From: Methanolobus profundi
Lineage (GTDB): Archaea > Halobacteriota > Methanosarcinia > Methanosarcinales > Methanosarcinaceae
Assembly (NCBI RefSeq): GCF_900114835.1
Contig: NZ_FOUJ01000001.1
Span: 62,001 to 126,000 of the forward strand
Direction: 5' to 3'
Length of the DNA stretch: 64,000 nucleotides
The notes under the pieces were generated by a model. The model searched no databases and had not been told where the DNA came from. It saw nothing but the letters and a program-made list of their open reading frames with translations. A program made the position numbers and the translations under genes. The stretch's first letter is position 1. Each line of letters opens with the position of its first letter. This document shows positions 1 to 64,000 of this stretch, one piece after another.

Positions 1-88
1 CAAATACCTCTACATCATATCCTTCCTTTGATAACTTAGCCGCGCTAAGCAATCCTCCAAGACCTGAACCGATTATTATTGCTTTCAT
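1..88 (-). CDS. FAD/NAD-dependent oxidoreductase, N-terminal fragment (phytoene-desaturase-like)
   Basis: The gene runs off the left edge, so only about 29 N-terminal residues are visible. They begin MKAIIIGSGLGGLLSAAKLS, a dinucleotide-binding Rossmann motif (GxGxxG) typical of FAD-dependent amine oxidase and phytoene-dehydrogenase-like proteins. The ATG lies one base after the stop of the ferredoxin gene, so the two genes are almost certainly co-transcribed and may exchange electrons. Substrate and full length cannot be judged. Confidence 0.7.
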   Translation of the reverse strand, partial: MKAIIIGSGLGGLLSAAKLSKEGYDVEVF

Positions 89-89
89 C

Positions 90-245
90 CTATGCCTCAA
101 TTGCCTTGACCGGACAGTATGCAATGCATGTCCCGCAATCCACGCATGCGGATGTCATTGTTGCCTTTCCCCTTACTTCAATGGCATCGAAGTTACAAAA
201 CGCAGTGCATTGACCGCATCCTACACAGTTTTCATTCACTCTCAT
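90..245 (-). CDS. Small 2[4Fe-4S] ferredoxin
   Basis: A 51-residue protein with two four-cysteine clusters, CVGCGQCTAFC and CVDCGTCIAYCP, the classic pattern for two [4Fe-4S] centres. It should be a soluble low-potential electron carrier. The start ATG at 243-245 is preceded on the minus strand by GGTGA. The flavoprotein gene follows after one base, suggesting the ferredoxin is its redox partner. The final CP motif is canonical, while the first cluster ends in C-N-F rather than C-P. Confidence 0.85.
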   Translation of the reverse strand: MRVNENCVGCGQCTAFCNFDAIEVRGKATMTSACVDCGTCIAYCPVKAIEA

Positions 246-433
246 AGTATATTCACCGGATTTCATTGTATAAGGTTTTCAACAATAAAAAGCCTTATTG
301 TTCTCTTTTTCTTCTCGATTGATAAATGCTGGTTCGTTTTTTGAGTGATATTTTTTCAACTAGTGTACTAATATTGATCATTTCGCCGGTCAAACAGAAA
401 TATTTATTATTATAGACATATAATTATATTATC

Positions 434-883
434 ATGGATGAAGTTGACCTTGCGATTTTGGAACATCTATGCAAGAATTCAAGGATGCACAGCACGGAGA
501 TCGCAACTGATCTGGACCTGGCGACCTCTACAGTGCATAAAAGAATAGAGAAGATGCGTGAAGTGGGTACGATCAAGGAGTTCACCGTCAAGGTAGATAC
601 TGCAGAAGTAGGGCTCAATGTTACTACTTTCATAGGTGTTAATATAGAACAGAACAAAAGGATCAATATATTGAACCGATTGAAGACCATTGATGATGTA
701 CTCGAGATCTACGAGCTTCTTGAGCCATATGATCTTCTTTTGAAAGTAAGGACATTTGATATTCACTCGCTGAAGGAGAATGTTCTCCAGGTTATCGGAA
801 ATATGGATGGAGTAAAGGATTCTCAGAGTATACTGACAACTAAATGTCACAAAGAGAGAAGTTGTACTATTCTTCGTAAATAA
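434..883 (+). CDS. Lrp/AsnC-family transcriptional regulator
   Basis: A 149-residue protein with the Lrp plan. Residues 1-50 form a winged helix-turn-helix (MDEVDLAILEHLCKNSRMHS, then ATSTVHKRIEKM as recognition helix). The remainder is an alpha/beta RAM-like effector domain. Such proteins regulate amino-acid or energy metabolism as dimers or octamers. An AT-rich TATA-like stretch near 398-408 puts the transcript start only a few bases before the ATG, so the mRNA may be nearly leaderless. The C-terminus carries CHKERSC, which could respond to metal or redox state; that is inference. The target is unknown. Confidence 0.82.
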   Translation: MDEVDLAILEHLCKNSRMHSTEIATDLDLATSTVHKRIEKMREVGTIKEFTVKVDTAEVGLNVTTFIGVNIEQNKRINILNRLKTIDDVLEIYELLEPYDLLLKVRTFDIHSLKENVLQVIGNMDGVKDSQSILTTKCHKERSCTILRK

Positions 884-933
884 TGACTTCGCACCACCAC
901 TATAATGATTATTCATTAAGAATATTGGGAATC

Positions 934-941
934 TATATATA
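934..941 (+). promoter_or_regulatory. Probable TATA box of the DUF22-like gene
   Basis: TATATATA lies 32 bases upstream of the ATG at 973, with AGGTGG at 963-968 as ribosome binding site. A start about 25 bases downstream of the box would leave a very short leader. Confidence 0.5.
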
Positions 942-972
942 GTTACAGATCAGTTTACTTTTAGGTGGACTT

Positions 973-1389
973 ATGAAGAAAGAAGTGATCCAGGTAGTCT
1001 CCAGGGACAACGGAGAGTTGACGTCTAAGAAGGTCAAAGCTGCACCGTATGAATTCACCATGGCCACACGTGCTAAATGGGAGATGGTGATCTCTAATGA
1101 GAATATGGAGATCCGTGCAGGTGAATTCAAGAAGGTCAATGTGAAAGAGATCCCTCTTGATCCGGACATGGTTGCGCTTCCATGTACATTCTCTCACCAT
1201 GCAGTGGTCTCGCTGATCAAGGTAGGTGCCAAGGGTGGTGCCAAACCTGTGGATAGTGAGCGTATTATAAACTCTGCATATGTGCTGGGTCAGGAAAGCG
1301 GAAAGATAAGGGAGGGGGACCTGCTGGCAGTGCTCAATATCTTCCCTATAATGTTCACTCGTGAGGCTATGACCCCACGTTCTCTTTGA
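973..1389 (+). CDS. DUF22-like archaeal protein
   Basis: A 138-residue soluble protein with no signal peptide. Its sequence resembles the archaeal DUF22 family: beta-rich, with a short hydrophobic PCTFSHHAVVSLIKVGA segment and a C-terminal EGDLLAVLNIFPI stretch. Function is unknown. The ATG is chosen because AGGTGG sits five bases upstream and a TATA box lies at 934-941. The zinc-ribbon gene follows after 18 bases in the same direction, so the two probably form an operon. The family assignment is from memory of the sequence style and is moderate. Confidence 0.6.
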   Translation: MKKEVIQVVSRDNGELTSKKVKAAPYEFTMATRAKWEMVISNENMEIRAGEFKKVNVKEIPLDPDMVALPCTFSHHAVVSLIKVGAKGGAKPVDSERIINSAYVLGQESGKIREGDLLAVLNIFPIMFTREAMTPRSL

Positions 1390-1407
1390 GGATACGGAGT
1401 GGTATAA

Positions 1408-1914
1408 ATGGAAACTTGTGTTATATGCGGAGAACTGCAGGATTCCAGGCATTATGACGGATATAATATCTGTACTACCTGTGCAGATATTATGGAAGAT
1501 GTCATGGGAGAATATTTCCTGCATACGATCTGGAAAAGTGAGCCAAGGGCACATGCGGCTTATCTGAACTATCTCAACAATACTACTGGATATGCATCTG
1601 ATTACAAGAAGCTCTCCCGTGGTTCCGATAAATATACAAATGATATAAGCGCACGTGTTTCTGATGCACTGATAAAGGCGACCGATCGTTCATCTAATAA
1701 ACGATACATCGAGCACATGCAGAAGGTCATTGAGTGGCTAAAGGCAACACCACACTTCTATCATTCCTATTTCAAGGAATACTATGTATGTCCTGGATGT
1801 GATGCATCCATATTTGATAAGTATACGCGTAAGGATGTTGGTGATTGGATGGTGATATCTTGTTCTGAGTGTGATTCGGTCATCAAGAAGTATTTCTCAC
1901 CGAAAAGTATCTGA
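1408..1914 (+). CDS. Unrecognised protein with two zinc-ribbon motifs
   Basis: A 168-residue protein with a zinc-finger-like N-terminus (CVICGELQDS with CTTCADIM about 18 residues later) and a second CxxC pair near the C-terminus (CPGCDAS and CSECDSV). The middle, residues 40-120, is predicted helical and charged. The two treble-clef/ribbon ends suggest metal-supported protein or nucleic-acid binding. It follows the DUF22-like gene by 18 bases and lies upstream of the fpo operon, but a 600-base gap separates them. I do not recognise the family. Confidence 0.6.
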   Translation: METCVICGELQDSRHYDGYNICTTCADIMEDVMGEYFLHTIWKSEPRAHAAYLNYLNNTTGYASDYKKLSRGSDKYTNDISARVSDALIKATDRSSNKRYIEHMQKVIEWLKATPHFYHSYFKEYYVCPGCDASIFDKYTRKDVGDWMVISCSECDSVIKKYFSPKSI

Positions 1915-2520
1915 TCAACTTTTTTCTTTTCCTTAATTTTTCCGGGACAATTGATCATTGGATATCTTGTATTCATTTCTGTGCCGGGGCAAGATCTTCA
2001 ATATTGTTGTTTATGGAAGTGATCGGACCACCAGATGGAAGTGATCATCTGTGTGTACGACCTGTCCGGTATTCATCTCATTGTGTCGCTAGTTGGACAT
2101 TGTTGCGATAAATTGGAGGTGCCAGTGGGGATGGCAATGTTCTCCTGAATTGCATAAAATAGCATGAATGTGTCTATTGTATTCGATATTACTGTTCTGT
2201 TAAAAGACATATTCGCATGGTCTGAATTGTCAGTATTCCATATTGTACAGTGGTGGCATGATCTCTGTGCAGGAACTGGGACATTTTCCTTTGCCATCTC
2301 ATATTAGATCTTTGGTTTCTTTCAATGTCCCCTACTATCGTAATTGAGATAATTTAAATATGATGAATTATTATCAATTATTAGAACTTTATCTATTGAA
2401 AAATATGTCTACAGATATTGTTTCTCTATCCATGGTCGTAGTGCTGTTTGTGTTTATCGTACACGAAGGTGTTTTATACAAATAGTCTATCTACCTTTAT
2501 AACTTTCAGGAGAATAGTTT
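1915..2520 (+). other. Gene-free region upstream of fpoA
   Basis: About 600 bases without a convincing gene on either strand. It holds a direct repeat, ATGGAAGTGATC, at 2013-2024 and 2035-2046 (22-base period). The second copy is part of a dyad, CAGATG (2032-2037) with CATCTG (2046-2051). Further AT-rich stretches around 2350-2400 could hold promoter elements or a long leader for the fpo transcript. A 74-codon minus-strand frame inside it has no ribosome binding site and low-complexity composition, so I do not call it. Confidence 0.5.
2468..2480 (+). promoter_or_regulatory. Candidate TATA element for the fpo operon
   Basis: The AT-rich stretch around GTTTTATACAAAT lies about 45 bases before the fpoA ATG at 2521. 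A start near 2500 would leave a leader of roughly 20 bases carrying the GGAG at 2509-2512. Other AT-rich elements further upstream may also contribute. Confidence 0.35.
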
Positions 2521-2913
2521 ATGTCAGGAATAATCGATATTAGTAACATAGCCAATAGTTACATACCGGTTGCAATAATTCTCATAGTGGCATTAGTGAT
2601 GCCTCCTATAACAATGCTTATCATCAAAGTGTTAAGCCCAAGGAGTAAAGCATCAGCAAAGTACACGACATATGAGGCTGGTTCCTTACCAATAGGTAAT
2701 GCCAGAATACAGTTCAATGTCGAATACTATCTATATGCCATTGCTTTTGTTCTCTTTGATATTGAAGTCCTTTTCCTTTACCCCTGGACTACAATCTTCA
2801 AGGGACATGATATCACTTATACCGCAACCGTTGAAATGCTAGTCTTTATTTTTGTTGTATTGTTTGGCTACGTTTATTTGATCAAGAAGGAGGCTCTTAA
2901 ATGGATGAAATAG
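2521..2913 (+). CDS. fpoA: F420H2 dehydrogenase subunit FpoA
   Basis: A 130-residue membrane protein of the NuoA/ND3 family. It has three transmembrane helices (about residues 12-36, 72-95 and 98-120) and the conserved loop YTTYEAGSLPIGNARIQFNVEYYLYAIAF-like segment, containing the F-D-I-E-V acidic helix. FpoA is part of the membrane arm of the complex that oxidises F420H2 and reduces methanophenazine while pumping protons. GGAG lies eight bases before the ATG. The gene overlaps fpoB by 13 bases, as in other fpo operons, implying translational coupling. Confidence 0.95.
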   Translation: MSGIIDISNIANSYIPVAIILIVALVMPPITMLIIKVLSPRSKASAKYTTYEAGSLPIGNARIQFNVEYYLYAIAFVLFDIEVLFLYPWTTIFKGHDITYTATVEMLVFIFVVLFGYVYLIKKEALKWMK

Positions 2914-3461
2914 AGCAGACAGAAGTCGAACAAAATGATGTCATAGACGTTGGGTATACTGACGTTCCGGGCACGATGCTTACCGACTCTAATGCGATCT
3001 GTGATTTCATTAAGAAAACAAAGGTCCAGGATGTTCTCAACTGGGGTCGTAAGAACTCTTTATGGTTCATGGTCAACGCAATGGGTTGTTGTGGTGTAGA
3101 GCTGCTTGCTACAGGTATGGCTCACTACGATACTGACCGTTTCGGTATTATCCCACGTAACTCCCCAAGACACGCTGATGTATTGATCATCAGTGGTTAT
3201 GTAACAAAGAAGTACCTTCCAGCTTTGAAGAGGATCTGGGACCAGATGCCTGCACCAAAGTGGGTTATATGCTTCGGAGACTGTGCGATCAGCGGTGGTC
3301 CTTTCTATGAATCCTACAGCACTCATCAGAATGTTGATGAAGTATTCCCTGTAGATGTTTTCGTTCCGGGATGTCCTCCAAGATGTGAAGCTCTGATCCA
3401 GGGATTTGTTGAGCTCCAGAAAAAGATCGAAGCAAAGAAGGACAAAGGTACTGATTATTGA
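2901..3461 (+). CDS. fpoB: F420H2 dehydrogenase subunit FpoB
   Basis: A 186-residue NuoB/PSST homologue carrying the terminal N2-type [4Fe-4S] cluster near the quinone-like (methanophenazine) site. The four cluster ligands are visible as the adjacent pair in NAMGCCGVELL (C63, C64), C128 in CFGDCAISGG and C158 in VPGCPPR. The length is usual for the family, with an acidic N-terminal extension. The start lies inside fpoA and an AGGAGG-like sequence at 2887-2892 precedes it. It belongs to the connecting module with FpoC, D and I. Confidence 0.96.
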   Translation: MDEIEQTEVEQNDVIDVGYTDVPGTMLTDSNAICDFIKKTKVQDVLNWGRKNSLWFMVNAMGCCGVELLATGMAHYDTDRFGIIPRNSPRHADVLIISGYVTKKYLPALKRIWDQMPAPKWVICFGDCAISGGPFYESYSTHQNVDEVFPVDVFVPGCPPRCEALIQGFVELQKKIEAKKDKGTDY

Positions 3462-3470
3462 GGTGAATTG

Positions 3471-3947
3471 ATGGACGCTAATTCTATTATCTCTTCACTT
3501 ACAGGCAAGTTCCCTGAAGACATCTATGATGCAGATATCGAATCTGACATAAGGGTCATTGCTAAAGTGAAGCCGGAAAATGTAGTGGAAGTATGCCGCT
3601 ACCTCAAAGAAGACCTGTCTTTCGGACATCTCTGCTGTGAATTCGGAGCAGACTATCCTGACAGGAATGAGATCGAAGTAATATATGTAATAGGTTCATA
3701 CGATCATCCGGTCGTCCTTACCATGAAGGCAATCCTTCCAAGGGACGCTCCAGAGGTTGAATCCGTAGTGCCTGTTTACTGGAATGCGAACTGGTACGAA
3801 AGAGAAACGTACGAACTGTTTGGTGTGAAGTATCTTAACCACCCCAACCTTAAGCCTCTTGTACTTCCACAGGAGATGCTCGGTGAGTGGCCATTACGTA
3901 AGGATTACGAAGGCTTCCCCAACAAGACAGCCAGGAATTTAGTGTGA
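3471..3947 (+). CDS. fpoC: F420H2 dehydrogenase subunit FpoC
   Basis: A 158-residue NuoC (30 kDa subunit) homologue, soluble, part of the module joining the electron-input side to the membrane arm. The signature WYERETYELFGVKYLNHPNL is present near residue 105, followed by the LRKDYEGFP-like C-terminal motif. I choose the ATG at 3471 rather than the TTG at 3468 because AGGTGA at 3461-3466 is better spaced from it. It stays separate from fpoD, whereas some bacteria fuse NuoC and NuoD. Confidence 0.95.
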   Translation: MDANSIISSLTGKFPEDIYDADIESDIRVIAKVKPENVVEVCRYLKEDLSFGHLCCEFGADYPDRNEIEVIYVIGSYDHPVVLTMKAILPRDAPEVESVVPVYWNANWYERETYELFGVKYLNHPNLKPLVLPQEMLGEWPLRKDYEGFPNKTARNLV

Positions 3948-3956
3948 GGGTTAATT

Positions 3957-5081
3957 ATGGATGAAACAGTTGGACCTTCTGAAATGATAGTACACCTTGG
4001 CCCGCAACACCCCATGATGCCAGGACCATTCAGGCTGAATGCGAAATTGAGGGGTGAGACCGTTGTGGACTCCGAGGTCGAGATGGGCTGGATCCACAAA
4101 GGAATTGAAAAGATCCTTGAAAGTAAGACATATCTCCAGGGTATAACCATTGTTGACAGGATATGCTACCTTGCAGCTATGACCAACGAAGAGGCATATG
4201 TTGGTAGTGTTGAGAAGCTTGCAGGTATCGAAGTGCCTGAAAGAGCACAATATATCCGTGTAATTATGGAAGAACTTTCAAGATTACAGAGCCACCTGCT
4301 TGGTATGGGTGAATACGCATCCTTTGTTGGTTTTGTAAGTATGTTCATGTATACCATCAGGGACAGAGAAGATGTGATGTCTCTTATTGACTCCGTTACC
4401 GGAGCACGTGTCACACACAGTTTCCTGCGTTATGGTGGTGTAAAGGACGACCTTCCTGATGGATTCAAAGACGATGTTGAATACGTTTTTGGAAACCTTA
4501 AAAAGGCAATTGACAATTATGAGGAATTGTACAGTACCGATCAGATCTACAAGGCAAGAACTAAGGGTATAGGTGTTCTTACTGCAGATGTTGCAAAGGA
4601 CCTCGGTGTCTCAGGACCACCACTCAGGGCAACAGGTGTTGCTTTTGATATCCGTAAGGATGAGCCTTATCTTGTATACAAGGACCTTGATTTCAAGGTA
4701 TGTACACAGACAGATGGTGATGTTTACGCAAGGATCCAGGTACGTCTGGATGAGATGCGTGAGAGTATGTACATCATAGAACAGTGTCTTGACCAGATCC
4801 CTTCAGGACCGATCTTCCCGGAGGATACTCCGTATGGAAAGAGGTCACCTGTAATGAGAGTTCCAGCCGGAGAGGTTTTCCACCGTGTTGAGGATCCAAG
4901 AGGAGAAATGGGATTCTATATGGTATCCGATGGATCGGACAAACCATATCGTGTAAAGATAAGAGGACCTGTGTACCCTACCCTTCAGACACTACCACCA
5001 TTGATAAAAGGCGTGACCGTTGCTGATATCGTGGCAATTGCCGGAAGTATGGACACATGTACCAGTGAGGTTGACAGGTGA
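3957..5081 (+). CDS. fpoD: F420H2 dehydrogenase subunit FpoD
   Basis: A 374-residue NuoD/49 kDa homologue, related to the large subunit of [NiFe] hydrogenases but lacking the nickel-binding cysteines. Motifs include LGPQHPMMPGPFRL near the N-terminus, EMGWIHKGIEK, and the C-terminal LPPLIKGVTVADIVAIAGSMD. It lines the methanophenazine-binding pocket together with FpoB and FpoH. AGGGTTAATT precedes the ATG, nine bases after the fpoC stop. Length is usual. The stop codon overlaps the region carrying the fpoH ribosome binding site. Confidence 0.96.
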   Translation: MDETVGPSEMIVHLGPQHPMMPGPFRLNAKLRGETVVDSEVEMGWIHKGIEKILESKTYLQGITIVDRICYLAAMTNEEAYVGSVEKLAGIEVPERAQYIRVIMEELSRLQSHLLGMGEYASFVGFVSMFMYTIRDREDVMSLIDSVTGARVTHSFLRYGGVKDDLPDGFKDDVEYVFGNLKKAIDNYEELYSTDQIYKARTKGIGVLTADVAKDLGVSGPPLRATGVAFDIRKDEPYLVYKDLDFKVCTQTDGDVYARIQVRLDEMRESMYIIEQCLDQIPSGPIFPEDTPYGKRSPVMRVPAGEVFHRVEDPRGEMGFYMVSDGSDKPYRVKIRGPVYPTLQTLPPLIKGVTVADIVAIAGSMDTCTSEVDR

Positions 5082-5086
5082 TCATG

Positions 5087-6118
5087 ATGATGGATATAGA
5101 AGCAATAATCTATAATCCTCTTCTAAGAGGTATCCTGGGATTATGTATCATGGGTGCCGTTTTTGGTGGAGCCTGTGTAGCTGTCTGGTTCGAGCGTAAA
5201 CTCTCTGCAGATGTACAGCAGAGGTATGGTCCTATGAGAGTAGGTCCACACGGATTACTTCAGCTCGTTGCTGATGCTATCAAGTTGTTCACGAAAGAAG
5301 ATATCATACCTAAGAATGCTGACAGGATATTATTCGTTTCAGCACCGATCCTTCTTATGGGATCTGTTTTCCTGATGCTTGTGGCAATGCCTTTTGGTGC
5401 TATAATTATAGATGGCGAGAGCTATGTGATCGCAGCAACTGAGATGGATATAAGTGTCCTTTATATTGAGGCCATGTCCGCAATTTCCATTATCGGTATT
5501 TTCATGGTTGCATACAGTGCAAATAACAAGTATTCTGTTCTTGGAGCTTTCAGGAACTTTGCACGTATGATCGGATACGAAGTTCCTCTTGGTATCTGTA
5601 TTGTAAGTGTTGCCATCATGGCAGGTTCACTTAACATAGTAGATATCGCTGAGGCACAGAGCCCTCTGTGGTTCATAATAATGCAGCCTCTGGGAGCTAT
5701 TGTATTCTTCATTGCTCTTATGGCTGATATGGGTCGTCTTCCTTTTGACCAGAACGAGTCCGAGGAAGAGCTCATCGCAGGTTGGATGACCGAGTACACA
5801 AGTATGAGATTCGGTTACTGTTTCTTTGCAGAATATATTCACCTGATCCTTGGTTCAATGCTTGTAGTACTATTGTTCCTTGGTGGATGGAATCTGCCTG
5901 CATTCCTGACCGATATAACTATCCTTGGTATAATCCTTCCAACAGTGTTCTTCCTGTTGAAGGTAGCTCTGGTGATACTCTTTATCATCATGATCAGATG
6001 GGCTGTTCCAAGGTACAGGATCGATCAGGTAGTAGACCTGAGCTGGAAAAAACTTCTACCATTGTCCCTTCTTAACCTTGGATGGGTTATCGGACTTGGT
6101 CTGCTGGGGGTATACTAA
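5087..6118 (+). CDS. fpoH: F420H2 dehydrogenase subunit FpoH
   Basis: A NuoH/ND1 homologue of about 343 residues with eight predicted transmembrane helices and the family signature ERKLSADVQQRYGPMRVGP near residue 35, which forms the entrance to the electron-acceptor site. The acidic loop MGRLPFDQNESEEELIAG is also conserved. The start is uncertain among ATGs at 5084, 5087 and 5090. I chose 5087 because AGGTGA (5076-5081) is best spaced from it. A GTG at 5078 inside the end of fpoD is less likely. Confidence 0.94.
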   Translation: MMDIEAIIYNPLLRGILGLCIMGAVFGGACVAVWFERKLSADVQQRYGPMRVGPHGLLQLVADAIKLFTKEDIIPKNADRILFVSAPILLMGSVFLMLVAMPFGAIIIDGESYVIAATEMDISVLYIEAMSAISIIGIFMVAYSANNKYSVLGAFRNFARMIGYEVPLGICIVSVAIMAGSLNIVDIAEAQSPLWFIIMQPLGAIVFFIALMADMGRLPFDQNESEEELIAGWMTEYTSMRFGYCFFAEYIHLILGSMLVVLLFLGGWNLPAFLTDITILGIILPTVFFLLKVALVILFIIMIRWAVPRYRIDQVVDLSWKKLLPLSLLNLGWVIGLGLLGVY

Positions 6119-6562
6119 ATGGTTATTAAAAATATTATAACAGCAGTTAAGAATATTTATTTCGGCCCTCCTGTTACAAGAATGTGTCCGGAAGTACCAA
6201 CAAAACTTTCCGACAGGTTCAGGGGTTTACAAAAACTGGATAAGACCAAATGTATAGGTTGTGGAATATGTGCCAACACATGTCCAAATAATGCTATTAA
6301 GATAGTCAGGGCACGTATCAACCCGGACAGCGACAAGCAGAGATGGTTCCCTGCAATAGACATCGGTCACTGTCTGTTCTGTGGTCTTTGTATCGACCAG
6401 TGTCCAAAGGACGCACTTGAAAGCACAAAGGTATACCTGACAGGTGTGATCCGCTGGAACCATGAGGATCTTCTCTTCACACCAGACATGCTGGCAAGGG
6501 AAGTTGACATAAATGCTGAGGCAGAAGCCGGTGAGGAGGTGAGCAGATGGACCCCACAATAG
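6119..6562 (+). CDS. fpoI: F420H2 dehydrogenase subunit FpoI
   Basis: A 147-residue NuoI/TYKY homologue with two [4Fe-4S] binding motifs, CIGCGICANTCP and CLFCGLCIDQCP. It relays electrons from the soluble part to the N2-type cluster in FpoB. The gene starts directly after the fpoH stop and ends inside fpoJ (16-base overlap). GGGGGTATACTAA supplies the ribosome binding site. Length is usual. Confidence 0.96.
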   Translation: MVIKNIITAVKNIYFGPPVTRMCPEVPTKLSDRFRGLQKLDKTKCIGCGICANTCPNNAIKIVRARINPDSDKQRWFPAIDIGHCLFCGLCIDQCPKDALESTKVYLTGVIRWNHEDLLFTPDMLAREVDINAEAEAGEEVSRWTPQ

Positions 6563-6825
6563 GCTCGATAATTGAATTGCTGATATTTGTGATCCTGGCT
6601 CTTATATCGATAGTGTTCGCAGTATTCGTAGTAACAGCTAAGGACGTAGTAAGGGCAGCCATTGCACTTGTAGTTACAATGTTTATCATTGCAGCTTTCT
6701 ACATAATGCTAAATGCGCAGTTCCTTGGTGTTGCTCAGGTACTGGTGTACATCGGTGCAGTAGGTGTATTGATACTGTTCGCTGTAATGCTTACTAAGAA
6801 GGAGTTTGGTACAGATGCTGAATAA
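6547..6825 (+). CDS. fpoJ: F420H2 dehydrogenase subunit FpoJ, N-terminal half
   Basis: A 92-residue membrane protein matching the first three helices of NuoJ/ND6. The VLVYIGAVGVLILFAVMLTKKEF segment is the pi-bulge helix region that takes part in gating in complex I. The C-terminal half of NuoJ is coded by the next gene, a split known from methanogen fpo operons. GAGGTGAGC upstream serves as ribosome binding site. It overlaps both neighbours. Confidence 0.92.
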   Translation: MDPTIGSIIELLIFVILALISIVFAVFVVTAKDVVRAAIALVVTMFIIAAFYIMLNAQFLGVAQVLVYIGAVGVLILFAVMLTKKEFGTDAE

Positions 6826-7123
6826 AGAAATATCATTTACGGCAATGGATATTGCCACATCTGTGTACGACTACTTTAAGCCACGTATATTTGGAATGAT
6901 AATTGCCGCTCTGTTCATGACAATAATGATAGTGACAATTTTCTTCACAAGCTGGCCTGCAGTAGACCAACTCCCTCAGAACATTGAGGATCAGAGTAAC
7001 ATTGAGGCTATCGGAGTTATGATCTTTACTGATTTCGTGGTTCCGTTCGAAATAATGTCTATCGTACTGTTATCCTCATTGATGGGTGCTATATACATGG
7101 CAAAAGGAGATGATGGCAAATGA
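6815..7123 (+). CDS. fpoJ: F420H2 dehydrogenase subunit FpoJ, C-terminal half
   Basis: A 102-residue protein with two transmembrane helices (about residues 24-45 and 72-95) matching the C-terminal part of NuoJ. The motif [18 protein letters not shown] corresponds to the NuoJ loop that precedes its last helix. The ATG at 6815 is preferred over a TTG at 6806 because AAGGAG at 6799-6804 is ten bases upstream. It overlaps the first half by 11 bases and fpoK by 4 (ATGA). Confidence 0.9.
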
Positions 7124-7422
7124 TACCAGTCGCACTTTATCTTGCTGTTGCAGCAGTCATATTCTCCATAGGTCTCTATGGACTGATGACACAGCGCAGT
7201 GGTATTCGTATTCTCATGTGCGTGGAACTCATGCTCAATGCCGCTAACCTTAATCTTGTGGCATTCTCAAGCTACCATGATGATCTTACAGGACAGGTAT
7301 TTGCACTGTTCTCTATCGCACTGGCAGCCTGTGAGGCAGCGATCGGCTTTGCTATACTGATGGCTCTTTACAGAATGAAGGATACGATCAGTCTTGATCA
7401 TATTAACATACTGAGGTGGTAA
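7120..7422 (+). CDS. fpoK: F420H2 dehydrogenase subunit FpoK
   Basis: A 100-residue NuoK/ND4L homologue with three transmembrane helices. It carries conserved membrane glutamates in [16 protein letters not shown] and in the helix [16 protein letters not shown], which belong to the proton path of complex-I-like enzymes. The start overlaps the previous gene by four bases. Length is exactly that expected. Confidence 0.95.
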
Positions 7423-7424
7423 AA

Positions 7425-9437
7425 ATGGCAGTAGAAAACCTAGCATTCTTAATTCCGGTTCTGCCTGCACTGGCATTTGTGCTGACGTTCTTCCTTGGGA
7501 AGAAACTGCCAAATGGTGGTTCAATAATTCCAATAACAGCTATTGCAATATCATTTGTGATATCACTGTTAATTACATTGAAACTGCTTGCAAACCCTGA
7601 AGAGGTAGTGAGCCAGTCATACAGCTGGTTTGCCATGCTCAACATAGGTATCCTTGTTGATCCACTGGCAGCAGTCATGCTTACAATGGTAACATTCGCA
7701 AGTCTGCTTATCCACATCTACTCTACAGGTTACATGTCACACGACAAGGCACCTTCCAGGTACTTTGCTGAGACAGCACTTTTCACAGCTTCAATGCTTG
7801 GTCTGATCCTTTCAGACAACATCCTCCAGCTCTTCATTTGCTGGGAACTTGTGGGTGTCTGTTCATATCTTCTCATTGGATTCTGGTTTGAGAAGCCATC
7901 TGCTGCAACAGCAGCAAAGAAGGCTTTCCTGACCACCAGGATCGGTGACGTTATGTTCCTTACAGGTATAATCGTCCTGTTCGCAGACCTCTATAAAATG
8001 TTCAATGGTACCATCCCTGATGGTGTCTTTATACTCAGGTTCGATGAGATCTTTGCTCACATCCCTGAAATTGCAGCGATCAACTCCACTATCCTTGGAA
8101 TGGAGGTCAGCCACATCACACTGATAACACTCCTGTTCTTCGGTGGTGCTGTTGGTAAGTCAGGTCAGTTCCCACTTCATGTGTGGCTCCCTGATGCAAT
8201 GGAAGGTCCAACAACCGTTTCAGCTCTTATACACGCAGCAACAATGGTTACAGCTGGTGTCTATCTGGTAGCAAGAACATTCCCAATGTTCATCGCAGCT
8301 CCTGATTCACTCATGGTTGTAGCATATGTAGGTGCATTCACTGCATTGTTCGCAGGAACAATGGGTATTGTGATGAACGACCTTAAGCGTGTACTCGCAT
8401 ACTCCACCGTAAGTCAGCTCGGTTACATGATGCTCGGTCTTGGTGTAGGTGCAGCGGTCGGTGCTGAAGCAGTCGGAATATCAATATTCCACCTGGTCAA
8501 CCACGCATTCTTCAAGGCTCTTCTCTTCCTGTGTGCAGGTAGCGTGATCCACGCAGTAGGTACACATGATATGAGACAGCTTGGAGGTGTCGCAAAGGTA
8601 ATGCCAATAACTGCAGCAACAATGATCATCGCATCACTGGCGCTTACAGGTATGGGTATCCCTGGTACATCTATAGGTACAAGTGGTTTCTTCAGTAAGG
8701 ATGCTATCATCGAGAGCGCATACCTCTTTGGAGAATCTACAGGCACATGGTTGCCATACTTGTTCTCAATTGCAGCAGCTCTGCTTACTTCACTGTACAT
8801 TTTCAGACTTGTCTTTATGACATTTTATGGAAAGCCACGTACAGATTATGGAGGACATGAGTCTCCTGCATCAATGACGATCCCACTCTCAATATTTGCA
8901 CTGCTTGCACTGATCTTCGGTGGTCTTACCGCAGAGAAGTTCAACACATTTGTAAGTGAGACATTCGTGAACAATTTCGTACACGTGGATATCCATGAAC
9001 TCGCAACACTTGGTGGTTATCACCTTGTAGAACATGCAGGACACGAACCATTGCTTGTACTCTGGATGCCACTGATCGTAGCACTTGCCGGTCTGGTAAT
9101 TGCCTATCTGGTATACGGACTTAAGATCGTCAACATGGACAGCCTTGTTTCAAGAAACAACCCAATTTACAAACTCCTGTACAACAGGTACTATCAGAAT
9201 TCCATATTCACCAACTTTGTCTCAGTAAAAGTGATCTATGAAGGATTTGCTTTTGCAGGACGTGCAGTTGACAGAGGATTCGACTGGACAGTAAAATGGT
9301 TCAGCGACCTTGCGATCGAATCTGGTGAATCCCTGCGTCAGTTCCAGACAGGAGCAGTACAGAATTATGCCACAGCAGTAATTACCGGAGTAAGTCTTCT
9401 GGTCATTCTCGTTAAAGTGGTAATGGAGGTACTCTAA
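7425..9437 (+). CDS. fpoL: F420H2 dehydrogenase subunit FpoL (antiporter-like)
   Basis: A 670-residue NuoL/ND5 homologue, one of three Mrp-antiporter-like proton-pumping subunits. Visible signatures include [39 protein letters not shown]-like (here ending GPTT) and [14 protein letters not shown]. The last quarter should hold the long lateral helix typical of NuoL. GAGGTGGT at 7413-7420 precedes the ATG at 7425; a GTG at 7416 inside that site is rejected. Its stop overlaps the fpoM start. Confidence 0.95.
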   Translation: [670 protein letters not shown]

Positions 9438-10924
9438 TGATGCCGATACTTTCAATGATCGTGCTGATACCTCTGATATTCGCAGCACTTGCATTATTCA
9501 CAAAAACAAAAGAACAGGCAAGAGTAATAGCACTTGCCGGCACTGTTATCGTACTGTTACTTACAGTATACATGTACGTTAACTTCGACAGCACTATAGC
9601 AGATAACCAATTCGAGGAACTTGCACAGTGGGTACCATCCCTTGGAATTACCTACCACCTCGGTGTTGACGGGATCGCAATGCCATTGATCCTTCTCAAT
9701 GCAATTGTACTTCCTTTCCTTGTTCTCTTCACATGGAACGATGAAAGGAAATCACCAAACAGGTTCTATGCATGTATACTCGCAACAGAGGGTGCAGTTA
9801 TCGGTGTATTCACCGCACTGGACTTCTTCCTGTTCTACATATTCTGGGAACTTACACTCGTACCGCTCTTCTTCATGGTGAGCATATGGGGAGGACCCAA
9901 CAAGCATAAAGCAGCAATTAAGTTCTTTATCTATACTCACGTGGCGTCCCTTGTGATGCTTCTAGGTATATTCGGACTTTACTTCGCAGCATGGGACATG
10001 ACCGGAACTCCAACGTTGGATATACCAACGCTTATCAGCCAGTTCCAGTTCATTGAATCCGGCGCAGCAAAGGATATGATCTTCCTTGCACTGCTCTTTG
10101 GTTTCATTGTCAAGATCCCAAGTTTCCCATTCCACTCATGGCAACCAGATGCATATACTGAGGCACCAACTGCCGGTAGTGTACTCTTTGTCATGCTTAA
10201 GATCGGTGGATACGGTCTCTTTAAGGTCATGCTTCCAATGTTGCCATTTACAGCATCACCAAACCTGATGATCACCATCATGGCAGTTCTTGGTTCAGTA
10301 AGTGTGCTCTACGGTGCATTCCTTGCACTATCACAGAAGGACCTCAAGAGAATGGTTGCATACTCCAGTGTAAGCCACATGGGCTACGTAACACTCGGCG
10401 CAGCCGGTCTGGTATCACTCTCCGTTTCCGGAGCAATGTTCCAGCAGTTCTCACACGGACTTATCATGAGCGTTATGTTCATGTCATGTGGTATTATCAA
10501 GAACACAACAGGCACAAGGATCATCAACGACCTTGGAGGTCTTGCCCAGAAGATGCCAAAACTGGCAGTCATTATGGTAATGACCTTCATGGCATCCCTT
10601 GGACTTCCAGGTCTCAGTGGTTTCATTGCTGAAGTATCCGTACTCGCAGGAAGCTTTGTGAACCTGCCATCATATGTGATGATCGCAGTATCTGCTATCG
10701 TGATCACTGCAGCATATCACCTGTGGGCTCTTCAGAGGGCAATGTTTGGTGTCTATAATGAGAAACTCGGTACAGTTACAGATATCGATACCTTCCAGAC
10801 AGTTTCGATGGGAGTTATTGCAATACTCGTACTGTACTTCGGACTTAACCCAAGCCCGGTGCTTGAAATGATGTTGACAAACTCAGATCAGATAGTCAGC
10901 CTTATGGCTGTAATGGGGGTGTAA
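9437..10924 (+). CDS. fpoM: F420H2 dehydrogenase subunit FpoM (antiporter-like)
   Basis: A 495-residue NuoM/ND4 homologue with about 14 transmembrane helices. The motif FYIFWELTLVPLFFMVSIWG holds the key membrane glutamate. KIPSFPFHSWQPDAYTEAPT and the LKRMVAYSSVSHMGY helix are also typical. It pumps protons as the distal or middle subunit of the membrane arm. GGAGGT at 9425-9430 lies inside fpoL seven bases before the start. Length is usual. Confidence 0.95.
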   Translation: MMPILSMIVLIPLIFAALALFTKTKEQARVIALAGTVIVLLLTVYMYVNFDSTIADNQFEELAQWVPSLGITYHLGVDGIAMPLILLNAIVLPFLVLFTWNDERKSPNRFYACILATEGAVIGVFTALDFFLFYIFWELTLVPLFFMVSIWGGPNKHKAAIKFFIYTHVASLVMLLGIFGLYFAAWDMTGTPTLDIPTLISQFQFIESGAAKDMIFLALLFGFIVKIPSFPFHSWQPDAYTEAPTAGSVLFVMLKIGGYGLFKVMLPMLPFTASPNLMITIMAVLGSVSVLYGAFLALSQKDLKRMVAYSSVSHMGYVTLGAAGLVSLSVSGAMFQQFSHGLIMSVMFMSCGIIKNTTGTRIINDLGGLAQKMPKLAVIMVMTFMASLGLPGLSGFIAEVSVLAGSFVNLPSYVMIAVSAIVITAAYHLWALQRAMFGVYNEKLGTVTDIDTFQTVSMGVIAILVLYFGLNPSPVLEMMLTNSDQIVSLMAVMGV

Positions 10925-10927
10925 GGT

Positions 10928-12376
10928 ATGGATCTAATGTTATTCGCACCTGAAATTTCCCTTGTGGTCACAGGACTGGCAGTATTGCTTATCGGATTAT
11001 TCATTCCGACAGACTCAAAGAAGATCCTTGGTTACCTTGCAGCACTTGGTGTTCTGGTAGCCCTGTTCTTCACAGTCTCAAGTCTGGGGACCGAAGCAAC
11101 AGCATTCAATGACACGGTATCTATCGATGCCCTGTCACAGTTCTTCAAAATAGTGTTCCTTGTGGTCGCATTGCTCTTTACGATCTCAGGTATCAAGTAC
11201 ACTGAAGGAAACAGCCACACAGAAGAGTTCTTCACACTCGGACTCTTCGCAACGATCGGTATGATGTTCGTTGCATCTGCAAACGACCTCATGGTTCTCT
11301 TCGTTGGATTCGAACTTGCAAGTCTTGCAACCTATGCACTCGCAGGATTTGAGAAGAAGAATGCCAAGTCACTGGAAGCAGCTATGAAATACTTCATCAT
11401 AGGCTCACTTTCAGCAGCACTTATGCTCCTTGGTATATCATATGTCTACGGAGCAACAGGAACCACAAGTATCCCTGGAATTGCAGCAAACGCAAGTGTG
11501 CTCGTAGGAAGTCCAATGGGACTTGTAGCAGTAGTTCTCCTGATGGCAGGATTCGGTTTCAAGATCGCTCTTGTACCATTCCACATGTGGGCACCTGACA
11601 CATATCAGGGTTCACCATCAGTAGTATCCGCACTGCTTGCAGCAGGCTCAAAGAAGATGGGTATCGTAGCAGCTCTCAAGGTATTTGTGGTTGCACTCAT
11701 AGCACTTCAGGCTGAATGGCAGACCGCATTTGCAATACTTGCAGTCATCACAATGACCTACGGTAACATGGTAGCCCTTAAGCAGACAAGTGTAAAGAGA
11801 ATGCTTGCATACTCCTCACTTGCACAGGCAGGTTACATCACAATGGCATTTGTGGTACTTACACCAATGGCACTTGGCGGTGGTATATTCTATGCACTGT
11901 CACACGGTTTCATGAAGGCAGGAGCTTTCATTGCAACAGCAGCTGTGACATACATGGTACTCTCCGAGAACAAGGATTCAACTGACCCGGACCACATCGA
12001 TAACTTCAGAGGTCTTGGAAAGAGAATGCCGGTAACTGCTCTCTCAATGACAGTGTTCGTATTTGCACTGGCAGGTATCCCGCTCACAGCAGGTTACATG
12101 AGCAAGTTCATTCTGTTCTCATCAACCATCCAGTCAGGATTTGTATGGCTTGCAATAATTGCAATACTTAACAGTGCAATTTCACTTGGCTACTATGCAA
12201 AGATCGTCAAGTACATGTACTTCCTTCCAACAGACAGCGAGAAGGTCTCAGAACCATTACCATACACCGTTGCAATGATCATTGCAGTGATCGGTGTACT
12301 TGCAATAGGTTTCTGGTCCGAACCAGTCGTCTACTGGGCAATGGAAGCAGCAAAGGTACTCGTTGGAGGTATGTAA
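10928..12376 (+). CDS. fpoN: F420H2 dehydrogenase subunit FpoN (antiporter-like)
   Basis: A 482-residue NuoN/ND2 homologue, the third antiporter-like subunit. Motifs include LFVGFELASLATYALAGF, KIALVPFHMWAPDTYQGSPS and VKRMLAYSSLAQAGYI. About 14 transmembrane helices are expected. It follows fpoM by three bases, and its end carries the GGAGGT used by fpoO. Confidence 0.95.
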   Translation: MDLMLFAPEISLVVTGLAVLLIGLFIPTDSKKILGYLAALGVLVALFFTVSSLGTEATAFNDTVSIDALSQFFKIVFLVVALLFTISGIKYTEGNSHTEEFFTLGLFATIGMMFVASANDLMVLFVGFELASLATYALAGFEKKNAKSLEAAMKYFIIGSLSAALMLLGISYVYGATGTTSIPGIAANASVLVGSPMGLVAVVLLMAGFGFKIALVPFHMWAPDTYQGSPSVVSALLAAGSKKMGIVAALKVFVVALIALQAEWQTAFAILAVITMTYGNMVALKQTSVKRMLAYSSLAQAGYITMAFVVLTPMALGGGIFYALSHGFMKAGAFIATAAVTYMVLSENKDSTDPDHIDNFRGLGKRMPVTALSMTVFVFALAGIPLTAGYMSKFILFSSTIQSGFVWLAIIAILNSAISLGYYAKIVKYMYFLPTDSEKVSEPLPYTVAMIIAVIGVLAIGFWSEPVVYWAMEAAKVLVGGM

Positions 12377-12377
12377 T

Positions 12378-12740
12378 ATGACAGATTGTGATCTTTGTGG
12401 AGTTGGAATCCCAACAGTCGTTCCTGTAAGGGTACTCAAACCAAAGTATGTTCACTCCTATCCACATGGGATGTGGCAGGGTCTTTGTGAAGGATGCCTT
12501 AATGCCGGAAAGAAAACCCATGATGCACAGGCTGAATCACCAAGCTGCGGTACAGCAGGTAAGTGTGACTTCTGCGGTGCTATTGCACAGCTCTATGATG
12601 TGACCATCAGCAGACCTTCATTCTCAAAGGGTGCTGAAGAGGACACATTGGGTCTCTGCAAGAAGTGCCTCGAATCAATAAACGAGTCACATGAAGCATG
12701 GGAAAAGCAGAAGGCTGAAGACGAACACGCACACCATTAA
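12378..12740 (+). CDS. fpoO: F420H2 dehydrogenase subunit FpoO
   Basis: A 120-residue soluble protein with four CxxC-type motifs (CDLCGVG, CEGCLNA, CDFCGAI, CKKCLES), implying a bound zinc or iron-sulphur centre. FpoO is specific to methanogen fpo operons and has no bacterial complex I counterpart; its role is unresolved. The ATG at 12378 has GGAGGT at 12365-12370. The C-terminus is rich in acidic residues and histidine. The operon terminator follows directly. Confidence 0.9.
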   Translation: MTDCDLCGVGIPTVVPVRVLKPKYVHSYPHGMWQGLCEGCLNAGKKTHDAQAESPSCGTAGKCDFCGAIAQLYDVTISRPSFSKGAEEDTLGLCKKCLESINESHEAWEKQKAEDEHAHH

Positions 12741-12753
12741 ATTTTAAAATAGA

Positions 12754-12788
12754 GACCGGCTTTGGCCGGTCAGCTCTTTTCTTTTTTT
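12754..12788 (+). terminator. Terminator of the fpo operon
   Basis: A perfect 7-bp stem, GACCGGC (12754-12760) and GCCGGTC (12765-12771) with loop TTTG, is followed by a T-rich tract through 12788. It begins 14 bases after the fpoO stop. Confidence 0.8.
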
Positions 12789-12907
12789 GGATTATTTGTT
12801 TTTATTGTTGCTCTCTATATAGCGCTTATTTAATATCGGATTTGTAGAATTATGCAATTGCTATAATTTTGGATTCATCAATTTTCATTATGGATTACTA
12901 AAGCCAT

Positions 12908-12939
12908 CCCGGAGGGTCCGGCGAAGCCGGCGCTTTCCC
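12908..12939 (+). repeat. GC-rich repeat element, left copy
   Basis: In otherwise AT-rich intergenic DNA, the element reads CCCGGAGGGTCC followed by CGGCGAAGCCGG. The core folds as a CCGGC/GCCGG hairpin with a GAA loop. A similar element lies in the opposite orientation at 14677-14704, on the other side of the permease gene. The rest of 12741-13131, apart from the fpo terminator, holds no supportable gene. Confidence 0.55.
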
Positions 12940-13131
12940 AGAAGATGAAACAAAACAATTTGCGTAGTACTTTTGAATGTGTTATTCACAAAATTATTGT
13001 GTACTTCCCAGACTTGGAAGCAAAAATCCAATTATTTTTTGAAATATTTCTATGCAGTGATATTGGAATGTGCCGCCTTCTGCGGATGGTTTCCTTGTTT
13101 TTAGTTTGTAGATCGTTTTTGTGTAACTCGA

Positions 13132-14418
13132 TCAGTAAAAAAGCAGATACACTACACCCGTGAGCGCCAGACTTGTAATCCCCATCACAACTCCACCCAG
13201 CGTATAACTTCTCAGAACCTCGGATGTTTCCAGTTCCGCCAGATCCTTGTATATCCAGAAGAACGGGTCATTGAAGTGCGATATAAGGAAGGTTCCTGAA
13301 GCCATTGAAAAGAGCACTATCTCAGGCGGCAGTCCAAGAACTGGTACAAGAGGTATTACAATTGATGGTGCGACCAGCATTGTAACAACACGGGAACCCT
13401 GAACACTTTGTATGGCAACGGCAATGAGGAATGGAACAAGTATCGCAGGTAATGGCAGTCCTGAAAGGAGAGTTCCCATTTCCTGTCCAACGCCTGTCAT
13501 TGCAAGGGTGGCACCAAGTGCTCCTCCTCCACACATATCAAGGATAACAACACCACTTCGTTTGATCGCTTTTTCCACCCATTCTCTTACGTGACCGAAG
13601 CTGTATTGTCTGTAGGCAAAGACTATTGCCATGACAACTCCAATGAGTAGTGCCATGTCAGGTTCACCCATAATATCAAAAAGGGCTATATTTGTAAAGA
13701 CCTCTGCAAGTATCAGAGCTACTGGAACTGCTATTGGTGAGTATGCAGCAATTCTTCCAGGTAGGATGATCCCTTCATTCTCAATTCCAGTCCCATTTTC
13801 ATTGATAATGATATCCATGTTTCCTGTACTGCAGAATTTTCTGGCATAGAAATATCCCACAAATGATACTATCAGTGCCATGATAATTCCGGGGATCAGT
13901 ATGTCACTATTATTTATCCCCAGTTCCGATACTGCAGAATACACAACAGGTGAAGGATAGACAAGGTTGTATGAAGCCAGTGTACCAAAGACGAGCACAG
14001 ATGCGGTAAGAACCTTTGGTAGCTCTTTTTTGATCCTTATCTCCTTTGCCACAGGGATGAATATAACGTAAGCAAGGATACAGCACATGAGTGGAACTGA
14101 GAAGATGAACCCAAGGATGTTAAGTCCGAAAAGTGGTTTTCTTGAGATACTTATTATATCGCTTGCGATCAGCCTTGCTCCGCCGGTCCTGTGCAGAACA
14201 AGTCCTATTATGCTTCCGGCAGCGATTATTATGGCAAAATGAGAGAATACTCTTCCCATTCCGCTTGTGATGGCATCAATGGTCCCGGCAGCTTCTCCTG
14301 CGAGTACTCCTGTGATGACGGATGTTAAGATCAGTCCCAGAAAGGGATGTATCCTGAGCTTTGCAGTAAGAAAGAGTATTATGATCAGAGAAAAAAGAAA
14401 AATGATTATTGGATACAT
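13132..14418 (-). CDS. GntP-family permease
   Basis: A 428-residue integral membrane protein with about 12 hydrophobic segments, matching the gluconate/proton symporter (GntP) family in length and style. Examples are IHPFLGLILTSVITGVLAG near the N-terminus, IIIAAGSIIGLVLHRTGGA, and the central loop with FINDPFF-like SHFNDPFFWIYKDL near the C-terminus. Family members import gluconate and other hydroxy-acids; the substrate here is unknown, and no sugar-acid kinase lies nearby. The ATG at 14418 is preferred to the TTG before it. It is a lone gene flanked by inverted GC-rich elements, which may indicate acquisition. Confidence 0.82.
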   Translation of the reverse strand: MYPIIIFLFSLIIILFLTAKLRIHPFLGLILTSVITGVLAGEAAGTIDAITSGMGRVFSHFAIIIAAGSIIGLVLHRTGGARLIASDIISISRKPLFGLNILGFIFSVPLMCCILAYVIFIPVAKEIRIKKELPKVLTASVLVFGTLASYNLVYPSPVVYSAVSELGINNSDILIPGIIMALIVSFVGYFYARKFCSTGNMDIIINENGTGIENEGIILPGRIAAYSPIAVPVALILAEVFTNIALFDIMGEPDMALLIGVVMAIVFAYRQYSFGHVREWVEKAIKRSGVVILDMCGGGALGATLAMTGVGQEMGTLLSGLPLPAILVPFLIAVAIQSVQGSRVVTMLVAPSIVIPLVPVLGLPPEIVLFSMASGTFLISHFNDPFFWIYKDLAELETSEVLRSYTLGGVVMGITSLALTGVVYLLFY

Positions 14419-14676
14419 CAATAGATGATCGGTTTTATGACGGTATATAGTTAACTCCTTCTTCTGATAACTCTACAATGGATGATCAATATACAAAGAA
14501 TAACACTACCAACCGTTGCAAGCGGCACATTCCAGCACTGCTATGAAGTACCTTTCATGTTTGTAGGCTATCAATTTTATGTTATGTTTTTCATCGCGGT
14601 TCTTAATTACCTGTCTGCAGAGAACTAGGTAAGGAGTATATATTTCATTCATCTTTTTGACTGCATTTTTTCGAAT

Positions 14677-14704
14677 AGTGCCGGCTTCGCCGTGCTCCTT
14701 CGGG
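14677..14704 (-). repeat. GC-rich repeat element, right copy (inverted)
   Basis: On the minus strand this reads CCCGAAGGAGCA followed by CGGCGAAGCCGG and CACT. It shares the 12-base core and the flanking CCCG/GGAG/CT pattern with the plus-strand element at 12908-12939. The two therefore form imperfect inverted repeats around the permease gene. Confidence 0.55.
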
Positions 14705-14800
14705 CTCGTCTAAGTATTCACTATTTTCGATCACTCTAACTTGATCAAAAAGAAAGTCAATTGCAAGCAGAAAACTGCCATGAGATAAATACTAAAATAA

Positions 14801-14820
14801 AGCCAGTTTGTCAACTGGCT
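14801..14820 (-). terminator. Terminator of the tandem-paralogue unit at the end of the chemosensory cluster
   Basis: A perfect 8-bp stem, AGCCAGTT and AACTGGCT with loop TGTC, lies 26 bases past the stop of the gene at 14847. Read on the minus strand it is followed by TTTATTTTA. Confidence 0.75.
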
Positions 14821-14846
14821 TCAAAATAAAAAAGAGGTTTAATGTT

Positions 14847-15452
14847 CTAATCCTCAACGTAAAGCAGGTAAAGGCAGCTGTTCTCTCTCATTTCCATGAA
14901 TCCCTGGGTTTCGGAGATCCCGGCTTTTTCCAGTAATACCTTCTTCCATGATTCAGGTGGGAGTGCTATCTTTCCGGTGTATGCCTTTGCTGCTATCTGG
15001 GCATATTGCAATGGTTTTCCGCCGATCCTTATCCTCTTCGCAACTTCCTTACGGTATGTCTGGTGCATCATACATGCACTGTGTGCAGCGGAAGGTTGGA
15101 TAGTGTGGTTATAGTGGTCGGTAGCTTCCATGTGTACAGGGTTAAAATTGCCTATACGCTTGATGTATTCCCTGATAGCCTTGGAGAATGGACATACTTT
15201 AGTGACAAAACCATACTCACTTATCTGTCCTATGTGTTCGAATGATGAAAGTACGGATTCACCATTGGTCACAGCGTTGACGAAGTCATCCCATGTCTTA
15301 TATTCTTCTTCCGGAACGGATTTGGCAAGGGATTCAGCCTGTCCTACCATATAATTGGTAAAACCTTCTACACCCTGTTTATCAGATATATCCTCAAAGA
15401 AAAGGTACACTGATACATCAACAAAAGGATTTGAACCAATATTTTCAGCCAT
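14847..15452 (-). CDS. Unrecognised Cys/His protein, paralogue 2
   Basis: A 201-residue soluble protein, clearly paralogous to its upstream neighbour. Shared features are KVCPFSKAIREYIKRIG (C87), a DHYNH-x-I segment, and SACMMHQTYRKEVA (C127, H130), then a helical region and a short beta end (CLYLLYVED). The conserved CP and CxxH suggest a metal, haem or thiol site. I do not recognise the family. It follows its paralogue by ten bases, with GGGTGATAAT as ribosome binding site, and ends at a strong terminator. It has its own promoter region together with its partner. Confidence 0.65.
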   Translation of the reverse strand: MAENIGSNPFVDVSVYLFFEDISDKQGVEGFTNYMVGQAESLAKSVPEEEYKTWDDFVNAVTNGESVLSSFEHIGQISEYGFVTKVCPFSKAIREYIKRIGNFNPVHMEATDHYNHTIQPSAAHSACMMHQTYRKEVAKRIRIGGKPLQYAQIAAKAYTGKIALPPESWKKVLLEKAGISETQGFMEMRENSCLYLLYVED

Positions 15453-15462
15453 ATTATCACCC

Positions 15463-16089
15463 TTAATCGATTATCTCTTCGCCTGCACTCTTACCTTTCA
15501 CAATGAGGGCAAAGACACAGGATGCATTACGCAGTATGCTCTTGATATGTCTCTCATCAACATTGATCCTTGCGAGGTTCTCAGGCACCATCTTCACTTC
15601 ACCTGTCATTCCTTTGTTTGCCAGTTGCAGGCATTCAAGGGCCTGTTTTGCAACAGTTATATTGTTTGCTGCGACTTCTCTGAATTTCTGGTGTGTGATA
15701 CAGTAATTTGAGACTGCTGAATCTTTGATACGGTTGTTGTAGCTGTCAGCAACATCTGTATCAGAATCAGGGATCGGTCCTATTCTGGAAATATACCTTC
15801 CCATTGTAGGTGCCATAGGGCACACTTTAAGTGCATATACATAGCCGATGACATCTCCATCCTTATCAGTGATAGCAAGGTCTGTCTGGACATTCACGTC
15901 TCCTTCAACAGTAAGGGACGTTCTTCCATCCTTCATTGCTACATTGAAGGCAGGCCATCCTACGTATGCCTCTTTCCCCATCCTTTCAGCATAGCTCTCA
16001 CCTACGCGAAGCCAATATTCAACGACACCTTCAGTCCCTGCCTTGCTGACCATATCATCAACAAGCGAGTATATTGCAATGTCCATCAT
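15463..16089 (-). CDS. Unrecognised Cys/His protein, paralogue 1
   Basis: A 208-residue soluble protein. It shares with the next gene KVCPMAPTMGRYISRIG (C90), DSYNN-x-I, and NYCITHQKFREVA (C130, H133). The N-terminal half is more beta-rich and includes a DLAITDKDGDVIGYVYALKVCP run that could be a ligand-binding sheet. AGGAG lies ten bases before the ATG. An AT-rich promoter at about 16127-16146 separates it from the acidic protein, so the pair can be expressed apart from the che genes. Function is unknown; small-molecule binding is a guess. Confidence 0.65.
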   Translation of the reverse strand: MMDIAIYSLVDDMVSKAGTEGVVEYWLRVGESYAERMGKEAYVGWPAFNVAMKDGRTSLTVEGDVNVQTDLAITDKDGDVIGYVYALKVCPMAPTMGRYISRIGPIPDSDTDVADSYNNRIKDSAVSNYCITHQKFREVAANNITVAKQALECLQLANKGMTGEVKMVPENLARINVDERHIKSILRNASCVFALIVKGKSAGEEIID

Positions 16090-16126
16090 AGTTATAGATC
16101 TCCTTTATCATCTCAAGTATAATTTG

Positions 16127-16146
16127 TATTTATACAATATTTATAT
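16127..16146 (-). promoter_or_regulatory. Probable promoter of the tandem Cys/His paralogues
   Basis: On the minus strand two overlapping TATA-like elements (TATATAAATA and TGTATAAATAC) lie about 40-55 bases upstream of the ATG at 16089. They sit in a 109-base AT-rich gap after the acidic protein gene. Confidence 0.45.
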
Positions 16147-16198
16147 ATTAATTGTCTTCATGGTTTTTATTCTTTACCATTGAATTTATTAAAAAATA

Positions 16199-16729
16199 TT
16201 AAATTAGGTTTATTTTAATCCATTTAAGTTCGGGATTATCAGGATACAACTGTCCGGTAGTTGCATTATCTTCCTCTATTATCTGTGAAGCTTCTTCTTC
16301 GGACCTCACACTCATCTCAAATGTTTCTTCACCTGCGACATCATAGCGAAGGAAAAGCCTGCCACTTTCTGTCATGATAAGTCTGACAGAATCCTTGTTG
16401 CAGGTTTCAAGTCCAAGCTCATGTCCTCTCTGGCTTTTTGCTGTCCATACCGCTACCTCTGTTTCAGCATTATATGAAGCATCAACACCATCATTATCCA
16501 GCACAGTTCTGTTCTCTTCCTTATCAGAATCTGTAGTAACGTTATTCTCAAGAGAATATGACATCTCGCCTGAGCTCATATCTCCTGAAAGGAAGAGCGT
16601 AGCTCCTGTAGAGTAGTCTTCGTCTGCACCGCTCTTTACAAGGGAATGCAGCATCCTGGTGAATGTAGTGTCTCTGTCACGGTCATCTGTATTTGACCGT
16701 TCAAGATGCTGTGTCCATATATTTTTCAT
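16199..16729 (-). CDS. Unrecognised acidic protein of the chemosensory cluster
   Basis: A 176-residue soluble protein rich in Asp, Glu, Ser and Thr, with few hydrophobic runs except near the C-terminus (DSVRLIMTESGRLFLRYDV). It contains two likely beta-strand regions around residues 38-60 and 85-140 and no cysteine motif beyond one C. I do not recognise it. The ATG at 16729 is preferred over an upstream TTG. It follows the first CheC-like gene by about 36 bases on the same strand, so it is probably part of the same transcript. Confidence 0.55.
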   Translation of the reverse strand: MKNIWTQHLERSNTDDRDRDTTFTRMLHSLVKSGADEDYSTGATLFLSGDMSSGEMSYSLENNVTTDSDKEENRTVLDNDGVDASYNAETEVAVWTAKSQRGHELGLETCNKDSVRLIMTESGRLFLRYDVAGEETFEMSVRSEEEASQIIEEDNATTGQLYPDNPELKWIKINLI

Positions 16730-16765
16730 AAAGGTCAACCATTGAATATTTTGTATATTATTAGC

Positions 16766-17392
16766 TCATCCAAGCATTTTCATGATAGAGCCCTGTAACT
16801 TGTCAAGTGATGGTCCATCAAGTAAAAGGAACATATCACCGTATATCGTTCCGGCTCCTACATCTTTCTCTGAGGAATAGACCACGAACATTGTTTCAAT
16901 GTTCAATATCTTTGCAGGTTCTGTTCCTATCTTTGTCATTCCTTTGTCAAGTATATCCTTGATGTGACCGAGACTTATGTCCGGTACGGAATGAAGTAAT
17001 TTCAGATCAAGGAATGATGAGAGTGAGTTAAGATATGATCCTGCGATTATATTCCCGGTTTCAAGGAGTGCAGATTCATAAAGGTTTGGATCCTCGTCAT
17101 GCTCAAAACCCTGTAACAACAGGTTACTAAGATAAACAGCATTGCTAAATTCGAACATCAACATTACAAGACCGTTAAGGTCCCCATGAATTGGTATCAT
17201 TATACCGGTCATGGTTATCGAACCCGGGATCATATCGATAATGGCAGATGGTTCAAATAATCGTGCATCTGATAGGTTAAGCTGGACCCTCTTCTCTATT
17301 AGTTTTGAAAGGGATGTAGTTGCATTTCCCATCCCGATGCTTCCTATTTCCTTGAAAGCATCAATTGAGAAACTGTCCAGTTCTTTGTTCAT
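16766..17392 (-). CDS. cheC: CheC-family phosphatase homologue (site 1 altered)
   Basis: A 208-residue CheC-like protein. CheC dephosphorylates CheY-P using two E-x-x-N motifs. Here the first reads FKEIGSIGMGNATTSLSKLI, with the catalytic Asn changed to Ser (E-I-G-S). The second, ALLETGNIIAGSYLNSLS, keeps E-T-G-N. One functional site is therefore expected. The C-terminal MFLLLDGPSLDKL strand is typical. GGAG precedes the ATG. It is one of four CheC-like proteins in this cluster. Confidence 0.88.
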   Translation of the reverse strand: MNKELDSFSIDAFKEIGSIGMGNATTSLSKLIEKRVQLNLSDARLFEPSAIIDMIPGSITMTGIMIPIHGDLNGLVMLMFEFSNAVYLSNLLLQGFEHDEDPNLYESALLETGNIIAGSYLNSLSSFLDLKLLHSVPDISLGHIKDILDKGMTKIGTEPAKILNIETMFVVYSSEKDVGAGTIYGDMFLLLDGPSLDKLQGSIMKMLG

Positions 17393-17409
17393 CCTATCTC
17401 TCCATTATA

Positions 17410-18414
17410 TCATTCAAGTATGACCTCTACATCCGGCTCCATGTAGAATTTCTCTCCTACATAGAATCTGATGTACTCTTCCTTTCCACCTTTTATCAGG
17501 CGTATCTTTGCACCTTCTTCTTCAGCAAGGTTCAGGAACAGGCCTTCAATACGGGAAATGGTCTGTTCATCATGTGCAGCCTTGTTGATCATTCCAATAA
17601 GTAGCAGTTCGCTTGTTGCAAATCTCTCTGCCATCTCAGACATGAACTCATAGCACTTCTGTTCGCCTTCAGCTATGAGTAACTGGGTTATTGGCTCAAA
17701 GATCACTGCACAGCCTTTTGGGAGCTTGCTGGTGAGTTCAAAGAACTTATCAAGTTCATCATCAGGTAATTTTATGATGCCATCTTCATTACTGACTTCT
17801 TTACAGGTCGTCGAGATCTCTATGAACTTCATTGCACCAATGTCCATAAGGTCTCCGATCTTCTCCTTGTACATCGCAGTACGAGGTTGCGTGGATACGA
17901 GGACAGTGTTGACCATCTCTCCGTAAAGACGCAGACTTATCTCAATGACAGAATCCTCATACCTGCTCTTAGGTGTATATTCTATCAGAGTGGACCTGCT
18001 GAGCAGAGTGGATATCTGTTCGACCTCAGGGATATTCTCATTATCTTCTTCTGAACTTGTGAATACCATTCCTTCAATAAGGAAATCTCCGAGTTTTTCC
18101 CTTGGAATGGTCTCAAAGGCCTGGAATATCAGTATTCCGGCACCAGCAAAAATACCCGTATAGACCGCACTCCAGAATCCCATGAACAGTAGTATCATCT
18201 CAGTGATGTCGGTATCTTGTGAGCTTATGGCTATTGAAGGGAATATGGATGTAGTGATAAGGAATATGGCTGTCAAAGCAAGGAGCAACCAGGCGATAGA
18301 TCCCCTTTTTGTCTCAAAGTAAACCTTGACCCAGAAGTATATCGCTGCCAATCCGCATGCCATCGATATAGAAACGAAGATTATGTGTATTATTGTTATA
18401 TCCGGAGTTAACAT
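17410..18414 (-). CDS. Membrane protein with degenerate RecA/KaiC-like C-terminal domain
   Basis: A 334-residue protein. Three transmembrane helices lie at about residues 8-30, 40-62 and 73-100. An acidic linker follows, then a roughly 200-residue alpha/beta domain. That domain has YTPKSRYEDSVIEISLRLYG, a GCAVIFEPITQLLI strand in Walker-B-like position, and a terminal beta region RLIKGGKEEYIRFYVGEKFY. It recalls KaiC/DUF835-like RecA folds but shows no Walker A motif. AGGTGG precedes the ATG. With no methyl-accepting receptor in the cluster, it could be the sensor or output protein; that is inference. Confidence 0.6.
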   Translation of the reverse strand: MLTPDITIIHIIFVSISMACGLAAIYFWVKVYFETKRGSIAWLLLALTAIFLITTSIFPSIAISSQDTDITEMILLFMGFWSAVYTGIFAGAGILIFQAFETIPREKLGDFLIEGMVFTSSEEDNENIPEVEQISTLLSRSTLIEYTPKSRYEDSVIEISLRLYGEMVNTVLVSTQPRTAMYKEKIGDLMDIGAMKFIEISTTCKEVSNEDGIIKLPDDELDKFFELTSKLPKGCAVIFEPITQLLIAEGEQKCYEFMSEMAERFATSELLLIGMINKAAHDEQTISRIEGLFLNLAEEEGAKIRLIKGGKEEYIRFYVGEKFYMEPDVEVILE

Positions 18415-18467
18415 CCTGCTGCCACCTATGATCAGTCCTTATCATCTATATAATTACTGTGTATATA

Positions 18468-18941
18468 TTAATATACTTTTATGCCTTTAAGCGCACTCTT
18501 GACAGTAAGCTCTCCGTTTTCTGTGTCAAGTATTATCGTACGTCCGTAGTTCTGTCCTGTATCTTCTGCAATAATGGGAATCTTAAGTTCTTTCAGTAAC
18601 TTCTTGGTGGCGGCTACATTCCTCTCTCCTATATTGAGCTGAGTGCTGGAATTAAAGGAGAACATACTTGCTCCGCCTGCTATCTTTGCTTTTGTACGGT
18701 GTCTGTAGGCACCCTCTTCCACCATGGCATCCATGAGTGCAGGTATGCCAGTGTCTGCAAACTTTGCAATGTTATCTTTAGACCTTGCCTGTTCAATACT
18801 CGGGAGCATGATATGTACCATCCCGCCAACGCCAGTGCTCTTATCATATAGCGAGATGCCTACACATGATCCCAGTCCAAGGGTTGTGAGCTTCAAAGGC
18901 TTCTTCGCCACCGCACTATCGGCCATTCCCACTATTATCAT
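18468..18941 (-). CDS. cheD: Chemoreceptor glutamine deamidase CheD
   Basis: A 157-residue CheD. The catalytic Cys is in TLGLGSCVGISLYD and the His in GGMVHIMLPS. The Thr and the glycine-rich KIAGGASMF and GERNVAATKKLL motifs are conserved. CheD deamidates receptor glutamines and, in other archaea and Bacillus, binds CheC to stimulate its phosphatase activity. It sits directly downstream of a CheC with two intact sites (start and stop nearly adjacent), which supports a CheC-CheD pair. Confidence 0.93.
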   Translation of the reverse strand: MIIVGMADSAVAKKPLKLTTLGLGSCVGISLYDKSTGVGGMVHIMLPSIEQARSKDNIAKFADTGIPALMDAMVEEGAYRHRTKAKIAGGASMFSFNSSTQLNIGERNVAATKKLLKELKIPIIAEDTGQNYGRTIILDTENGELTVKSALKGIKVY

Positions 18942-18943
18942 GT

Positions 18944-19558
18944 TTATCTCGAACGCATTTCTTCTATCCTTCCAAGTATGGTCTGCAATGAAGCTGAATC
19001 CAGCAGCATGTACATATCACCGCTCAGACTATGGGATTCATCTTCACCTACTATCTCGAACAGGGTTGTCAGACCAAAAATGTGTTCCATCTTTCCGCTG
19101 ATATGCTGCTTTGCTTTAGCGAATATCTCATCAGGGCTTCCTTCAGATATCTTTGGTATTGAAGGTATGATCGAGAGATTCAGGAATTTTGAGAGTGCAT
19201 TATAGTAACTTCCTGCAAGAATGTTAGCAACTTCCACAAAGGCTGATGTCTTCAGATACTCATCATCTTCCTGGTCAGTATCTTTAAGGAGCATTTCAGC
19301 CAGTATCTCAGAATGCTGTTTTCTAACGATGAGTATGAAACCACCGTTCATGTCACCCATTACTCTGACAATGGCTCCTACCCTATCGGTATCCTCTTTA
19401 GTGGTTATGTCTTTGCTGTCAAGTAATGTGAGGGATGAACTGCTAACCTTTATAGATTGGTCCACAAGTTGTGAAAGGGCTGTTGTTGCATTCCCCATCC
19501 CAATATTTCCCACTTCGTTCAATGCATCATAATAGAATTTATCAAGTACTATGTTCAT
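18944..19558 (-). CDS. cheC: CheC-family phosphatase, both active sites intact
   Basis: A 204-residue CheC. Both E-x-x-N sites are present: NEVGNIGMGNATTALSQL and FVEVANILAGSYYNALSKFL. It is thus the most canonical of the four CheC-like proteins here and the likely principal CheY-P phosphatase. The CheD gene follows with a two-base gap. The ATG is preceded by GGAGTGAGATGA. Confidence 0.92.
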   Translation of the reverse strand: MNIVLDKFYYDALNEVGNIGMGNATTALSQLVDQSIKVSSSSLTLLDSKDITTKEDTDRVGAIVRVMGDMNGGFILIVRKQHSEILAEMLLKDTDQEDDEYLKTSAFVEVANILAGSYYNALSKFLNLSIIPSIPKISEGSPDEIFAKAKQHISGKMEHIFGLTTLFEIVGEDESHSLSGDMYMLLDSASLQTILGRIEEMRSR

Positions 19559-19572
19559 TCATCTCACTCCTT

Positions 19573-20187
19573 TCATATCATCCTGTCGATCCTCTCAAGC
19601 ACAACATCCATCGAATCAGGATCGAACAATGTCAGGAATATTCCATCCATCTGGTGTCCTTCGATCATGAACAATGTATCAAAGAGCAATGCATGCTCTG
19701 CCTTTTTGCTCATTTCTATCAATATGTGGTCAATTATGGCGCCAAGCATATCGAATGTCTGCATAGGGGTAGATATCTTGATGTTAAGTCCCAGAAAATC
19801 TGAAAGAGAACTGACATAAGATCCTGCCAGTATGTGTCCAACCTCTTCTATGAGCGATTGGTTCAACGGGCTGAGAATATCGATATCTTCTTCGCCGGTT
19901 ATTGTGGAACAGATGGTCTTGACAGAGCTTTCAGAGATCATCATCATGATGTATCCGTCCACATCTCCAGCAACCTGCATGATGACTCCGGAGACAATGG
20001 TATCCGCTCCGCCTGCAACTTCTGGTACTTTCTCAATAAGCTCCACTTTAAGGTCAGGTACCTCTATCTTTACCTCTTTCGAGATCATCTTGGAGAGGGA
20101 AGTGACAGCGTTACCAATACCTATATTGGCTACTTCTCTTAATGCGCTGATCTGTATCTCTGTCAGATCCGATATATTATATTTCAT
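19573..20187 (-). CDS. cheC: CheC-family phosphatase homologue (site 2 altered)
   Basis: A 204-residue CheC-like protein. Site 1 is intact (LREVANIGIGNAVTSLSKMI). Site 2 reads LIEEVGHILAGSYVSSLSDFL, with Asn replaced by His (E-V-G-H). It retains the glycine-rich turns and the C-terminal IFLTLFDPDSMD strand. It lies between CheR and the canonical CheC. One functional site is expected; CheX- and FliY-like division of labour is possible. Confidence 0.88.
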   Translation of the reverse strand: MKYNISDLTEIQISALREVANIGIGNAVTSLSKMISKEVKIEVPDLKVELIEKVPEVAGGADTIVSGVIMQVAGDVDGYIMMMISESSVKTICSTITGEEDIDILSPLNQSLIEEVGHILAGSYVSSLSDFLGLNIKISTPMQTFDMLGAIIDHILIEMSKKAEHALLFDTLFMIEGHQMDGIFLTLFDPDSMDVVLERIDRMI

Positions 20188-20244
20188 GTGTGATCTCCTG
20201 AATTGTATTTCGAGTTATTGTCACTTCCAAAAGAACATCAGCTA

Positions 20245-21066
20245 TCATTTCTGGTAGATCCTCTCCTTGGAATTGTATGCTTTGAACATGTCCTTTGAAG
20301 GGCCAAGCAGGGTCTCTGTCTTGCCCATTACGAAGAACCCATCTTTTGAAAGTGCATTATAGAAATCCATGTAGAGCTGTTCCTGAAGCTCCTTCTGGAA
20401 GTAAATAGTGACATTCCTGCAGAACACTGCATCGAAACCACTCATCTTCGGACCGGATATAAGGTCCTGTTTTCTGAACTGTGCTATCTTTTTCAGTTCA
20501 TCGTTGATGACGTAGTCGTTCCCTTCCTTTGTGAAGTACTTTTTCAGAAAAGCAGGTCTTACATCTTTGATCTCAAGGCTGGAGTAGAGTCCTTTCTGTG
20601 CCTTTGCAAGACTATCTTTATCGATATCAGTTCCCGTGATCTTGATATTGTACTTCTTGAATTCATCGCCCAGAATATGGTGTAACAACATTGCGATAGA
20701 ATATGCTTCAACACCGATGGAACACCCTGCACTCCATATGCGTATGGAACGAAGTCCGGTGCTCTTAGCTTTGATGATAGCAGGAAGAACATCTTTCTCG
20801 ATCAGGTCATATACCTCGGGATTCCTGAAGAAATTAGTAACATTGACCGTCAGGGTTTCCATAAGTTCCGGCCATTCATCTTTGTTTGATTGAAGTGCAT
20901 TCAGGTAATCTTTATAGTTCTTAGAATTGGTTGCACGTAACCTGACATCTATTCTTCTCTTGAAATGTGAATCCTTATATTGTTCACAGTTAAATCCAAG
21001 TTTTTTATGTATGAGCTTTTTGAGTGCTTCATAGTCTTCATCTTTTTTTTGCATGGTATCAAGCAT
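20245..21066 (-). CDS. cheR: Chemotaxis protein methyltransferase CheR
   Basis: A 273-residue CheR with the helical N-domain (FKRRIDVRLRATNSKNYKDYL) and the SAM-binding motif IWSAGCSIGVEAYSIAM. The TGTDIDKDSLAKAQ acidic-loop strand and CRNVTIYFQKELQEQ are also present. It methylates receptor glutamates using SAM. No receptor gene is in the window, so its targets are encoded elsewhere or are atypical. The start lies two bases after the actin-like ATPase stop, with GAGGG as ribosome binding site, implying coupling. Confidence 0.94.
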   Translation of the reverse strand: MLDTMQKKDEDYEALKKLIHKKLGFNCEQYKDSHFKRRIDVRLRATNSKNYKDYLNALQSNKDEWPELMETLTVNVTNFFRNPEVYDLIEKDVLPAIIKAKSTGLRSIRIWSAGCSIGVEAYSIAMLLHHILGDEFKKYNIKITGTDIDKDSLAKAQKGLYSSLEIKDVRPAFLKKYFTKEGNDYVINDELKKIAQFRKQDLISGPKMSGFDAVFCRNVTIYFQKELQEQLYMDFYNALSKDGFFVMGKTETLLGPSKDMFKAYNSKERIYQK

Positions 21067-21068
21067 TT

Positions 21069-23189
21069 TTATCCCTCTACAAATTCTATTGTTACATTGT
21101 TTCCATCTCTCAGCGGGGTTGTAAACCTGGCCGGAACATTGTTCACAAGAAGCCTCATGCTCTTGCCAACAAGTTCTTCCTTTTTAATATCCATAAATTC
21201 GAACAGATCTGAAAGAATAGGGTCTGCTTCATCCCCGTTTTTGAACTTGACAGTATCGCCATCACTTACTTTGGCCGAAAGGTCCACTTTCTTTCCATTA
21301 AGGGTGATAACAGGCATTGAACCATTGAATATCACATCCTTTCCGTTCAGATTCACGGTTATCTTTCTGCCTTCTTCCGGTTCTCCAAGAATATTTTCAA
21401 GCCTGTATTCGAACTCGGTCTTCTTAATGTCGAGAATATCGCCATCTTCGAGCATGGTGGAAGAGAATTCTGAAGTATCCACTATTCGGTCATTGAGTTT
21501 CACGACATATTTCGTACTGCCAAAGTGCTGTATACGGTTATTTACGATGACACTGATCATTTCCGCTTCAGCGGGATCATATTCATTGTTAAGTATATCC
21601 TGCAGGCTGGCATTTCTTATCACTACCTGTGCCCTGTCAGGAACATTATCGTTAATAGAAGCCTTTTTGTCATTGATAGTTACAAAAGGGCTAAGTTCTG
21701 TGGCCTTGCCATTTGAAGTGATCGTTATGCTTTCCATTACATCTGATCTCTCAACAAGGTCCTTTATTTTCACATGTGCATTCTTTCCATCGATCGGAGC
21801 CTTGAACTCAATGGTCGCACCTTTATTCACCGGGTCTCCAAGATTGGCCTTTTTACCATCGACCAATATCTTTGCGTGTTCTCCCATTTCTCCTTCTATG
21901 GTGACGAACTCCGAGTTGACATTGAAACTGAGTGCCATTCCCGGACGTGGATATAGACGTTTGATCTTTGCAGCCACCAGCGCGTCCATAACGGATAATC
22001 CATTCACGTCCATGAGGTGTATCTCTGAACCGTTCACAGTAGCATCGATAAACTCTATGCCTTCGTTCAGGATCCCCATACGTGCTATCCCGATAGGTGT
22101 TATCATATCGGTACCGTTGATCATCCCGGTGTTATCTGAGAATTCCTCCACTTGTTTTGGAAGGCGTGAACCTATCCTTTGGGTGGGAAGTTCCAGATGT
22201 TTTGAGATGTGCTCCTTTAGTCCTGCTGTCTGTGAGCCCCCGCCAACAAGAACAACCGCTCTTGGTATCTTGCTGTTCAGTTCTTTGATCTCCTCTACGA
22301 TATGGAGTGCAAGTTTATCGACCTCTGGTTCGATGTCTGATATGATCTGACTTACAGGGACCTCTGAGGTGACACCGAAGATGTCTTCCAGCTCGATCAT
22401 CTCTTTTGTTGTCAGGGATTGTTTTATCATCTCTCCCTTTTTAAAATCCACAAGATACTTGTCACATATAAAATCCGTGATCTCATCACCTGCTTCAGGT
22501 ACCATTCCATATCCAATGACCGTTCCGTTATCGGTAATGGCTATATCTGAGGTTCCTGCACCGACATCCACAAGTGCGATATTGAGTTTCCTCATATCAG
22601 CAGGTATTGCTACATTCAATGCAGCTATAGGTTCCAGTGTGACACTGGATGCTTCAAGTCCGCATCTGTCAAGGACTGCGAACATACTATTGATAACAGC
22701 TTCCGGGAGGAATGTTGCAAGCACCTCCACGGAGATAGAACTTCCTTTCTGACCTACTATGTTAGCTATTCTCTGGCCATCTAGTTCGTAACTGACAACC
22801 GAATATCCAACACAATTGAATCCTTCATTGATCCCAAGTTCATTGCCAGCCCTTGCGACGGCTTCGAACTCAAGCTCAGAAATATCCATTCTTGTAATTT
22901 CTCTGTACGGTATTTCCAGGGAGAGCTTTACTTTTGATGTTCTCAGTGCTCTACCTGCAACCGCGACAGATACTTTTGATAGTTCATGCCCAATTTGTCT
23001 TTCCAGGTCGGTCTTCACCGCATCCACTACTCTGGCAACTTTCTCAACATCATGGATCTGTCCATCCTGCATGCTACGCTCATTATGTTCGTATATGCAG
23101 GCTGCTTTGATATTGAGCTGCTCATTGTCTGTGATGAGCCCGACAACGGTCCTCGTTCCGATATCCAGAGCAAAGTGGGCACTGTTCAT
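21069..23189 (-). CDS. FtsA/PilM-type actin-fold ATPase with C-terminal beta-rich repeats
   Basis: A 706-residue protein. Residues 1-350 form an ASKHA ATPase of the FtsA type: phosphate-1 FALDIGTRTVVGLI (6-19), an SHS2-like insert, phosphate-2 NIALVDVGAGTSDIAI (203-218) and adenosine motif VVLVGGGSQTAGLK (312-325). Residues about 420-706 contain several related beta-grasp-like modules with a recurring N-G-K ... D-G-D-x-V pattern. It closely resembles the ~700-residue 'FtsA-domain' proteins of Firmicutes. It lies inside the che operon between a CheC-like gene and cheR, overlapping neither by more than a base. No transmembrane helix is seen. A scaffold or polymer-forming role with the chemosensory array is inference. 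Confidence 0.85.
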   Translation of the reverse strand: MNSAHFALDIGTRTVVGLITDNEQLNIKAACIYEHNERSMQDGQIHDVEKVARVVDAVKTDLERQIGHELSKVSVAVAGRALRTSKVKLSLEIPYREITRMDISELEFEAVARAGNELGINEGFNCVGYSVVSYELDGQRIANIVGQKGSSISVEVLATFLPEAVINSMFAVLDRCGLEASSVTLEPIAALNVAIPADMRKLNIALVDVGAGTSDIAITDNGTVIGYGMVPEAGDEITDFICDKYLVDFKKGEMIKQSLTTKEMIELEDIFGVTSEVPVSQIISDIEPEVDKLALHIVEEIKELNSKIPRAVVLVGGGSQTAGLKEHISKHLELPTQRIGSRLPKQVEEFSDNTGMINGTDMITPIGIARMGILNEGIEFIDATVNGSEIHLMDVNGLSVMDALVAAKIKRLYPRPGMALSFNVNSEFVTIEGEMGEHAKILVDGKKANLGDPVNKGATIEFKAPIDGKNAHVKIKDLVERSDVMESITITSNGKATELSPFVTINDKKASINDNVPDRAQVVIRNASLQDILNNEYDPAEAEMISVIVNNRIQHFGSTKYVVKLNDRIVDTSEFSSTMLEDGDILDIKKTEFEYRLENILGEPEEGRKITVNLNGKDVIFNGSMPVITLNGKKVDLSAKVSDGDTVKFKNGDEADPILSDLFEFMDIKKEELVGKSMRLLVNNVPARFTTPLRDGNNVTIEFVEG

Positions 23190-23190
23190 C

Positions 23191-23808
23191 TTATCCCATC
23201 ATCTTCTTCATGATAGCTGCCATGATTATATCTGTAGCTTCAGGTTCGAAAAGCATGTTGAACTCATTCTTTGAATTTGTAGATGGTATCAGACATTCGC
23301 CTTTTACAACTATGAACTGATCAGCAAGATCACCTATCTCTTTCTTGATGAAATCGCCTACTCCTTCCATATTGACCTCGATGCTTGGATCACCGACCGT
23401 CATATCAATTCCGAGGAACTCATTCACTACACGCATGTATGCACTACAGAGATTGACTCCCATTTCACGGAGTTTCCTTTGCTGTGGTTCTTCTATCTTG
23501 GATGTTGAACCGATCGGCTTTTTCATAAGCAGGTCGGAAAATGATAGTGCAGAGAATTTAGGGAGCAGTATAAGTGTTCCACCGTTAACTTCACCTGATA
23601 TGTGAAGGTGGATACCCACAACGCTTTTGTTCTTTCCTTCTTCATTGCTCTTTGCGATTATATCGTCCAGACTCAGCATTTCAACAACTGGGATATCTAT
23701 TTTTACGTCCCTGCTTACCATTTTTGAAAGCGAGGTTGCCAGGTGGCCCATTCCAATGTTTCCTGCTTCTTGAAATGCTCCTTTTGCCATTTCGTCCATT
23801 TCTGCCAT
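23191..23808 (-). CDS. CheC-like protein, second catalytic site lost
   Basis: A 205-residue divergent CheC relative. Site 1 is intact (FQEAGNIGMGHLATSLSKMV). Site 2 reads KLREMGVNLCSAYMRVVNEF, where Asn is replaced by Val. The middle strand VVGIHLHISGEVNGGTLILL and the C-terminal FNMLFEPEATD are typical. It lies directly between cheA and the actin-like ATPase, one base from the latter, so it may link the two. The reduced conservation suggests adaptor more than phosphatase function. Confidence 0.82.
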   Translation of the reverse strand: MAEMDEMAKGAFQEAGNIGMGHLATSLSKMVSRDVKIDIPVVEMLSLDDIIAKSNEEGKNKSVVGIHLHISGEVNGGTLILLPKFSALSFSDLLMKKPIGSTSKIEEPQQRKLREMGVNLCSAYMRVVNEFLGIDMTVGDPSIEVNMEGVGDFIKKEIGDLADQFIVVKGECLIPSTNSKNEFNMLFEPEATDIIMAAIMKKMMG

Positions 23809-23823
23809 ATTATTCCCTCATAT

Positions 23824-25866
23824 TTAGATCAATGTAGCAATATCCAGGATAAGTGCGACACTTCCATCCCCGAGGATCGTTGCACCCGCAAATCCTTTCA
23901 TATTCTTCAATATTTTATTATCAAGTGTTTTAATTATTACTTCCTGCTGTCCCAGAAGGTCGTCGACTACAAATCCGATGTTATTTCCCATCTTCTCTAC
24001 AACTACGACTATGAGATTTTCTTTCTCTTCCGGTTCAGTAGGACAGTTCAGTACATCATGCAGTCTAAGGAGTGGTAGTACCTCACCTCTGAGCATGATG
24101 ACTTCCTTACCTTCTATTGTCTTTATGTCACTGGCCTTGATCCCGACATCACGAATGACGTTACCAAGCGGTATGGCATATGTTTCATCGCTTACGGTGA
24201 CCATAAGTGACTGGATAATGGCCACTGTCAATGGTAGCTGGAGTCTCATAATGCTGCCCTGTCCTGGTACAGAAGTTATTTTCACACTTCCACCGAGAGC
24301 TTCTATCTTTGTTTTGACAGCATCCATGCCCACGCCTCTTCCTGAGATGTCGGTGACGGTCTTAGCTCCGCTAAAGCCAGGCATGAAAATAAGGTTCAAA
24401 GCATCTGCATCAGAGAGTTTATCTACTTCTTCTCTGGTAAGTAATCCTTTCTTGACAGCCACGTCTCTTAGATGAGCAGGGTCCATTCCCTTTCCATCAT
24501 CCTCTACTTCAATAAGGACACTGTTCCTCTGACGTGAGGCAGCCAGTCTTACAAGACCTGCTATAGGTTTTCCGATATTTTGACGTTCCTCTTCAGGTTC
24601 GATCCCATGGTCTACTGCATTACGGAGCAGGTGAACAAGTGGGTCTCCTATCTCATCGAGTACCGTCCTGTCAAGTTCGATCTCTTTTCCTTCGATGATG
24701 AGATTTATCTGCTTACCTTCGGATTTAGCAAGGTCTCTTACCATTCTTGGGAATCTGCTGAATATCTGGTCTATCGGGACCATTCTGGATTCCATAACCT
24801 CTGTCTGTATCTCATTGGTGAGGCGGTCAAGGTTGGCAAGTGATTCATCGAGATCTTTCGCATTAAGGTCAGAAGCAAGCTGGTTCAACCTGATCTTGTT
24901 GATAATGAGTTCTCCAACGAGGTTCATCAGATTGTCAAGTCTTTCTATATTCACCCTGACACTCTGTATGCTCTTCACGGCATCCGATCTCTTTACACCT
25001 GATCCTGTTGTCTGCTGAGCTTCAGATTCTGTTTCTTTAACCACTTCTTCTTTCTCATCAGACCCGGCAGTTTCTGATATGGTGGTCGGTATGATCTCTT
25101 TGATCTCCGATATCTTCTTCAGGGTCTCAATGATCTGTTCATCAGTGGTCTTTGTTGCAAATATTACTGTGAATTCTAGGTCGAACTTCTCGTCCTCAAG
25201 CTCTGCTTCGTCCGGTACACATTTGATGATCTCTCCCATCTTTGTGACATTTATCAGTACCAGTGTGGATCTGGCGGATTTAAGGACACATGAATCATCA
25301 AGAACTACTTTCAGGGATACGACTCTGTTCCCATCACCTGATGCGGTCGCAATGGCCTGCTTTTCACTTTCTGACAAGTCTATATCCGTTTGTGGTATGA
25401 CTTCCTCTTCCGGTTCAAGCTCTGTGCCTACGTCGGCTTCAATGGTCTCGATACTTTCAGCCACAGTGCTTGCTATATCATTCACTGGAAGAGTACCTTC
25501 CATTGCTTTTGTGAGTGTGCCCTGAAGTGTACTTATATCGATAGTTTCCCCACTGTCCACAGTCTCTACCAGAGCTTCCAGGGTATCAAGACATTCAAAG
25601 AGAACATCGATAAGCCCATTGCTCACGGCTACCTGTGACTTTCTTACCATGTCCATGAGGTTCTCCATCTCATGGGTCAGTTCTGCAATGGTGTTGAATC
25701 CCATAGTTGCTGACATTCCTTTCAACGTATGGGCTGAACGGAACATGGTATTGATGTATTCCAGGTCCTTGGGATTCTGTTCGAGTCCCAGTAATGAATC
25801 GTTAAGTTGTTGCAGGTGCTCTTCAGACTCTGCTTTAAATATTTCTTTATATTCTGACATATCCAT
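23824..25866 (-). CDS. cheA: Chemosensory histidine kinase CheA
   Basis: A protein of about 680 residues with the full CheA plan. P1 has the phosphorylated His in RSAHTLKGMSATM (H46). An acidic linker and P2-like response-regulator-binding domain (about 175-270) follow. P3 is the dimerisation helix pair (NLMNLVGELIINKIRLNQL). P4 is the ATPase with HLLRNAVDHGIEPEEE, DDGKGMDP and GRGVGMDAVK. P5 is the CheW-like end. No separate CheW is present. The ATG at 25866 has GGTG five bases upstream; a GTG at 25872 also fits. Confidence 0.95.
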   Translation of the reverse strand: MDMSEYKEIFKAESEEHLQQLNDSLLGLEQNPKDLEYINTMFRSAHTLKGMSATMGFNTIAELTHEMENLMDMVRKSQVAVSNGLIDVLFECLDTLEALVETVDSGETIDISTLQGTLTKAMEGTLPVNDIASTVAESIETIEADVGTELEPEEEVIPQTDIDLSESEKQAIATASGDGNRVVSLKVVLDDSCVLKSARSTLVLINVTKMGEIIKCVPDEAELEDEKFDLEFTVIFATKTTDEQIIETLKKISEIKEIIPTTISETAGSDEKEEVVKETESEAQQTTGSGVKRSDAVKSIQSVRVNIERLDNLMNLVGELIINKIRLNQLASDLNAKDLDESLANLDRLTNEIQTEVMESRMVPIDQIFSRFPRMVRDLAKSEGKQINLIIEGKEIELDRTVLDEIGDPLVHLLRNAVDHGIEPEEERQNIGKPIAGLVRLAASRQRNSVLIEVEDDGKGMDPAHLRDVAVKKGLLTREEVDKLSDADALNLIFMPGFSGAKTVTDISGRGVGMDAVKTKIEALGGSVKITSVPGQGSIMRLQLPLTVAIIQSLMVTVSDETYAIPLGNVIRDVGIKASDIKTIEGKEVIMLRGEVLPLLRLHDVLNCPTEPEEKENLIVVVVEKMGNNIGFVVDDLLGQQEVIIKTLDNKILKNMKGFAGATILGDGSVALILDIATLI

Positions 25867-25917
25867 GGTCACACCAACCCTGGGATCACAATGATCTTCT
25901 TCTTTTTCAAAAACATT

Positions 25918-27024
25918 TTAATCACCGGAGGAATTCAGCATACGTAAGATCTCACCCGATATTCTGTTCAGTGGTACGATACTGTCTGCAAGACCTCTTT
26001 GTACGACTGCTTTTGGCATACCATAGACAACACAGGACTTCTCATCCTCTGCAATTGCCTTTCCACCGGCACCCTTTATCTCCTCTACGCCATCTGCGCC
26101 ATCAGCACCCATTCCTGTCAGAACAGCGCTTACGATGTTCGACCCGTATATCGGGACCAATGACTTGAAAAGTATATTTGCACAAGGCCTTACTCCCTGT
26201 TCACGGGGATTCTGGTTGAGCGAGACCACTTCGTGGTATACGCCTCCTTTTTCCTTCGAGACTATCTCCATATGATAATTTCCAGGTGCAAGGTAGGCAT
26301 GTCCTGCATGAAGTACATCTCCTTCCTTAGCTTCTGTTACAGTTAATTGGGATTGTCCGTCAAGTCTTTGTGCAAGAGATGCTGTAAATCCGGCAGGCAT
26401 ATGCTGGACTATCACCACTGGTACTTTCAGGTCACCAGGTAATTTTGGGATCACCTGTTCAAGTGCACGGGGTCCGCCTGTTGAAGATGCAATCGCAATG
26501 ATCTTGCTATTTGCATGATGTACGCTCTTTCTTGCAACCGGTTTCTTTTTAGTAGTACGCAAGGCTCTACCTTCATTCTCACGTGATTTTTTCACGTGTT
26601 CTTCCATGAACCCGAGTTTCTTCAGGTCCACCTTAGAGGCCATTTTTACTTTAATGCGGATCTCTTTAGCAATATCCGCGATGTTCAAACTTATATTTCC
26701 TGATGGTTTCTGTATGAAATCCACTGCTCCATATTCAAATGCGCTTAGTGTACTCTCTGCTGACTTGGAGTCGATCGCTGTTAACATCACTACTGGTGTT
26801 GGACATTCACTCATGATATATCCCAGAGCATGCAGTCCGTCAAGTACTGGCATCTCAACATCAAGAGTTACAACATCAGGTCTGTACTTTTCGACCTTTT
26901 CTACGGCTTCAAGCCCATTCCTGGCAGTAGCTATTACTTTTATCTCAGGGTCTTCTGTCAGGATGTCCGAGACAACTTTACGCATTAGTGCGGAGTCATC
27001 GACTACAAGTACATTGATGGTCAT
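25918..27024 (-). CDS. cheB: Receptor methylesterase/deamidase CheB
   Basis: A 368-residue CheB. The receiver domain has phosphoacceptor D55 (VVTLDVEMPVLDG) and D9-D10. The C-terminal methylesterase has the Ser of IASSTGGPRALE, the His of VQHMPAGFTASLAQRL and the Asp of GMGADGADG, the catalytic triad. A basic linker (about 135-170) joins the domains. It lies one base from cheY upstream, and about 50 bases before cheA. Phosphorylation by CheA should activate it. Confidence 0.96.
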   Translation of the reverse strand: MTINVLVVDDSALMRKVVSDILTEDPEIKVIATARNGLEAVEKVEKYRPDVVTLDVEMPVLDGLHALGYIMSECPTPVVMLTAIDSKSAESTLSAFEYGAVDFIQKPSGNISLNIADIAKEIRIKVKMASKVDLKKLGFMEEHVKKSRENEGRALRTTKKKPVARKSVHHANSKIIAIASSTGGPRALEQVIPKLPGDLKVPVVIVQHMPAGFTASLAQRLDGQSQLTVTEAKEGDVLHAGHAYLAPGNYHMEIVSKEKGGVYHEVVSLNQNPREQGVRPCANILFKSLVPIYGSNIVSAVLTGMGADGADGVEEIKGAGGKAIAEDEKSCVVYGMPKAVVQRGLADSIVPLNRISGEILRMLNSSGD

Positions 27025-27025
27025 A

Positions 27026-27382
27026 TTAGATTACTTTTCCAATAACTTCCAGCACCTTAGCTGCATCGAATGGCTTAACTATGAAGTCCTGTGCACCGGT
27101 TTTGAGTGCATCTGTGACCACGGACTGCTGCCCAATGGATGAGCACATAACTACCTTTGCGGCAGGATCCATTTCCATGATCTTCTTCAAAGCATCGATA
27201 CCTTCCATATTAGGCATCACAATATCCATGAAGACCAGTTCAGGTTTCACTTGTGGATACTTGTTCACAGCATCGAGACCATCGACGCATTCGGCAACTA
27301 CTTCATGACCATTTTTTGTTAAAATGTCCTTGATGACCATGCGCATGAATGCAGCATCGTCTACAATCATTACTTTTACCAT
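27026..27382 (-). CDS. cheY: Chemotaxis response regulator CheY
   Basis: A single receiver domain of about 118 residues. It begins MVKVMIVDDAAFMRMVIKDI; the phosphoacceptor is D53 in LVFMDIVMPNMEG, with the conserved Thr/Ser position in MCSSIGQ and Lys in FIVKPFDA. Several ATGs are possible (27382, 27391, 27400, 27412). GGGAG on the minus strand at 27398-27394 best fits 27382 (11-base spacing), which also gives the usual CheY length. It is the first gene of the cluster. Confidence 0.93.
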   Translation of the reverse strand: MVKVMIVDDAAFMRMVIKDILTKNGHEVVAECVDGLDAVNKYPQVKPELVFMDIVMPNMEGIDALKKIMEMDPAAKVVMCSSIGQQSVVTDALKTGAQDFIVKPFDAAKVLEVIGKVI

Positions 27383-27412
27383 TTTATTCATATCTCCCAT
27401 GTTTGGTATCAT

Positions 27413-27719
27413 AATAGGTGTGCAAAAATTGCACTGTATATCGGTATATCGTGGATTGTATCTCCACGTTATTATATAGAGGATTATATAATATATTAAT
27501 TTATTGTTCCTGGCATTTTCGCTTTTATATAGTATGCTTGATATGTCATATCAAATTAATATTGTTGAAAAAAAAGACCAATCTTCTGTGCAAATTATAC
27601 CTTCAAAGTATCTATTGTTATATTAGATACAATATTATATATACTATTAATATTCGGCATGTATGCCAATATAATTTATAATGTGCTCTTGGTTTGTTTG
27701 ATAAAAAAAGCTTAATGGG
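27413..27719 (-). promoter_or_regulatory. Promoter and leader region of the che cluster
   Basis: A very AT-rich stretch of about 300 bases without a gene. Near cheY it holds a hairpin CGTGGA (27450-27455)/TCCACG (27463-27468) and a TATATCG direct repeat. Minus-strand TATA-like elements follow around 27475-27500. Farther out are two dyads: GTATCTA (27608-27614)/TAGATAC (27624-27630), and the palindrome GGCATGTATGCC (27656-27667). These are possible regulator sites. Downstream of the Gate-domain gene, a minus-strand T-run near 27704-27710 could act as its terminator. Confidence 0.5.
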
Positions 27720-28658
27720 TTAGCTTGCTATGGAAAGCAATATTATAAGCATGCAGAATCTTACAAGTATACTTATTCCTGTGGAAAAGGCAACTATCCT
27801 TATTCCGATCCGGGGGCCAAATATGGATATGTATCGTGGTAAAAGAGTACGTACACTGAACATAGGCAGCATGAACATACTTCCAAGCATGAGCACTATC
27901 ATTGCCTGTATGTTCGAGATCCCATTGTTACTGATCATGGGGCCTAAAAGTGATATTCCCAGTATCGGGCTTGCAACATAACTTGTAAGTGGGACGATAC
28001 TTTCCGATGGTATCCCGAATATCTCAGCCAGTGGTAATACACTGAATATCTCAAAGGCTCCTTTCTCCCTGAGAATGAACACAAGTGTTGTCATTGAAAG
28101 ATATATGACCGCTATCTTTGTGAACAGCTTACGGTTACGCTTCAGTGAGCCTTTGACAGCATCTTTCAGGGTCACCTTCTTCGATGCTATATTCTCATCG
28201 TACATACACCTGTTCTTCGTCAGGAATATCCTGCTGAGAATTATGACCGCACTTACCTTGACAATAGCTGTCAATATGAATACCATTACATAGAACCCAC
28301 CGACCACAGGACCCAGTGCAGGAAGCACTATGGGTATCTGGTATGTTATTATCTCCCTTACATATGCAGGTGTGCTGTTGAGCAATGCACAGAGCATGGT
28401 CTCTTTTTCATCGATGCATCCTCCTTCCTTGAAGTTGACCACCATTCCGTTTGCTGCTACGGTAGAACCAAGAGATACCAGAAATGCTGAAGCACATGTG
28501 TCAGGAAGATTGGTGTATTTGAAAAGAGGTCTGACAAGACCTGCAAATCTCTGCATGAACCCAAGTTCGATAAGGATGCCTGTTCCGAAAAGTCCCACAA
28601 AGATCATTATAAGTATGGGGACCGCAAAATCGAGCACATCGAGGAAGATGGAGAACAT
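27720..28658 (-). CDS. Membrane protein with nucleoside-recognition (Gate) domains
   Basis: A 312-residue integral membrane protein with about eight hydrophobic segments. It belongs to the nucleoside-recognition/Gate superfamily (SpmA/SpmB and FeoB-core-like). Typical features are the paired ILIMIFVGLFGTGILIELGF and FLVSLGSTVAANGMVVNF, then MLCALLNSTPAYVREIITY. A second repeat has TSYVASPILGISLLGPMIS and IVLMLGSMFMLPMFSVR. Transport of a nucleoside or ion is likely; the substrate is unknown. It is monocistronic, divergent from the Trm112-like gene. Confidence 0.72.
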   Translation of the reverse strand: MFSIFLDVLDFAVPILIMIFVGLFGTGILIELGFMQRFAGLVRPLFKYTNLPDTCASAFLVSLGSTVAANGMVVNFKEGGCIDEKETMLCALLNSTPAYVREIITYQIPIVLPALGPVVGGFYVMVFILTAIVKVSAVIILSRIFLTKNRCMYDENIASKKVTLKDAVKGSLKRNRKLFTKIAVIYLSMTTLVFILREKGAFEIFSVLPLAEIFGIPSESIVPLTSYVASPILGISLLGPMISNNGISNIQAMIVLMLGSMFMLPMFSVRTLLPRYISIFGPRIGIRIVAFSTGISILVRFCMLIILLSIAS

Positions 28659-28800
28659 GAGATATTGTACGGGTCAGGAAGTAGATTAAATTATCTCTTA
28701 CTTCCCTGATGATGCCGAATTTAATTGCTGACACTATTATACTGTATACGCGATAGAAAAACCTTATATTGATGATAACGTATTGAAGGGTGGTGATCGA

Positions 28801-28983
28801 GTGAAAAAGAACCTTATGGATATTCTGGCATGTCCTGTATGTAAAGGGGACCTTGTCCTCAACATAGAGAAAGAGGACACAAATGAGGTTATATCGGGCA
28901 CCCTGTACTGTTCTGTCTGTGATGAATACTACCCTATAGAGGATGGAATACCAAATATGCTTCCTCCTGATCTCAGGGAATGA
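28801..28983 (+). CDS. Trm112-like zinc protein
   Basis: A 60-residue zinc-binding protein with CPVCKGDL near the N-terminus, CSVCDEYYPIEDGIPNMLPPD at the C-terminus, and the Trm112 family length. Trm112 binds and activates several SAM-dependent methyltransferases acting on tRNA, rRNA and release factor. The GTG at 28801 is chosen because GGTGGTGAT lies directly upstream; an earlier in-frame TTG would put that site inside the gene. The next gene starts 20 bases after its stop. Confidence 0.82.
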   Translation: MKKNLMDILACPVCKGDLVLNIEKEDTNEVISGTLYCSVCDEYYPIEDGIPNMLPPDLRE

Positions 28984-29002
28984 TAATAGCGAGGAAATTC
29001 AA

Positions 29003-29710
29003 TTGCAGCAGGTGCATATTAACAGACTGGGAGTTAATTCGATAGAATTCGAGATGGATACGGTTGAGTTGCCGTTATCTCCCGGCGAGGAACGTAGCTT
29101 TGAGATCGTGATGATCAACTACGGTGCACCGACACATGTCAATATATCAGTGAGTGATATTCTAAGGGAAAATATCACTATTCTTGAAGACAATCCATAT
29201 GTTAAACATGAGGAGTATATTCCTTTGATAGCAAGGATCCCTTATGATGGCAGATTATATTCAAAAGGACAGGTCTTCATTACTGTTGGATACGGTTCAA
29301 AAAGAGAGGCTTTTGACCTGAACCTGGGTCATCCGGGGCCAAATGAAAAGAGTTTCGTAGTAGATGTTGATGAGTCATTGTATAAGCCTGCACAGGTATC
29401 CAAAGCAGTAAAACCTTCAAAACCATCAAAACCCTCTTCTTCGGGTATGTATGATAAGGACCACTGGAGTGCTCAGCTTCCGACCATTTCGGCTGAAATG
29501 GTACGATCGGTATTTGGAATGGCTGCTCCGCATTCATCAATGATCATCAGACTGGTCCTTTTAGTGTTGGTATTATCTGTTCTTGCTGTTGTTATCAGAT
29601 CGGTTGATCTTTCACAGTTCTTTACTTTTTATCCGTCAGTGGTCTATTCTATATTACTGACGTTCTTTATGGTTTATCTGTTAATACGACTTCCAAATAT
29701 TCGAAAATAA
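29003..29710 (+). CDS. Unrecognised two-helix membrane protein with beta-sandwich-like N-domain
   Basis: A 235-residue protein. Residues 1-130 look like an immunoglobulin-type beta domain (VELPLSPGEERSFEIVMINYG and HVNISVSDILRENITI). A linker with KPSKPSKPSSS follows. Two transmembrane helices close to the C-terminus lie at about 178-198 and 208-228. Without an N-terminal signal, the beta domain probably faces the cytoplasm or is inserted by the tail. The TTG start at 29003 has GAGG eight bases upstream; an ATG at 28943 would overlap the Trm112 gene by 41 bases and lacks a good site. Confidence 0.6.
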   Translation: MQQVHINRLGVNSIEFEMDTVELPLSPGEERSFEIVMINYGAPTHVNISVSDILRENITILEDNPYVKHEEYIPLIARIPYDGRLYSKGQVFITVGYGSKREAFDLNLGHPGPNEKSFVVDVDESLYKPAQVSKAVKPSKPSKPSSSGMYDKDHWSAQLPTISAEMVRSVFGMAAPHSSMIIRLVLLVLVLSVLAVVIRSVDLSQFFTFYPSVVYSILLTFFMVYLLIRLPNIRK

Positions 29711-29728
29711 TCAAGGTAGATGATCAAT

Positions 29729-31309
29729 ATGAAATATATCATAGTAACTGGCGGAGTAATGAGTGGGTTAGGAAAAGGAATTACTACTGCTTCTATCGGG
29801 CGTAATCTCAAGAACAAGGGATATAAGGTTACAGCGATCAAGATCGATCCTTACATAAATATCGATGCAGGTACTATGAGTCCTTTCCAGCATGGAGAGG
29901 TATTCGTTCTAAAGGACGGAGGAGAAGTGGACCTGGATCTTGGTAACTATGAACGTTTCCTTGATACCGAGCTTACAAGAGAACACAATCTCACCACCGG
30001 AAAGGTGTATGAGGCTGTTATATCCAAGGAACGCAGGGGTGAATACCTCGGCAAGACCGTGCAGATCATACCTCATATTACCAATGAGATCAAGGACAGG
30101 ATCCGTAGGGTAGCTGCAAAGAGCGGTGCTGATATCTGCCTTATAGAGGTCGGTGGTACTGTTGGTGATATCGAAAGTATGCCTTTCCTTGAGGCAGTAA
30201 GGCAGATGCACAGGGAAGAGCCAAAGGAGAATCTGGCTTTCGTTCATGTCACACTTGTACCTATGGACCCACAGGGTGACCAGAAGACCAAACCAACACA
30301 ACACTCTGTAAAAGAGCTAAGGGAACTTGGTCTCAAACCCAATATTATAGTAACAAGATGTCCTGAACCACTGCTTGAAAGTACCATCTCTAAGATCTCA
30401 CTGTTCTGTGATGTATCTGAAGAGGCTGTGATCAGTGCTCATGATGCAGATGATATCTATGAAGTACCTTTAATGCTTGAAAAGGAAGGACTTACTGATT
30501 TCCTGATGAAACACCTTGATCTCAACTCTGCCGGATCAGATGATTCATGGGCCAATATGGTTGACAGGATGCACAATCTCAAAGGTGAGGTAAAGATCGG
30601 TATTGTAGGAAAATACACACATCTTGAGGACTCATATCTCAGTATCAGTGCTTCTATAAAACATGCTGCGATCGAATGTGGTGTGAATTATGATGTCTGC
30701 TGGATCAACGCCGAGTCCTTTGAAGAAGATCCTGATTCCATTTCCTCACTTTCAGAGTATGATGGTATCCTTGTTCCAGGAGGTTTTGGTGAAAGAGGTA
30801 CTGAGGGTAAGATAATGGCTATACAGTTTGCCAGGGAGAACGATATCCCTTACCTTGGTCTTTGTCTTGGTATGCAGCTTTCTGTCATAGAGTTTGCCAG
30901 AAATGTAGCAGGTCTTGAGAATGCCAACAGTACCGAGTTCGATGAGGACACACCATATCCTGTGATCGATATTCTTCCGGAACAGGAGAATGTAGTGGAC
31001 ATGGGTGCAACGATGCGTCTTGGTGACTACTATGCAGATCTTAAAGAAGGTTCACTGGCAGAGGAAATATATGGCCAGTCCCAGATAATAGAACGTCACA
31101 GACACAGATACGAGGTCAATCCTAACTATGTTGAAAGGATCGAGGCCAGCGGAATGGTTTTCTCAGGTAAGAACAGGAACAGAATGGAAATTGCAGAGAT
31201 ACCTGGCAAGAAATTCTTCTTTGCATCACAGTTCCATCCTGAATTCAAGTCCAGACCTGCCAGACCATCACCACCATTCAAGGCATTCATCCAGTCAATG
31301 CTGGACTAA
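29729..31309 (+). CDS. pyrG: CTP synthase
   Basis: A 526-residue PyrG, converting UTP to CTP with ATP and glutamine. The N-terminal amidoligase domain begins [20 protein letters not shown] (P-loop GLGKG) and contains [15 protein letters not shown] and [11 protein letters not shown]. The C-terminal class I glutaminase has the nucleophile in [13 protein letters not shown] and the HRHRYEVN and FHPEFKSRP motifs. The ATG at 29729 is preferred to 29720, which is only two bases from AAGGT. It ends at a hairpin shared with the convergent truD. Confidence 0.97.
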
Positions 31310-31328
31310 AAAAAGTAGATATATAAGA

Positions 31329-31351
31329 AAAAGCCCCAAATGTGGGCTTTT
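31329..31351. terminator. Bidirectional terminator between pyrG and truD
   Basis: AAAAGCCC and GGGCTTTT form an 8-bp stem around a short AT-rich loop. The flanks are A-rich on one side and T-rich on the other, so the hairpin can serve both converging genes. It reaches the truD stop codon. Confidence 0.7.
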
Positions 31352-32663
31352 AACTCATTTTTAAAGGTTCTGTCTTCATGTACTCTCTGAGCACAGTGGT
31401 CGCATAACTTCCCTTCGGAAGGGAAAACGTCAGTGTTGCTTTACTTTTTCCAGGATTCAATTCGTCTTCTCCGGTCTTAAAAACAGGTTCACAGTGAAGT
31501 AAGATCTCCCTTCGCAGACCTCTGGATGAGAGTGCAGACAGTTTTGCTATTTTGAACTGCTCCTGCTTCATGCCTGTCTCATTGAATATCTCTTTCTCTA
31601 TATCCCCGGGTATTTCTGATGCGAATTCGGTCTCATATCCTGCAAGAGGTGCTGTAACAAAAGCTCTTCTCCTTTTGAGAAGATTGTTCATGCCACTTAC
31701 ATTATCTTCGTTCGCTTCCTGCACCTTTTTAACATCGGGAAGTCCTTCTTTGTTCTTGAAGCAAAGGATATCTCCCGGATATGCTTTGTCAAGAGCCAGA
31801 CCTTTCTCTATTCTTTTGCATATTATGCGGTTGAAGATGTATGACTGGTAAGCATGTATGAACATCCTGCTGATGTTCTCTGAAAGAACAGTAAATGACC
31901 CGACAAAATCTCCTGGATTCTCCACAAGGTAATGCATCATAGCTCTCTCATACCTGAGACGCAGTGGATATCTCTTGAGACCTTCTACAAAATCCCTTGT
32001 TTCCATCACATAGTCCCTTACTTCTTTCACATCATCTGTTTCATCCGGGAAGGACTGGGCAATATATGTGAGGGCAGCTGTTTCAAAATCCTCTTTGAGG
32101 ATATGTTCTCCTATTGTATGGGTTACAGGTCTGATCGCCCCAAATCTCTGTATGCCGAAGAAATTAGGAACGCCACCAAAGGAACGTATCTCATCTGTAG
32201 TTTCCTGAAGTGTTCTTTCCAGTTCTGCAGGTTTGAGGTCTATATCCCTTATCGTTATACTGAACTCGTTACCATAGAGGTCGCCAAGTCCTATCGACCG
32301 GCTGGACCTTCCAATGACCTTCAGTTCTACATCTTTCAGGTGGAATCCCTCGATATCTTCTTCCGAGATATCATATATGCTTATCTTCTGGGTGGTCCTG
32401 GCCCTTTTATCCTTGGTTCCGGCAAATCCTATTCTCTTCTGGCTGATGCCAAGTTTGCGGGACATGTCCCTTATAAGGTGGTGCATATCCCAGTTAGTCT
32501 TTGTAATTTCAAGTATGAGGTGTTTCCCGCTGTCGCCTTCTTCGCGGTTGGTGATCTCATTGACTATGAAATCCTCTGGTTCCTGTCTGAGCACACCTCC
32601 AATACCTTCGGTGTGTGTACTGTAAAGCTCAATTCCCATCTTCTTTTCGATCGGTGGTATCAT
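31350..32663 (-). CDS. truD: tRNA pseudouridine synthase D
   Basis: A 437-residue TruD, which isomerises U13 in tRNA in bacteria and acts on tRNA in archaea. The catalytic Asp is D85 in GFAGTKDKRARTTQ. Other family motifs are PNFFGIQRFG, HLIRDMSRKLGISQKRIG and SYIFNRIICKRIE. Length matches archaeal TruD. GGATGAT upstream of the ATG acts as ribosome binding site. The lipoprotein gene upstream ends 14 bases before it, so they may be co-transcribed. Confidence 0.95.
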   Translation of the reverse strand: MIPPIEKKMGIELYSTHTEGIGGVLRQEPEDFIVNEITNREEGDSGKHLILEITKTNWDMHHLIRDMSRKLGISQKRIGFAGTKDKRARTTQKISIYDISEEDIEGFHLKDVELKVIGRSSRSIGLGDLYGNEFSITIRDIDLKPAELERTLQETTDEIRSFGGVPNFFGIQRFGAIRPVTHTIGEHILKEDFETAALTYIAQSFPDETDDVKEVRDYVMETRDFVEGLKRYPLRLRYERAMMHYLVENPGDFVGSFTVLSENISRMFIHAYQSYIFNRIICKRIEKGLALDKAYPGDILCFKNKEGLPDVKKVQEANEDNVSGMNNLLKRRRAFVTAPLAGYETEFASEIPGDIEKEIFNETGMKQEQFKIAKLSALSSRGLRREILLHCEPVFKTGEDELNPGKSKATLTFSLPKGSYATTVLREYMKTEPLKMS

Positions 32664-32677
32664 TTATTATCATCCTG

Positions 32678-33856
32678 TTATTCCTGGGGTGCAATATCGA
32701 TAACTGTGACCGTACTAGTGTTCAGGAATGTCCAGCCCTTATCAGTTGGAGCGGTTCCCCCCGGGAGTCCGCCTGCATATATGCTTGATGTCGGGTCCAG
32801 CATTAGCCATGAACCGTACTGGTCAGTTGTGTAGTATATCGGTACTGAACCGTAGTATTCTCCAATTGCACTTGCTATTTCTTCAGTATCATTGCCAATA
32901 TATACTGCTGTAAATGCATGTGTGTCTGTAAGGTAGACCCTTGAGGTCCCTCCAATGGACTCGATCAATGATGAAAGAAGTATTGCATAGTCATCACAAT
33001 CGCCAGCTTCTACCTGGATGGTCTCTCCTGGTGTGGACCAAAGGTCCTTTCCTCTGGGGTCACTTATGTATAATATATTCTTTTTCGTGTCATCGAAAAG
33101 AGCGCATATCTGGTATATGTTATACTGGCCCGGATATTTCTTTGCCGAGGCAGCAGCCATAGTGCGTACATCTACGTCATATGGGTCTATCATATCATTG
33201 ACCAGAGTGAAGAGACTTTCAGGGTTCGATGTGTATTTTGGATCCTGTATGTCAACACTTTTCGAGACATCTATGGTGATGTCATCAAAATCCTGTGTTT
33301 TGTAGTCATGCCATCTCTCGGTGTCTGTCTGTGCCATCATTGACATCCGTGGTCTGAGCTCCAGTTCATTGACATCATCCGGTACATCCAGGGATATGAT
33401 CCCTATATTCTTTTCTTCCCCTGGTTCAATGCTGACCCCTGTATCCTGCAGTACAAGTTCATTATCTGCTACCATCAGAAAACCGAACTGGTATATGAAA
33501 ATAGAAGTGTCTCCCATGTTCTTTACATAGACACTGATAACACTCTCACTATTCTCGTAGAATTGTGTGTAAACATAGTAACTTGATACTTCAAATCCGG
33601 GTGACCTGTCAGTGAGATCATCCGGGACCTCTTCGTACTTATCGACCTGCTGTTCAGTTGTGACAGGGACCGTAAGGTCGTTACTATCAAGCTGGTAATA
33701 GTCCTCGCTCTGGAAAATATTCACAGATGAAGGATTGAAAATGTCCCCTACTTTGTTCATAGGTTCTGTGAGGCATCCTGAGGAGAACACCGCTCCTGCC
33801 AATGCTATACACAATATTATCCTCATCAGTAAATTCGTTTTTGTATTATTTTTCAT
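32678..33856 (-). CDS. Transglutaminase-like lipoprotein
   Basis: A 392-residue exported protein. A signal peptide ends in a lipobox with C28 (FSSGCLTEP). Residues about 60-200 form a beta domain resembling ligand-free Ig folds (VSVYVKNMGDTSIF). The C-terminal half has the transglutaminase/papain-like triad: Cys in VEAGDCDDYAILLSSLI, His in LTDTHAFTAVYIG, Asp in WLMLDPTSS. It should sit on the outer face of the membrane and may cleave or crosslink proteins. The ATG at 33856 has GGGGGT upstream; in-frame residues before it form no signal. Confidence 0.78.
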   Translation of the reverse strand: MKNNTKTNLLMRIILCIALAGAVFSSGCLTEPMNKVGDIFNPSSVNIFQSEDYYQLDSNDLTVPVTTEQQVDKYEEVPDDLTDRSPGFEVSSYYVYTQFYENSESVISVYVKNMGDTSIFIYQFGFLMVADNELVLQDTGVSIEPGEEKNIGIISLDVPDDVNELELRPRMSMMAQTDTERWHDYKTQDFDDITIDVSKSVDIQDPKYTSNPESLFTLVNDMIDPYDVDVRTMAAASAKKYPGQYNIYQICALFDDTKKNILYISDPRGKDLWSTPGETIQVEAGDCDDYAILLSSLIESIGGTSRVYLTDTHAFTAVYIGNDTEEIASAIGEYYGSVPIYYTTDQYGSWLMLDPTSSIYAGGLPGGTAPTDKGWTFLNTSTVTVIDIAPQE

Positions 33857-33894
33857 ACTAACCCCCGGGAGCGAACGTGGATCTTGCACACTGA

Positions 33895-34242
33895 TCACAG
33901 AAGCTTCAGGTCACCTGTAACTCTGTCAAGGTCCTCTTCCTTCGCAGGTCCGATACCAAGCACTGTAACTGTTCCGGGTGCTATTTCCGTACGTCCTGCA
34001 TCCTGTATGAGTGCGGTTGGTAGTCCTTCTCTTCTTGCAACTTCCTTCAGTTCGAAGAGATCCTTTAGTTTCGGTACCCTGAGTACCACTTTCTTCTGGC
34101 CGCCTTCTTTCCATTTATCAAGGGTATTGCGGTCGGCCCATTCAGATGCAGATACTGCAGCATGTGCAACCTGTACGGCAAGTTTGCCTTTGGATAGTTT
34201 AAGATCGTCCCTGATAACAATGCACTGTTTATATTCGCTCAT
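33895..34242 (-). CDS. pth2: Peptidyl-tRNA hydrolase, archaeal type
   Basis: A 115-residue Pth2, releasing peptides from prematurely dropped peptidyl-tRNA. The N-terminal [23 protein letters not shown] motif, with conserved Lys, Gly and His, and the C-terminal [16 protein letters not shown] are diagnostic. Length equals the family norm. The ATG is preceded by AGGATAAAA. It follows the ATP-grasp gene by 21 bases on the same strand. Confidence 0.96.
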
Positions 34243-34263
34243 TTTTATCCTTTTTCCAGACAG

Positions 34264-35172
34264 TTATAGCCTGTTCTCTATGGTGTCTAGTATATGTTCT
34301 GCAACGTTGATGTTCAGGGAACTGTAGATCCCTGCTCCCGACGGAGTAGCATTGACCTCAAGGACATAGCATCCTTCTTCACCTTCTATCAGATCCACTC
34401 CAGCGTACACAGCTCCGATAGCATCAGCGGCATCAATGCAGATACGTTCCTGTTCTGCTGTAAGTTCACATCTCTGTGGGCTGCCACCCTGGCTGAGATT
34501 GTTTATCCAGCAGCCATCAGGTGCTTTTCGATAGATAGAGCCAGCGATCTTTCCGTCGATAACGAATGCCCGGATATCCCTGCCGGGGTTCTCTATGAAT
34601 TCCTGTATATAAACAATTCCTTTTTCTCCTATATAAGATGATACAAGGTCATAGACTTCCGCAGGGCAAGATGTTCCGTCCGGGGCCAGAACTACATTGT
34701 CCTTTATGCGTTCTATCCCGATCCCCTTGTATCCGAAAACAGGTTTGAGGACAACATCTCCTAATTTACTGATGATCTCTATTGCTGAATCGGTGTCCTG
34801 TGTGACAAAGGTATGTGGTGTGGGAATGCCTGCTTCTGATATAAGGCAGCTTGCATGGAACTTGTTTGCTGCATTCTGTATTGCAGCAGGTGGGTTGATC
34901 ATTATCTTTCCGTTCTTGGCCAGGTCCTGAAGCACGTCAAAACGGAAAAGATGAGCATCATTGCTGCCAGATCCCATATCCCTTATGATGAGCGCATCAA
35001 GGTCTGAAAGGTCTGTTCCGTTGGTCGTATGTTTAACATCTCTGGAAATATATGTTTCCAGTTTTCCAAGGTCCGGACAGACGGTCTGGAAACCTCTTTT
35101 TTCTGCCTCACTTATCAATGCATTCGCGGTCCAGTCATTTGGATCAGTGACCACGATCCCCAGTTTCTTCAT
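34264..35172 (-). CDS. mptN: RimK-type ATP-grasp ligase, probably tetrahydromethanopterin:glutamate ligase
   Basis: A 302-residue ATP-grasp protein. N-domain: KKLGIVVTDPNDWTANALI. ATP-binding parts are VLKPVFGYKGIGIER, VYIQEFIENPGRDIRAFVI and YVLEVNATPSGAGIYSSL. Among RimK relatives in methanogens, MptN adds glutamate to tetrahydromethanopterin to give tetrahydrosarcinapterin, the carrier used by Methanosarcinales, and CofF acts on F420. The length and the 'TPSGAGIYSSLNI' end suggest MptN, but a paralogue is possible. Its neighbour is pth2. Confidence 0.65.
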   Translation of the reverse strand: MKKLGIVVTDPNDWTANALISEAEKRGFQTVCPDLGKLETYISRDVKHTTNGTDLSDLDALIIRDMGSGSNDAHLFRFDVLQDLAKNGKIMINPPAAIQNAANKFHASCLISEAGIPTPHTFVTQDTDSAIEIISKLGDVVLKPVFGYKGIGIERIKDNVVLAPDGTSCPAEVYDLVSSYIGEKGIVYIQEFIENPGRDIRAFVIDGKIAGSIYRKAPDGCWINNLSQGGSPQRCELTAEQERICIDAADAIGAVYAGVDLIEGEEGCYVLEVNATPSGAGIYSSLNINVAEHILDTIENRL

Positions 35173-35236
35173 GTGTGGCCATTAAAGTGTTCTGTGTTAT
35201 TAGATTTGTTGCTTATATCCAGGTCATGGTAAGTTT

Positions 35237-35908
35237 TCATCTTCCATCCATTTTCATGGCAATACATCCGGGAATATCTATGACGTTCCTGACGGCATCT
35301 ATTATAATTCCATCCGCAGTAGCAACTACCTTTTTTCCATCACATGTCTTCAGGTCATGATCAACATGTTTTGATGTTCCTGCATTGCCTTTTATGGATA
35401 ATTCCTTCATCCTGCTCCTGATAAATGAAGCCAGTTCACCACTATGTTTCATCTGGGTGTCAAGAAGGATATCAGCCTGTTCCACCTCTGCCACGGCAAG
35501 AAAAGATAACATTTTTTCCACAGCTCTGCTTGTGAATATGTCGTTGGAATGATTTCTGAAAACTCCTCGTACATCCCTCAAAAAAGAATCATCTGCAACA
35601 AACGTTCTTTCTTCCCGAAGCAGGCTTTCCAGTGTAATGAGCACATTATATCCGTCTACCAGGACCGTTCTTCCTTTTAGTTGTTCACATCGAAGTTTCT
35701 TTTTTTTACGTTCAGAGGCTGTGGCAGATGAACATACAGTACGGGCAAGTATGTATCTTTCAGTCTGTGGGATCCTGTGATGGTCACAGACAAATCTGAT
35801 GGCACTATCTTTTCGATATCCTCTTTCCAGAAGGTAGCGGATATCTGTGGCAGCTTCATCTATTCTTCTATGTGTTCTATTCTCTTCCGGGAGATTCTTT
35901 TCTGGCAT
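35237..35908 (-). CDS. DUF434-family protein
   Basis: A 223-residue soluble protein of the archaeal DUF434 type. The N-terminus is helical (IDEAATDIRYLLERGYRKDS and RFVCDHHRIPQTER). The second part carries GRTVLVDGYNVLITLESLL and later QADILLDTQMKHSG, a PIN/NYN-like acidic arrangement (DGYN, D) that would suit a nuclease. The end VATADGIIIDAVRNVIDIPG fits that fold. Function is unproven. Spacing of 65 bases to the ATP-grasp gene allows co-transcription. Confidence 0.7.
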   Translation of the reverse strand: MPEKNLPEENRTHRRIDEAATDIRYLLERGYRKDSAIRFVCDHHRIPQTERYILARTVCSSATASERKKKKLRCEQLKGRTVLVDGYNVLITLESLLREERTFVADDSFLRDVRGVFRNHSNDIFTSRAVEKMLSFLAVAEVEQADILLDTQMKHSGELASFIRSRMKELSIKGNAGTSKHVDHDLKTCDGKKVVATADGIIIDAVRNVIDIPGCIAMKMDGR

Positions 35909-36073
35909 CAGGCATCTAGTTCAATTCTGTACTTTTGAGAATTATATGTGTCGGGACACTATTATACTGGACCTTGCCCAATATCTGAATGCAGATGGTT
36001 TTGATGCTTCTTTACATGACATGTATTTGTTAATGGTCATTTTTATACGTTGAATTGCATATTTCGCGCTTTG

Positions 36074-36081
36074 TTTATATA
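36074..36081 (+). promoter_or_regulatory. TATA box of the response regulator gene
   Basis: TTTATATA, preceded by a G and followed by GAG, is a consensus archaeal box A. It lies 94 bases before the ATG at 36168, leaving a leader of about 65 bases. Confidence 0.55.
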
Positions 36082-36167
36082 GAGTAAATATTATACTGTC
36101 ATATAAGTTCGAGATAGTGTTTCTCTAACCGCTATATTAGCTAATGTATATTCTATGAGTGAACGGG

Positions 36168-37802
36168 ATGGATGAGCAAAAGAAAGGAAAGGTACTGGTA
36201 GTCGATGACGAGGCTATGAATGTCAGGCTGCTCGAAGCATATCTTATACATGATTATGATATTATTTCTGCATCTGGTGGAGTTGAGGCTTTGGAAAAGG
36301 TCGAGGCTCACAACCCGGATATAATCCTTCTTGACCTCATGATGCCTGATATCACCGGTTATGAGGTTTGTAAAAGACTCAAGAATAGTGAAAAGACACG
36401 TTTTATCCCGATCATCATGGTCACAGCTCTCTCAAGCCTTGAGGACCGTATCAAAGGTATCAATGCAGGAGCAGATGACTTTCTGACAAAACCACTTGAC
36501 AGGCTTGAGATCAAGACAAGGGTAGGTTCTCTTCTGCGGATCAAGAAGCTTCATGATGAGCTCATCGCTGAAAGGGATCAGGCACAGAACTATCTGGACC
36601 TTGCAGGTGTAATGCTCCTTGTTCTCGATGAGAATGGTATAGTGAAGCTGATCAACCGGAAGGGCTGCGATATACTCGGTTATGATGAAGATGAAGTGAT
36701 CGGCAGTGACTGGTTCGACAGTTATGTTCCCGAGATATTCAGGGACCATGCCCGTGATGGTTTCCATAAGTTACTTTCGACCGAGAACGCAAAGAATGGA
36801 TATTTTGAAGTTCCTTTCATCAATAGCAATCAGCAGAAGAGAATAATGAGCTGGAACAATATCGTTCTAAAGGATCCTGAGGGTATCATCAATGGTCTGC
36901 TTGTGTCAGGTGAAGATATAACAGAAAGGCTGGATGCGGAATCCAAGATCAAAAGAGCGAACGAGTATCTGGACAATCTGTTAAAGACATCTCCAATAGC
37001 CATACTTTCCCTTGATAATAAAAAGAAGATCGTAACAGCCAATAAGAATGCGGCAGACCTTCTTGGTTACGATGTAAGTGAACTTATCGCAAGGCATGTA
37101 CGTGATCTTGCAGATGATGTGGATCAGCTTGAATTCGCTGATAAGAAAGACTTTGAGATGGTGTTCTTCACCAAGCACGGTGAAAAAGTACGGATGAACG
37201 TCTCAACCTCGCTCCTTGAGGAGGAAGGTGAAAAGCAGGGTCTTATAGTTACACTACAGGACCGCTCTCGTCTGAGGGGTTTGTTCATCACTCCTCTGAC
37301 AGAAGATGTAGAAAAGGATACTGAGGACACAGAGGTAGAGCTGGAAAGTGGTTATGTCTATCTTCTTGATAGCGAACATCAGGAACAAAGCTATCCGATA
37401 TTCTCCGAACTTGTCAAGAGTGGAAAACCCGGACTCTGTATAACAAGAAGGAATCCTGATAAAGTACGTAATATGTATGGTATCACAAAGACCCCTATTG
37501 TGTGGTTGACAAAGAACAAGATAGAGGGTCAGCAATCGATAGATTCCACTGAGATCTTCAGGATCTATCCTACTATTGCGGATTTTGTCGAGAAGGTGGA
37601 TGATGGTGTGATCCTGATGGATGGTCTCGAATATCTGATACTTGATAATGACATCATGTCAGTGGTCAAGCTAATTGAGCAGACCAACGATACTATAATG
37701 GCTTCCGGTTCCCGAATGATCCTGCAACTGGACCCTGAGGTTCTGGAAAAGAAAGAGTTCCATCTGTTAAAAAGGTGGATGAGGTCCATATCGGGCGAGT
37801 AG
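36168..37802 (+). CDS. Response regulator with two PAS domains and DUF835
   Basis: A 544-residue soluble signalling protein. Receiver: residues 5-125, phosphoacceptor D56 in IILLDLMMPDITG, Lys in FLTKPLDRLEIK. PAS 1 about 140-255 and PAS 2 about 265-375. C-terminal DUF835 about 395-544, with YVYLLDSEHQEQSY, LCITRRNPDKVRNMYG, PIVWLTKN and DGVILMDGLEYLI. No kinase or DNA-binding domain is present, so DUF835, a RecA-like fold without ATP motifs, is the presumed output. The ATG at 36168 is chosen; a GTG at 36159 is also possible. A KaiC-like gene follows after about 100 bases. Confidence 0.88.
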   Translation: MDEQKKGKVLVVDDEAMNVRLLEAYLIHDYDIISASGGVEALEKVEAHNPDIILLDLMMPDITGYEVCKRLKNSEKTRFIPIIMVTALSSLEDRIKGINAGADDFLTKPLDRLEIKTRVGSLLRIKKLHDELIAERDQAQNYLDLAGVMLLVLDENGIVKLINRKGCDILGYDEDEVIGSDWFDSYVPEIFRDHARDGFHKLLSTENAKNGYFEVPFINSNQQKRIMSWNNIVLKDPEGIINGLLVSGEDITERLDAESKIKRANEYLDNLLKTSPIAILSLDNKKKIVTANKNAADLLGYDVSELIARHVRDLADDVDQLEFADKKDFEMVFFTKHGEKVRMNVSTSLLEEEGEKQGLIVTLQDRSRLRGLFITPLTEDVEKDTEDTEVELESGYVYLLDSEHQEQSYPIFSELVKSGKPGLCITRRNPDKVRNMYGITKTPIVWLTKNKIEGQQSIDSTEIFRIYPTIADFVEKVDDGVILMDGLEYLILDNDIMSVVKLIEQTNDTIMASGSRMILQLDPEVLEKKEFHLLKRWMRSISGE

Positions 37803-37899
37803 GCAGGTTCCATATTCCTTGCCATTAAAGATATATATTATTTTTACGCTATTATACTTACTTCTTTTTTTATGGACATTGGAAAGAAAGAGGGGTATA

Positions 37900-38598
37900 A
37901 TGCGATTTGTGGATACAATAGAAGGATTGAACGAGGTCTTTGAGACCGATATACCCAAAAATAGTGTTGTGCTGGTTACAGGTGCAGCGGGTACATTGAA
38001 GTCCGGGTTTACATTTCAGGTTCTTTCAAACTATCTTGAGCAGAAAGATGAGTATGGCCTGTATATAACTCTGGAACAGAGCAAAGAGAACCATCTTCAG
38101 AATATGGACAGCATGGGCATAGCCCTGTCTAACAGGTTGCATATATCTGATTTTAGTGATTACAGAGTTCTTTATGATGATTTCTCCGATGACCTGTTGA
38201 GTATCCTTGAAGAGAATATCCTTCAGTTCAAGAAGAATATCGGTGAGAAATGTACATGCATAGCTATTGATTCTCTTGGGGCGCTTTATTCTCTTTTAGA
38301 TGTTGAACCCCGGGACCTGAGGAAAAGCATGTATAAAATGCTTGAGACATTCAGGCGTGAAAAGTTCACTACATTCCTGATCCTTGAAGAAGAGAAATTA
38401 TCAGGCATGGCAGACCCCTCAACTGGTATGGAAGGTTATCTTGCGGACGGTATAATCGAACTTGGTCTTCAGCTCAAGGGAAATGTTGCCAACAGGTATC
38501 TGAGGGTAAGGAAGATGAGAGCATCATCTCATAGTATGGAACCATGGATCCTTACGGTATCGGACAAAGGTCTGAAGGTCTATAAAGGTAACTTCTAA
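37900..38598 (+). CDS. KaiC-like RecA-superfamily ATPase
   Basis: A 232-residue single-domain protein. Walker A is VTGAAGTLKSGFTFQVL (28-44), and a Walker-B-like CTCIAIDSLGALYSLL strand follows. The C-terminal NRYLRVRKMRASSHSMEPW motif is typical of KaiC-family ends. It is half the size of clock KaiC and belongs to the single-domain archaeal group often paired with signalling proteins. The ATG at 37900 has AGGGG upstream. It is placed after a DUF835 response regulator, which suggests heteromeric interaction of RecA-like folds (inference). Confidence 0.8.
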   Translation: MRFVDTIEGLNEVFETDIPKNSVVLVTGAAGTLKSGFTFQVLSNYLEQKDEYGLYITLEQSKENHLQNMDSMGIALSNRLHISDFSDYRVLYDDFSDDLLSILEENILQFKKNIGEKCTCIAIDSLGALYSLLDVEPRDLRKSMYKMLETFRREKFTTFLILEEEKLSGMADPSTGMEGYLADGIIELGLQLKGNVANRYLRVRKMRASSHSMEPWILTVSDKGLKVYKGNF

Positions 38599-38668
38599 GC
38601 TCAATACTAATATTTTTATATACAGACCTTGCATACCTCTGTTATATATTTAAGGGGGTTTAAAGGGT

Positions 38669-39088
38669 ATGTTCACACAGTTCAACCAGGCATTTTTCAA
38701 TCTATTGTTACAACTGTTATCAGTTATAGTACTGGCAGTTGCGGTTTCACAGGTTTCGAAGGACCCAATGCGCAAACACTGCCATCTTGTAAGCGTTGCC
38801 GTGTTACTTCAACTTCTGTCTATCCTTGCCTTTATGTTCCCTTCCATGTCAACCCTCCGTGATATAGGGGTAGGCTCTTCCCTTCAGACACAGATGTACC
38901 TTCATCACTTTGCAGGTCTTGTGGTGATCTTGTTCTCCGTATACATCAAGCTTGCAGTGGATGGCAGGATAAGGCATATAGTGAACCCGTTCTCTCTGAT
39001 GAAAATAACCCTTGCTATCTGGATCCTTGTATTTATCGGAGGTCTCAGTCTCTATTTCTCTCTCTGGGAAGGCATTTCTTTTATCTGA
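38669..39088 (+). CDS. Four-helix membrane protein (DUF420-like style)
   Basis: A 139-residue integral membrane protein with four predicted transmembrane helices (about 9-27, 39-57, 79-98, 109-135). Histidines occur in MRKHCHLVSVAVLLQLL and MYLHHFAGLVVILF, so haem or metal binding in the membrane is conceivable. It resembles small DUF420-like proteins, but I am not certain. GGGTATG-type site precedes the ATG. It ends one base before the convergent ligase gene, whose stop is adjacent. Confidence 0.6.
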   Translation: MFTQFNQAFFNLLLQLLSVIVLAVAVSQVSKDPMRKHCHLVSVAVLLQLLSILAFMFPSMSTLRDIGVGSSLQTQMYLHHFAGLVVILFSVYIKLAVDGRIRHIVNPFSLMKITLAIWILVFIGGLSLYFSLWEGISFI

Positions 39089-40444
39089 TCACCTGCGGTC
39101 AACTACGCGCTTTGGTCTGCCTTTAACACGATAGAATTCCAGATCTCCTGGTCTTGCATAGTTGAACAGAATGTTCAGGCTTCCGTCTATGTAAGAGTTC
39201 TCCAGCCCTTTCTTATAGGCAAAGAAGGAGCTGAGGAAGTTATCTTTGATGAGTTCCTCATCACATCTTTGCATATCATTGCACTCCATACTGACCCGCA
39301 GGGTTGTTTCGCCTTCATCATCCCCTCCGTAAAGGAAAGCCTCGTATTCGCCGGTGAGGTACTCCATGTTCTCTCTCTGGAAAACACCTTTCTCGATATC
39401 TACCCTGTTAAATGGGGTTCCTGATACCCAGAAGGTCTCAGCCTCCCTTTCAGGGTTCATTATCTTCATATGCGTTCTTCCACAGGCACATTTGTCCCGG
39501 CTCATAACCACTGTGGTGTCTTCAGTGTCATAGTTGATGAGCACGTTACCACCTTTTGCTCCTACTGGCAACAATGTTGTGAGCACAGCCCTCCCACATT
39601 CACCATCTTTTACGAACTTGTCCATGTGCGGGTCATATACATCAAGATGAATTAGGTCCTCTGGAACATGCAGGCCACTGATGTCGGTGCATTCTCCACA
39701 CATGGTCCCTTCTGTGCTGCCGTATGTGTTGTATACCTCACAATCCCATATCTCGGAGACATAGTTCCTTGATTCTTCTGCAAAGCTCTCACCTCCTATT
39801 ACCAGACGCTCGATGCTGGAACTTTTAGGATCAATTCCCTGGTCTTTCATTCTTTTAGCAAGGCGGATGAGTTTGAAGATACTACCGACTATGGAAGTAG
39901 GTTTGTAAGAGTCCATGATCCTTACCGGGAATGTACATTTACCCTCTGGTATCATGGTCATACCAATGCTTTTGGCTGCAAGTGTCATGGTGTTCGCTCC
40001 TACGTTCATACCATAGGATGCACACACGATCACACGGTCCTCTGGCCCGAAACCCTGTGACCTGAAACTCCTTGCATATTTCTCTGCGTATCGTTCCCAG
40101 TCGTTCCATGTAAGGAAGAATGATTTTGGTGTTCCGCTGGTCCCGCTGGTCTCATGAACCGTGAAAACATCTTTCCAGTCAACTGTTCTGAATCCAAAGT
40201 CCTCTTTCTCAGGAGGCTGGTTCTCACGTATGATCTTTCCCGATATGATGGGAAGTTCCAGAAGGTCTTCATGGGACTGGATATCAGATGGTTTGATATT
40301 GTTCTCTCTGAACCATCTCTTATAGAAAAGTGAGTTCTCTGCTGCATAGTTAACAGTGTATTTTATCCGTTCTTCTACAAGCGCGTCGAGCTCGCTTCTT
40401 TCCATTGTCTCTATTTCGGGGTTATAGAAGTTCCCTGTGGTCAT
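39089..40444 (-). CDS. Phenylacetate-CoA ligase-family protein
   Basis: A 451-residue member of the PaaK branch of adenylate-forming enzymes. The ATP-binding motif is VHETSGTSGTPKSFFLTWNDW; a second motif reads CEVYNTYGSTEGTMCGEC; the C-domain has DLEFYRVKGRPKRVVD, with the catalytic Lys region. The zinc-ligand-like CACGRTH segment is present. The substrate is unknown: methanogens do not degrade phenylacetate, so activation of an aryl or other acid for cofactor or lipid modification is more likely. The ATG at 40444 is preferred to an upstream TTG. It follows the YyaL-like gene by 16 bases. Confidence 0.85.
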   Translation of the reverse strand: MTTGNFYNPEIETMERSELDALVEERIKYTVNYAAENSLFYKRWFRENNIKPSDIQSHEDLLELPIISGKIIRENQPPEKEDFGFRTVDWKDVFTVHETSGTSGTPKSFFLTWNDWERYAEKYARSFRSQGFGPEDRVIVCASYGMNVGANTMTLAAKSIGMTMIPEGKCTFPVRIMDSYKPTSIVGSIFKLIRLAKRMKDQGIDPKSSSIERLVIGGESFAEESRNYVSEIWDCEVYNTYGSTEGTMCGECTDISGLHVPEDLIHLDVYDPHMDKFVKDGECGRAVLTTLLPVGAKGGNVLINYDTEDTTVVMSRDKCACGRTHMKIMNPEREAETFWVSGTPFNRVDIEKGVFQRENMEYLTGEYEAFLYGGDDEGETTLRVSMECNDMQRCDEELIKDNFLSSFFAYKKGLENSYIDGSLNILFNYARPGDLEFYRVKGRPKRVVDRR

Positions 40445-40460
40445 ATAGTTCAACTCTGTG

Positions 40461-42578
40461 TTATATGTGTGAAAGTGCTTCTATCTGCTCTTTGATCTCT
40501 TCCTTGTCGTTGGATGGCAGTTTGCATGTATGGTCCTGGCATATATGGATCGTTGTCTTTCCATCTTTCATTTCCATATCCTTGGTGAAAGCTGCTATTT
40601 CTGATATCTTTTCCATTTCGTTCATCTTTTTGAGAAGCAGGACCTTTTCAGGGATGAATCTCTCATTTATGAATTCGATCATATCTCTAGTATCTGTTCC
40701 ATCCTGGTCACCTACGATCACCATTTCTACAGATGGCTTCAGGGCAATATCCACAGCTGACATGAATTGTGTGTAACCTATGGGTGCAGAACTGACCTTA
40801 TCAGCAAAGCTCTTCATTGTCTTAAGTGCAATATCTTCAAGTTCGGGATCACCGGTTATCTTTGCCAGCTTAAGGAGGTTCATGATACAGACGGAGTTGC
40901 CTGAAGGGATGGCACCGTCGTAAACCTCTTTGCTGCGGAATATGAGTTCTTCTGCTTCGTCAGAAGTGTGGAAGAACCCTCCTTTCTCGTTATCAATGAA
41001 GTGGGTGAGAAGATAGTTGTTCAATTTTAATGCCTGTTCCAGATACTCGGTCCTGAAATTCGTCTGATAAAGTTCTATTAGTCCCCATGTAAAGAATGCA
41101 TAGTCTTCCAGGAAAGCATCGATAGCAGCTTCTCCATCTCGATATCTGTGCTTCATCTTCCCATCGGTTCCGGTCATTTCCTTCATGAAGAAGTCTGCTG
41201 CATTCGTTGCCATTTCTGCATATCCATGGTCATTGAACGCCTGTGCAGCTTTGCATAGTGCTACGATAGCAAGTCCGTTCCAGTCAGAGAGTATCTTATC
41301 ATCCTTTGAAGGATGGATACGCTTTTCTCTTTCGTTGAAGAGCTTTCTTCTTGCACGCTCGATGGTTATTATGATATCTTCCATATGTTCTGGCTTCTCT
41401 GCTGTGATCTCGTCCATGCTTCTTGTCATATGGGGTATATTCATTCCACGGAGCACATTGCTGTGTTCTTCGACAAAGTTACCTTCAGTTTCGATGTTGA
41501 ACACTTCATTGAAAATGGTGGCATCTTCCTCTCCAAGCAGGTCGTCGATCTCATCTGCCATCCATGTGTAGAACTTTCCTTCTTCTCCCTCGCTATCAGC
41601 ATCTTCAGCTGAATAGAATCCTCCATCAGGAGAGAGCATATCTCTTTTAAGGTAGGTCAGTATCTCCTTTGCAGTGTCCCTGTAGGCTGGGTTTCCTGTT
41701 GCCTGGAATGTTTCAGCGAGTGCTATGATCATCAATGACTGGTCATACAGCATCTTTTCAAAATGAGGTAGTAGCCAGTGTCTGTCTGTAGAGTATCGGT
41801 GGAAGCCAAAACCTATCTGGTCGTAGACACCTCCCATCCTCATTGATGCAAGTGTCCTTTCCACCATTTCCAGTGCATTTGCATTTCCGGTCCTTCTCCA
41901 GTATCTGAGAAGGAATGTCAGGTGGTGTGGTGTAGGAAATTTAGGTGCTCTTCCAAATCCTGCGTACTCATGGTCAAAGCTTCCTTCCAGTTGCTGGTAC
42001 GCAAGGTGTAACATATTGCTATCTATGTCCGTACCAAGTTCTTTTTCTTCATATGATGATACTGCAGCAGTGATCCCGTTGGCACTGTTGGTAAGTTCCC
42101 CACGCTTGTTCCTCCAGAGGTCTGCAATAATGGGTACCATCTCAAGCATACCTGGCATTCCCTGCCTGCTTTCTCTTGGGATGTATGTGGCTGCATAGAA
42201 TGGTTTTTTCTCAGGTGTCATAAGAATGGTCAGTGGCCATCCTCCTCTTCCTGTAAGCGCCTGGCATACTGACATGTAGATATTATCTATATCCGGTCTC
42301 TCCTCACGGTCGACCTTTATGCAGACAAAGGAATCATTCAGAAGCCGGGCGACACTTTCGTTCTCAAAGGATTCCTTTTCCATTACATGACACCAGTGAC
42401 ATGTGGAATAGCCGATCGACAGGAATATTGGTCTGTCCTCTTCTTTTGCCTTCTTGAATGCTTCTTCTCCCCAGGGATACCAGTCCACAGGATTGCGGGC
42501 ATGTTGCAGAAGATAAGGACTTTTTTCATTAATTAGCCTGTTATTCTGATCTGGAACTATATTTTCTTCAGTTGTCAA
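40461..42578 (-). CDS. YyaL/DUF255 thioredoxin-domain protein
   Basis: A protein of about 705 residues in the spermatogenesis-associated-20/YyaL family. The N-terminal DUF255 thioredoxin-like domain begins [22 protein letters not shown]-like and has the CxxC motif in [12 protein letters not shown]. The remainder is an (alpha/alpha)6 barrel like that of glycosidases or cellobiose epimerases ([33 protein letters not shown]). Function is unknown. The TTG start at 42578 is preferred because GGGAGTGAT sits just upstream; the upstream in-frame residues lack conservation signs. Confidence 0.87.
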
Positions 42579-42741
42579 TGTATCACTCCCGGCATATAAT
42601 TTGTTTTTCAGTACGCATATATTAGGTTCGATCTTAAAATAATCTCCTGTGAGCATGCCTTCAAATTATGTTTTTTACAACTTCTTCACATTACAGATCG
42701 TATATATCATAATGAGCATCACTTTTGAGAGTGCACGAAAG

Positions 42742-42749
42742 TTTATATA
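42742..42749 (+). promoter_or_regulatory. TATA box of the PKD surface-protein gene
   Basis: TTTATATA preceded by CGAAAG, a good BRE/TATA arrangement. It lies 66 bases before the ATG at 42815. GAGAGT upstream and ACTCT just downstream form a small dyad around the box. Confidence 0.55.
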
Positions 42750-42814
42750 GTACTCTAAACTTAACGATAAACTAGGTAACATTTGGATTATTGCAAAAAA
42801 AGGTGGTACAATTT

Positions 42815-43516
42815 ATGGATAAAAGATTGATCTTACCGATCATTATTATGTTTGCCTCAGTGCTGCTACTTAGCGGCCTTATTAATTTCCAGGCAGGCCA
42901 GGCACAGGAGGATCCTGATGCCGGTGACGTGTTTCCAATAGTGGATGACCCTACGGTCGTCACTCAGAAAGCAGATACTTCCCCTGCAAAACAGACAACT
43001 GCAACTTCTAATAACTCAAGTCTGGTAGCTCCGGCACCAGCACCAACAGCCACATATTATGGTGGTGGCGTTTTCTCCTCAAGTTCTGTAGATGATGATG
43101 AGAAGAAGACAACTGTAGCTGAGACAGAGGAAAAGACCACTGTCATTGTCGTAGCAGATTTCTCATATGAGACTGACTGCCTGACAGCTAATTTCACTGA
43201 TCTTTCAGAGAATGCAACTTCATGGGACTGGGACTTTGGTGATGGAACAGTTTCAGAATTGCAGAACCCTGAGCACACTTATACTGCAAATGGTTCATAC
43301 ACTGTCAGTCTGGTAGCTTACGCTGATGACACTTCCAATAATGCTTCGACCGAGAAACTTGTGATCGTCGAATGCAGTGAGGAAGAAGAAACAGAAGGAC
43401 CAACAAAGGAAGAACCAACAAAAGAATATCCAGAGGAGATCCCTGAGTTCCCTACTGTAGCAATACCTATGGTAGCGATCATCGGTATGGCATTCTTCTT
43501 CAGCAGAAAACAATGA
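42815..43516 (+). CDS. PKD-domain surface protein with PEF-CTERM sorting signal
   Basis: A 233-residue exported protein. A signal peptide occupies residues 1-30 (LILPIIIMFASVLLLSGLI). A low-complexity Ala/Pro/Thr/Ser linker follows, then one PKD domain (ADFSYETDCLTANFTDLSEN, WDWDFGDGTVSELQNPEHTY). An acidic Glu/Thr stretch leads to IPEFPTVAIPMVAIIGMAFF with a basic tail. That tail is a PEF-CTERM signal, processed by an archaeosortase that is not in the window. It should be anchored at or released from the cell surface. AAGGTGG lies upstream of the ATG. Confidence 0.87.
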   Translation: MDKRLILPIIIMFASVLLLSGLINFQAGQAQEDPDAGDVFPIVDDPTVVTQKADTSPAKQTTATSNNSSLVAPAPAPTATYYGGGVFSSSSVDDDEKKTTVAETEEKTTVIVVADFSYETDCLTANFTDLSENATSWDWDFGDGTVSELQNPEHTYTANGSYTVSLVAYADDTSNNASTEKLVIVECSEEEETEGPTKEEPTKEYPEEIPEFPTVAIPMVAIIGMAFFFSRKQ

Positions 43517-43536
43517 TCTGGTAGGATAGGAAACAT

Positions 43537-43560
43537 GAAAACCGTCGAAAGGCGGTTTTC
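43537..43560. terminator. Bidirectional terminator
   Basis: GAAAACCG and CGGTTTTC form an 8-bp stem with loop TCGAAAGG. It lies between the PKD protein gene and the convergent ferritin-like gene, touching the latter's stop codon. Confidence 0.7.
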
Positions 43561-44044
43561 AATACATTACTTTTGTGAAGCCACCTATCTGTTTTTTACA
43601 GATCCCTGCGTGCATACTTTCATCTTTTATTAGTTGTTCCATATCAGACAGGAAGTCACTGGCATCATTTTCTTCAGGGAGCAGCTCTTTTATTATTTCG
43701 GGATCAGTATTGCTCATATCCTTGTAAACGTTCATTGCTAATATTTCATACTTCATAATTATCCTGAACATCTCAGGACTTGCCAGTCCGTCAAAGTCGA
43801 ATATGTGTTTTGGGAGCCCGGGTGGTGCTTCTGTCGGGATATTGATATTCCCTTTTATGAGCCATTTCTTTATAATCTCTCCATGCTGGTCAGAATCATG
43901 TGATAATGTCTCAAGTGCTGCTACATTATCTTCCATCATCTCGATGCGTGCTTCCCATGTCCCAAGTTGCTCCATTTCAGCTTCTATCCAGTACATTCTC
44001 TGGAGCAGTTTTTCAAGGCTTATCTTATCTTTGATCACTGGCAA
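43559..44044 (-). CDS. Ferritin-like helical protein
   Basis: A 161-residue, largely helical soluble protein. The pattern of acidic and histidine residues fits a four-helix ferritin-like bundle: helix 1 RMYWIEAEMEQLGTWEARIE, helix 2 LSHDSDQHGEIIKKWL, helix 3 RIIMKYEILAMNVYKDM, helix 4 DMEQLIKDESMHAGICKKQI. Diiron ligands would be E, E-x-x-H, E and E-x-x-H; this is inferred by eye. No rubredoxin domain is attached. The TTG start has GAGGAA seven bases upstream. Its role could be metal binding or oxidant defence. Confidence 0.55.
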   Translation of the reverse strand: MPVIKDKISLEKLLQRMYWIEAEMEQLGTWEARIEMMEDNVAALETLSHDSDQHGEIIKKWLIKGNINIPTEAPPGLPKHIFDFDGLASPEMFRIIMKYEILAMNVYKDMSNTDPEIIKELLPEENDASDFLSDMEQLIKDESMHAGICKKQIGGFTKVMY

Positions 44045-44197
44045 AATTATTCCTCTTAATTATATATGTTATTTTTATATTTATCCTTTTTGAAAAAAAC
44101 GACGATGGGTTTTTATAATTATATGTTCTTTAAGTATTCCTTCAATAATACTGGAGTATTATTAGCTACCTATCACTAATTATCTGGAGGATTATCT

Positions 44198-44893
44198 ATC
44201 AGTGCAATTGCTTTGTTAAGTAGTGGTCTTGATTCTGTTACTGCTGTGACCATGGTCCAGCAGCAGATGGATGTCAGGATGGCACTTATATTCAACTATG
44301 GTCAGCGTTCAGTTGAACGTGAGATCCAGAATGCGATCAAGGTCTGTGAAGAACTGGAAATAGAATATCGCATACTTGACATTACATGGATGAAGGAAAT
44401 AACCAACACATCCCTTGTGAATACAGATTCTGAAGTACCTTCTATTAGTATGGATGAGATCGCTGATGATGCAGACCCCTCTATTACTATTGAATCTGCT
44501 AAAGCTGTCTGGGTACCGAACAGGAATGGTATTCTAATAAACATTGCAGCAGCCTATGCCGAAAGCATGGATTGCGAGTGCGTTGTTGTGGGCTTCAACA
44601 AAGAGGAAGCAGTGACCTTCCCTGACAACTCTGCAGAGTTCATTACTGCAATGGATGATTCTCTCTCCTATTCAACACAGAATGGTGTAAAGGTGTATGC
44701 ACCTTTGATCGGAATGGACAAGAAAGAGATCGTTTCAAAGGCAATGGAGCTTAAGGCTCCTCTTGAATACAGCTGGAGCTGTTATCATGGTGCAGATGTA
44801 CCATGTGGCGAATGTGAAAGCTGTACCAGAAGAAGAAGGGCATTCGAAGCTGCAGGTGTCAAAGACCCCCTCCTTGAAAGGCTTGGAGAATAA
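44198..44893 (+). CDS. queC: 7-cyano-7-deazaguanine synthase QueC (apparent ATC start)
   Basis: A 231-residue QueC that makes preQ0 from 7-carboxy-7-deazaguanine, ATP and ammonia, for archaeosine in tRNA. The PP-loop ATPase motif [13 protein letters not shown] and the zinc motif [20 protein letters not shown] are present. All homologues start just before the [10 protein letters not shown] strand. Here the only codon at that place is ATC (44198-44200), seven bases after GGAGG; the next in-frame TTG (44213) would delete the strand and is 22 bases from GGAGG. I therefore propose a rare ATC start. It leads the operon with DUF366, queE and queD. Confidence 0.9.
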
Positions 44894-44919
44894 AGAACAT
44901 TCAACATTTGGTGTAACTA

Positions 44920-45477
44920 ATGGAATGCATAATCCTTGATAATACCACAGATTATGATGGTAGCCAGATATCATCTCTCTGGGCCTACAATCTTGCAGAT
45001 GTTCAGTCAGACTCGATAATTGCATTCAGAGGTGGCTGTGATGTTAAGATCGAGCATATGATCGATCTTGAGGACAAGAAACAGGGAGATATGATATTCT
45101 CCACTGATATGGTCCACTTCATCATAGAGCACTTTGACTCTACCGACCTGAAACTGGTATATGCAAGACAACGTCTGTTCACTGCAATAGTCAAAGAGAT
45201 CCTTTCGGAATATCGTTCTGATATTTTAAGAAAAGGTGATGATCTTTTCGTGGATGATAAAAAGCTCACCGTGTCTATTGCCAGTACATCAGCGGTTTCG
45301 CAGAAGATCCATTTCGGGATAAATGTAGTGCATGATCATTACGGTAGTTTTGAGGACCTTGGACTTGGTAGTGATGACGTTCCTCTCGTAATGGAGTACA
45401 TTGCCAGACTTTACTATAATGAGTTCATCGATATCGAGAAAGACCTTCGCAAATCCAGGCCATTGGATGTGATATGA
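44920..45477 (+). CDS. DUF366-family protein of the deazaguanine operon
   Basis: A 185-residue soluble protein of the DUF366 family. Motifs are FRGGCDVKIEHMIDLED, an FSTDMVHFIIEHF strand, and a C-terminal SQKIHFGINVV with MEYIARLYYNEFIDIEKDL. It lies 26 bases after queC and overlaps queE by four bases (ATGA), so it should serve the same pathway. Its activity is unknown; the overlap with queE suggests a role in preQ0 formation or in its delivery. GGTG precedes the ATG. Confidence 0.8.
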   Translation: MECIILDNTTDYDGSQISSLWAYNLADVQSDSIIAFRGGCDVKIEHMIDLEDKKQGDMIFSTDMVHFIIEHFDSTDLKLVYARQRLFTAIVKEILSEYRSDILRKGDDLFVDDKKLTVSIASTSAVSQKIHFGINVVHDHYGSFEDLGLGSDDVPLVMEYIARLYYNEFIDIEKDLRKSRPLDVI

Positions 45478-46193
45478 TGGAAGCATCCCTCAGTGAGATA
45501 TTCTGCTCTGTGCAGGGTGAAGGTCCATATGTAGGATACAGGCAGGCATTTGTCCGTTTTACCGGATGCAACCTGAAGTGTAACTATTGTGACACTCCTG
45601 TAGGTGCTACAGAATATTGTAAATTCGAGGAAGTTCCGGGTAGCAATGTGTTCAGGGATGTTAAAAATCCTCTCTCCCCTTCAGAGGTAAGCGAGATGGT
45701 GAATTCCTATTCATCTCTGCATTCAGTATCGCTTACCGGCGGTGAACCTCTCTTATGTGCTGATTTCATATCTTCGATGGAGACCAATGCTCCACTTTAT
45801 CTTGAATCCAATATGACCCTTCCTCATATGGCCAAGAAAGTGAAGGACAAGGTGTCCTATGTTTCAGGAGATGTGAAGCTTCTTCCCCATTCATTGCTTG
45901 ATGATCCGGAACTGCATCTTGACAGGACCATTGAGTGTTTCAGGACACTTAGGACAACAAAGGACAGGGATTGCTTCTGTAAGATAGTAGTGACCAGGGA
46001 TACATCAGCTGATGAGATAGAGGGCGTTGTAGGTGCAATTTCAGGCTATATATCAAGCCTTATACTACAACCTGTTACACAGAAGGATATGCAGCCTGAA
46101 CCAGGATATATGCTGGAATTGCAGGAGTCCTTCCTTAATGAAGTTAATACTAGAATAATACCACAGACCCACAAAATGTGGGGGTGCTTATAA
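45474..46193 (+). CDS. queE: 7-carboxy-7-deazaguanine synthase QueE
   Basis: A 239-residue radical SAM enzyme that converts 6-carboxytetrahydropterin into 7-carboxy-7-deazaguanine. The [4Fe-4S] motif is FTGCNLKCNYCDTPVGA, and SVSLTGGEPLLCADF is the glycine-rich SAM motif. N-terminal SLSEIFCSVQGEGPYVGYRQ is diagnostic of QueE. It overlaps DUF366 by four bases and queD by one, which supports an operon. Length is usual for archaeal QueE. Confidence 0.95.
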   Translation: MMEASLSEIFCSVQGEGPYVGYRQAFVRFTGCNLKCNYCDTPVGATEYCKFEEVPGSNVFRDVKNPLSPSEVSEMVNSYSSLHSVSLTGGEPLLCADFISSMETNAPLYLESNMTLPHMAKKVKDKVSYVSGDVKLLPHSLLDDPELHLDRTIECFRTLRTTKDRDCFCKIVVTRDTSADEIEGVVGAISGYISSLILQPVTQKDMQPEPGYMLELQESFLNEVNTRIIPQTHKMWGCL

Positions 46194-46537
46194 TGAAAAT
46201 GAGACTTGGAGTAATCGATCATATTGATAGTGCCCATTATCTTCCAGGGCATGAGACTTGCGGAATAGTACACGGACACACCTACAGGACGGAGATCGTC
46301 ATTGAGGGAGAGAAAAAGGAAACCGGAATGGTCATGGATTTCTATGAGATCAAAAAGGTCATAAAAGAGGTCCTTAAGGAGTACGATCATGTGCTTCTGA
46401 ATGACATACTGGAGTTCCCAAGTGTCGAGAACCTGTGTGAGCATGTACACGCAAAGATGTCTTCACGGCTTGCTTTCCCTATGTCTGTAAAGATGTGGGA
46501 AGGCGAAGGTAAGTGGTGTGAAATAAGTACCCTTTAA
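46193..46537 (+). CDS. queD: 6-carboxytetrahydropterin synthase QueD
   Basis: A 114-residue QueD/PTPS-family enzyme that makes 6-carboxytetrahydropterin from dihydroneopterin triphosphate. Zinc-binding histidines are H15, H27 and H29, and the catalytic Cys is C23 in the HETCGIVHGHTY segment. The later MVMDFYEIKKVIKEV and YDHVLLND motifs fit. The ATG overlaps the queE stop by one base; GGGGGTG lies upstream. It completes the queC-DUF366-queE-queD unit. Confidence 0.94.
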   Translation: MKMRLGVIDHIDSAHYLPGHETCGIVHGHTYRTEIVIEGEKKETGMVMDFYEIKKVIKEVLKEYDHVLLNDILEFPSVENLCEHVHAKMSSRLAFPMSVKMWEGEGKWCEISTL

Positions 46538-46624
46538 GAGGGTCCATACAAAAGTATATCTAGTAGTTTCCCTTAAATTGAGCCGTGTTTATTGGAGCTG
46601 CTAAGAGCTATAGGAGCTATTAAA

Positions 46625-47560
46625 ATGGAAAATGAAAAAGACGTTTGTGAAATAGAAATTTCCAAGGATGAAGATGTCAAGAGAATGATCGCACAACATC
46701 CTTGTTATTCCAAAGAAGCCCAGCACAAGTTCGGCAGGATCCACCTTGCAGTAGCTCCGAAATGCAATATTCAGTGTAATTATTGTGATCGTAAGTTCGA
46801 CTGCGTAAATGAGAGCAGACCTGGTGTTACCAGCGAAGTACTGAGCCCACAGGCAGCTCTTGAAAAGACAAAGCAGGTACTGGAAGCCTATCCTTTCATA
46901 AAGGTAGTTGGTGTTGCAGGGCCTGGAGACCCATTGGCAAACGATGAGACCTTTGAGACACTGGAGCTTATCAAGAAAGAGTTCCCTGATGTAACTCTCT
47001 GTCTGAGTACAAATGGACTGAACCTTCCTGATAAGATGCCTGAGCTTCTAAGGGTCGGAGTTACTACGCTGACCGTGACCATGAATGCAATTGATCCTGA
47101 GATCGAGGCACAGATGGTAAGTCACGTATCTTACAATGGGAAGATCTACCGTGGTCTTGAAGCCGGCGAGATAATGGTGAAGAAGCAGCTTGAAGGTATC
47201 AAGATGGCTGTGGAGGCAGGTCTTGTTGTAAAGGTCAACACAGTGCTTGTACCCGGTATCAATGATGAGCACATAATTGAGCTTGCTAAGAAGATCAATG
47301 AGCTTGGTGTCTTTATCATGAATGTGATGCCACTTATCTGTCAGGCACAGTTCGCTGATAAGGTCGCACCGACACCAGCAGAATGTAAGGCTATTCAGGA
47401 CAAGTGTGCTCCTTATGTCCAGCAGATGAGACATTGCCGTCAGTGCAGGTCCGATGCATATGGTCTTATAGGCCAGGATATGTCACAGATGAGTGAAGAG
47501 CGCAGGAATGTCATTAAGCTCGACGCAAAAAAGAAGACTTGTTCAGGTGAGAAGGCTTAA
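46625..47560 (+). CDS. nifB: NifB, FeMo-cofactor precursor radical SAM enzyme
   Basis: A 311-residue archaeal-type NifB without the C-terminal NifX-like domain. Motifs: HPCY (25-28), radical SAM CNIQCNYCDRKFDC (C47, C51, C54), VGVAGPGDPLAN, and the C-terminal RHCRQCRSDA. NifB makes the 8Fe-9S-C NifB-co. No nifHDKEN gene is in the window, so nitrogenase genes lie elsewhere or NifB acts alone. The ATG has AGGAG eight bases upstream. A palindrome, AAGGCTTAAGCCTT (47552-47565) followed by T's, overlaps the stop and may terminate the transcript. Confidence 0.93.
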   Translation: MENEKDVCEIEISKDEDVKRMIAQHPCYSKEAQHKFGRIHLAVAPKCNIQCNYCDRKFDCVNESRPGVTSEVLSPQAALEKTKQVLEAYPFIKVVGVAGPGDPLANDETFETLELIKKEFPDVTLCLSTNGLNLPDKMPELLRVGVTTLTVTMNAIDPEIEAQMVSHVSYNGKIYRGLEAGEIMVKKQLEGIKMAVEAGLVVKVNTVLVPGINDEHIIELAKKINELGVFIMNVMPLICQAQFADKVAPTPAECKAIQDKCAPYVQQMRHCRQCRSDAYGLIGQDMSQMSEERRNVIKLDAKKKTCSGEKA

Positions 47561-47624
47561 GCCTTTTCACTGAAATTTTACTATATACAACTATTAATTC
47601 TATTATCATCGTGCAGGTGTTTTT

Positions 47625-48596
47625 TTGAATATTGAAGAGCTTGCAGCAAGTTTAAGGGACTTTGAAGGGGTCACCCGAAAAAAGCCAATTGCAGACATAG
47701 TGAGCATTTTTGAATCTGTCCGGTCCGAATACGGCGAGGTCATCGATGATTTTGGAGATGATGCTGCAGTAATTGATATTGGCACAGATGATGTAATACT
47801 CTTTGCGGCAGATGCAATCTGGGGCAGGATAGTCAATAAGAGTCCATGGTGGACAGGTTACACTTCAGTTGTTGTGAATGTGAACGATATCTCTGCAATG
47901 GGGGGCCGTCCTCTTGCAATGGTCAATGTCATGGCTTCCAGTGACCTTGAGTCTACTGAGGAGATCATGCGTGGTATACGGGATGGTATAAAGAAGTTCG
48001 GTGTACCTATGGTCGGAGGCCACATGCATCCTGACACTCCATACAACTCTCTTGCTGTTGCTATCATTGGTATCGCAAAGAAGGACTGTGTTATCAGAAG
48101 TGACAGTGCAAGACCCGGAGATCTTGTCATAGTTGCCTATGATATGGATGGCAGGGTTGGAAAGAACTCTCCATATAGCTGGGATACTACTTCTTTTAAG
48201 GAAGCAGATGTGGTTCGTGAGCGTTTCATGGTCATGCAGGAGATCGGGGAAAAGAAACTGGTGACCGCTGGGAAGGACATTAGCAACCCTGGTACTATCG
48301 GCACACTCGGTATGCTCTGTGAAGTGAGCAGGGTGGGTGCTTCAGTGGACCTTACAAAGATACCAAGGCCTGAAGATATAGACTTTGACCAATGGCTTAA
48401 GATATATCCGGCAACAGGTTATGTTGTCACTGCTAAAGAAGAGAATGCTGCTGAATGTATTGAGGTTTTTGAGAATGCAGGTCTCAAAGCAGCAGTTGTC
48501 GGTAATATCAATGATAGTCAGCTAATTGACGTCTATGATGATACCGGAAAGGCTATTGCCTTTGATCTGAAAAATGATAATATAACAGGAATATGA
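47625..48596 (+). CDS. Methanogenesis marker 2-type AIR-synthase-related protein
   Basis: A 323-residue PurM/ThiL/HypE-superfamily protein. It shows DDFGDDAAVIDIG, a VVNVNDISAMGGRPLAMVNV strand with ATP-binding Asp, and GGHMHPDTPYNSLAVAIIGI. Such proteins occur in essentially all methanogens as 'marker 2', thought to activate a substrate with ATP in cofactor or modification chemistry; its reaction is unknown. The TTG start at 47625 has AGGTG ten bases upstream. It lies between nifB and radical SAM genes. Confidence 0.85.
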   Translation: MNIEELAASLRDFEGVTRKKPIADIVSIFESVRSEYGEVIDDFGDDAAVIDIGTDDVILFAADAIWGRIVNKSPWWTGYTSVVVNVNDISAMGGRPLAMVNVMASSDLESTEEIMRGIRDGIKKFGVPMVGGHMHPDTPYNSLAVAIIGIAKKDCVIRSDSARPGDLVIVAYDMDGRVGKNSPYSWDTTSFKEADVVRERFMVMQEIGEKKLVTAGKDISNPGTIGTLGMLCEVSRVGASVDLTKIPRPEDIDFDQWLKIYPATGYVVTAKEENAAECIEVFENAGLKAAVVGNINDSQLIDVYDDTGKAIAFDLKNDNITGI

Positions 48597-48600
48597 AAGG

Positions 48601-48618
48601 ACAGGCAAGTTGCCTGTA
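48601..48618. terminator. Terminator after the marker-2 gene
   Basis: ACAGGCA and TGCCTGT form a 7-bp stem with a 4-base loop, five bases past the stop of the marker-2 gene and facing the convergent small gene. T-rich sequence follows about 15 bases later. Confidence 0.55.
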
Positions 48619-48658
48619 CTGATCCATATTATTTATTTTTATAATCTCAATTTATGGC

Positions 48659-48958
48659 CTAATCGCTGTTAGCCCATTCAGTCAGTTCTTCGTGAAGGAA
48701 CTTCTCTGCAGCCTGAACTTCAGAGAGGACACCTCTGAGGGCTATTACTTCTCTCTCATCAATATCCACGATATGGACGCTTATCTTCCTTTCAACTGGT
48801 TCAAGTTCAAATTCTTCGACAAGGTCGTAGATGATGTATGATGGAGTTCCTGGTGGGATTATAAGGTCATAAAGGTTTTCAAGATCTTTCTCAAGAGGTT
48901 TTATTGCCTTTTTATCCTTTGATTTCTCAAGATCTTCAAGTGTTAATTTTTTTGCCAA
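48659..48958 (-). CDS. Unrecognised small protein
   Basis: A 99-residue soluble protein. The N-terminal third is charged and helical (KLTLEDLEKSKDKKAIKPLE). It is followed by a compact alpha/beta part (YDLIIPPGTPSYIIYDLVEE; KISVHIVDIDEREVIALRG; VQAAEKFLHEELTEWA). The look is of a conserved methanogen protein, and the neighbouring gene is a methanogenesis marker, but I cannot name a family. The TTG at 48958 with GGTGATCA just upstream is preferred over an ATG at 48997 with no site. Confidence 0.6.
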   Translation of the reverse strand: MAKKLTLEDLEKSKDKKAIKPLEKDLENLYDLIIPPGTPSYIIYDLVEEFELEPVERKISVHIVDIDEREVIALRGVLSEVQAAEKFLHEELTEWANSD

Positions 48959-49106
48959 TGTGATCACCGTCTTTTCTGAATTGATGGTGGAATACACATA
49001 AAAAGTGATCGCTGCATTTTGAGGGGGTTTAACTATTAATACTGTTAATTACAAATTTGCAGATAGTTATGGTATGTGAGATGAAAATGATATTTGGAGG
49101 CTATAA

Positions 49107-49802
49107 ATGAGACTGATAGGTCTATCAGATGAACAGGGCCAGATAAGGATCGAGTTTGGCGGATGCAATATGAAATGTCCTTACTGTGTTCATATACACC
49201 AGCCTAAAAAGGAATGGACAGTTGATGAAGTGCTGGATTATGCAGGTAAGTCCACCACAGAGAATGTCTATCTTGGAGGTGCAGAACCAACGTTACAAAA
49301 GGACCTTCTTCCGCTTATCGAAGGTCTTCACAAGATCGGAAAACGTGTCATATTGAAATCCAATGGTATGAAGCCGGACATTCTTGAAAGTGCAGTTCCT
49401 TTCGTTCATGGTTTTGTGCTTGAGATCAAGGCTCCGGGTGATGATATTGAGGGAATTATGGAGCTTACCGGTATGTCACGGGAGCGTACTGAGAATTATG
49501 TGAAGCTTCTCAGGGAATCCATGGATATTGCTAAGAAGAAATGGCTCAGGGTCTGGATAAGGGTGATACCTGAGTATGTGAATGCTGAAACGATGCCGAG
49601 GATCCTGCCTGATCTTGAAGGTGCCTCAGAGGTAATGTTGTACCAGTTCATGAGCAATCCGGATTTCGATTTGCCTTTCATGGGTCATGAAGGACCTACG
49701 CCTTCCTGGAGGGAGATGAAGGGATTGGGTGAGATGATACTTGGAACGGTCCCTCAGGTAAGACTTGTAGGTGAAAGGGGAAAACTTGTGTTGAAGAAGT
49801 GA
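49107..49802 (+). CDS. Radical SAM protein of methanogen type
   Basis: A 231-residue radical SAM protein with an early cluster motif, FGGCNMKCPYCVHIHQP (C20, C24, C27), resembling activases and pyruvate-formate-lyase-activating enzymes. Further motifs are NVYLGGAEPTLQKDLLPLI, IGKRVILKSNG and VLEIKAPG. The short length leaves no room for extra iron-sulphur domains. The substrate is unknown. GGAGG precedes the ATG by eight bases. The DUF5611 gene follows 85 bases later in the same direction. Confidence 0.82.
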   Translation: MRLIGLSDEQGQIRIEFGGCNMKCPYCVHIHQPKKEWTVDEVLDYAGKSTTENVYLGGAEPTLQKDLLPLIEGLHKIGKRVILKSNGMKPDILESAVPFVHGFVLEIKAPGDDIEGIMELTGMSRERTENYVKLLRESMDIAKKKWLRVWIRVIPEYVNAETMPRILPDLEGASEVMLYQFMSNPDFDLPFMGHEGPTPSWREMKGLGEMILGTVPQVRLVGERGKLVLKK

Positions 49803-49887
49803 ATCTTTTAGGTGGTGCCGGGGCTGGCTTTTTATAGGGGCACCGGTACATTTATTCGTCTGAAGAATGTTATATAGGGTGATCGAA

Positions 49888-50199
49888 ATGCAGGAATACA
49901 AGTTAAAGCGTGGTTTTAAACCCGAGATGGATAGGATTCATGAATGCCTCGAAGAGGCTTTCCCAAGTGAGATCAAAGAAGAGGATGGTAAGTTCGTTAC
50001 TTCTTATGGTGTTCTTTCCAAGATCACTGTGTGGATAGAAGGTAAGAAGCTGGCTGTTGATACTGTGGCTGATACTACTCTTACAGATGATGAGCTTATT
50101 CTTGATTCTAATAAACGTTTCAGGGATTTCCTTTTGGGTGCTACTGGATACACTGCTAAGGAACGCCTGAAGCAGGCAAAGAAGGAAGTTTCCAAGTAA
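49888..50199 (+). CDS. DUF5611-like archaeal protein
   Basis: A 103-residue soluble protein with an alpha/beta sandwich pattern: MQEYKLKRGFKPEMDRIHEC, SYGVLSKITVWIEGKKLAVD, then a helix-rich end FLLGATGYTAKERLKQAKKE. It matches what I recall of the DUF5611 family, found in euryarchaea. The ATG at 49888 has GGGTGAT six bases upstream. Function unknown; it may belong with the chorismate-lyase-like gene 41 bases downstream. Confidence 0.65.
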   Translation: MQEYKLKRGFKPEMDRIHECLEEAFPSEIKEEDGKFVTSYGVLSKITVWIEGKKLAVDTVADTTLTDDELILDSNKRFRDFLLGATGYTAKERLKQAKKEVSK

Positions 50200-50240
50200 T
50201 TTTCATTCCTTTTCTCTTTTTGGCACAGGGATAGTCTAAC

Positions 50241-50747
50241 ATGGAATTCCTCGAAAAACTGAAGAGCTTTGAGATTCCCACATGCCTCAGGGTGTGTGCA
50301 GGAACTGATGGTTCGGTGACCTTTCTGCTGGAGATAATGACCAAACATCCTACTGCGGTTGTTACAGAGTACCAGCATATCATTCCGGCAGATGAGAAGA
50401 TGGCAGACATCTTTGGAGTTGATGTTGGAGCGGATATCAATGAGCGTGTGGTCACTCTCATTGCAGGTGATACTCCTTATGTATTCGCCCGCTCTCTGTC
50501 AGCTATTGAGAACATGCCTGATGTCGTTCGCTGTGATCTGATGAAGGCCGATATCCCAATAGGCAGGATTCTTCGTGATCATAATATCGAGACCAGAAGG
50601 GACTTTGAAAGCATTGATATCGAGGATGATGAGCCTCTTTTCGGAGCGCAAAAGGTGCTATCCCGTTCATACCGTATCGTTCATCATAATGGTGTCCTGA
50701 TGTGGATCAACGAGAAGTTTCCTGTTGATGACCGCTGGTGCTTATAA
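50241..50747 (+). CDS. Chorismate pyruvate-lyase-like protein (Rv2949c/DUF98 type)
   Basis: A 168-residue protein of the chorismate-lyase superfamily type found in archaea. Typical parts are FLLEIMTKHPTAVVTEYQHI, PIGRILRDHNIETRRDFESI and SYRIVHHNGVLMWINEKFP. Characterised relatives release 4-hydroxybenzoate from chorismate. In methanogens this could feed the aryl moiety of methanopterin; that link is inference. No clear ribosome binding site is seen, though CACAGGGA lies upstream. The tRNA-Thr gene follows. Confidence 0.7.
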   Translation: MEFLEKLKSFEIPTCLRVCAGTDGSVTFLLEIMTKHPTAVVTEYQHIIPADEKMADIFGVDVGADINERVVTLIAGDTPYVFARSLSAIENMPDVVRCDLMKADIPIGRILRDHNIETRRDFESIDIEDDEPLFGAQKVLSRSYRIVHHNGVLMWINEKFPVDDRWCL

Positions 50748-50822
50748 ATCATCCCTCTTCCAACCGAAAACTTATTAATTGATCATGTCTATCAGAGGAG
50801 AGCACCCCAATACTCATTCTGT

Positions 50823-50894
50823 GCCTCGGTGGCTTAGGGGTATAGCGCGTCCTTGGTAAGGACGAGGTCGTGGGTTCAAATCCCACCCGAGGCT
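50823..50894 (+). tRNA. tRNA-Thr (GGT)
   Basis: A complete cloverleaf can be drawn. The acceptor stem is GCCTCGG/CCGAGGC, and the anticodon stem is CGTCC/GGACG with loop TTGGTAA, giving anticodon GGT for threonine codons ACC and ACU. The T-arm is GTGGG/CCCAC with TTCAAAT. There is no intron, and CCA is not encoded. AT-rich sequence near 50768-50780 may be the box A. Confidence 0.95.
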
Positions 50895-50936
50895 CTTTCT
50901 ACTAATGATTCAAATCCCTTAGTTAATCTTTTGTCT

Positions 50937-51203
50937 TCAAATATTAAATACCTGAAAATGCCGGAAAGCATGTATATTATTTTCTAAATGTCCACATGCT
51001 GTATCATATGTTCCCCAGGCACATGCATTACCCAGAATAATATTCTTGAGTACTATATCGGGATGCAGATCATGGGGTTGTGTTTCAATGAAAGGCTGCA
51101 CATCGTATGTTGTCAATGCAGATGTTCTGTGTTCTTTGCGGTATTGGTCAATCTTGTTGTATAGCTCCTGTTCATTCTTTACCGGGTCGGAAGTTTTGAT
51201 CAT
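50937..51203 (-). CDS. Possible small protein, unrecognised
   Basis: An 88-codon frame with a plausible composition (YDVQPFIETQPHDLHPDIVL, then LGNACAWGTYDTACGHLENN). It has two cysteines and several histidines. The ATG lacks a well-placed ribosome binding site; a GGTC is 13 bases upstream. It stands alone between the tRNA and a small membrane-protein frame. It could be a remnant of a longer gene or chance. No family recognised. Confidence 0.35.
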   Translation of the reverse strand: MIKTSDPVKNEQELYNKIDQYRKEHRTSALTTYDVQPFIETQPHDLHPDIVLKNIILGNACAWGTYDTACGHLENNIHAFRHFQVFNI

Positions 51204-51337
51204 GTAAAATGAGTATGACCTTTGTATATATGGTGATGTGCCAGGCGCGGTGAAAGTGATAATAAGGGATCATTTGTCCTGTGGGTCTATTATTTTACTG
51301 ATCATATCGCCACATTTATAAAAAACACATATTAAAA

Positions 51338-51346
51338 AGATTTATA
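51338..51346 (+). promoter_or_regulatory. TATA-like element of the small membrane-protein gene
   Basis: AGATTTATATG matches archaeal box A, with A-rich sequence upstream resembling a BRE. A start about 25 bases later would leave less than ten bases before the ATG at 51377. Confidence 0.45.
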
Positions 51347-51376
51347 TGCAATCAACTTATTTTTGCAAACGGTGGT

Positions 51377-51472
51377 ATGATTTCCGATAGTATAAAGATA
51401 GTGTTCATCATCTTTTTGTATCTGTTGATGATGCTTTCTATTGTTCTGGTGGCAGGACTTAGTGGTCGCTGA
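51377..51472 (+). CDS. Candidate 31-residue single-helix membrane protein
   Basis: The frame reads MISDSIKIVFIIFLYLLMML and then SIVLVAGLSGR. It is a short N-terminus, one 20-residue transmembrane helix and a small basic end. GGTGGT lies directly before the ATG, too close for usual spacing, but the TATA element at 51338 fits a near-leaderless transcript. Small proteins of this type are often missed. Function unknown. Confidence 0.4.
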   Translation: MISDSIKIVFIIFLYLLMMLSIVLVAGLSGR

Positions 51473-51688
51473 GCGTAGCTTGCGAAAGAATGACATTGAT
51501 AGTTCAGTGTTTTCTCTGGTCTGATCAATGGTCGAATGCTTTATTCATAGTGTTGTATTACGCTAGTTGCCCTCATTCTCATAGATCTCATTGGTCCTGT
51601 TCATTATTAAATAGCTTACCGGATGGTAGAGTTTTTAATACTGTTATTGCATTTCATACTTGAATGCTTATTATAATGGGGAGTCATC

Positions 51689-52318
51689 ATGACAAAAATA
51701 GCTTATCTTTATGTGTTTGATACAATGGCAGATTGGGAACCGGGTTTTTTGATAGGTGAACTGAATACGGGCAGGTATTTCCAGAAAGATGCGGAGAAAT
51801 ACATTGTCAGAACCGTTGGTATCACAAAAGATCCTGTAGTTACTATGGGTGGAGTACGAATTTCACCGGATATCGGTATTGATGAGTTCAAGACAGCTGA
51901 TGCTGGTGTGTTGATACTTCCTGGTGGGAATACATGGCTTGAGGATATTCACGATCCTTTGCTGGATAAAGTAAATGAGTTCCTGGATACAGGTATCCTT
52001 GTGGCAGCCATATGCGGTGCAACAATGGGTCTTGCAAAGTATCAACTTCTTGATAGCAGACCTCATACCAGTAATGACCTCGGCTATCTGAAGGCCGTTT
52101 GTCCTACATATGGCGGAGAAAAGTTCTATCGTCAGGATGCAGTGGTAGCTGATGATAACCTTGTCACTGCTTCAGGTGTTGCACCACTGGAGTTTGCTCA
52201 TGAAGTGCTAAAAAAGCTTGGTGTATTTTCTCCAAAGACACTGGAAGCATGGTATCAGCTTTATGTTACACATGAACCGCAGTATTTCTATGAGCTGATG
52301 GGGTCGCTGGAGCAATAG
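51689..52318 (+). CDS. DJ-1/PfpI-family protein
   Basis: A 209-residue protein of the DJ-1/PfpI superfamily, YdeA-like branch. The nucleophile is C109 in LVAAICGATMGLAKY, and the acidic partner is E17 in MADWEPGFLIGEL. GVLILPGGNTWLED and YGGEKFYRQDAVVADDNLVT are typical. Relatives act as glyoxalases, amidases or chaperones; its substrate is unknown. GGGGAG precedes the ATG by eight bases. It appears to be monocistronic. Confidence 0.85.
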   Translation: MTKIAYLYVFDTMADWEPGFLIGELNTGRYFQKDAEKYIVRTVGITKDPVVTMGGVRISPDIGIDEFKTADAGVLILPGGNTWLEDIHDPLLDKVNEFLDTGILVAAICGATMGLAKYQLLDSRPHTSNDLGYLKAVCPTYGGEKFYRQDAVVADDNLVTASGVAPLEFAHEVLKKLGVFSPKTLEAWYQLYVTHEPQYFYELMGSLEQ

Positions 52319-52324
52319 AATACA

Positions 52325-53101
52325 TTATTTCTTCCCCTTACTTCTTTTATCTCTGATATATACAACAACGCTTTTTCCAGAGCTATTCTGTTTTCTCTTG
52401 TCGATCTCGAAAAGATCAGTTGCTTCCACTAGCTCCCCGAGTTTCTTGTATCCGTAGTTCCTCGGGTCGAAGTCCGGGCTGCGTTTGATAAGGTTCCCGC
52501 CGACCAGTGCAAGGAATGCCCATCCATCATCATCGGCAGAATCTTCCACCGCATTTCTCAGGTGGTTCACGAGCTTCGAATCGCCTTTAAGTTGGTTCGT
52601 GGTCCACCTGTCAGACCTTGATGAAACAGAGACATCTGATGTAGTAGCTTCTTCCTCTTTTCTCAGGTTCTCTGTATAGATGAACTTGTCACAGGCTGAG
52701 ATAAATGCCTGAGGTGTTTTCCTTTCCCCGAAACCGTAGACCTTCAGGCCGGATTCTCTTATTCTTTGTGAAAGGCGTGTGAAGTCACTGTCACTTGAAA
52801 CTATACAGAAACCATCCAGTTTCTCAGTATAGAGCAGATCCATGGCATCGATAATAAGTGAACTATCAGTTGCATTCTTGCCGGTAGTATATGCGAACTG
52901 CTGGATAGGCTGTATGGAATGTTCAAGCAGTGAATCTTTCCATGAACCAAGATTGGGTGATGTCCAGTCGCCGTAGATCCTTTTCACACTGGCAACACCG
53001 TAGATAGCTATCTCATCCATCAGACCTTCAATTATCGATGGCTGGGCGTTATCAGCATCTATCAACACAGCCAGTTTATCCTGAATTCCATCGTTCTCCA
53101 T
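52325..53101 (-). CDS. LabA-like NYN-domain protein with OST-HTH domain
   Basis: A 258-residue protein. Residues 5-155 form a NYN (PIN-like) nuclease domain with acidic sites in LAVLIDADNAQPS, SSLIIDAMDLL and GFCIVSSDSDFTRLSQRI. Residues about 185-250 form an OST-HTH/LOTUS domain (LVNHLRNAVEDSADDDGWAF, YKKLGELVEATDLFEI), which binds RNA or protein. Together they suggest an RNA-targeted nuclease or regulator. The ATG at 53101 has GGTGACAGA directly upstream; residues before it are non-coding in look. Confidence 0.85.
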   Translation of the reverse strand: MENDGIQDKLAVLIDADNAQPSIIEGLMDEIAIYGVASVKRIYGDWTSPNLGSWKDSLLEHSIQPIQQFAYTTGKNATDSSLIIDAMDLLYTEKLDGFCIVSSDSDFTRLSQRIRESGLKVYGFGERKTPQAFISACDKFIYTENLRKEEEATTSDVSVSSRSDRWTTNQLKGDSKLVNHLRNAVEDSADDDGWAFLALVGGNLIKRSPDFDPRNYGYKKLGELVEATDLFEIDKRKQNSSGKSVVVYIRDKRSKGKK

Positions 53102-53205
53102 TCTGTCACCATCTTTATTGTTAGAACAAAAGCAATAGCTACTTGTCCTTTCAACGGTATTCTGCATTAACTTGCAGAATTGATAACAATGATCTTGAAA
53201 TGAGG

Positions 53206-53547
53206 TTATTTCCCTGCTTTCCTCATACTTCTCATTCTTTCAAGTTCTTCTTCAAGCTCTTTGATCTTCCTGTCATCGATCCTGTCCGACAGGTCGGAGA
53301 GTTCCTTACTAAGTATTATGGTGGAGCTATGTAGTCTGTCAACAACATTCTTCTCCATGTTCAGTTTCTTTCTTTTAGTCTCACTTATAAGGTCATCTAC
53401 AAAGATCTTTCCTTCCTCTTTGTTCATTCCATGCTTGTGGACCTTCTCCTTCAGGAAATCCCTTACCCTTTCCTCTGACAGTGCGACAAGGCTTGCTCCC
53501 AGAAGTGCAGCTCCTCCCAGGAGACCTGCTTTCTTCATTTTATCCAT
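53206..53547 (-). CDS. Unrecognised coiled-coil protein with hydrophobic N-terminus
   Basis: A 113-residue protein. The N-terminal AGLLGGAALLGASLVAL could be a membrane-associated helix or signal-like anchor. The rest is charged and helical with heptad-like spacing (VVDRLHSSTIILSKELSDLS, IKELEEELERMRSMR). GGAGTG precedes the ATG. It is on the same strand as the NYN gene, 104 bases upstream of it. No family recognised; the composition resembles phasin- or magnetosome-like helix proteins only loosely. Confidence 0.55.
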   Translation of the reverse strand: MDKMKKAGLLGGAALLGASLVALSEERVRDFLKEKVHKHGMNKEEGKIFVDDLISETKRKKLNMEKNVVDRLHSSTIILSKELSDLSDRIDDRKIKELEEELERMRSMRKAGK

Positions 53548-53660
53548 ATAAACACTCCCGCATTAAGGATGTAATAACCCGAACATCCTCATTTCATTAC
53601 AGAATTATTGGAAGTTCCTTCTATATTAATACAATGCCATAAGAATAGTAGAAAAGTTCA

Positions 53661-54107
53661 TTATATAATTTCTATACTGAGAAGATGTGGTTTATCCCAG
53701 TCACTTAATTTGTGGATCCTGATGGTGATGATCTTTTCTTCATTTGTACCAAGTTCAGAATTCATTGTTGCTTCATAGTGTCTGAATGTGGACATGTCAT
53801 CATCAAATGATACATCTGCACCTATGGTACTGACAAAAATATCAGTGTCACCTGTGTTCTCAATAGTTATCAGTATCCTGTCAACAGCTATATTCCAATC
53901 CCTTACCTGTATCCCATCGGGAGCAATGATCATTTCACCTGAAGGACCTTTGATGACTTCCGGTTCCTGAGGTTCATTGATGCTGTTCTTATTAATACTC
54001 GTGGTCGAACTGGTCGTAACCTCTTCTTCGATACATCCTGAAAATGAGAGTGACAACGTCAGAAATAATACTATTTGAATTCCAACCAGCCAGTTTCTTA
54101 ATAACAT
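53661..54107 (-). CDS. Small lipoprotein with Ig-like beta domain
   Basis: A 148-residue exported protein. A signal helix (LVGIQIVLFLTLSLSFSGC) ends in a lipobox cysteine, C25. A Ser/Thr/Asn/Glu linker follows. The C-terminal roughly 95 residues look like a DUF4352/CARDB-type beta sandwich (WNIAVDRILITIENTGDTDI, EEKIITIRIHKL). It is probably lipid-anchored on the outer membrane face. The ATG at 54107 has GGTGATCG upstream. Function unknown. Confidence 0.6.
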   Translation of the reverse strand: MLLRNWLVGIQIVLFLTLSLSFSGCIEEEVTTSSTTSINKNSINEPQEPEVIKGPSGEMIIAPDGIQVRDWNIAVDRILITIENTGDTDIFVSTIGADVSFDDDMSTFRHYEATMNSELGTNEEKIITIRIHKLSDWDKPHLLSIEII

Positions 54108-54274
54108 GCGATCACCAGATACCATTTACCACTATGTGATTAATATATTAATCACATGGCTTAAATACCCTGTCTTTTATGTTCACAATTAAAGCAAAAG
54201 CTCTGGTATGCATGCTACGGATAATGCTTTGTAAGAATGACTAAAAAGAAAAATAGGATTCAGAAATGTCTTTT

Positions 54275-54502
54275 TTAAGGCATTTCAAGGTGCCCGCACC
54301 CGCAGCTTCTTCCAAGGAATGTGGATACCCTGTGTTTAAGGTGATGTACCTCGTGATCGTTCAGACCAGCTAGTATGTCCTCATGTTCAGTTTCGATGTG
54401 ATCAAGCATATTCTTTTCAACTTCATCGAGTTCATTTCCAATTGCTATGTAAGCACAGTTATCGATCCCGACATCGCTGCACTTTACCATTTTCATTTTC
54501 AT
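54275..54502 (-). CDS. DUF1059-family small metal-binding protein
   Basis: A 75-residue protein with the DUF1059 pattern: CSDVGIDNCAYIAIG (two cysteines), then LDHIETEHEDIL with histidines suited to zinc binding. An unusual extension adds RSCGCGHLEMP, giving two more cysteines and a histidine. The ATG has GGGG eight bases upstream. Function unknown; zinc binding is inferred from the family's motif. Confidence 0.72.
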   Translation of the reverse strand: MKMKMVKCSDVGIDNCAYIAIGNELDEVEKNMLDHIETEHEDILAGLNDHEVHHLKHRVSTFLGRSCGCGHLEMP

Positions 54503-54571
54503 TTAATTCTACCCCTTTTATAACGAATAGAAATCAATGATGGTGGTAGGATATAAAGTTAGGCTTTTGAT

Positions 54572-55663
54572 CTAGATGATCCCTCTTTTCTTAAAAAGTT
54601 CATTGACCTTTTCTTCTTTTGATCCTCTGACAAGGCTCTTTTGATGGCTTACATGTATGCCAGCTATCACAAGAGGTAACAGGAATGCTATAGGTGCATA
54701 GCTCACAAGGCCAGCTGTAAGTATCTCTATCCAGTCAGTTGACCCTATTGTTCCCGCGATGAAGGAATACAGTATCATCAGGCAGGTAAGCAATCCAAAG
54801 ATACCAATGTAGATCCCGGCAAAGCTCATTATATGCTTCGCTTCCTGAACAGGGTCCATTGGCTTTCCGTTATTGCAGGATCTTCCGTCACAACAGTTCA
54901 TCAGCATAAAATATTTCTTATTATTGTAGTCATATCTATGCATCCTAAAAGGTACATAGACCCTGATGCATTCGAATTTATCCGGCTTGATATCTCTTAT
55001 TACAATATTCTCTTGTTTGTGTCCCTGTAACTCAATTCCTTTTAGTATATTCTTACGGACCTTTTTATCAAAAATATTCTTTAGGTCATCAGGCTTAACT
55101 GAAAAAGGGATCTCCTTGAAACCTTGCATTCCGGGATTATAGTATTGGATCTGCTCTCTGGGTATTTTATAGTGTTCAATAAATGAAAGGAATGAAATAT
55201 TCTCATTGACGGCATCTGTGTACTGGTCCTGGTATGCTGCTATGTAGGTAGCCTCTTGCGAACTATGTACTTCTGTTGACATGGGATAATTTTCTCTCTC
55301 ATGCTCGATCCTTATCTCTGATACAAAGAAAGGGTTACCGTTAGGATCTATCCTTTTTACATCTTCTGTGTAGTGCTTTGTTTCAATGTAAACCGCTGTA
55401 TAGTCCAGTTTCACTGTATAGTTCAGCCTGAATATATAGTACGGAACACAGATCCCATAGGAATTCACTCTGGGAAGATAGCTGTCGACGATATCTTCTT
55501 CTGTCATACAACTGTTTACCATCAGGTTCTTTGTTCTTTCAAAAAAGTCCTTTTCTGTTACTTTTAAAGGAATGGTGAATATATTGTTATCAATACATCG
55601 TGAAGACCTTGTATGCACTATTCCAACCCCCTGATCTGTAGCTGTGCATGCCAGCAGATCCAA
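54572..55663 (-). CDS. Unrecognised protein with two C-terminal membrane helices
   Basis: A 363-residue protein. The first 280 residues are soluble and rich in Tyr, Lys and Asp (YYIFRLNYTVKLDYTAVYIE, IQYYNPGMQGFKEIPFSV). A cysteine pair occurs in MNCCDGRSCNNG. Two transmembrane helices lie at about 285-308 and 320-345, then a basic tail. With no N-terminal signal the soluble part is probably cytoplasmic. The start is uncertain: TTG at 55663, or GTG at 55621 after GGGGGTTGG. It diverges from the next gene over a short AT-rich promoter region. Confidence 0.55.
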   Translation of the reverse strand: MDLLACTATDQGVGIVHTRSSRCIDNNIFTIPLKVTEKDFFERTKNLMVNSCMTEEDIVDSYLPRVNSYGICVPYYIFRLNYTVKLDYTAVYIETKHYTEDVKRIDPNGNPFFVSEIRIEHERENYPMSTEVHSSQEATYIAAYQDQYTDAVNENISFLSFIEHYKIPREQIQYYNPGMQGFKEIPFSVKPDDLKNIFDKKVRKNILKGIELQGHKQENIVIRDIKPDKFECIRVYVPFRMHRYDYNNKKYFMLMNCCDGRSCNNGKPMDPVQEAKHIMSFAGIYIGIFGLLTCLMILYSFIAGTIGSTDWIEILTAGLVSYAPIAFLLPLVIAGIHVSHQKSLVRGSKEEKVNELFKKRGII

Positions 55664-55750
55664 TTATAATATATGCAAAATGTAATATTTAATTAATTCT
55701 CACAAACTGCTAAATTATTTAACGACCGGTCACTATAGTACTTCATAGAC

Positions 55751-56287
55751 ATGAAAGTCAATGATCTCAAAGCTATCCTTAAATTCAGTTCCCGGGAAGA
55801 GGCTATGTTCGGCAGGTTCGGTCTTCCAAGGGATGCCTTCTATCCTATGATCCTTTCTCTGAAACTGGGTGGTGCCTGGAGCTATGATGCAGGTGATCTG
55901 CAGAGCATCTCGGTGATGAAGGTCTTTACTAACTACGATGAGGAAACAAAAACAGGCAATACAATAGAAGAGGTCTATCTATTTTTGAACCCCGAATACG
56001 TTTCGAAAGAAGGTATAGTGAACAGACTGGAACGGTGTGGGAACAAGGAGGAACGTTCCCTTGTCACAAGACCGTATTCTGTGATCTTGAAAGCGGAAAG
56101 GATAATAGTTGCAGCCATCAGTACGGAAAAGAGGAAGATATTCGTCAGGGAACTTGAAGAAAAGACAATGTCCTTCAAAGGACCTTCTGCATTTTATGCT
56201 GCTCATGAGATGGAACATCTGGAACATATAGAGATAGATGGTCTTCCTATGTGGGCATTCGAGTACGAGGAAATGAAGGGTCAGTGA
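55751..56287 (+). CDS. Unrecognised protein
   Basis: A 178-residue soluble alpha/beta protein. Segments include VNDLKAILKFSSREEAMFGR, SLKLGGAWSYDAGDLQSISV, VTRPYSVILKAERIIVAAIS and a His/Glu-rich end AHEMEHLEHIEIDGLPMWAF. The latter could bind a metal. No ribosome binding site precedes the ATG; a TATA-like sequence near 55710-55720 would give a short or absent leader. No family recognised. Confidence 0.55.
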   Translation: MKVNDLKAILKFSSREEAMFGRFGLPRDAFYPMILSLKLGGAWSYDAGDLQSISVMKVFTNYDEETKTGNTIEEVYLFLNPEYVSKEGIVNRLERCGNKEERSLVTRPYSVILKAERIIVAAISTEKRKIFVRELEEKTMSFKGPSAFYAAHEMEHLEHIEIDGLPMWAFEYEEMKGQ

Positions 56288-56458
56288 TGTTCCTTCTGTG
56301 AACAGAACAACTCTGTACAAACATTTTTATATCTGCCTGCCCTGCATAAAAATAGCAAAAACAATTATCCTATCAGGCCATATGGACTGGAAGGTACAAA
56401 TGATCAACACTACCGTTCTGGGCAACAGGGGTACGGTAATTTAAAAAAAGGTGTTAAT

Positions 56459-57535
56459 ATGGGAATGCTAGATGACGTTAAAGCAAAGAAGAAACAGAAA
56501 GCTGCAGAGAATTGGATGAAAATGGCCGACTCGGCCAAGACGATCGAGAAACAGATCGAGTACTATACTAAATCACTGGATGTTGACCCTTATAATGCAG
56601 AGGCATGGTTCAAGAAGGGCAAAGGTCTTGAAAAGATCGGTCGTTTTGAAGAGGCTAAGAAGTGTTTTGATCTTGCAATAGAGATCGATCCTGATTATCA
56701 GGGTCTGATCGGCAGAAAATATGAATCAAATGCAGCTCATGCAGTATCATCTGAACCTGTTGTTGAAGAGACCGCATTCATATCCGAACCTTCTATTGAT
56801 GAAGATACAGAATTCGTTCAGGAACCTGTAACTCCTGTTCTGGCAGAAGAAAAAGAACCTGAGGAACAGTGGGTAACAGAGACCCCTGAATATTTTAGAG
56901 AAGAGACAGGTGCACAAGAGCCTGATGACAATTCTTTCAGAGCTCCAATGGGTGACGAGTCAGCATTCAGCGATGTATTCACTGGTGATGATGAGGACAA
57001 CGGTTCCCCAACATTCATGGAAGAAGCCGAGGAAGAGAATGTCTTTGGTGCATCCAGCTATGGCGAACAGAAAGCTGCTCAGGAGGCAGAAGCATCCGTG
57101 TTTGCAGGACATTTCACTCCTGAACCTGAAGATGAGGTCCAGGAAATGGTAAATGAACCGGAGGACACATTCTCAGCACCCTCTTCCCCGGTTCAGGAAG
57201 AAGCACCATCTGCTTTTAGTTATGATGAAAATGTCGTTCAGAGCAGTGAACCTGAGGTGCCTGCTTCTGATGTAACAGGCAGTTCATCAATAGGTGTGTC
57301 ACAAACAACAATAAGGGATGAGCCAGTTTCGAGTTCTGTTCCATCGTCATCTAATGATGGATCCGTAATATCAGGTAGTGTTGCTTCAGCAGGTGTTATG
57401 GCTGGTGCAGGAAAAGTTGCAGTGTCAGGAGATGGACCAGTGGACATAAGAATACCATTGAACGAAGCAATAAAGTTCTGGGCAATTGGCGTTGCCTCTA
57501 TGCTTATCGTTCTGATAATATCAAGGATCCTGTGA
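56459..57535 (+). CDS. TPR protein with acidic linker and C-terminal membrane anchor
   Basis: A 358-residue protein. Residues 30-80 hold one to two TPR motifs (KQIEYYTKSLDVDPYNAEAW, FEEAKKCFDLAIEIDPDY). The following 250 residues are low-complexity, rich in Glu, Ser, Pro and Val with recurrent SEPVVEE-like phrases, and are likely disordered. One C-terminal transmembrane helix (about 338-356, IGVASMLIVLIISRIL) makes it a tail-anchored protein with TPRs in the cytoplasm. AAGGTG precedes the ATG. Partners are unknown. Confidence 0.7.
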   Translation: MGMLDDVKAKKKQKAAENWMKMADSAKTIEKQIEYYTKSLDVDPYNAEAWFKKGKGLEKIGRFEEAKKCFDLAIEIDPDYQGLIGRKYESNAAHAVSSEPVVEETAFISEPSIDEDTEFVQEPVTPVLAEEKEPEEQWVTETPEYFREETGAQEPDDNSFRAPMGDESAFSDVFTGDDEDNGSPTFMEEAEEENVFGASSYGEQKAAQEAEASVFAGHFTPEPEDEVQEMVNEPEDTFSAPSSPVQEEAPSAFSYDENVVQSSEPEVPASDVTGSSSIGVSQTTIRDEPVSSSVPSSSNDGSVISGSVASAGVMAGAGKVAVSGDGPVDIRIPLNEAIKFWAIGVASMLIVLIISRIL

Positions 57536-57728
57536 TATCCTCCCCAGTTCCGAATTAAGGAGCAGAGGAGAGCTATCAAAATATAGTGGACTGGTATCTG
57601 AAGGCTCAGATATCATTCATATTCTTTTTTTGATCTATTAATGTCTGTGTTCTCTCGTGATCCAATAGCATCTATCAACTCATCTAACACCTATCCTTAT
57701 CTAGAATGAGGACAAAACAGTTGCACTA

Positions 57729-58460
57729 ATGTTCGGACGATTCAGGCATAAGGATGAAGTTTTCTATGGCACGGTAAATGGCAATACTGTAACTTCACAG
57801 GAATATGCATTTACTGAGTATGAACTTTCAGATCTGGAGGTACTAGCTCCTTCCCATCCTACCAAGATAGTCTGTGTAGGTCTCAATTATCATGATCATG
57901 CAGCTGAACTTGGTCTGTCCGTGCCGGATGAACCTATACTTTTCATCAAACCACCATCTGCTGTGATCGGACATCATGGTAAGGTGATATATCCTAAGAT
58001 AAGTAAAAGGGTCGATCATGAAGCTGAACTGGCCATCGTGATCGGGAAGAAATGTAAGAACATAACCTATGACCGGGCCTATGATGTGATAGCTGGTTTT
58101 ACATGTTTCAATGATGTGACCGCCCGTGATCTGCAGACCAGGGATGGGCAGTGGACAAGGGCAAAGAGTTTTGATACTTTTGCACCAGTAGGTCCATTTG
58201 TAGTTCCTGTGGCTGATTTCGACCCGGAGAATGCTTCTATCGTATGCCGTGTCAATGGTGACGTGGTACAGGATTCTAACATATCCAATATGATATTCGA
58301 TGTTCCCTATCTTATCGAGTTCATTTCCAGTATAATGACACTGGAAGTGGGAGATATCATAGCTACCGGTACTCCGCCAGGTGTAGGTGAGCTACACACC
58401 GGTGATATTGTAGAGGTAGAGATAGAAGGAATAGGGACTTTGATCAACGAGGTTGCATAA
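57729..58460 (+). CDS. Fumarylacetoacetate hydrolase-family enzyme
   Basis: A 243-residue FAH-fold protein. The central motifs are CVGLNYHDHAAELGLSVPDE, RVDHEAELAIVIGKKCKN (metal-binding Glu pair), FTCFNDVTARDLQ and DIIATGTPPGVG. Family members act on acylpyruvates, oxaloacetate or similar keto-acids as hydrolase, decarboxylase or tautomerase; the substrate here is unknown. No obvious ribosome binding site is seen, so the mRNA may be leaderless. The winged-helix gene starts in its stop region (one-base overlap), making a coupled pair. Confidence 0.85.
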   Translation: MFGRFRHKDEVFYGTVNGNTVTSQEYAFTEYELSDLEVLAPSHPTKIVCVGLNYHDHAAELGLSVPDEPILFIKPPSAVIGHHGKVIYPKISKRVDHEAELAIVIGKKCKNITYDRAYDVIAGFTCFNDVTARDLQTRDGQWTRAKSFDTFAPVGPFVVPVADFDPENASIVCRVNGDVVQDSNISNMIFDVPYLIEFISSIMTLEVGDIIATGTPPGVGELHTGDIVEVEIEGIGTLINEVA

Positions 58461-58759
58461 TGCTATTCGATCAGGTTAACAGGGAACTGGAACTGGCTCA
58501 ACGCCATCTGGAAGTTTTACAAGTGGTCATTGAACGCGGACCAATAGGTATACTCAAACTGGCAGAAGAGACCAGTATGCCTACACACAAGGTACGGTAT
58601 TCACTACGTGTACTTGAGCAGGAACAGTTGATAAAACCATCATCTCATGGTGCAGTTGCCGGTGATGCAGTAGAGCAGTTCCTTTCTGATTTCGAGAAGG
58701 ATATCGATGAACTAATCAGCAGAGCAGAGTCTGTAAAGAAGACTGGTCAATCCTTCTGA
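58460..58759 (+). CDS. Winged helix-turn-helix regulator
   Basis: A 99-residue DNA-binding protein. The winged-helix domain covers about residues 14-66 (LEVLQVVIERGPIGILKLAE, THKVRYSLRVLEQEQLIKPS). A C-terminal helical tail could dimerise. The start overlaps the FAH-family gene stop, so the two are translationally coupled. It may regulate that operon, but no operator was recognised. Confidence 0.75.
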   Translation: MLFDQVNRELELAQRHLEVLQVVIERGPIGILKLAEETSMPTHKVRYSLRVLEQEQLIKPSSHGAVAGDAVEQFLSDFEKDIDELISRAESVKKTGQSF

Positions 58760-58915
58760 GAATGTGTATCGACCATATCTTTTAAGTTCAGTTCTTATAA
58801 TTCATCCTATTATGTCTATCATTAAAGGGCTCGTTGAACTCCTCGAACCCTTTGTATATGTTTATTATCTGAGCGTATCCAATTCGCTCAAATTTGATTT
58901 TCCCGGAGATCTATA

Positions 58916-60625
58916 ATGACTTTAACTGACGATGACAAGAAGACCATAGAGAAGTATGCACTCCAGAATGCTGTGAAATACGGTCAGGCACCGCAGATCG
59001 GTGCTGTAATGGGCCGTGTAATGGGAGAGTGCCCACACCTTCGTCCAAAAGCAAAGGATGTTAGCCCTGTTATACAGGAGGTCCTTGCAGAGGTTGCAAA
59101 GGAAACACCTGAGCAGTGGCAATCACGCCTTGAAGCTCTTGCTCCTGAACTAATTGAGGAGCTAAATACCAAGAAGGAACCTGATAAGGGTCTTAAAGCA
59201 CTGGATGTTGAAGAGGGTCAGAAGGTCGTAATGCGTTTTGCACCAAACCCCAATGGTCCGCCAACCCTTGGCAGTACCCGTGGTATAGTTGTAAATTCAG
59301 AGTACGTGAAGAAATACGGTGGCAAGTTCATTATTCGTTTCGATGACACCGATCCTCAGACAAAGCGTCCGATGATGGAGGCTTATGACTGGTATGTGGA
59401 TGACTGTAAATGGCTCGGTGCAGATCCTGATGAGATAGTTATCGCTTCTGACAGGATCCCAATGTACTACGATTATGCCCGCAAGCTCATTGAGATGGGT
59501 AAAGCATACGTATGTTTCTGTGACGGTGCAGATTTCAAGAAGTTCAAGGATGCCAAGGAAGCATGTCCTCACAGGGATGCAAGTCCTGAAGATAACATGG
59601 GACACTGGGACAAGATGGTTTCAGGCGAGTATGAGGAAAGGTCTGCTGTCCTGCGTATCAAGACAGATATCACTCACAAGGACCCTGCTCTTCGTGACTT
59701 CGGTGCATTCAGGATCGTTAAGGTTCCGCATCCACGTCCGGAAGTAGATGACAAATATTGTGTCTGGCCTTTACTCGATTTCGAGGGTGCCATTGAGGAC
59801 CATGAACTTGGAATGACCCATATCATAAGGGGTAAGGACCTGATGGACAGCGAGAAACGTCAGGGTTACATCTACAACTATCTGGGATGGGAATATCCAA
59901 AGACCACTCACTGGGGTCGTGTGAAGATGCACGAGTTCGGTAAGTTCAGTACAAGCGGACTGCGTAAGGCCATCGAGGATGGCGAGTACTCAGGATGGGA
60001 CGACCCACGTCTTCCAACTCTCCGTGCACTGCGCAGAAGAGGTATCCTTCCTGAAGCTATCCGTAAGTTCTTCATAGAAATGGGTGTTGGCGAGACCGAT
60101 ATAAGTCTCAGTATGGATACTCTCTATGCAGAGAACCGCAAGCTTGTGGATTCTACTGCGAACAGGTATTTCTTCGTATGGGACCCGGTAGAACTTGAGA
60201 TAACAGGAACCGATCCTTGCAAGACAACTCCTGCATTGCATCCTACTGAGGACAGGGGATGCCGTGAGATCGAAGTGAACAATAAGGTCAACATCTGCAA
60301 GGAAGATGCTGAGAAGCTTGAGGCTGGTTCAAAGATAAGGCTCAAGGACCTGTATAATGTTGAGATCACTTCCACCGAACCTCTGCAGGCAAAGTACCTT
60401 GGTGATTCTATCGAGTCCGTGAAGAAGGAAAAGATGAGGATCATTCACTGGGCTCCAATGGACGGGGTTCCTGTAAAGGTACTCTCACCTGATGGCGAGT
60501 TCACTGGTATCGGCGAAAGACAGATCGCTACAGAGCTGGACAAGGTAGTTCAGTTCGAGAGATTCGGTTTCTGCAGGATAGATGCAGTTGCCGGAGAAGT
60601 AGTGGCATATTATACGCATAAGTAA
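58916..60625 (+). CDS. gltX: Glutamyl-tRNA synthetase
   Basis: A 569-residue archaeal-type GluRS/GlnRS-related enzyme; in archaea it charges both tRNA-Glu and tRNA-Gln with glutamate. The catalytic signature is RFAPNPNGPPTLGSTRG, a diverged HIGH motif common in Methanosarcinales GluRS, not a sign of decay. GKFSTSGLRK is in the KMSKS position, and FIIRFDDTDPQTKRPM is conserved. The C-terminal half is the beta-barrel anticodon domain. GGAGATC precedes the ATG by nine bases. Confidence 0.96.
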   Translation: MTLTDDDKKTIEKYALQNAVKYGQAPQIGAVMGRVMGECPHLRPKAKDVSPVIQEVLAEVAKETPEQWQSRLEALAPELIEELNTKKEPDKGLKALDVEEGQKVVMRFAPNPNGPPTLGSTRGIVVNSEYVKKYGGKFIIRFDDTDPQTKRPMMEAYDWYVDDCKWLGADPDEIVIASDRIPMYYDYARKLIEMGKAYVCFCDGADFKKFKDAKEACPHRDASPEDNMGHWDKMVSGEYEERSAVLRIKTDITHKDPALRDFGAFRIVKVPHPRPEVDDKYCVWPLLDFEGAIEDHELGMTHIIRGKDLMDSEKRQGYIYNYLGWEYPKTTHWGRVKMHEFGKFSTSGLRKAIEDGEYSGWDDPRLPTLRALRRRGILPEAIRKFFIEMGVGETDISLSMDTLYAENRKLVDSTANRYFFVWDPVELEITGTDPCKTTPALHPTEDRGCREIEVNNKVNICKEDAEKLEAGSKIRLKDLYNVEITSTEPLQAKYLGDSIESVKKEKMRIIHWAPMDGVPVKVLSPDGEFTGIGERQIATELDKVVQFERFGFCRIDAVAGEVVAYYTHK

Positions 60626-60650
60626 AGGGGATCTTTCATTCCCTTTATTC
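60624..60650 (+). terminator. Terminator of gltX
   Basis: AAAGGG (60624-60629) and CCCTTT (60641-60646) form a 6-bp stem overlapping the stop codon, followed by TATTCTATTCTTTCT. Confidence 0.55.
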
Positions 60651-60781
60651 TATTCTTTCTGACTCTCATTCCATTGCTCATTTAAATTATTATTTTCTAT
60701 TTGGTTCTTATCTCTACAGATGGATCTATTTATAACTGTTCTCTTTTGTTATCATAATGATGAAGTTCTCATATTCGATAG

Positions 60782-60831
60782 TTAACGGCGTTAATATAAG
60801 GAATATTTATATAACTGTGCACCAATGCACA
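60782..60831 (+). promoter_or_regulatory. Promoter with flanking dyads of the beta-helix protein gene
   Basis: The TATA box TTTATATA is at 60806-60813. Directly upstream is a 13-base palindrome, TTAACGGCGTTAA (60782-60794). Just downstream, around the expected start, is TGTGCA-CCAA-TGCACA (60816-60831). The layout suggests repressor or activator sites on both sides of the box. The leader to the GTG at 60897 is about 60 bases. Confidence 0.55.
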
Positions 60832-60896
60832 CAGCGGCTGAATGTTATATTTTAAAAACAGTATTTGATGATCTGTTTTTGGCTGGAGGTAATCTG

Positions 60897-62750
60897 GTGG
60901 TAAACAACAAAAAAACATTTAATAGCAGTACTTTGATCAAGTTGTCGAAAATATCGATAGTAGCGCTTTTGACTTTTACAATGCTTATGAATTGTGCATC
61001 TGCACAAACATTGACCGTAGGTCCATCTGAAATATATCCTACAATAAATTCTGCAGTTGCTGTTGCCGTGCCAGGTGATACTATTATTGTACAGCCGGGC
61101 ATGTATATTGAAGATGTTATGGTAACAACTCCAGATATTAATATAGTATCCGGATCCGGAAACCCTGTTGATACTATTGTAATGTCAACTTCAACTTCAT
61201 ATCCGATTTCTGCTTTTGGAGTAATGGCTGATAATGTAAATATCGAAGGCTTTAAAACAATAAGTGGATATTCAGGGGTTGGTTTTTTTGGAGTCAACAA
61301 CTGTAGTGTATCAAACTGTATAGTTTCAGAAGGTCTTATTGGTATTGATTTTTATAATTCAAACTACTGTGATGCGGATAATAATATCATAACTTTAAGC
61401 AAAGGATATGGTATTTCGGTTGCTTTGTCTAATTATTGTAATGTATCAAGGAATACAATATCATCTAGCAGAGACCATGGCATAATCGTAGCACAGGCAG
61501 AATACACTACAATAGATAGCAATAAACTTTACAATAACGGATTCGCAGCAGTCCACCATGTAGGTATTTCCCACCAGCGTTCAAACTATAGTTTGGTAGT
61601 TTCCAATAACATATCAAACCACGAATACGGTATACAGGTCGATAAAACCTACAATAGCGACTTTTATAACAATTATTTCAATAATGATCAAAATGTAGTT
61701 TTTTCCAACACAAATCTTGGTAATGCATGGAACACGACTTTAACCGCAGGTACTAACATAATCGGTGGTCCGTATATTGGTGGAAATTACTGGGCCAGTT
61801 CCAGCAACAGTGGTTTCAGCCAGACAAACACCGATGCTGATGCCAACGGTATCTGTGATGTTCAGAACGTGCTTGATTCCGACAACATTGACTACCTTCC
61901 GTTGAAGTCATATATTCTCCCGGTGGGAAGTGTTTATGACCTTAAGGAATCAGATATTGGTTACACATGGATCAACTGGAGCTGGACCAATCCTTCAAGC
62001 AGCAACTTCGATCACAGCATGATCTACCTTGACGGAGTTTTCACAGCAAACGTATCCACAGAGTACTTCAATGTAACAGCTCTTTCAGATTCCACAAGCT
62101 ATGAAATAGGAATAAGGACCGTTGACAAGTCCGGTAATATAAACACAACCTGGGTCAACGACACTGCTACCACGCTTGATGGAACAGCACCTGCTTCTGT
62201 TGCAGGTTTAAGTGAGGTTGCTGTTGGTTATAGCTGGATCAACTGGTCCTGGAGCAATCCTTCAGATGTGGACTTTGACCACTGTGATATTTATATCGAT
62301 GGGATTTATGCTGGTACAGCGACATCTCCATACTACAATGCAACAGGTATCTCACAGGGTACTGTTTGTGAGGTCGGTATCATGACGGTTGATAGTTCTG
62401 GTAATGTAAACACCAATCTGATCACTGACTCTGCAAAGACAGATGAACAGGTAGCGGTTACTACTGTTACTTCAAAAAGTAGCGGAAGTTCTTCAAGTAG
62501 TAATACAGGTACTGAACTCAGGATAATAGGATCTGATGAGGAAGAAGACGATTCAGTAGCAGATCTTGAAGAAACTCCATTGCAGTCCACACCAGAGGTA
62601 TATGAAGAAGAAGCTGAAATGGATATAGGTGCTAGCATTGCATCAGAAGCTTCTGATGCTACAGAGACCACAAGCAGTGCTCCGGGATTCGGGGTATTGA
62701 CAGCTATTGGTGTCATGATCTCAATGGTTCTTTTCAGACGTAAGGATTGA
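60897..62750 (+). CDS. S-layer-like beta-helix surface protein with PGF-CTERM signal
   Basis: A protein of about 617 residues. The signal peptide ends near NCASA-Q. Residues about 40-310 form a right-handed parallel beta-helix of the NosD/pectate-lyase type (TIIVQPGMYIEDVMVTTPDI, NCSVSNCIVSEGLIGIDFYN). Two fibronectin-like repeats follow, each with INWSW and DFDH/NFDH. An acidic linker leads to PGFGVLTAIGVMISMVLFRR, a PGF-CTERM signal for archaeosortase A. The GTG start has GGAGGT six bases upstream. It is probably anchored to the cell surface through a lipid. Confidence 0.88.
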   Translation: MVNNKKTFNSSTLIKLSKISIVALLTFTMLMNCASAQTLTVGPSEIYPTINSAVAVAVPGDTIIVQPGMYIEDVMVTTPDINIVSGSGNPVDTIVMSTSTSYPISAFGVMADNVNIEGFKTISGYSGVGFFGVNNCSVSNCIVSEGLIGIDFYNSNYCDADNNIITLSKGYGISVALSNYCNVSRNTISSSRDHGIIVAQAEYTTIDSNKLYNNGFAAVHHVGISHQRSNYSLVVSNNISNHEYGIQVDKTYNSDFYNNYFNNDQNVVFSNTNLGNAWNTTLTAGTNIIGGPYIGGNYWASSSNSGFSQTNTDADANGICDVQNVLDSDNIDYLPLKSYILPVGSVYDLKESDIGYTWINWSWTNPSSSNFDHSMIYLDGVFTANVSTEYFNVTALSDSTSYEIGIRTVDKSGNINTTWVNDTATTLDGTAPASVAGLSEVAVGYSWINWSWSNPSDVDFDHCDIYIDGIYAGTATSPYYNATGISQGTVCEVGIMTVDSSGNVNTNLITDSAKTDEQVAVTTVTSKSSGSSSSSNTGTELRIIGSDEEEDDSVADLEETPLQSTPEVYEEEAEMDIGASIASEASDATETTSSAPGFGVLTAIGVMISMVLFRRKD

Positions 62751-62774
62751 TACTTCGATCCTTCTTTTTTTCTT
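62742..62774 (+). terminator. Terminator of the surface protein gene
   Basis: AAGGAT (62742-62747) and ATCCTT (62758-62763) form a stem that includes the last two codons, followed directly by a run of T's. Confidence 0.65.
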
Positions 62775-62829
62775 TTGATCACTCATTCTATCCAAAAACT
62801 CTTTTTTGTAGTTCACTGTTCTACTTATT

Positions 62830-63798
62830 ATGGGATCTCACGTCAACATCGTTCACTCACGGCCGATCATTGTCATAAGTAAATGCCTTGGCTTTGCAAA
62901 CTGTCGTTACGATGGTCAGATCACCAGTTTTCCTTTGATGGAAACCATGAGGCCATTTGTAGAGTTCATAGACGTGTGTCCTGAATGCGAGATCGGTCTG
63001 GGAGTTCCCAGAGAACCTATTCTCATAGTGGATGATGGGAGTAAGAGACTTATCCAGCCAGCCACCGGGCTTGATCTTACAGAGAAGATGAATGGATTTT
63101 CCAGATCATATCTTGAAAGGCTGGATGATTTCGATGGATTTATCCTCAGGTCCAGATCACCTTCATGTGGTATCGGGACAACTAAGGTATTTCCAGATAA
63201 GTACAGTGATGAATATCTGCATCGTGAAGGTAATGGTCTCTTTGCTGAGACAGTGCTAAGTGAATATCCTGATCTTCCTGCTATTGATGAAGAAAAAATG
63301 GCAGATCCTTTTCTCAGGGACCATTTCCTGACCCGGGTCTTTGCACTTGCCTCTTTCAGGGATGCTTCACTTTCAGGGAAGATACACACTCTGGTCGAGT
63401 ATCATACAAGGAACAAGTTGTTGTTCATGGCATATGACAAAACGCTTCTTTCTGAGATGGGTGATCTTGCTGCTAACAGGGGAAATATACCGGTAGAGAA
63501 GGTCTATGAGAGATACCTCTCACTTTTGTTGCAGATGCTATCCAAACCGGTGGGTACGGGTCCTGTTGTAAATGCTCTTATGCATGCTTTTGGATATTTT
63601 TCAAGGCACATGAGTGCAGGTGAGAAGTTCATTTTCATGCAGAGATTGCAGAAATATCGCGAGGGGAATATCTCGATATTTGAACTGAAAGAATGGTTCA
63701 TATCAAAGGCAGAAGAGTTCAAAGTAGATTATCTTCTGGAACAGACCTTTTTCTGTCCTTACCCTGCTGAACTGTCAGGTAGTTTGGAGATAGTTTGA
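62830..63798 (+). CDS. DUF523/DUF1722 protein
   Basis: A 322-residue two-domain protein. The DUF523 part has VISKCLGFANCRYDGQ, VCPECEIGLGVPREPI and RSRSPSCGIGTTK, giving conserved cysteines that may bind an iron-sulphur cluster or zinc. The DUF1722 part (YbgA-like, about residues 190-310) has FRDASLSGKIHTLVEYHTRN. The combination is known in bacteria and archaea as a predicted purine or thiol-related protein; its activity is unknown. No clear ribosome binding site precedes the ATG. Confidence 0.85.
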   Translation: MGSHVNIVHSRPIIVISKCLGFANCRYDGQITSFPLMETMRPFVEFIDVCPECEIGLGVPREPILIVDDGSKRLIQPATGLDLTEKMNGFSRSYLERLDDFDGFILRSRSPSCGIGTTKVFPDKYSDEYLHREGNGLFAETVLSEYPDLPAIDEEKMADPFLRDHFLTRVFALASFRDASLSGKIHTLVEYHTRNKLLFMAYDKTLLSEMGDLAANRGNIPVEKVYERYLSLLLQMLSKPVGTGPVVNALMHAFGYFSRHMSAGEKFIFMQRLQKYREGNISIFELKEWFISKAEEFKVDYLLEQTFFCPYPAELSGSLEIV

Positions 63799-63870
63799 TA
63801 TGTATTAAAGTTGCATGTTATTATGTAGGTACAGTGTCCATCGGGGAAACTCAAACAGGAGGATATTGTC

Positions 63871-64000
63871 TTGGAAGAAAATGATACTGAACAAAATGAT
63901 ATTCAGGGATCGGAAGAAGACGAAGAACTTATAGAGGTATGTCCTGTATGCGGCAGTCCTGACCTATATTATGAGGCAGGCGGTACCGAAGGGCTCTACC
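63871..64000 (+). CDS. Zinc-ribbon protein, partial at the right edge
   Basis: Only the first 43 codons are in the window. An acidic N-terminus (MEENDTEQNDIQGSEEDEEL) precedes the ribbon motif CPVCGSPDLYYEAGG. The TTG start is supported by GGAGGA eight bases upstream (63858-63863). The rest of the gene and its family lie beyond the edge. Confidence 0.7.
   Translation, partial: MEENDTEQNDIQGSEEDEELIEVCPVCGSPDLYYEAGGTEGLY

Follow-up and report, generated by a model that had tools for sequence, protein, structure and literature searches.

Few signalling systems are as well mapped as chemotaxis, and to our knowledge no actin-fold protein is among its core parts. In the case of FtsAL, the actin-fold protein described here, the closest described proteins are FtsA and PilM. 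FtsA (TIGR01174, PF14450) has the fold predicted for FtsAL, including the 1C subdomain, and the same nucleotide motifs. However, FtsA ends in a C-terminal amphipathic membrane-targeting helix, in place of which FtsAL has a beta-grasp tail of ~330 residues, and FtsAL scores 112.9 bits against the TIGR01174 FtsA equivalog, below the cut-off of 175.85. The ftsAL gene, unlike the division ftsA gene, is not beside ftsZ. PilM, a type IV pilus platform protein (PF11104), has a similar fold and matches the whole FtsAL core in sequence, but its structures fit FtsAL less well than those of FtsA. FtsAL scores 38.1 against the Pfam PilM model (cut-off 27) and 47.4 bits against NCBIfam pilM (cut-off 133), and no pil genes (pilN/O/P/Q) were found in the ftsAL operon or among the scanned Bacillota neighbours. 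A third group, the FtsA-domain proteins of about 700 residues from Bacillota, has the invariant motifs and beta-grasp tail of archaeal FtsAL and is homologous to it over the full length; the genes of this group are usually not beside che genes, unlike archaeal ftsAL.

MamK is a magnetosome protein that belongs to another actin family than FtsAL and is not the product of a che operon. In Magnetospirillum this actin homologue interacts with the chemoreceptor Amb0994 (PMC6056624). MinD4 and CetZ1, nucleotide-binding proteins of Haloferax volcanii, are needed to position chemosensory arrays and archaella (PMC11588486, PMC11621097); they are members of the ParA/MinD and tubulin families, which are unrelated to the actin fold of FtsAL. 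The open-access literature yielded no paper that links an FtsA-fold protein to chemotaxis or gives a function for the ~700-residue Bacillota family. This agrees with the sequence-only reading that preceded our analysis, which knew of no described role for an actin homologue in a Che system. The fold and the system are each known, and their combination appears to be undescribed.

FtsAL and the che operon of Methanolobus profundi

The window analysed is a stretch of 64,000 nucleotides of the Methanolobus profundi genome. On its minus strand, from 27412 to 14847, lies an operon with the gene order cheY, cheB, cheA, cheCa, ftsAL, cheR, cheCb, cheCc, cheD, a gene for a 334-aa membrane protein, cheCd and three small genes (Table 1). 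The hairpin that follows is likely to be the 3' end of the transcription unit. The CheA encoded here is the only one in the host genome, which also encodes three CheW and 11 MCPs, so this operon is its sole chemotaxis core. The ftsAL reading frame is intact and is separated by 1 nt from cheCa upstream and by 2 nt from cheR downstream. An ORF of 456 aa on the plus strand (20980-22350) was set aside as an antisense shadow of ftsAL that has no supporting evidence.

Table 1. Features of the che operon and of ftsAL (positions in the window)
Feature	Position	Strand	Evidence and remarks
cheY	27026..27412	-	ORF; assigned from sequence and operon position; syntenic
cheB	25918..27024	-	ORF; assigned from sequence and operon position; syntenic
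cheA	23824..25872	-	GTG start; sole CheA-sized CheW-domain protein in genome
cheCa, divergent CheC	23191..23808	-	First E-x2-N site intact, second degenerate (N to V)
ftsAL, FtsA-fold protein, 706 aa	21069..23189	-	ORF (ATG at 23189, stop at 21069), Pfam, AF2 model, Foldseek
ASKHA/FtsA-type core with FtsA-type 1C subdomain, residues 1-375	22065..23189	-	Foldseek to FtsA
Phosphate-1 motif ALDIGTRTV, residues 7-15	23145..23171	-	D9, G11, T12, R13 invariant in 51 sequences
Phosphate-2 motif LVDVGAGTSD, residues 206-215	22545..22574	-	D208, G210, A211, G212, T213, D215 invariant in 51 sequences
Adenosine motif GGG, residues 316-318	22236..22244	-	Invariant in 51 sequences
Beta-grasp (ThiS/TGS-like) repeat chain, residues 376-706	21072..22064	-	Pfam ThiS; DSSP of model; homologue C-termini
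cheR	20245..21066	-	PF01739 7e-54
cheCb	19573..20187	-	First E-x2-N site intact only, second N to H
cheCc	18944..19558	-	Both E-x2-N sites intact, unlike the other three CheC paralogues
cheD	18468..18941	-	PF03975 3e-37
Membrane protein, 334 aa	17410..18414	-	No known family; syntenic
cheCd	16766..17392	-	Second E-x2-N site intact only
Three genes of unknown function	14847..16738	-	Syntenic; 179 aa (16738-16199), 208 aa (16089-15463), 201 aa (15452-14847)
Terminator-like hairpin	14798..14823	-	11 bp stem and T run, directly past last operon gene

The N-terminal half of FtsAL is predicted to adopt an FtsA-type actin fold. On residues 8-342 Pfam placed PilM_2 (1.2e-9), the top-scoring family, and FtsA (4.4e-8), with ThiS on residues 526-588, all above cut-off. 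The 18 best PDB matches of the AF2 model (pLDDT 84.5, from an alignment of 51 homologues) were all FtsA in Foldseek, filament structures among them; 7q6f fitted best (target TM 0.86 over 392 columns), the 1C subdomain of the predicted model was covered, and PilM, EutJ and MreB came next. The nucleotide motifs D9-x-G-T-R, D208-x-G-A-G-T-S-D and G316-G-G, as well as T364, are intact and are invariant or nearly so across the 51 homologues. Archaeal and Bacillota members have DxGTR, DxGAGTxD and GGG in common, together with the family signatures MxDGQ[IV]HD, AGRxLxT, TFLP, TLEPIA and AGD. Repeated beta strands run from residue 378 to 706 of the model (DSSP), and the ThiS family is matched by 29 of the 51 members. 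The dN/dS of ftsAL is 0.07-0.08, similar to that of its neighbours cheA and cheR.

The sequence-only reading had described an FtsA-type ATPase with intact ATP motifs and a long beta-rich region, placed two bases or less from a CheC-like gene and from cheR and akin to the ~700-residue proteins of Firmicutes (Bacillota). Structure model, alignment and coordinates bear out each of these points; identity to the Bacillota proteins is 31-44%, with shared motifs, and the loss of nucleotide-binding residues that had been named as refuting was not seen. FtsAL is nevertheless not the division FtsA, since the six carriers checked each encode, immediately upstream of FtsZ, an FtsA proper of 416-423 aa, and since FtsAL has no membrane helix. 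The split between FtsA and FtsAL is 100% supported, with a long branch. FtsAL homologues whose C-terminus is complete finish with a beta-grasp repeat; FtsA from these same Bacillota finishes, for example, in IKDFLDEYF. The Arg in the EPR of 7q6g, which we take to be a conserved residue of the FtsZ-tail binding region of FtsA, aligns to FtsAL position 289, where Arg is found in 1 of 51 sequences and the alignment is weak.

The 208-aa and 201-aa proteins at the end of the operon are paralogues (29% alike) and are terminal in the examined relatives whose loci reach that far. Across genera the two show 79-90% identity, and the 208-aa protein is 97-99% identical to those of two Methanolobus relatives (dN/dS 0.007-0.017). 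Cys-Pro and Cys-x2-His-Gln are invariant; searches gave no Pfam family and no significant PDB sequence match. A model (pLDDT 74) shows a weak likeness to TRAPP, BcsD and MopR-sensor folds (best E 0.01), and the pair are possibly small-molecule sensors.

A PF04283 search found no CheF in the host genome, and full CheF occurs only in genera without CheCa. Substitution of CheF by CheCa or FtsAL was considered and rejected, because CheF is known in Methanococcoides burtonii, whose CheF is included in a published alignment (PMC2666748), and because a Methanolobus has a CheF-like gene. This gene (L191:5173-5760) encodes a short divergent protein of 195 aa with the N-terminal CheF part, scores below the CheF model cut-off, and lies in a probable archaellum cluster beside an ArlH-like ATPase.

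Distribution and origin of ftsAL

When 186 genomes of the order were searched, 24 of 27 Methanolobus and one genome of another Methanosarcinaceae genus (G077) had an intact ftsAL. Sampling 393 genomes across the phylum brought no further copy outside Methanolobus. Among the Methanolobus copies are relatives at 72-82%. All 25 intact archaeal copies occupy the same slot, cheY-cheB-cheA-cheC-ftsAL-cheR, and their synteny with che genes is far above chance. Conservation of the che neighbourhood in relatives, which the sequence-only reading had proposed to check, stands for every intact archaeal locus but is restricted to Methanolobus and one other genus and is not general in Methanosarcinaceae. 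Three further genera (g9, g11 and g12) have a che operon with cheCa and no ftsAL.

The remaining Methanolobus genomes differ from one another. In G122, ftsAL is cleanly absent, leaving ~74 bp between cheCa and cheR. In G125, a remnant (L091:6768-7412) joins residues 1-104 in frame to residues 600-705, and D42 and T84, otherwise invariant in the family, are both changed; we read it as a decaying gene, an assembly fault being less likely. In G128, neither CheCa nor ftsAL gave a match. The cheCc gene is also absent from G122 and G125, which are members of separate Methanolobus clades, and the joint loss has p = 0.009 among 26 loci, a small sample. Since these two genomes lost ftsAL yet retain most of the che operon, ftsAL is an accessory gene. 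One other genome, G126, has a truncated cheCc (L089:7026-7363) despite an intact ftsAL.

Phylogenetic analysis placed the archaeal copies in one fully supported clade against all Bacillota copies. A single archaeal clade thus faces a family spread through Bacillota, which points to a probable ancient transfer with Bacillota as the most likely donor. The direction is taken from the distribution, 90 of 391 Clostridia-class genomes versus two archaeal genera, and not from tree rooting; rooting with FtsA left it unsettled, since a very long branch joins the two. The horizontal transfer from Firmicutes that had been suggested as possible from the letters alone is supported as likely on this basis. 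In the operon tree g11 is the sister of Methanolobus (99) and G077 lies deeper. This is most simply explained if the ancestor common to these genera acquired ftsAL and the gene was later lost several times. A single gain in Methanolobus alone is disfavoured, as G077 has the gene in the same slot and its operon branches outside Methanolobus plus g11.

Bacillota copies are rarely found beside che genes. Of ~60 loci, only two (L035 and L047) have an adjoining che gene, which in both is cheR upstream. The neighbours are mostly housekeeping or GGDEF genes, such as nth with a GAF/GGDEF protein, coaE/polA, a vanW-like gene or a lytic transglycosylase gene; another neighbourhood is acuABC-ccpA-aroA-ytxJHG, and motA/motB-type stator genes lie near ftsAL in Virgibacillus. 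Rarity beside che genes had been named as refuting the chemosensory assignment, which survives within archaea; the Bacillota copies usually lie elsewhere, though they track CheA. In L161, L172 and related Clostridia loci, an endonuclease III gene often precedes ftsAL and a GAF protein gene follows it, several of these proteins having a GGDEF (c-di-GMP) domain. A plasmid search returned two family copies only, both from Bacillota. The copy on an Anoxybacillus amylolyticus plasmid (L203:5989-8148, WP_066327715.1) is labelled pilus assembly protein PilM, a label that is probably misleading.

To assess co-occurrence with CheA, 391 genomes from the Clostridia-like class that includes G528 were used, with a full FtsAL called at E < 1e-60, a level at which FtsA proper, reaching only 1e-22 or weaker, does not score. 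FtsAL was present in 90 genomes and CheA, above cut-off, in 153. CheA accompanied 89 of the 90 FtsAL carriers and 64 of the 301 non-carriers (Fisher 1e-44, uncorrected for shared ancestry and lifestyle), and the sole carrier lacking it, G883, has a genome of 1.8 Mb. Among genomes of at least 2 Mb, all 87 carriers had CheA, and none of the 31 CheA-lacking genomes with listed size had FtsAL (p 8e-12). In the 29 genomes that underlie the first homologue search, a set that overlaps the one above, 27 of 29 carriers had CheA. CheA marks flagellated cells generally, and therefore other traits could contribute to this co-occurrence. Archaella and flagella are, however, unrelated machines, so that the part common to archaeal and Bacillota carriers is the Che pathway.

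Candidate functions of FtsAL

The bacterial relatives of FtsAL occur almost only alongside chemotaxis, which makes it probable that the protein works in chemotaxis, a role so far unrecognised, and not in division. The best explanation of the protein is a paralogue from the FtsA/PilM branch of actin-fold proteins that is dedicated to chemotaxis. The sequence-only reading had put forward positioning of the arrays or an output of CheA signalling, and both stay at the level of hypotheses. We favour, tentatively, a nucleotide-switched scaffold that would organise or position the chemosensory machinery. The FtsA-like head, whose motifs and fold are compatible with ATP-dependent polymerisation, would bind ATP and self-associate, and the beta-grasp tail would bind chemosensory proteins. 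FtsAL may in this way help to assemble, hold or position the CheA/receptor array or the adaptation enzymes CheR, CheC and CheD, as an accessory that improves the chemotaxis system and not as a step of the phosphorelay. The constant che slot of the archaeal copies, the co-occurrence with CheA, the FtsA-like fold and the joint loss with cheCc in two lineages speak for such a scaffold, and MinD4, CetZ1 and MamK may serve as precedents. Against it stand the Bacillota genes outside che operons, the other Methanosarcinaceae that keep a che operon without ftsAL, and the losses in G122 and G125. The FtsAL sequence showed no sign of a route to the membrane-bound array.

The main rival is a role in adaptation, in which FtsAL, rather than organising structure, would recruit or regulate the methylation system (CheR with CheC/CheD) in a nucleotide-dependent way. 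The flanking of every intact archaeal copy by cheC and cheR is consistent with this, as is the disappearance together with ftsAL of cheCc, the paralogue with both sites intact. The sole che gene found beside Bacillota ftsAL is likewise cheR, but two loci of ~60 may be chance, and the sister genera retain CheR, CheC and CheD without FtsAL. We consider this role unlikely, if worth keeping in view.

Three further readings are less probable. FtsAL could be an ASKHA chaperone or reactivase, like EutJ, diol dehydratase reactivase (DDR) or DnaK, that builds or renews Che complexes and forms no filaments. EutJ models align to the ATPase core (1.6e-16), EutJ also resembles it in structure, and the DDR model is matched by 13 of the 51 members; FtsA and PilM structures are nevertheless clearly better matches than EutJ, MreB or DnaK, and the 1C subdomain is covered, which makes this reading quite improbable. 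A motor-side or appendage assembly factor, that is, a PilM-like cytoplasmic platform serving the archaellum or flagellum and not the sensory array, appears slightly more doubtful still. PilM_2 is the best Pfam match and PilM structures come just behind FtsA, archaellins occur in all Methanolobus, and the stator genes of Virgibacillus lie close by. However, a motor-side partner common to the unrelated archaellum and flagellum is hard to imagine, ftsAL lies within the che operon with no adjacent PilN-type partner, and many genomes that lack FtsAL have archaellins too. A division or envelope protein riding by chance among the che genes of a single archaeal lineage, as the FtsA fold and the housekeeping neighbours of the Bacillota gene might suggest, is the least likely of all given the near-exclusive occurrence with CheA, the exact slot in all intact archaeal copies, the separate FtsA-FtsZ pair of the same genomes and the missing membrane-targeting helix.

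The scaffold reading can be extended to the family as a whole. FtsAL would then be a widespread cytoskeletal chemosensory component of chemotactic Bacillota that was transferred once into methanogens, where it became fixed in their che operon, and whose ATP-dependent assemblies organise receptor arrays or adaptation enzymes; this fuller account is possible, though we hold it with more reserve than the scaffold itself. If confirmed, a family that databases label 'FtsA' or 'PilM' would belong to chemotaxis in methanogens and in a large part of the motile Bacillota, among them Lachnospiraceae of the gut, and an actin homologue would have moved between domains and been rewired into an archaeal signalling operon.
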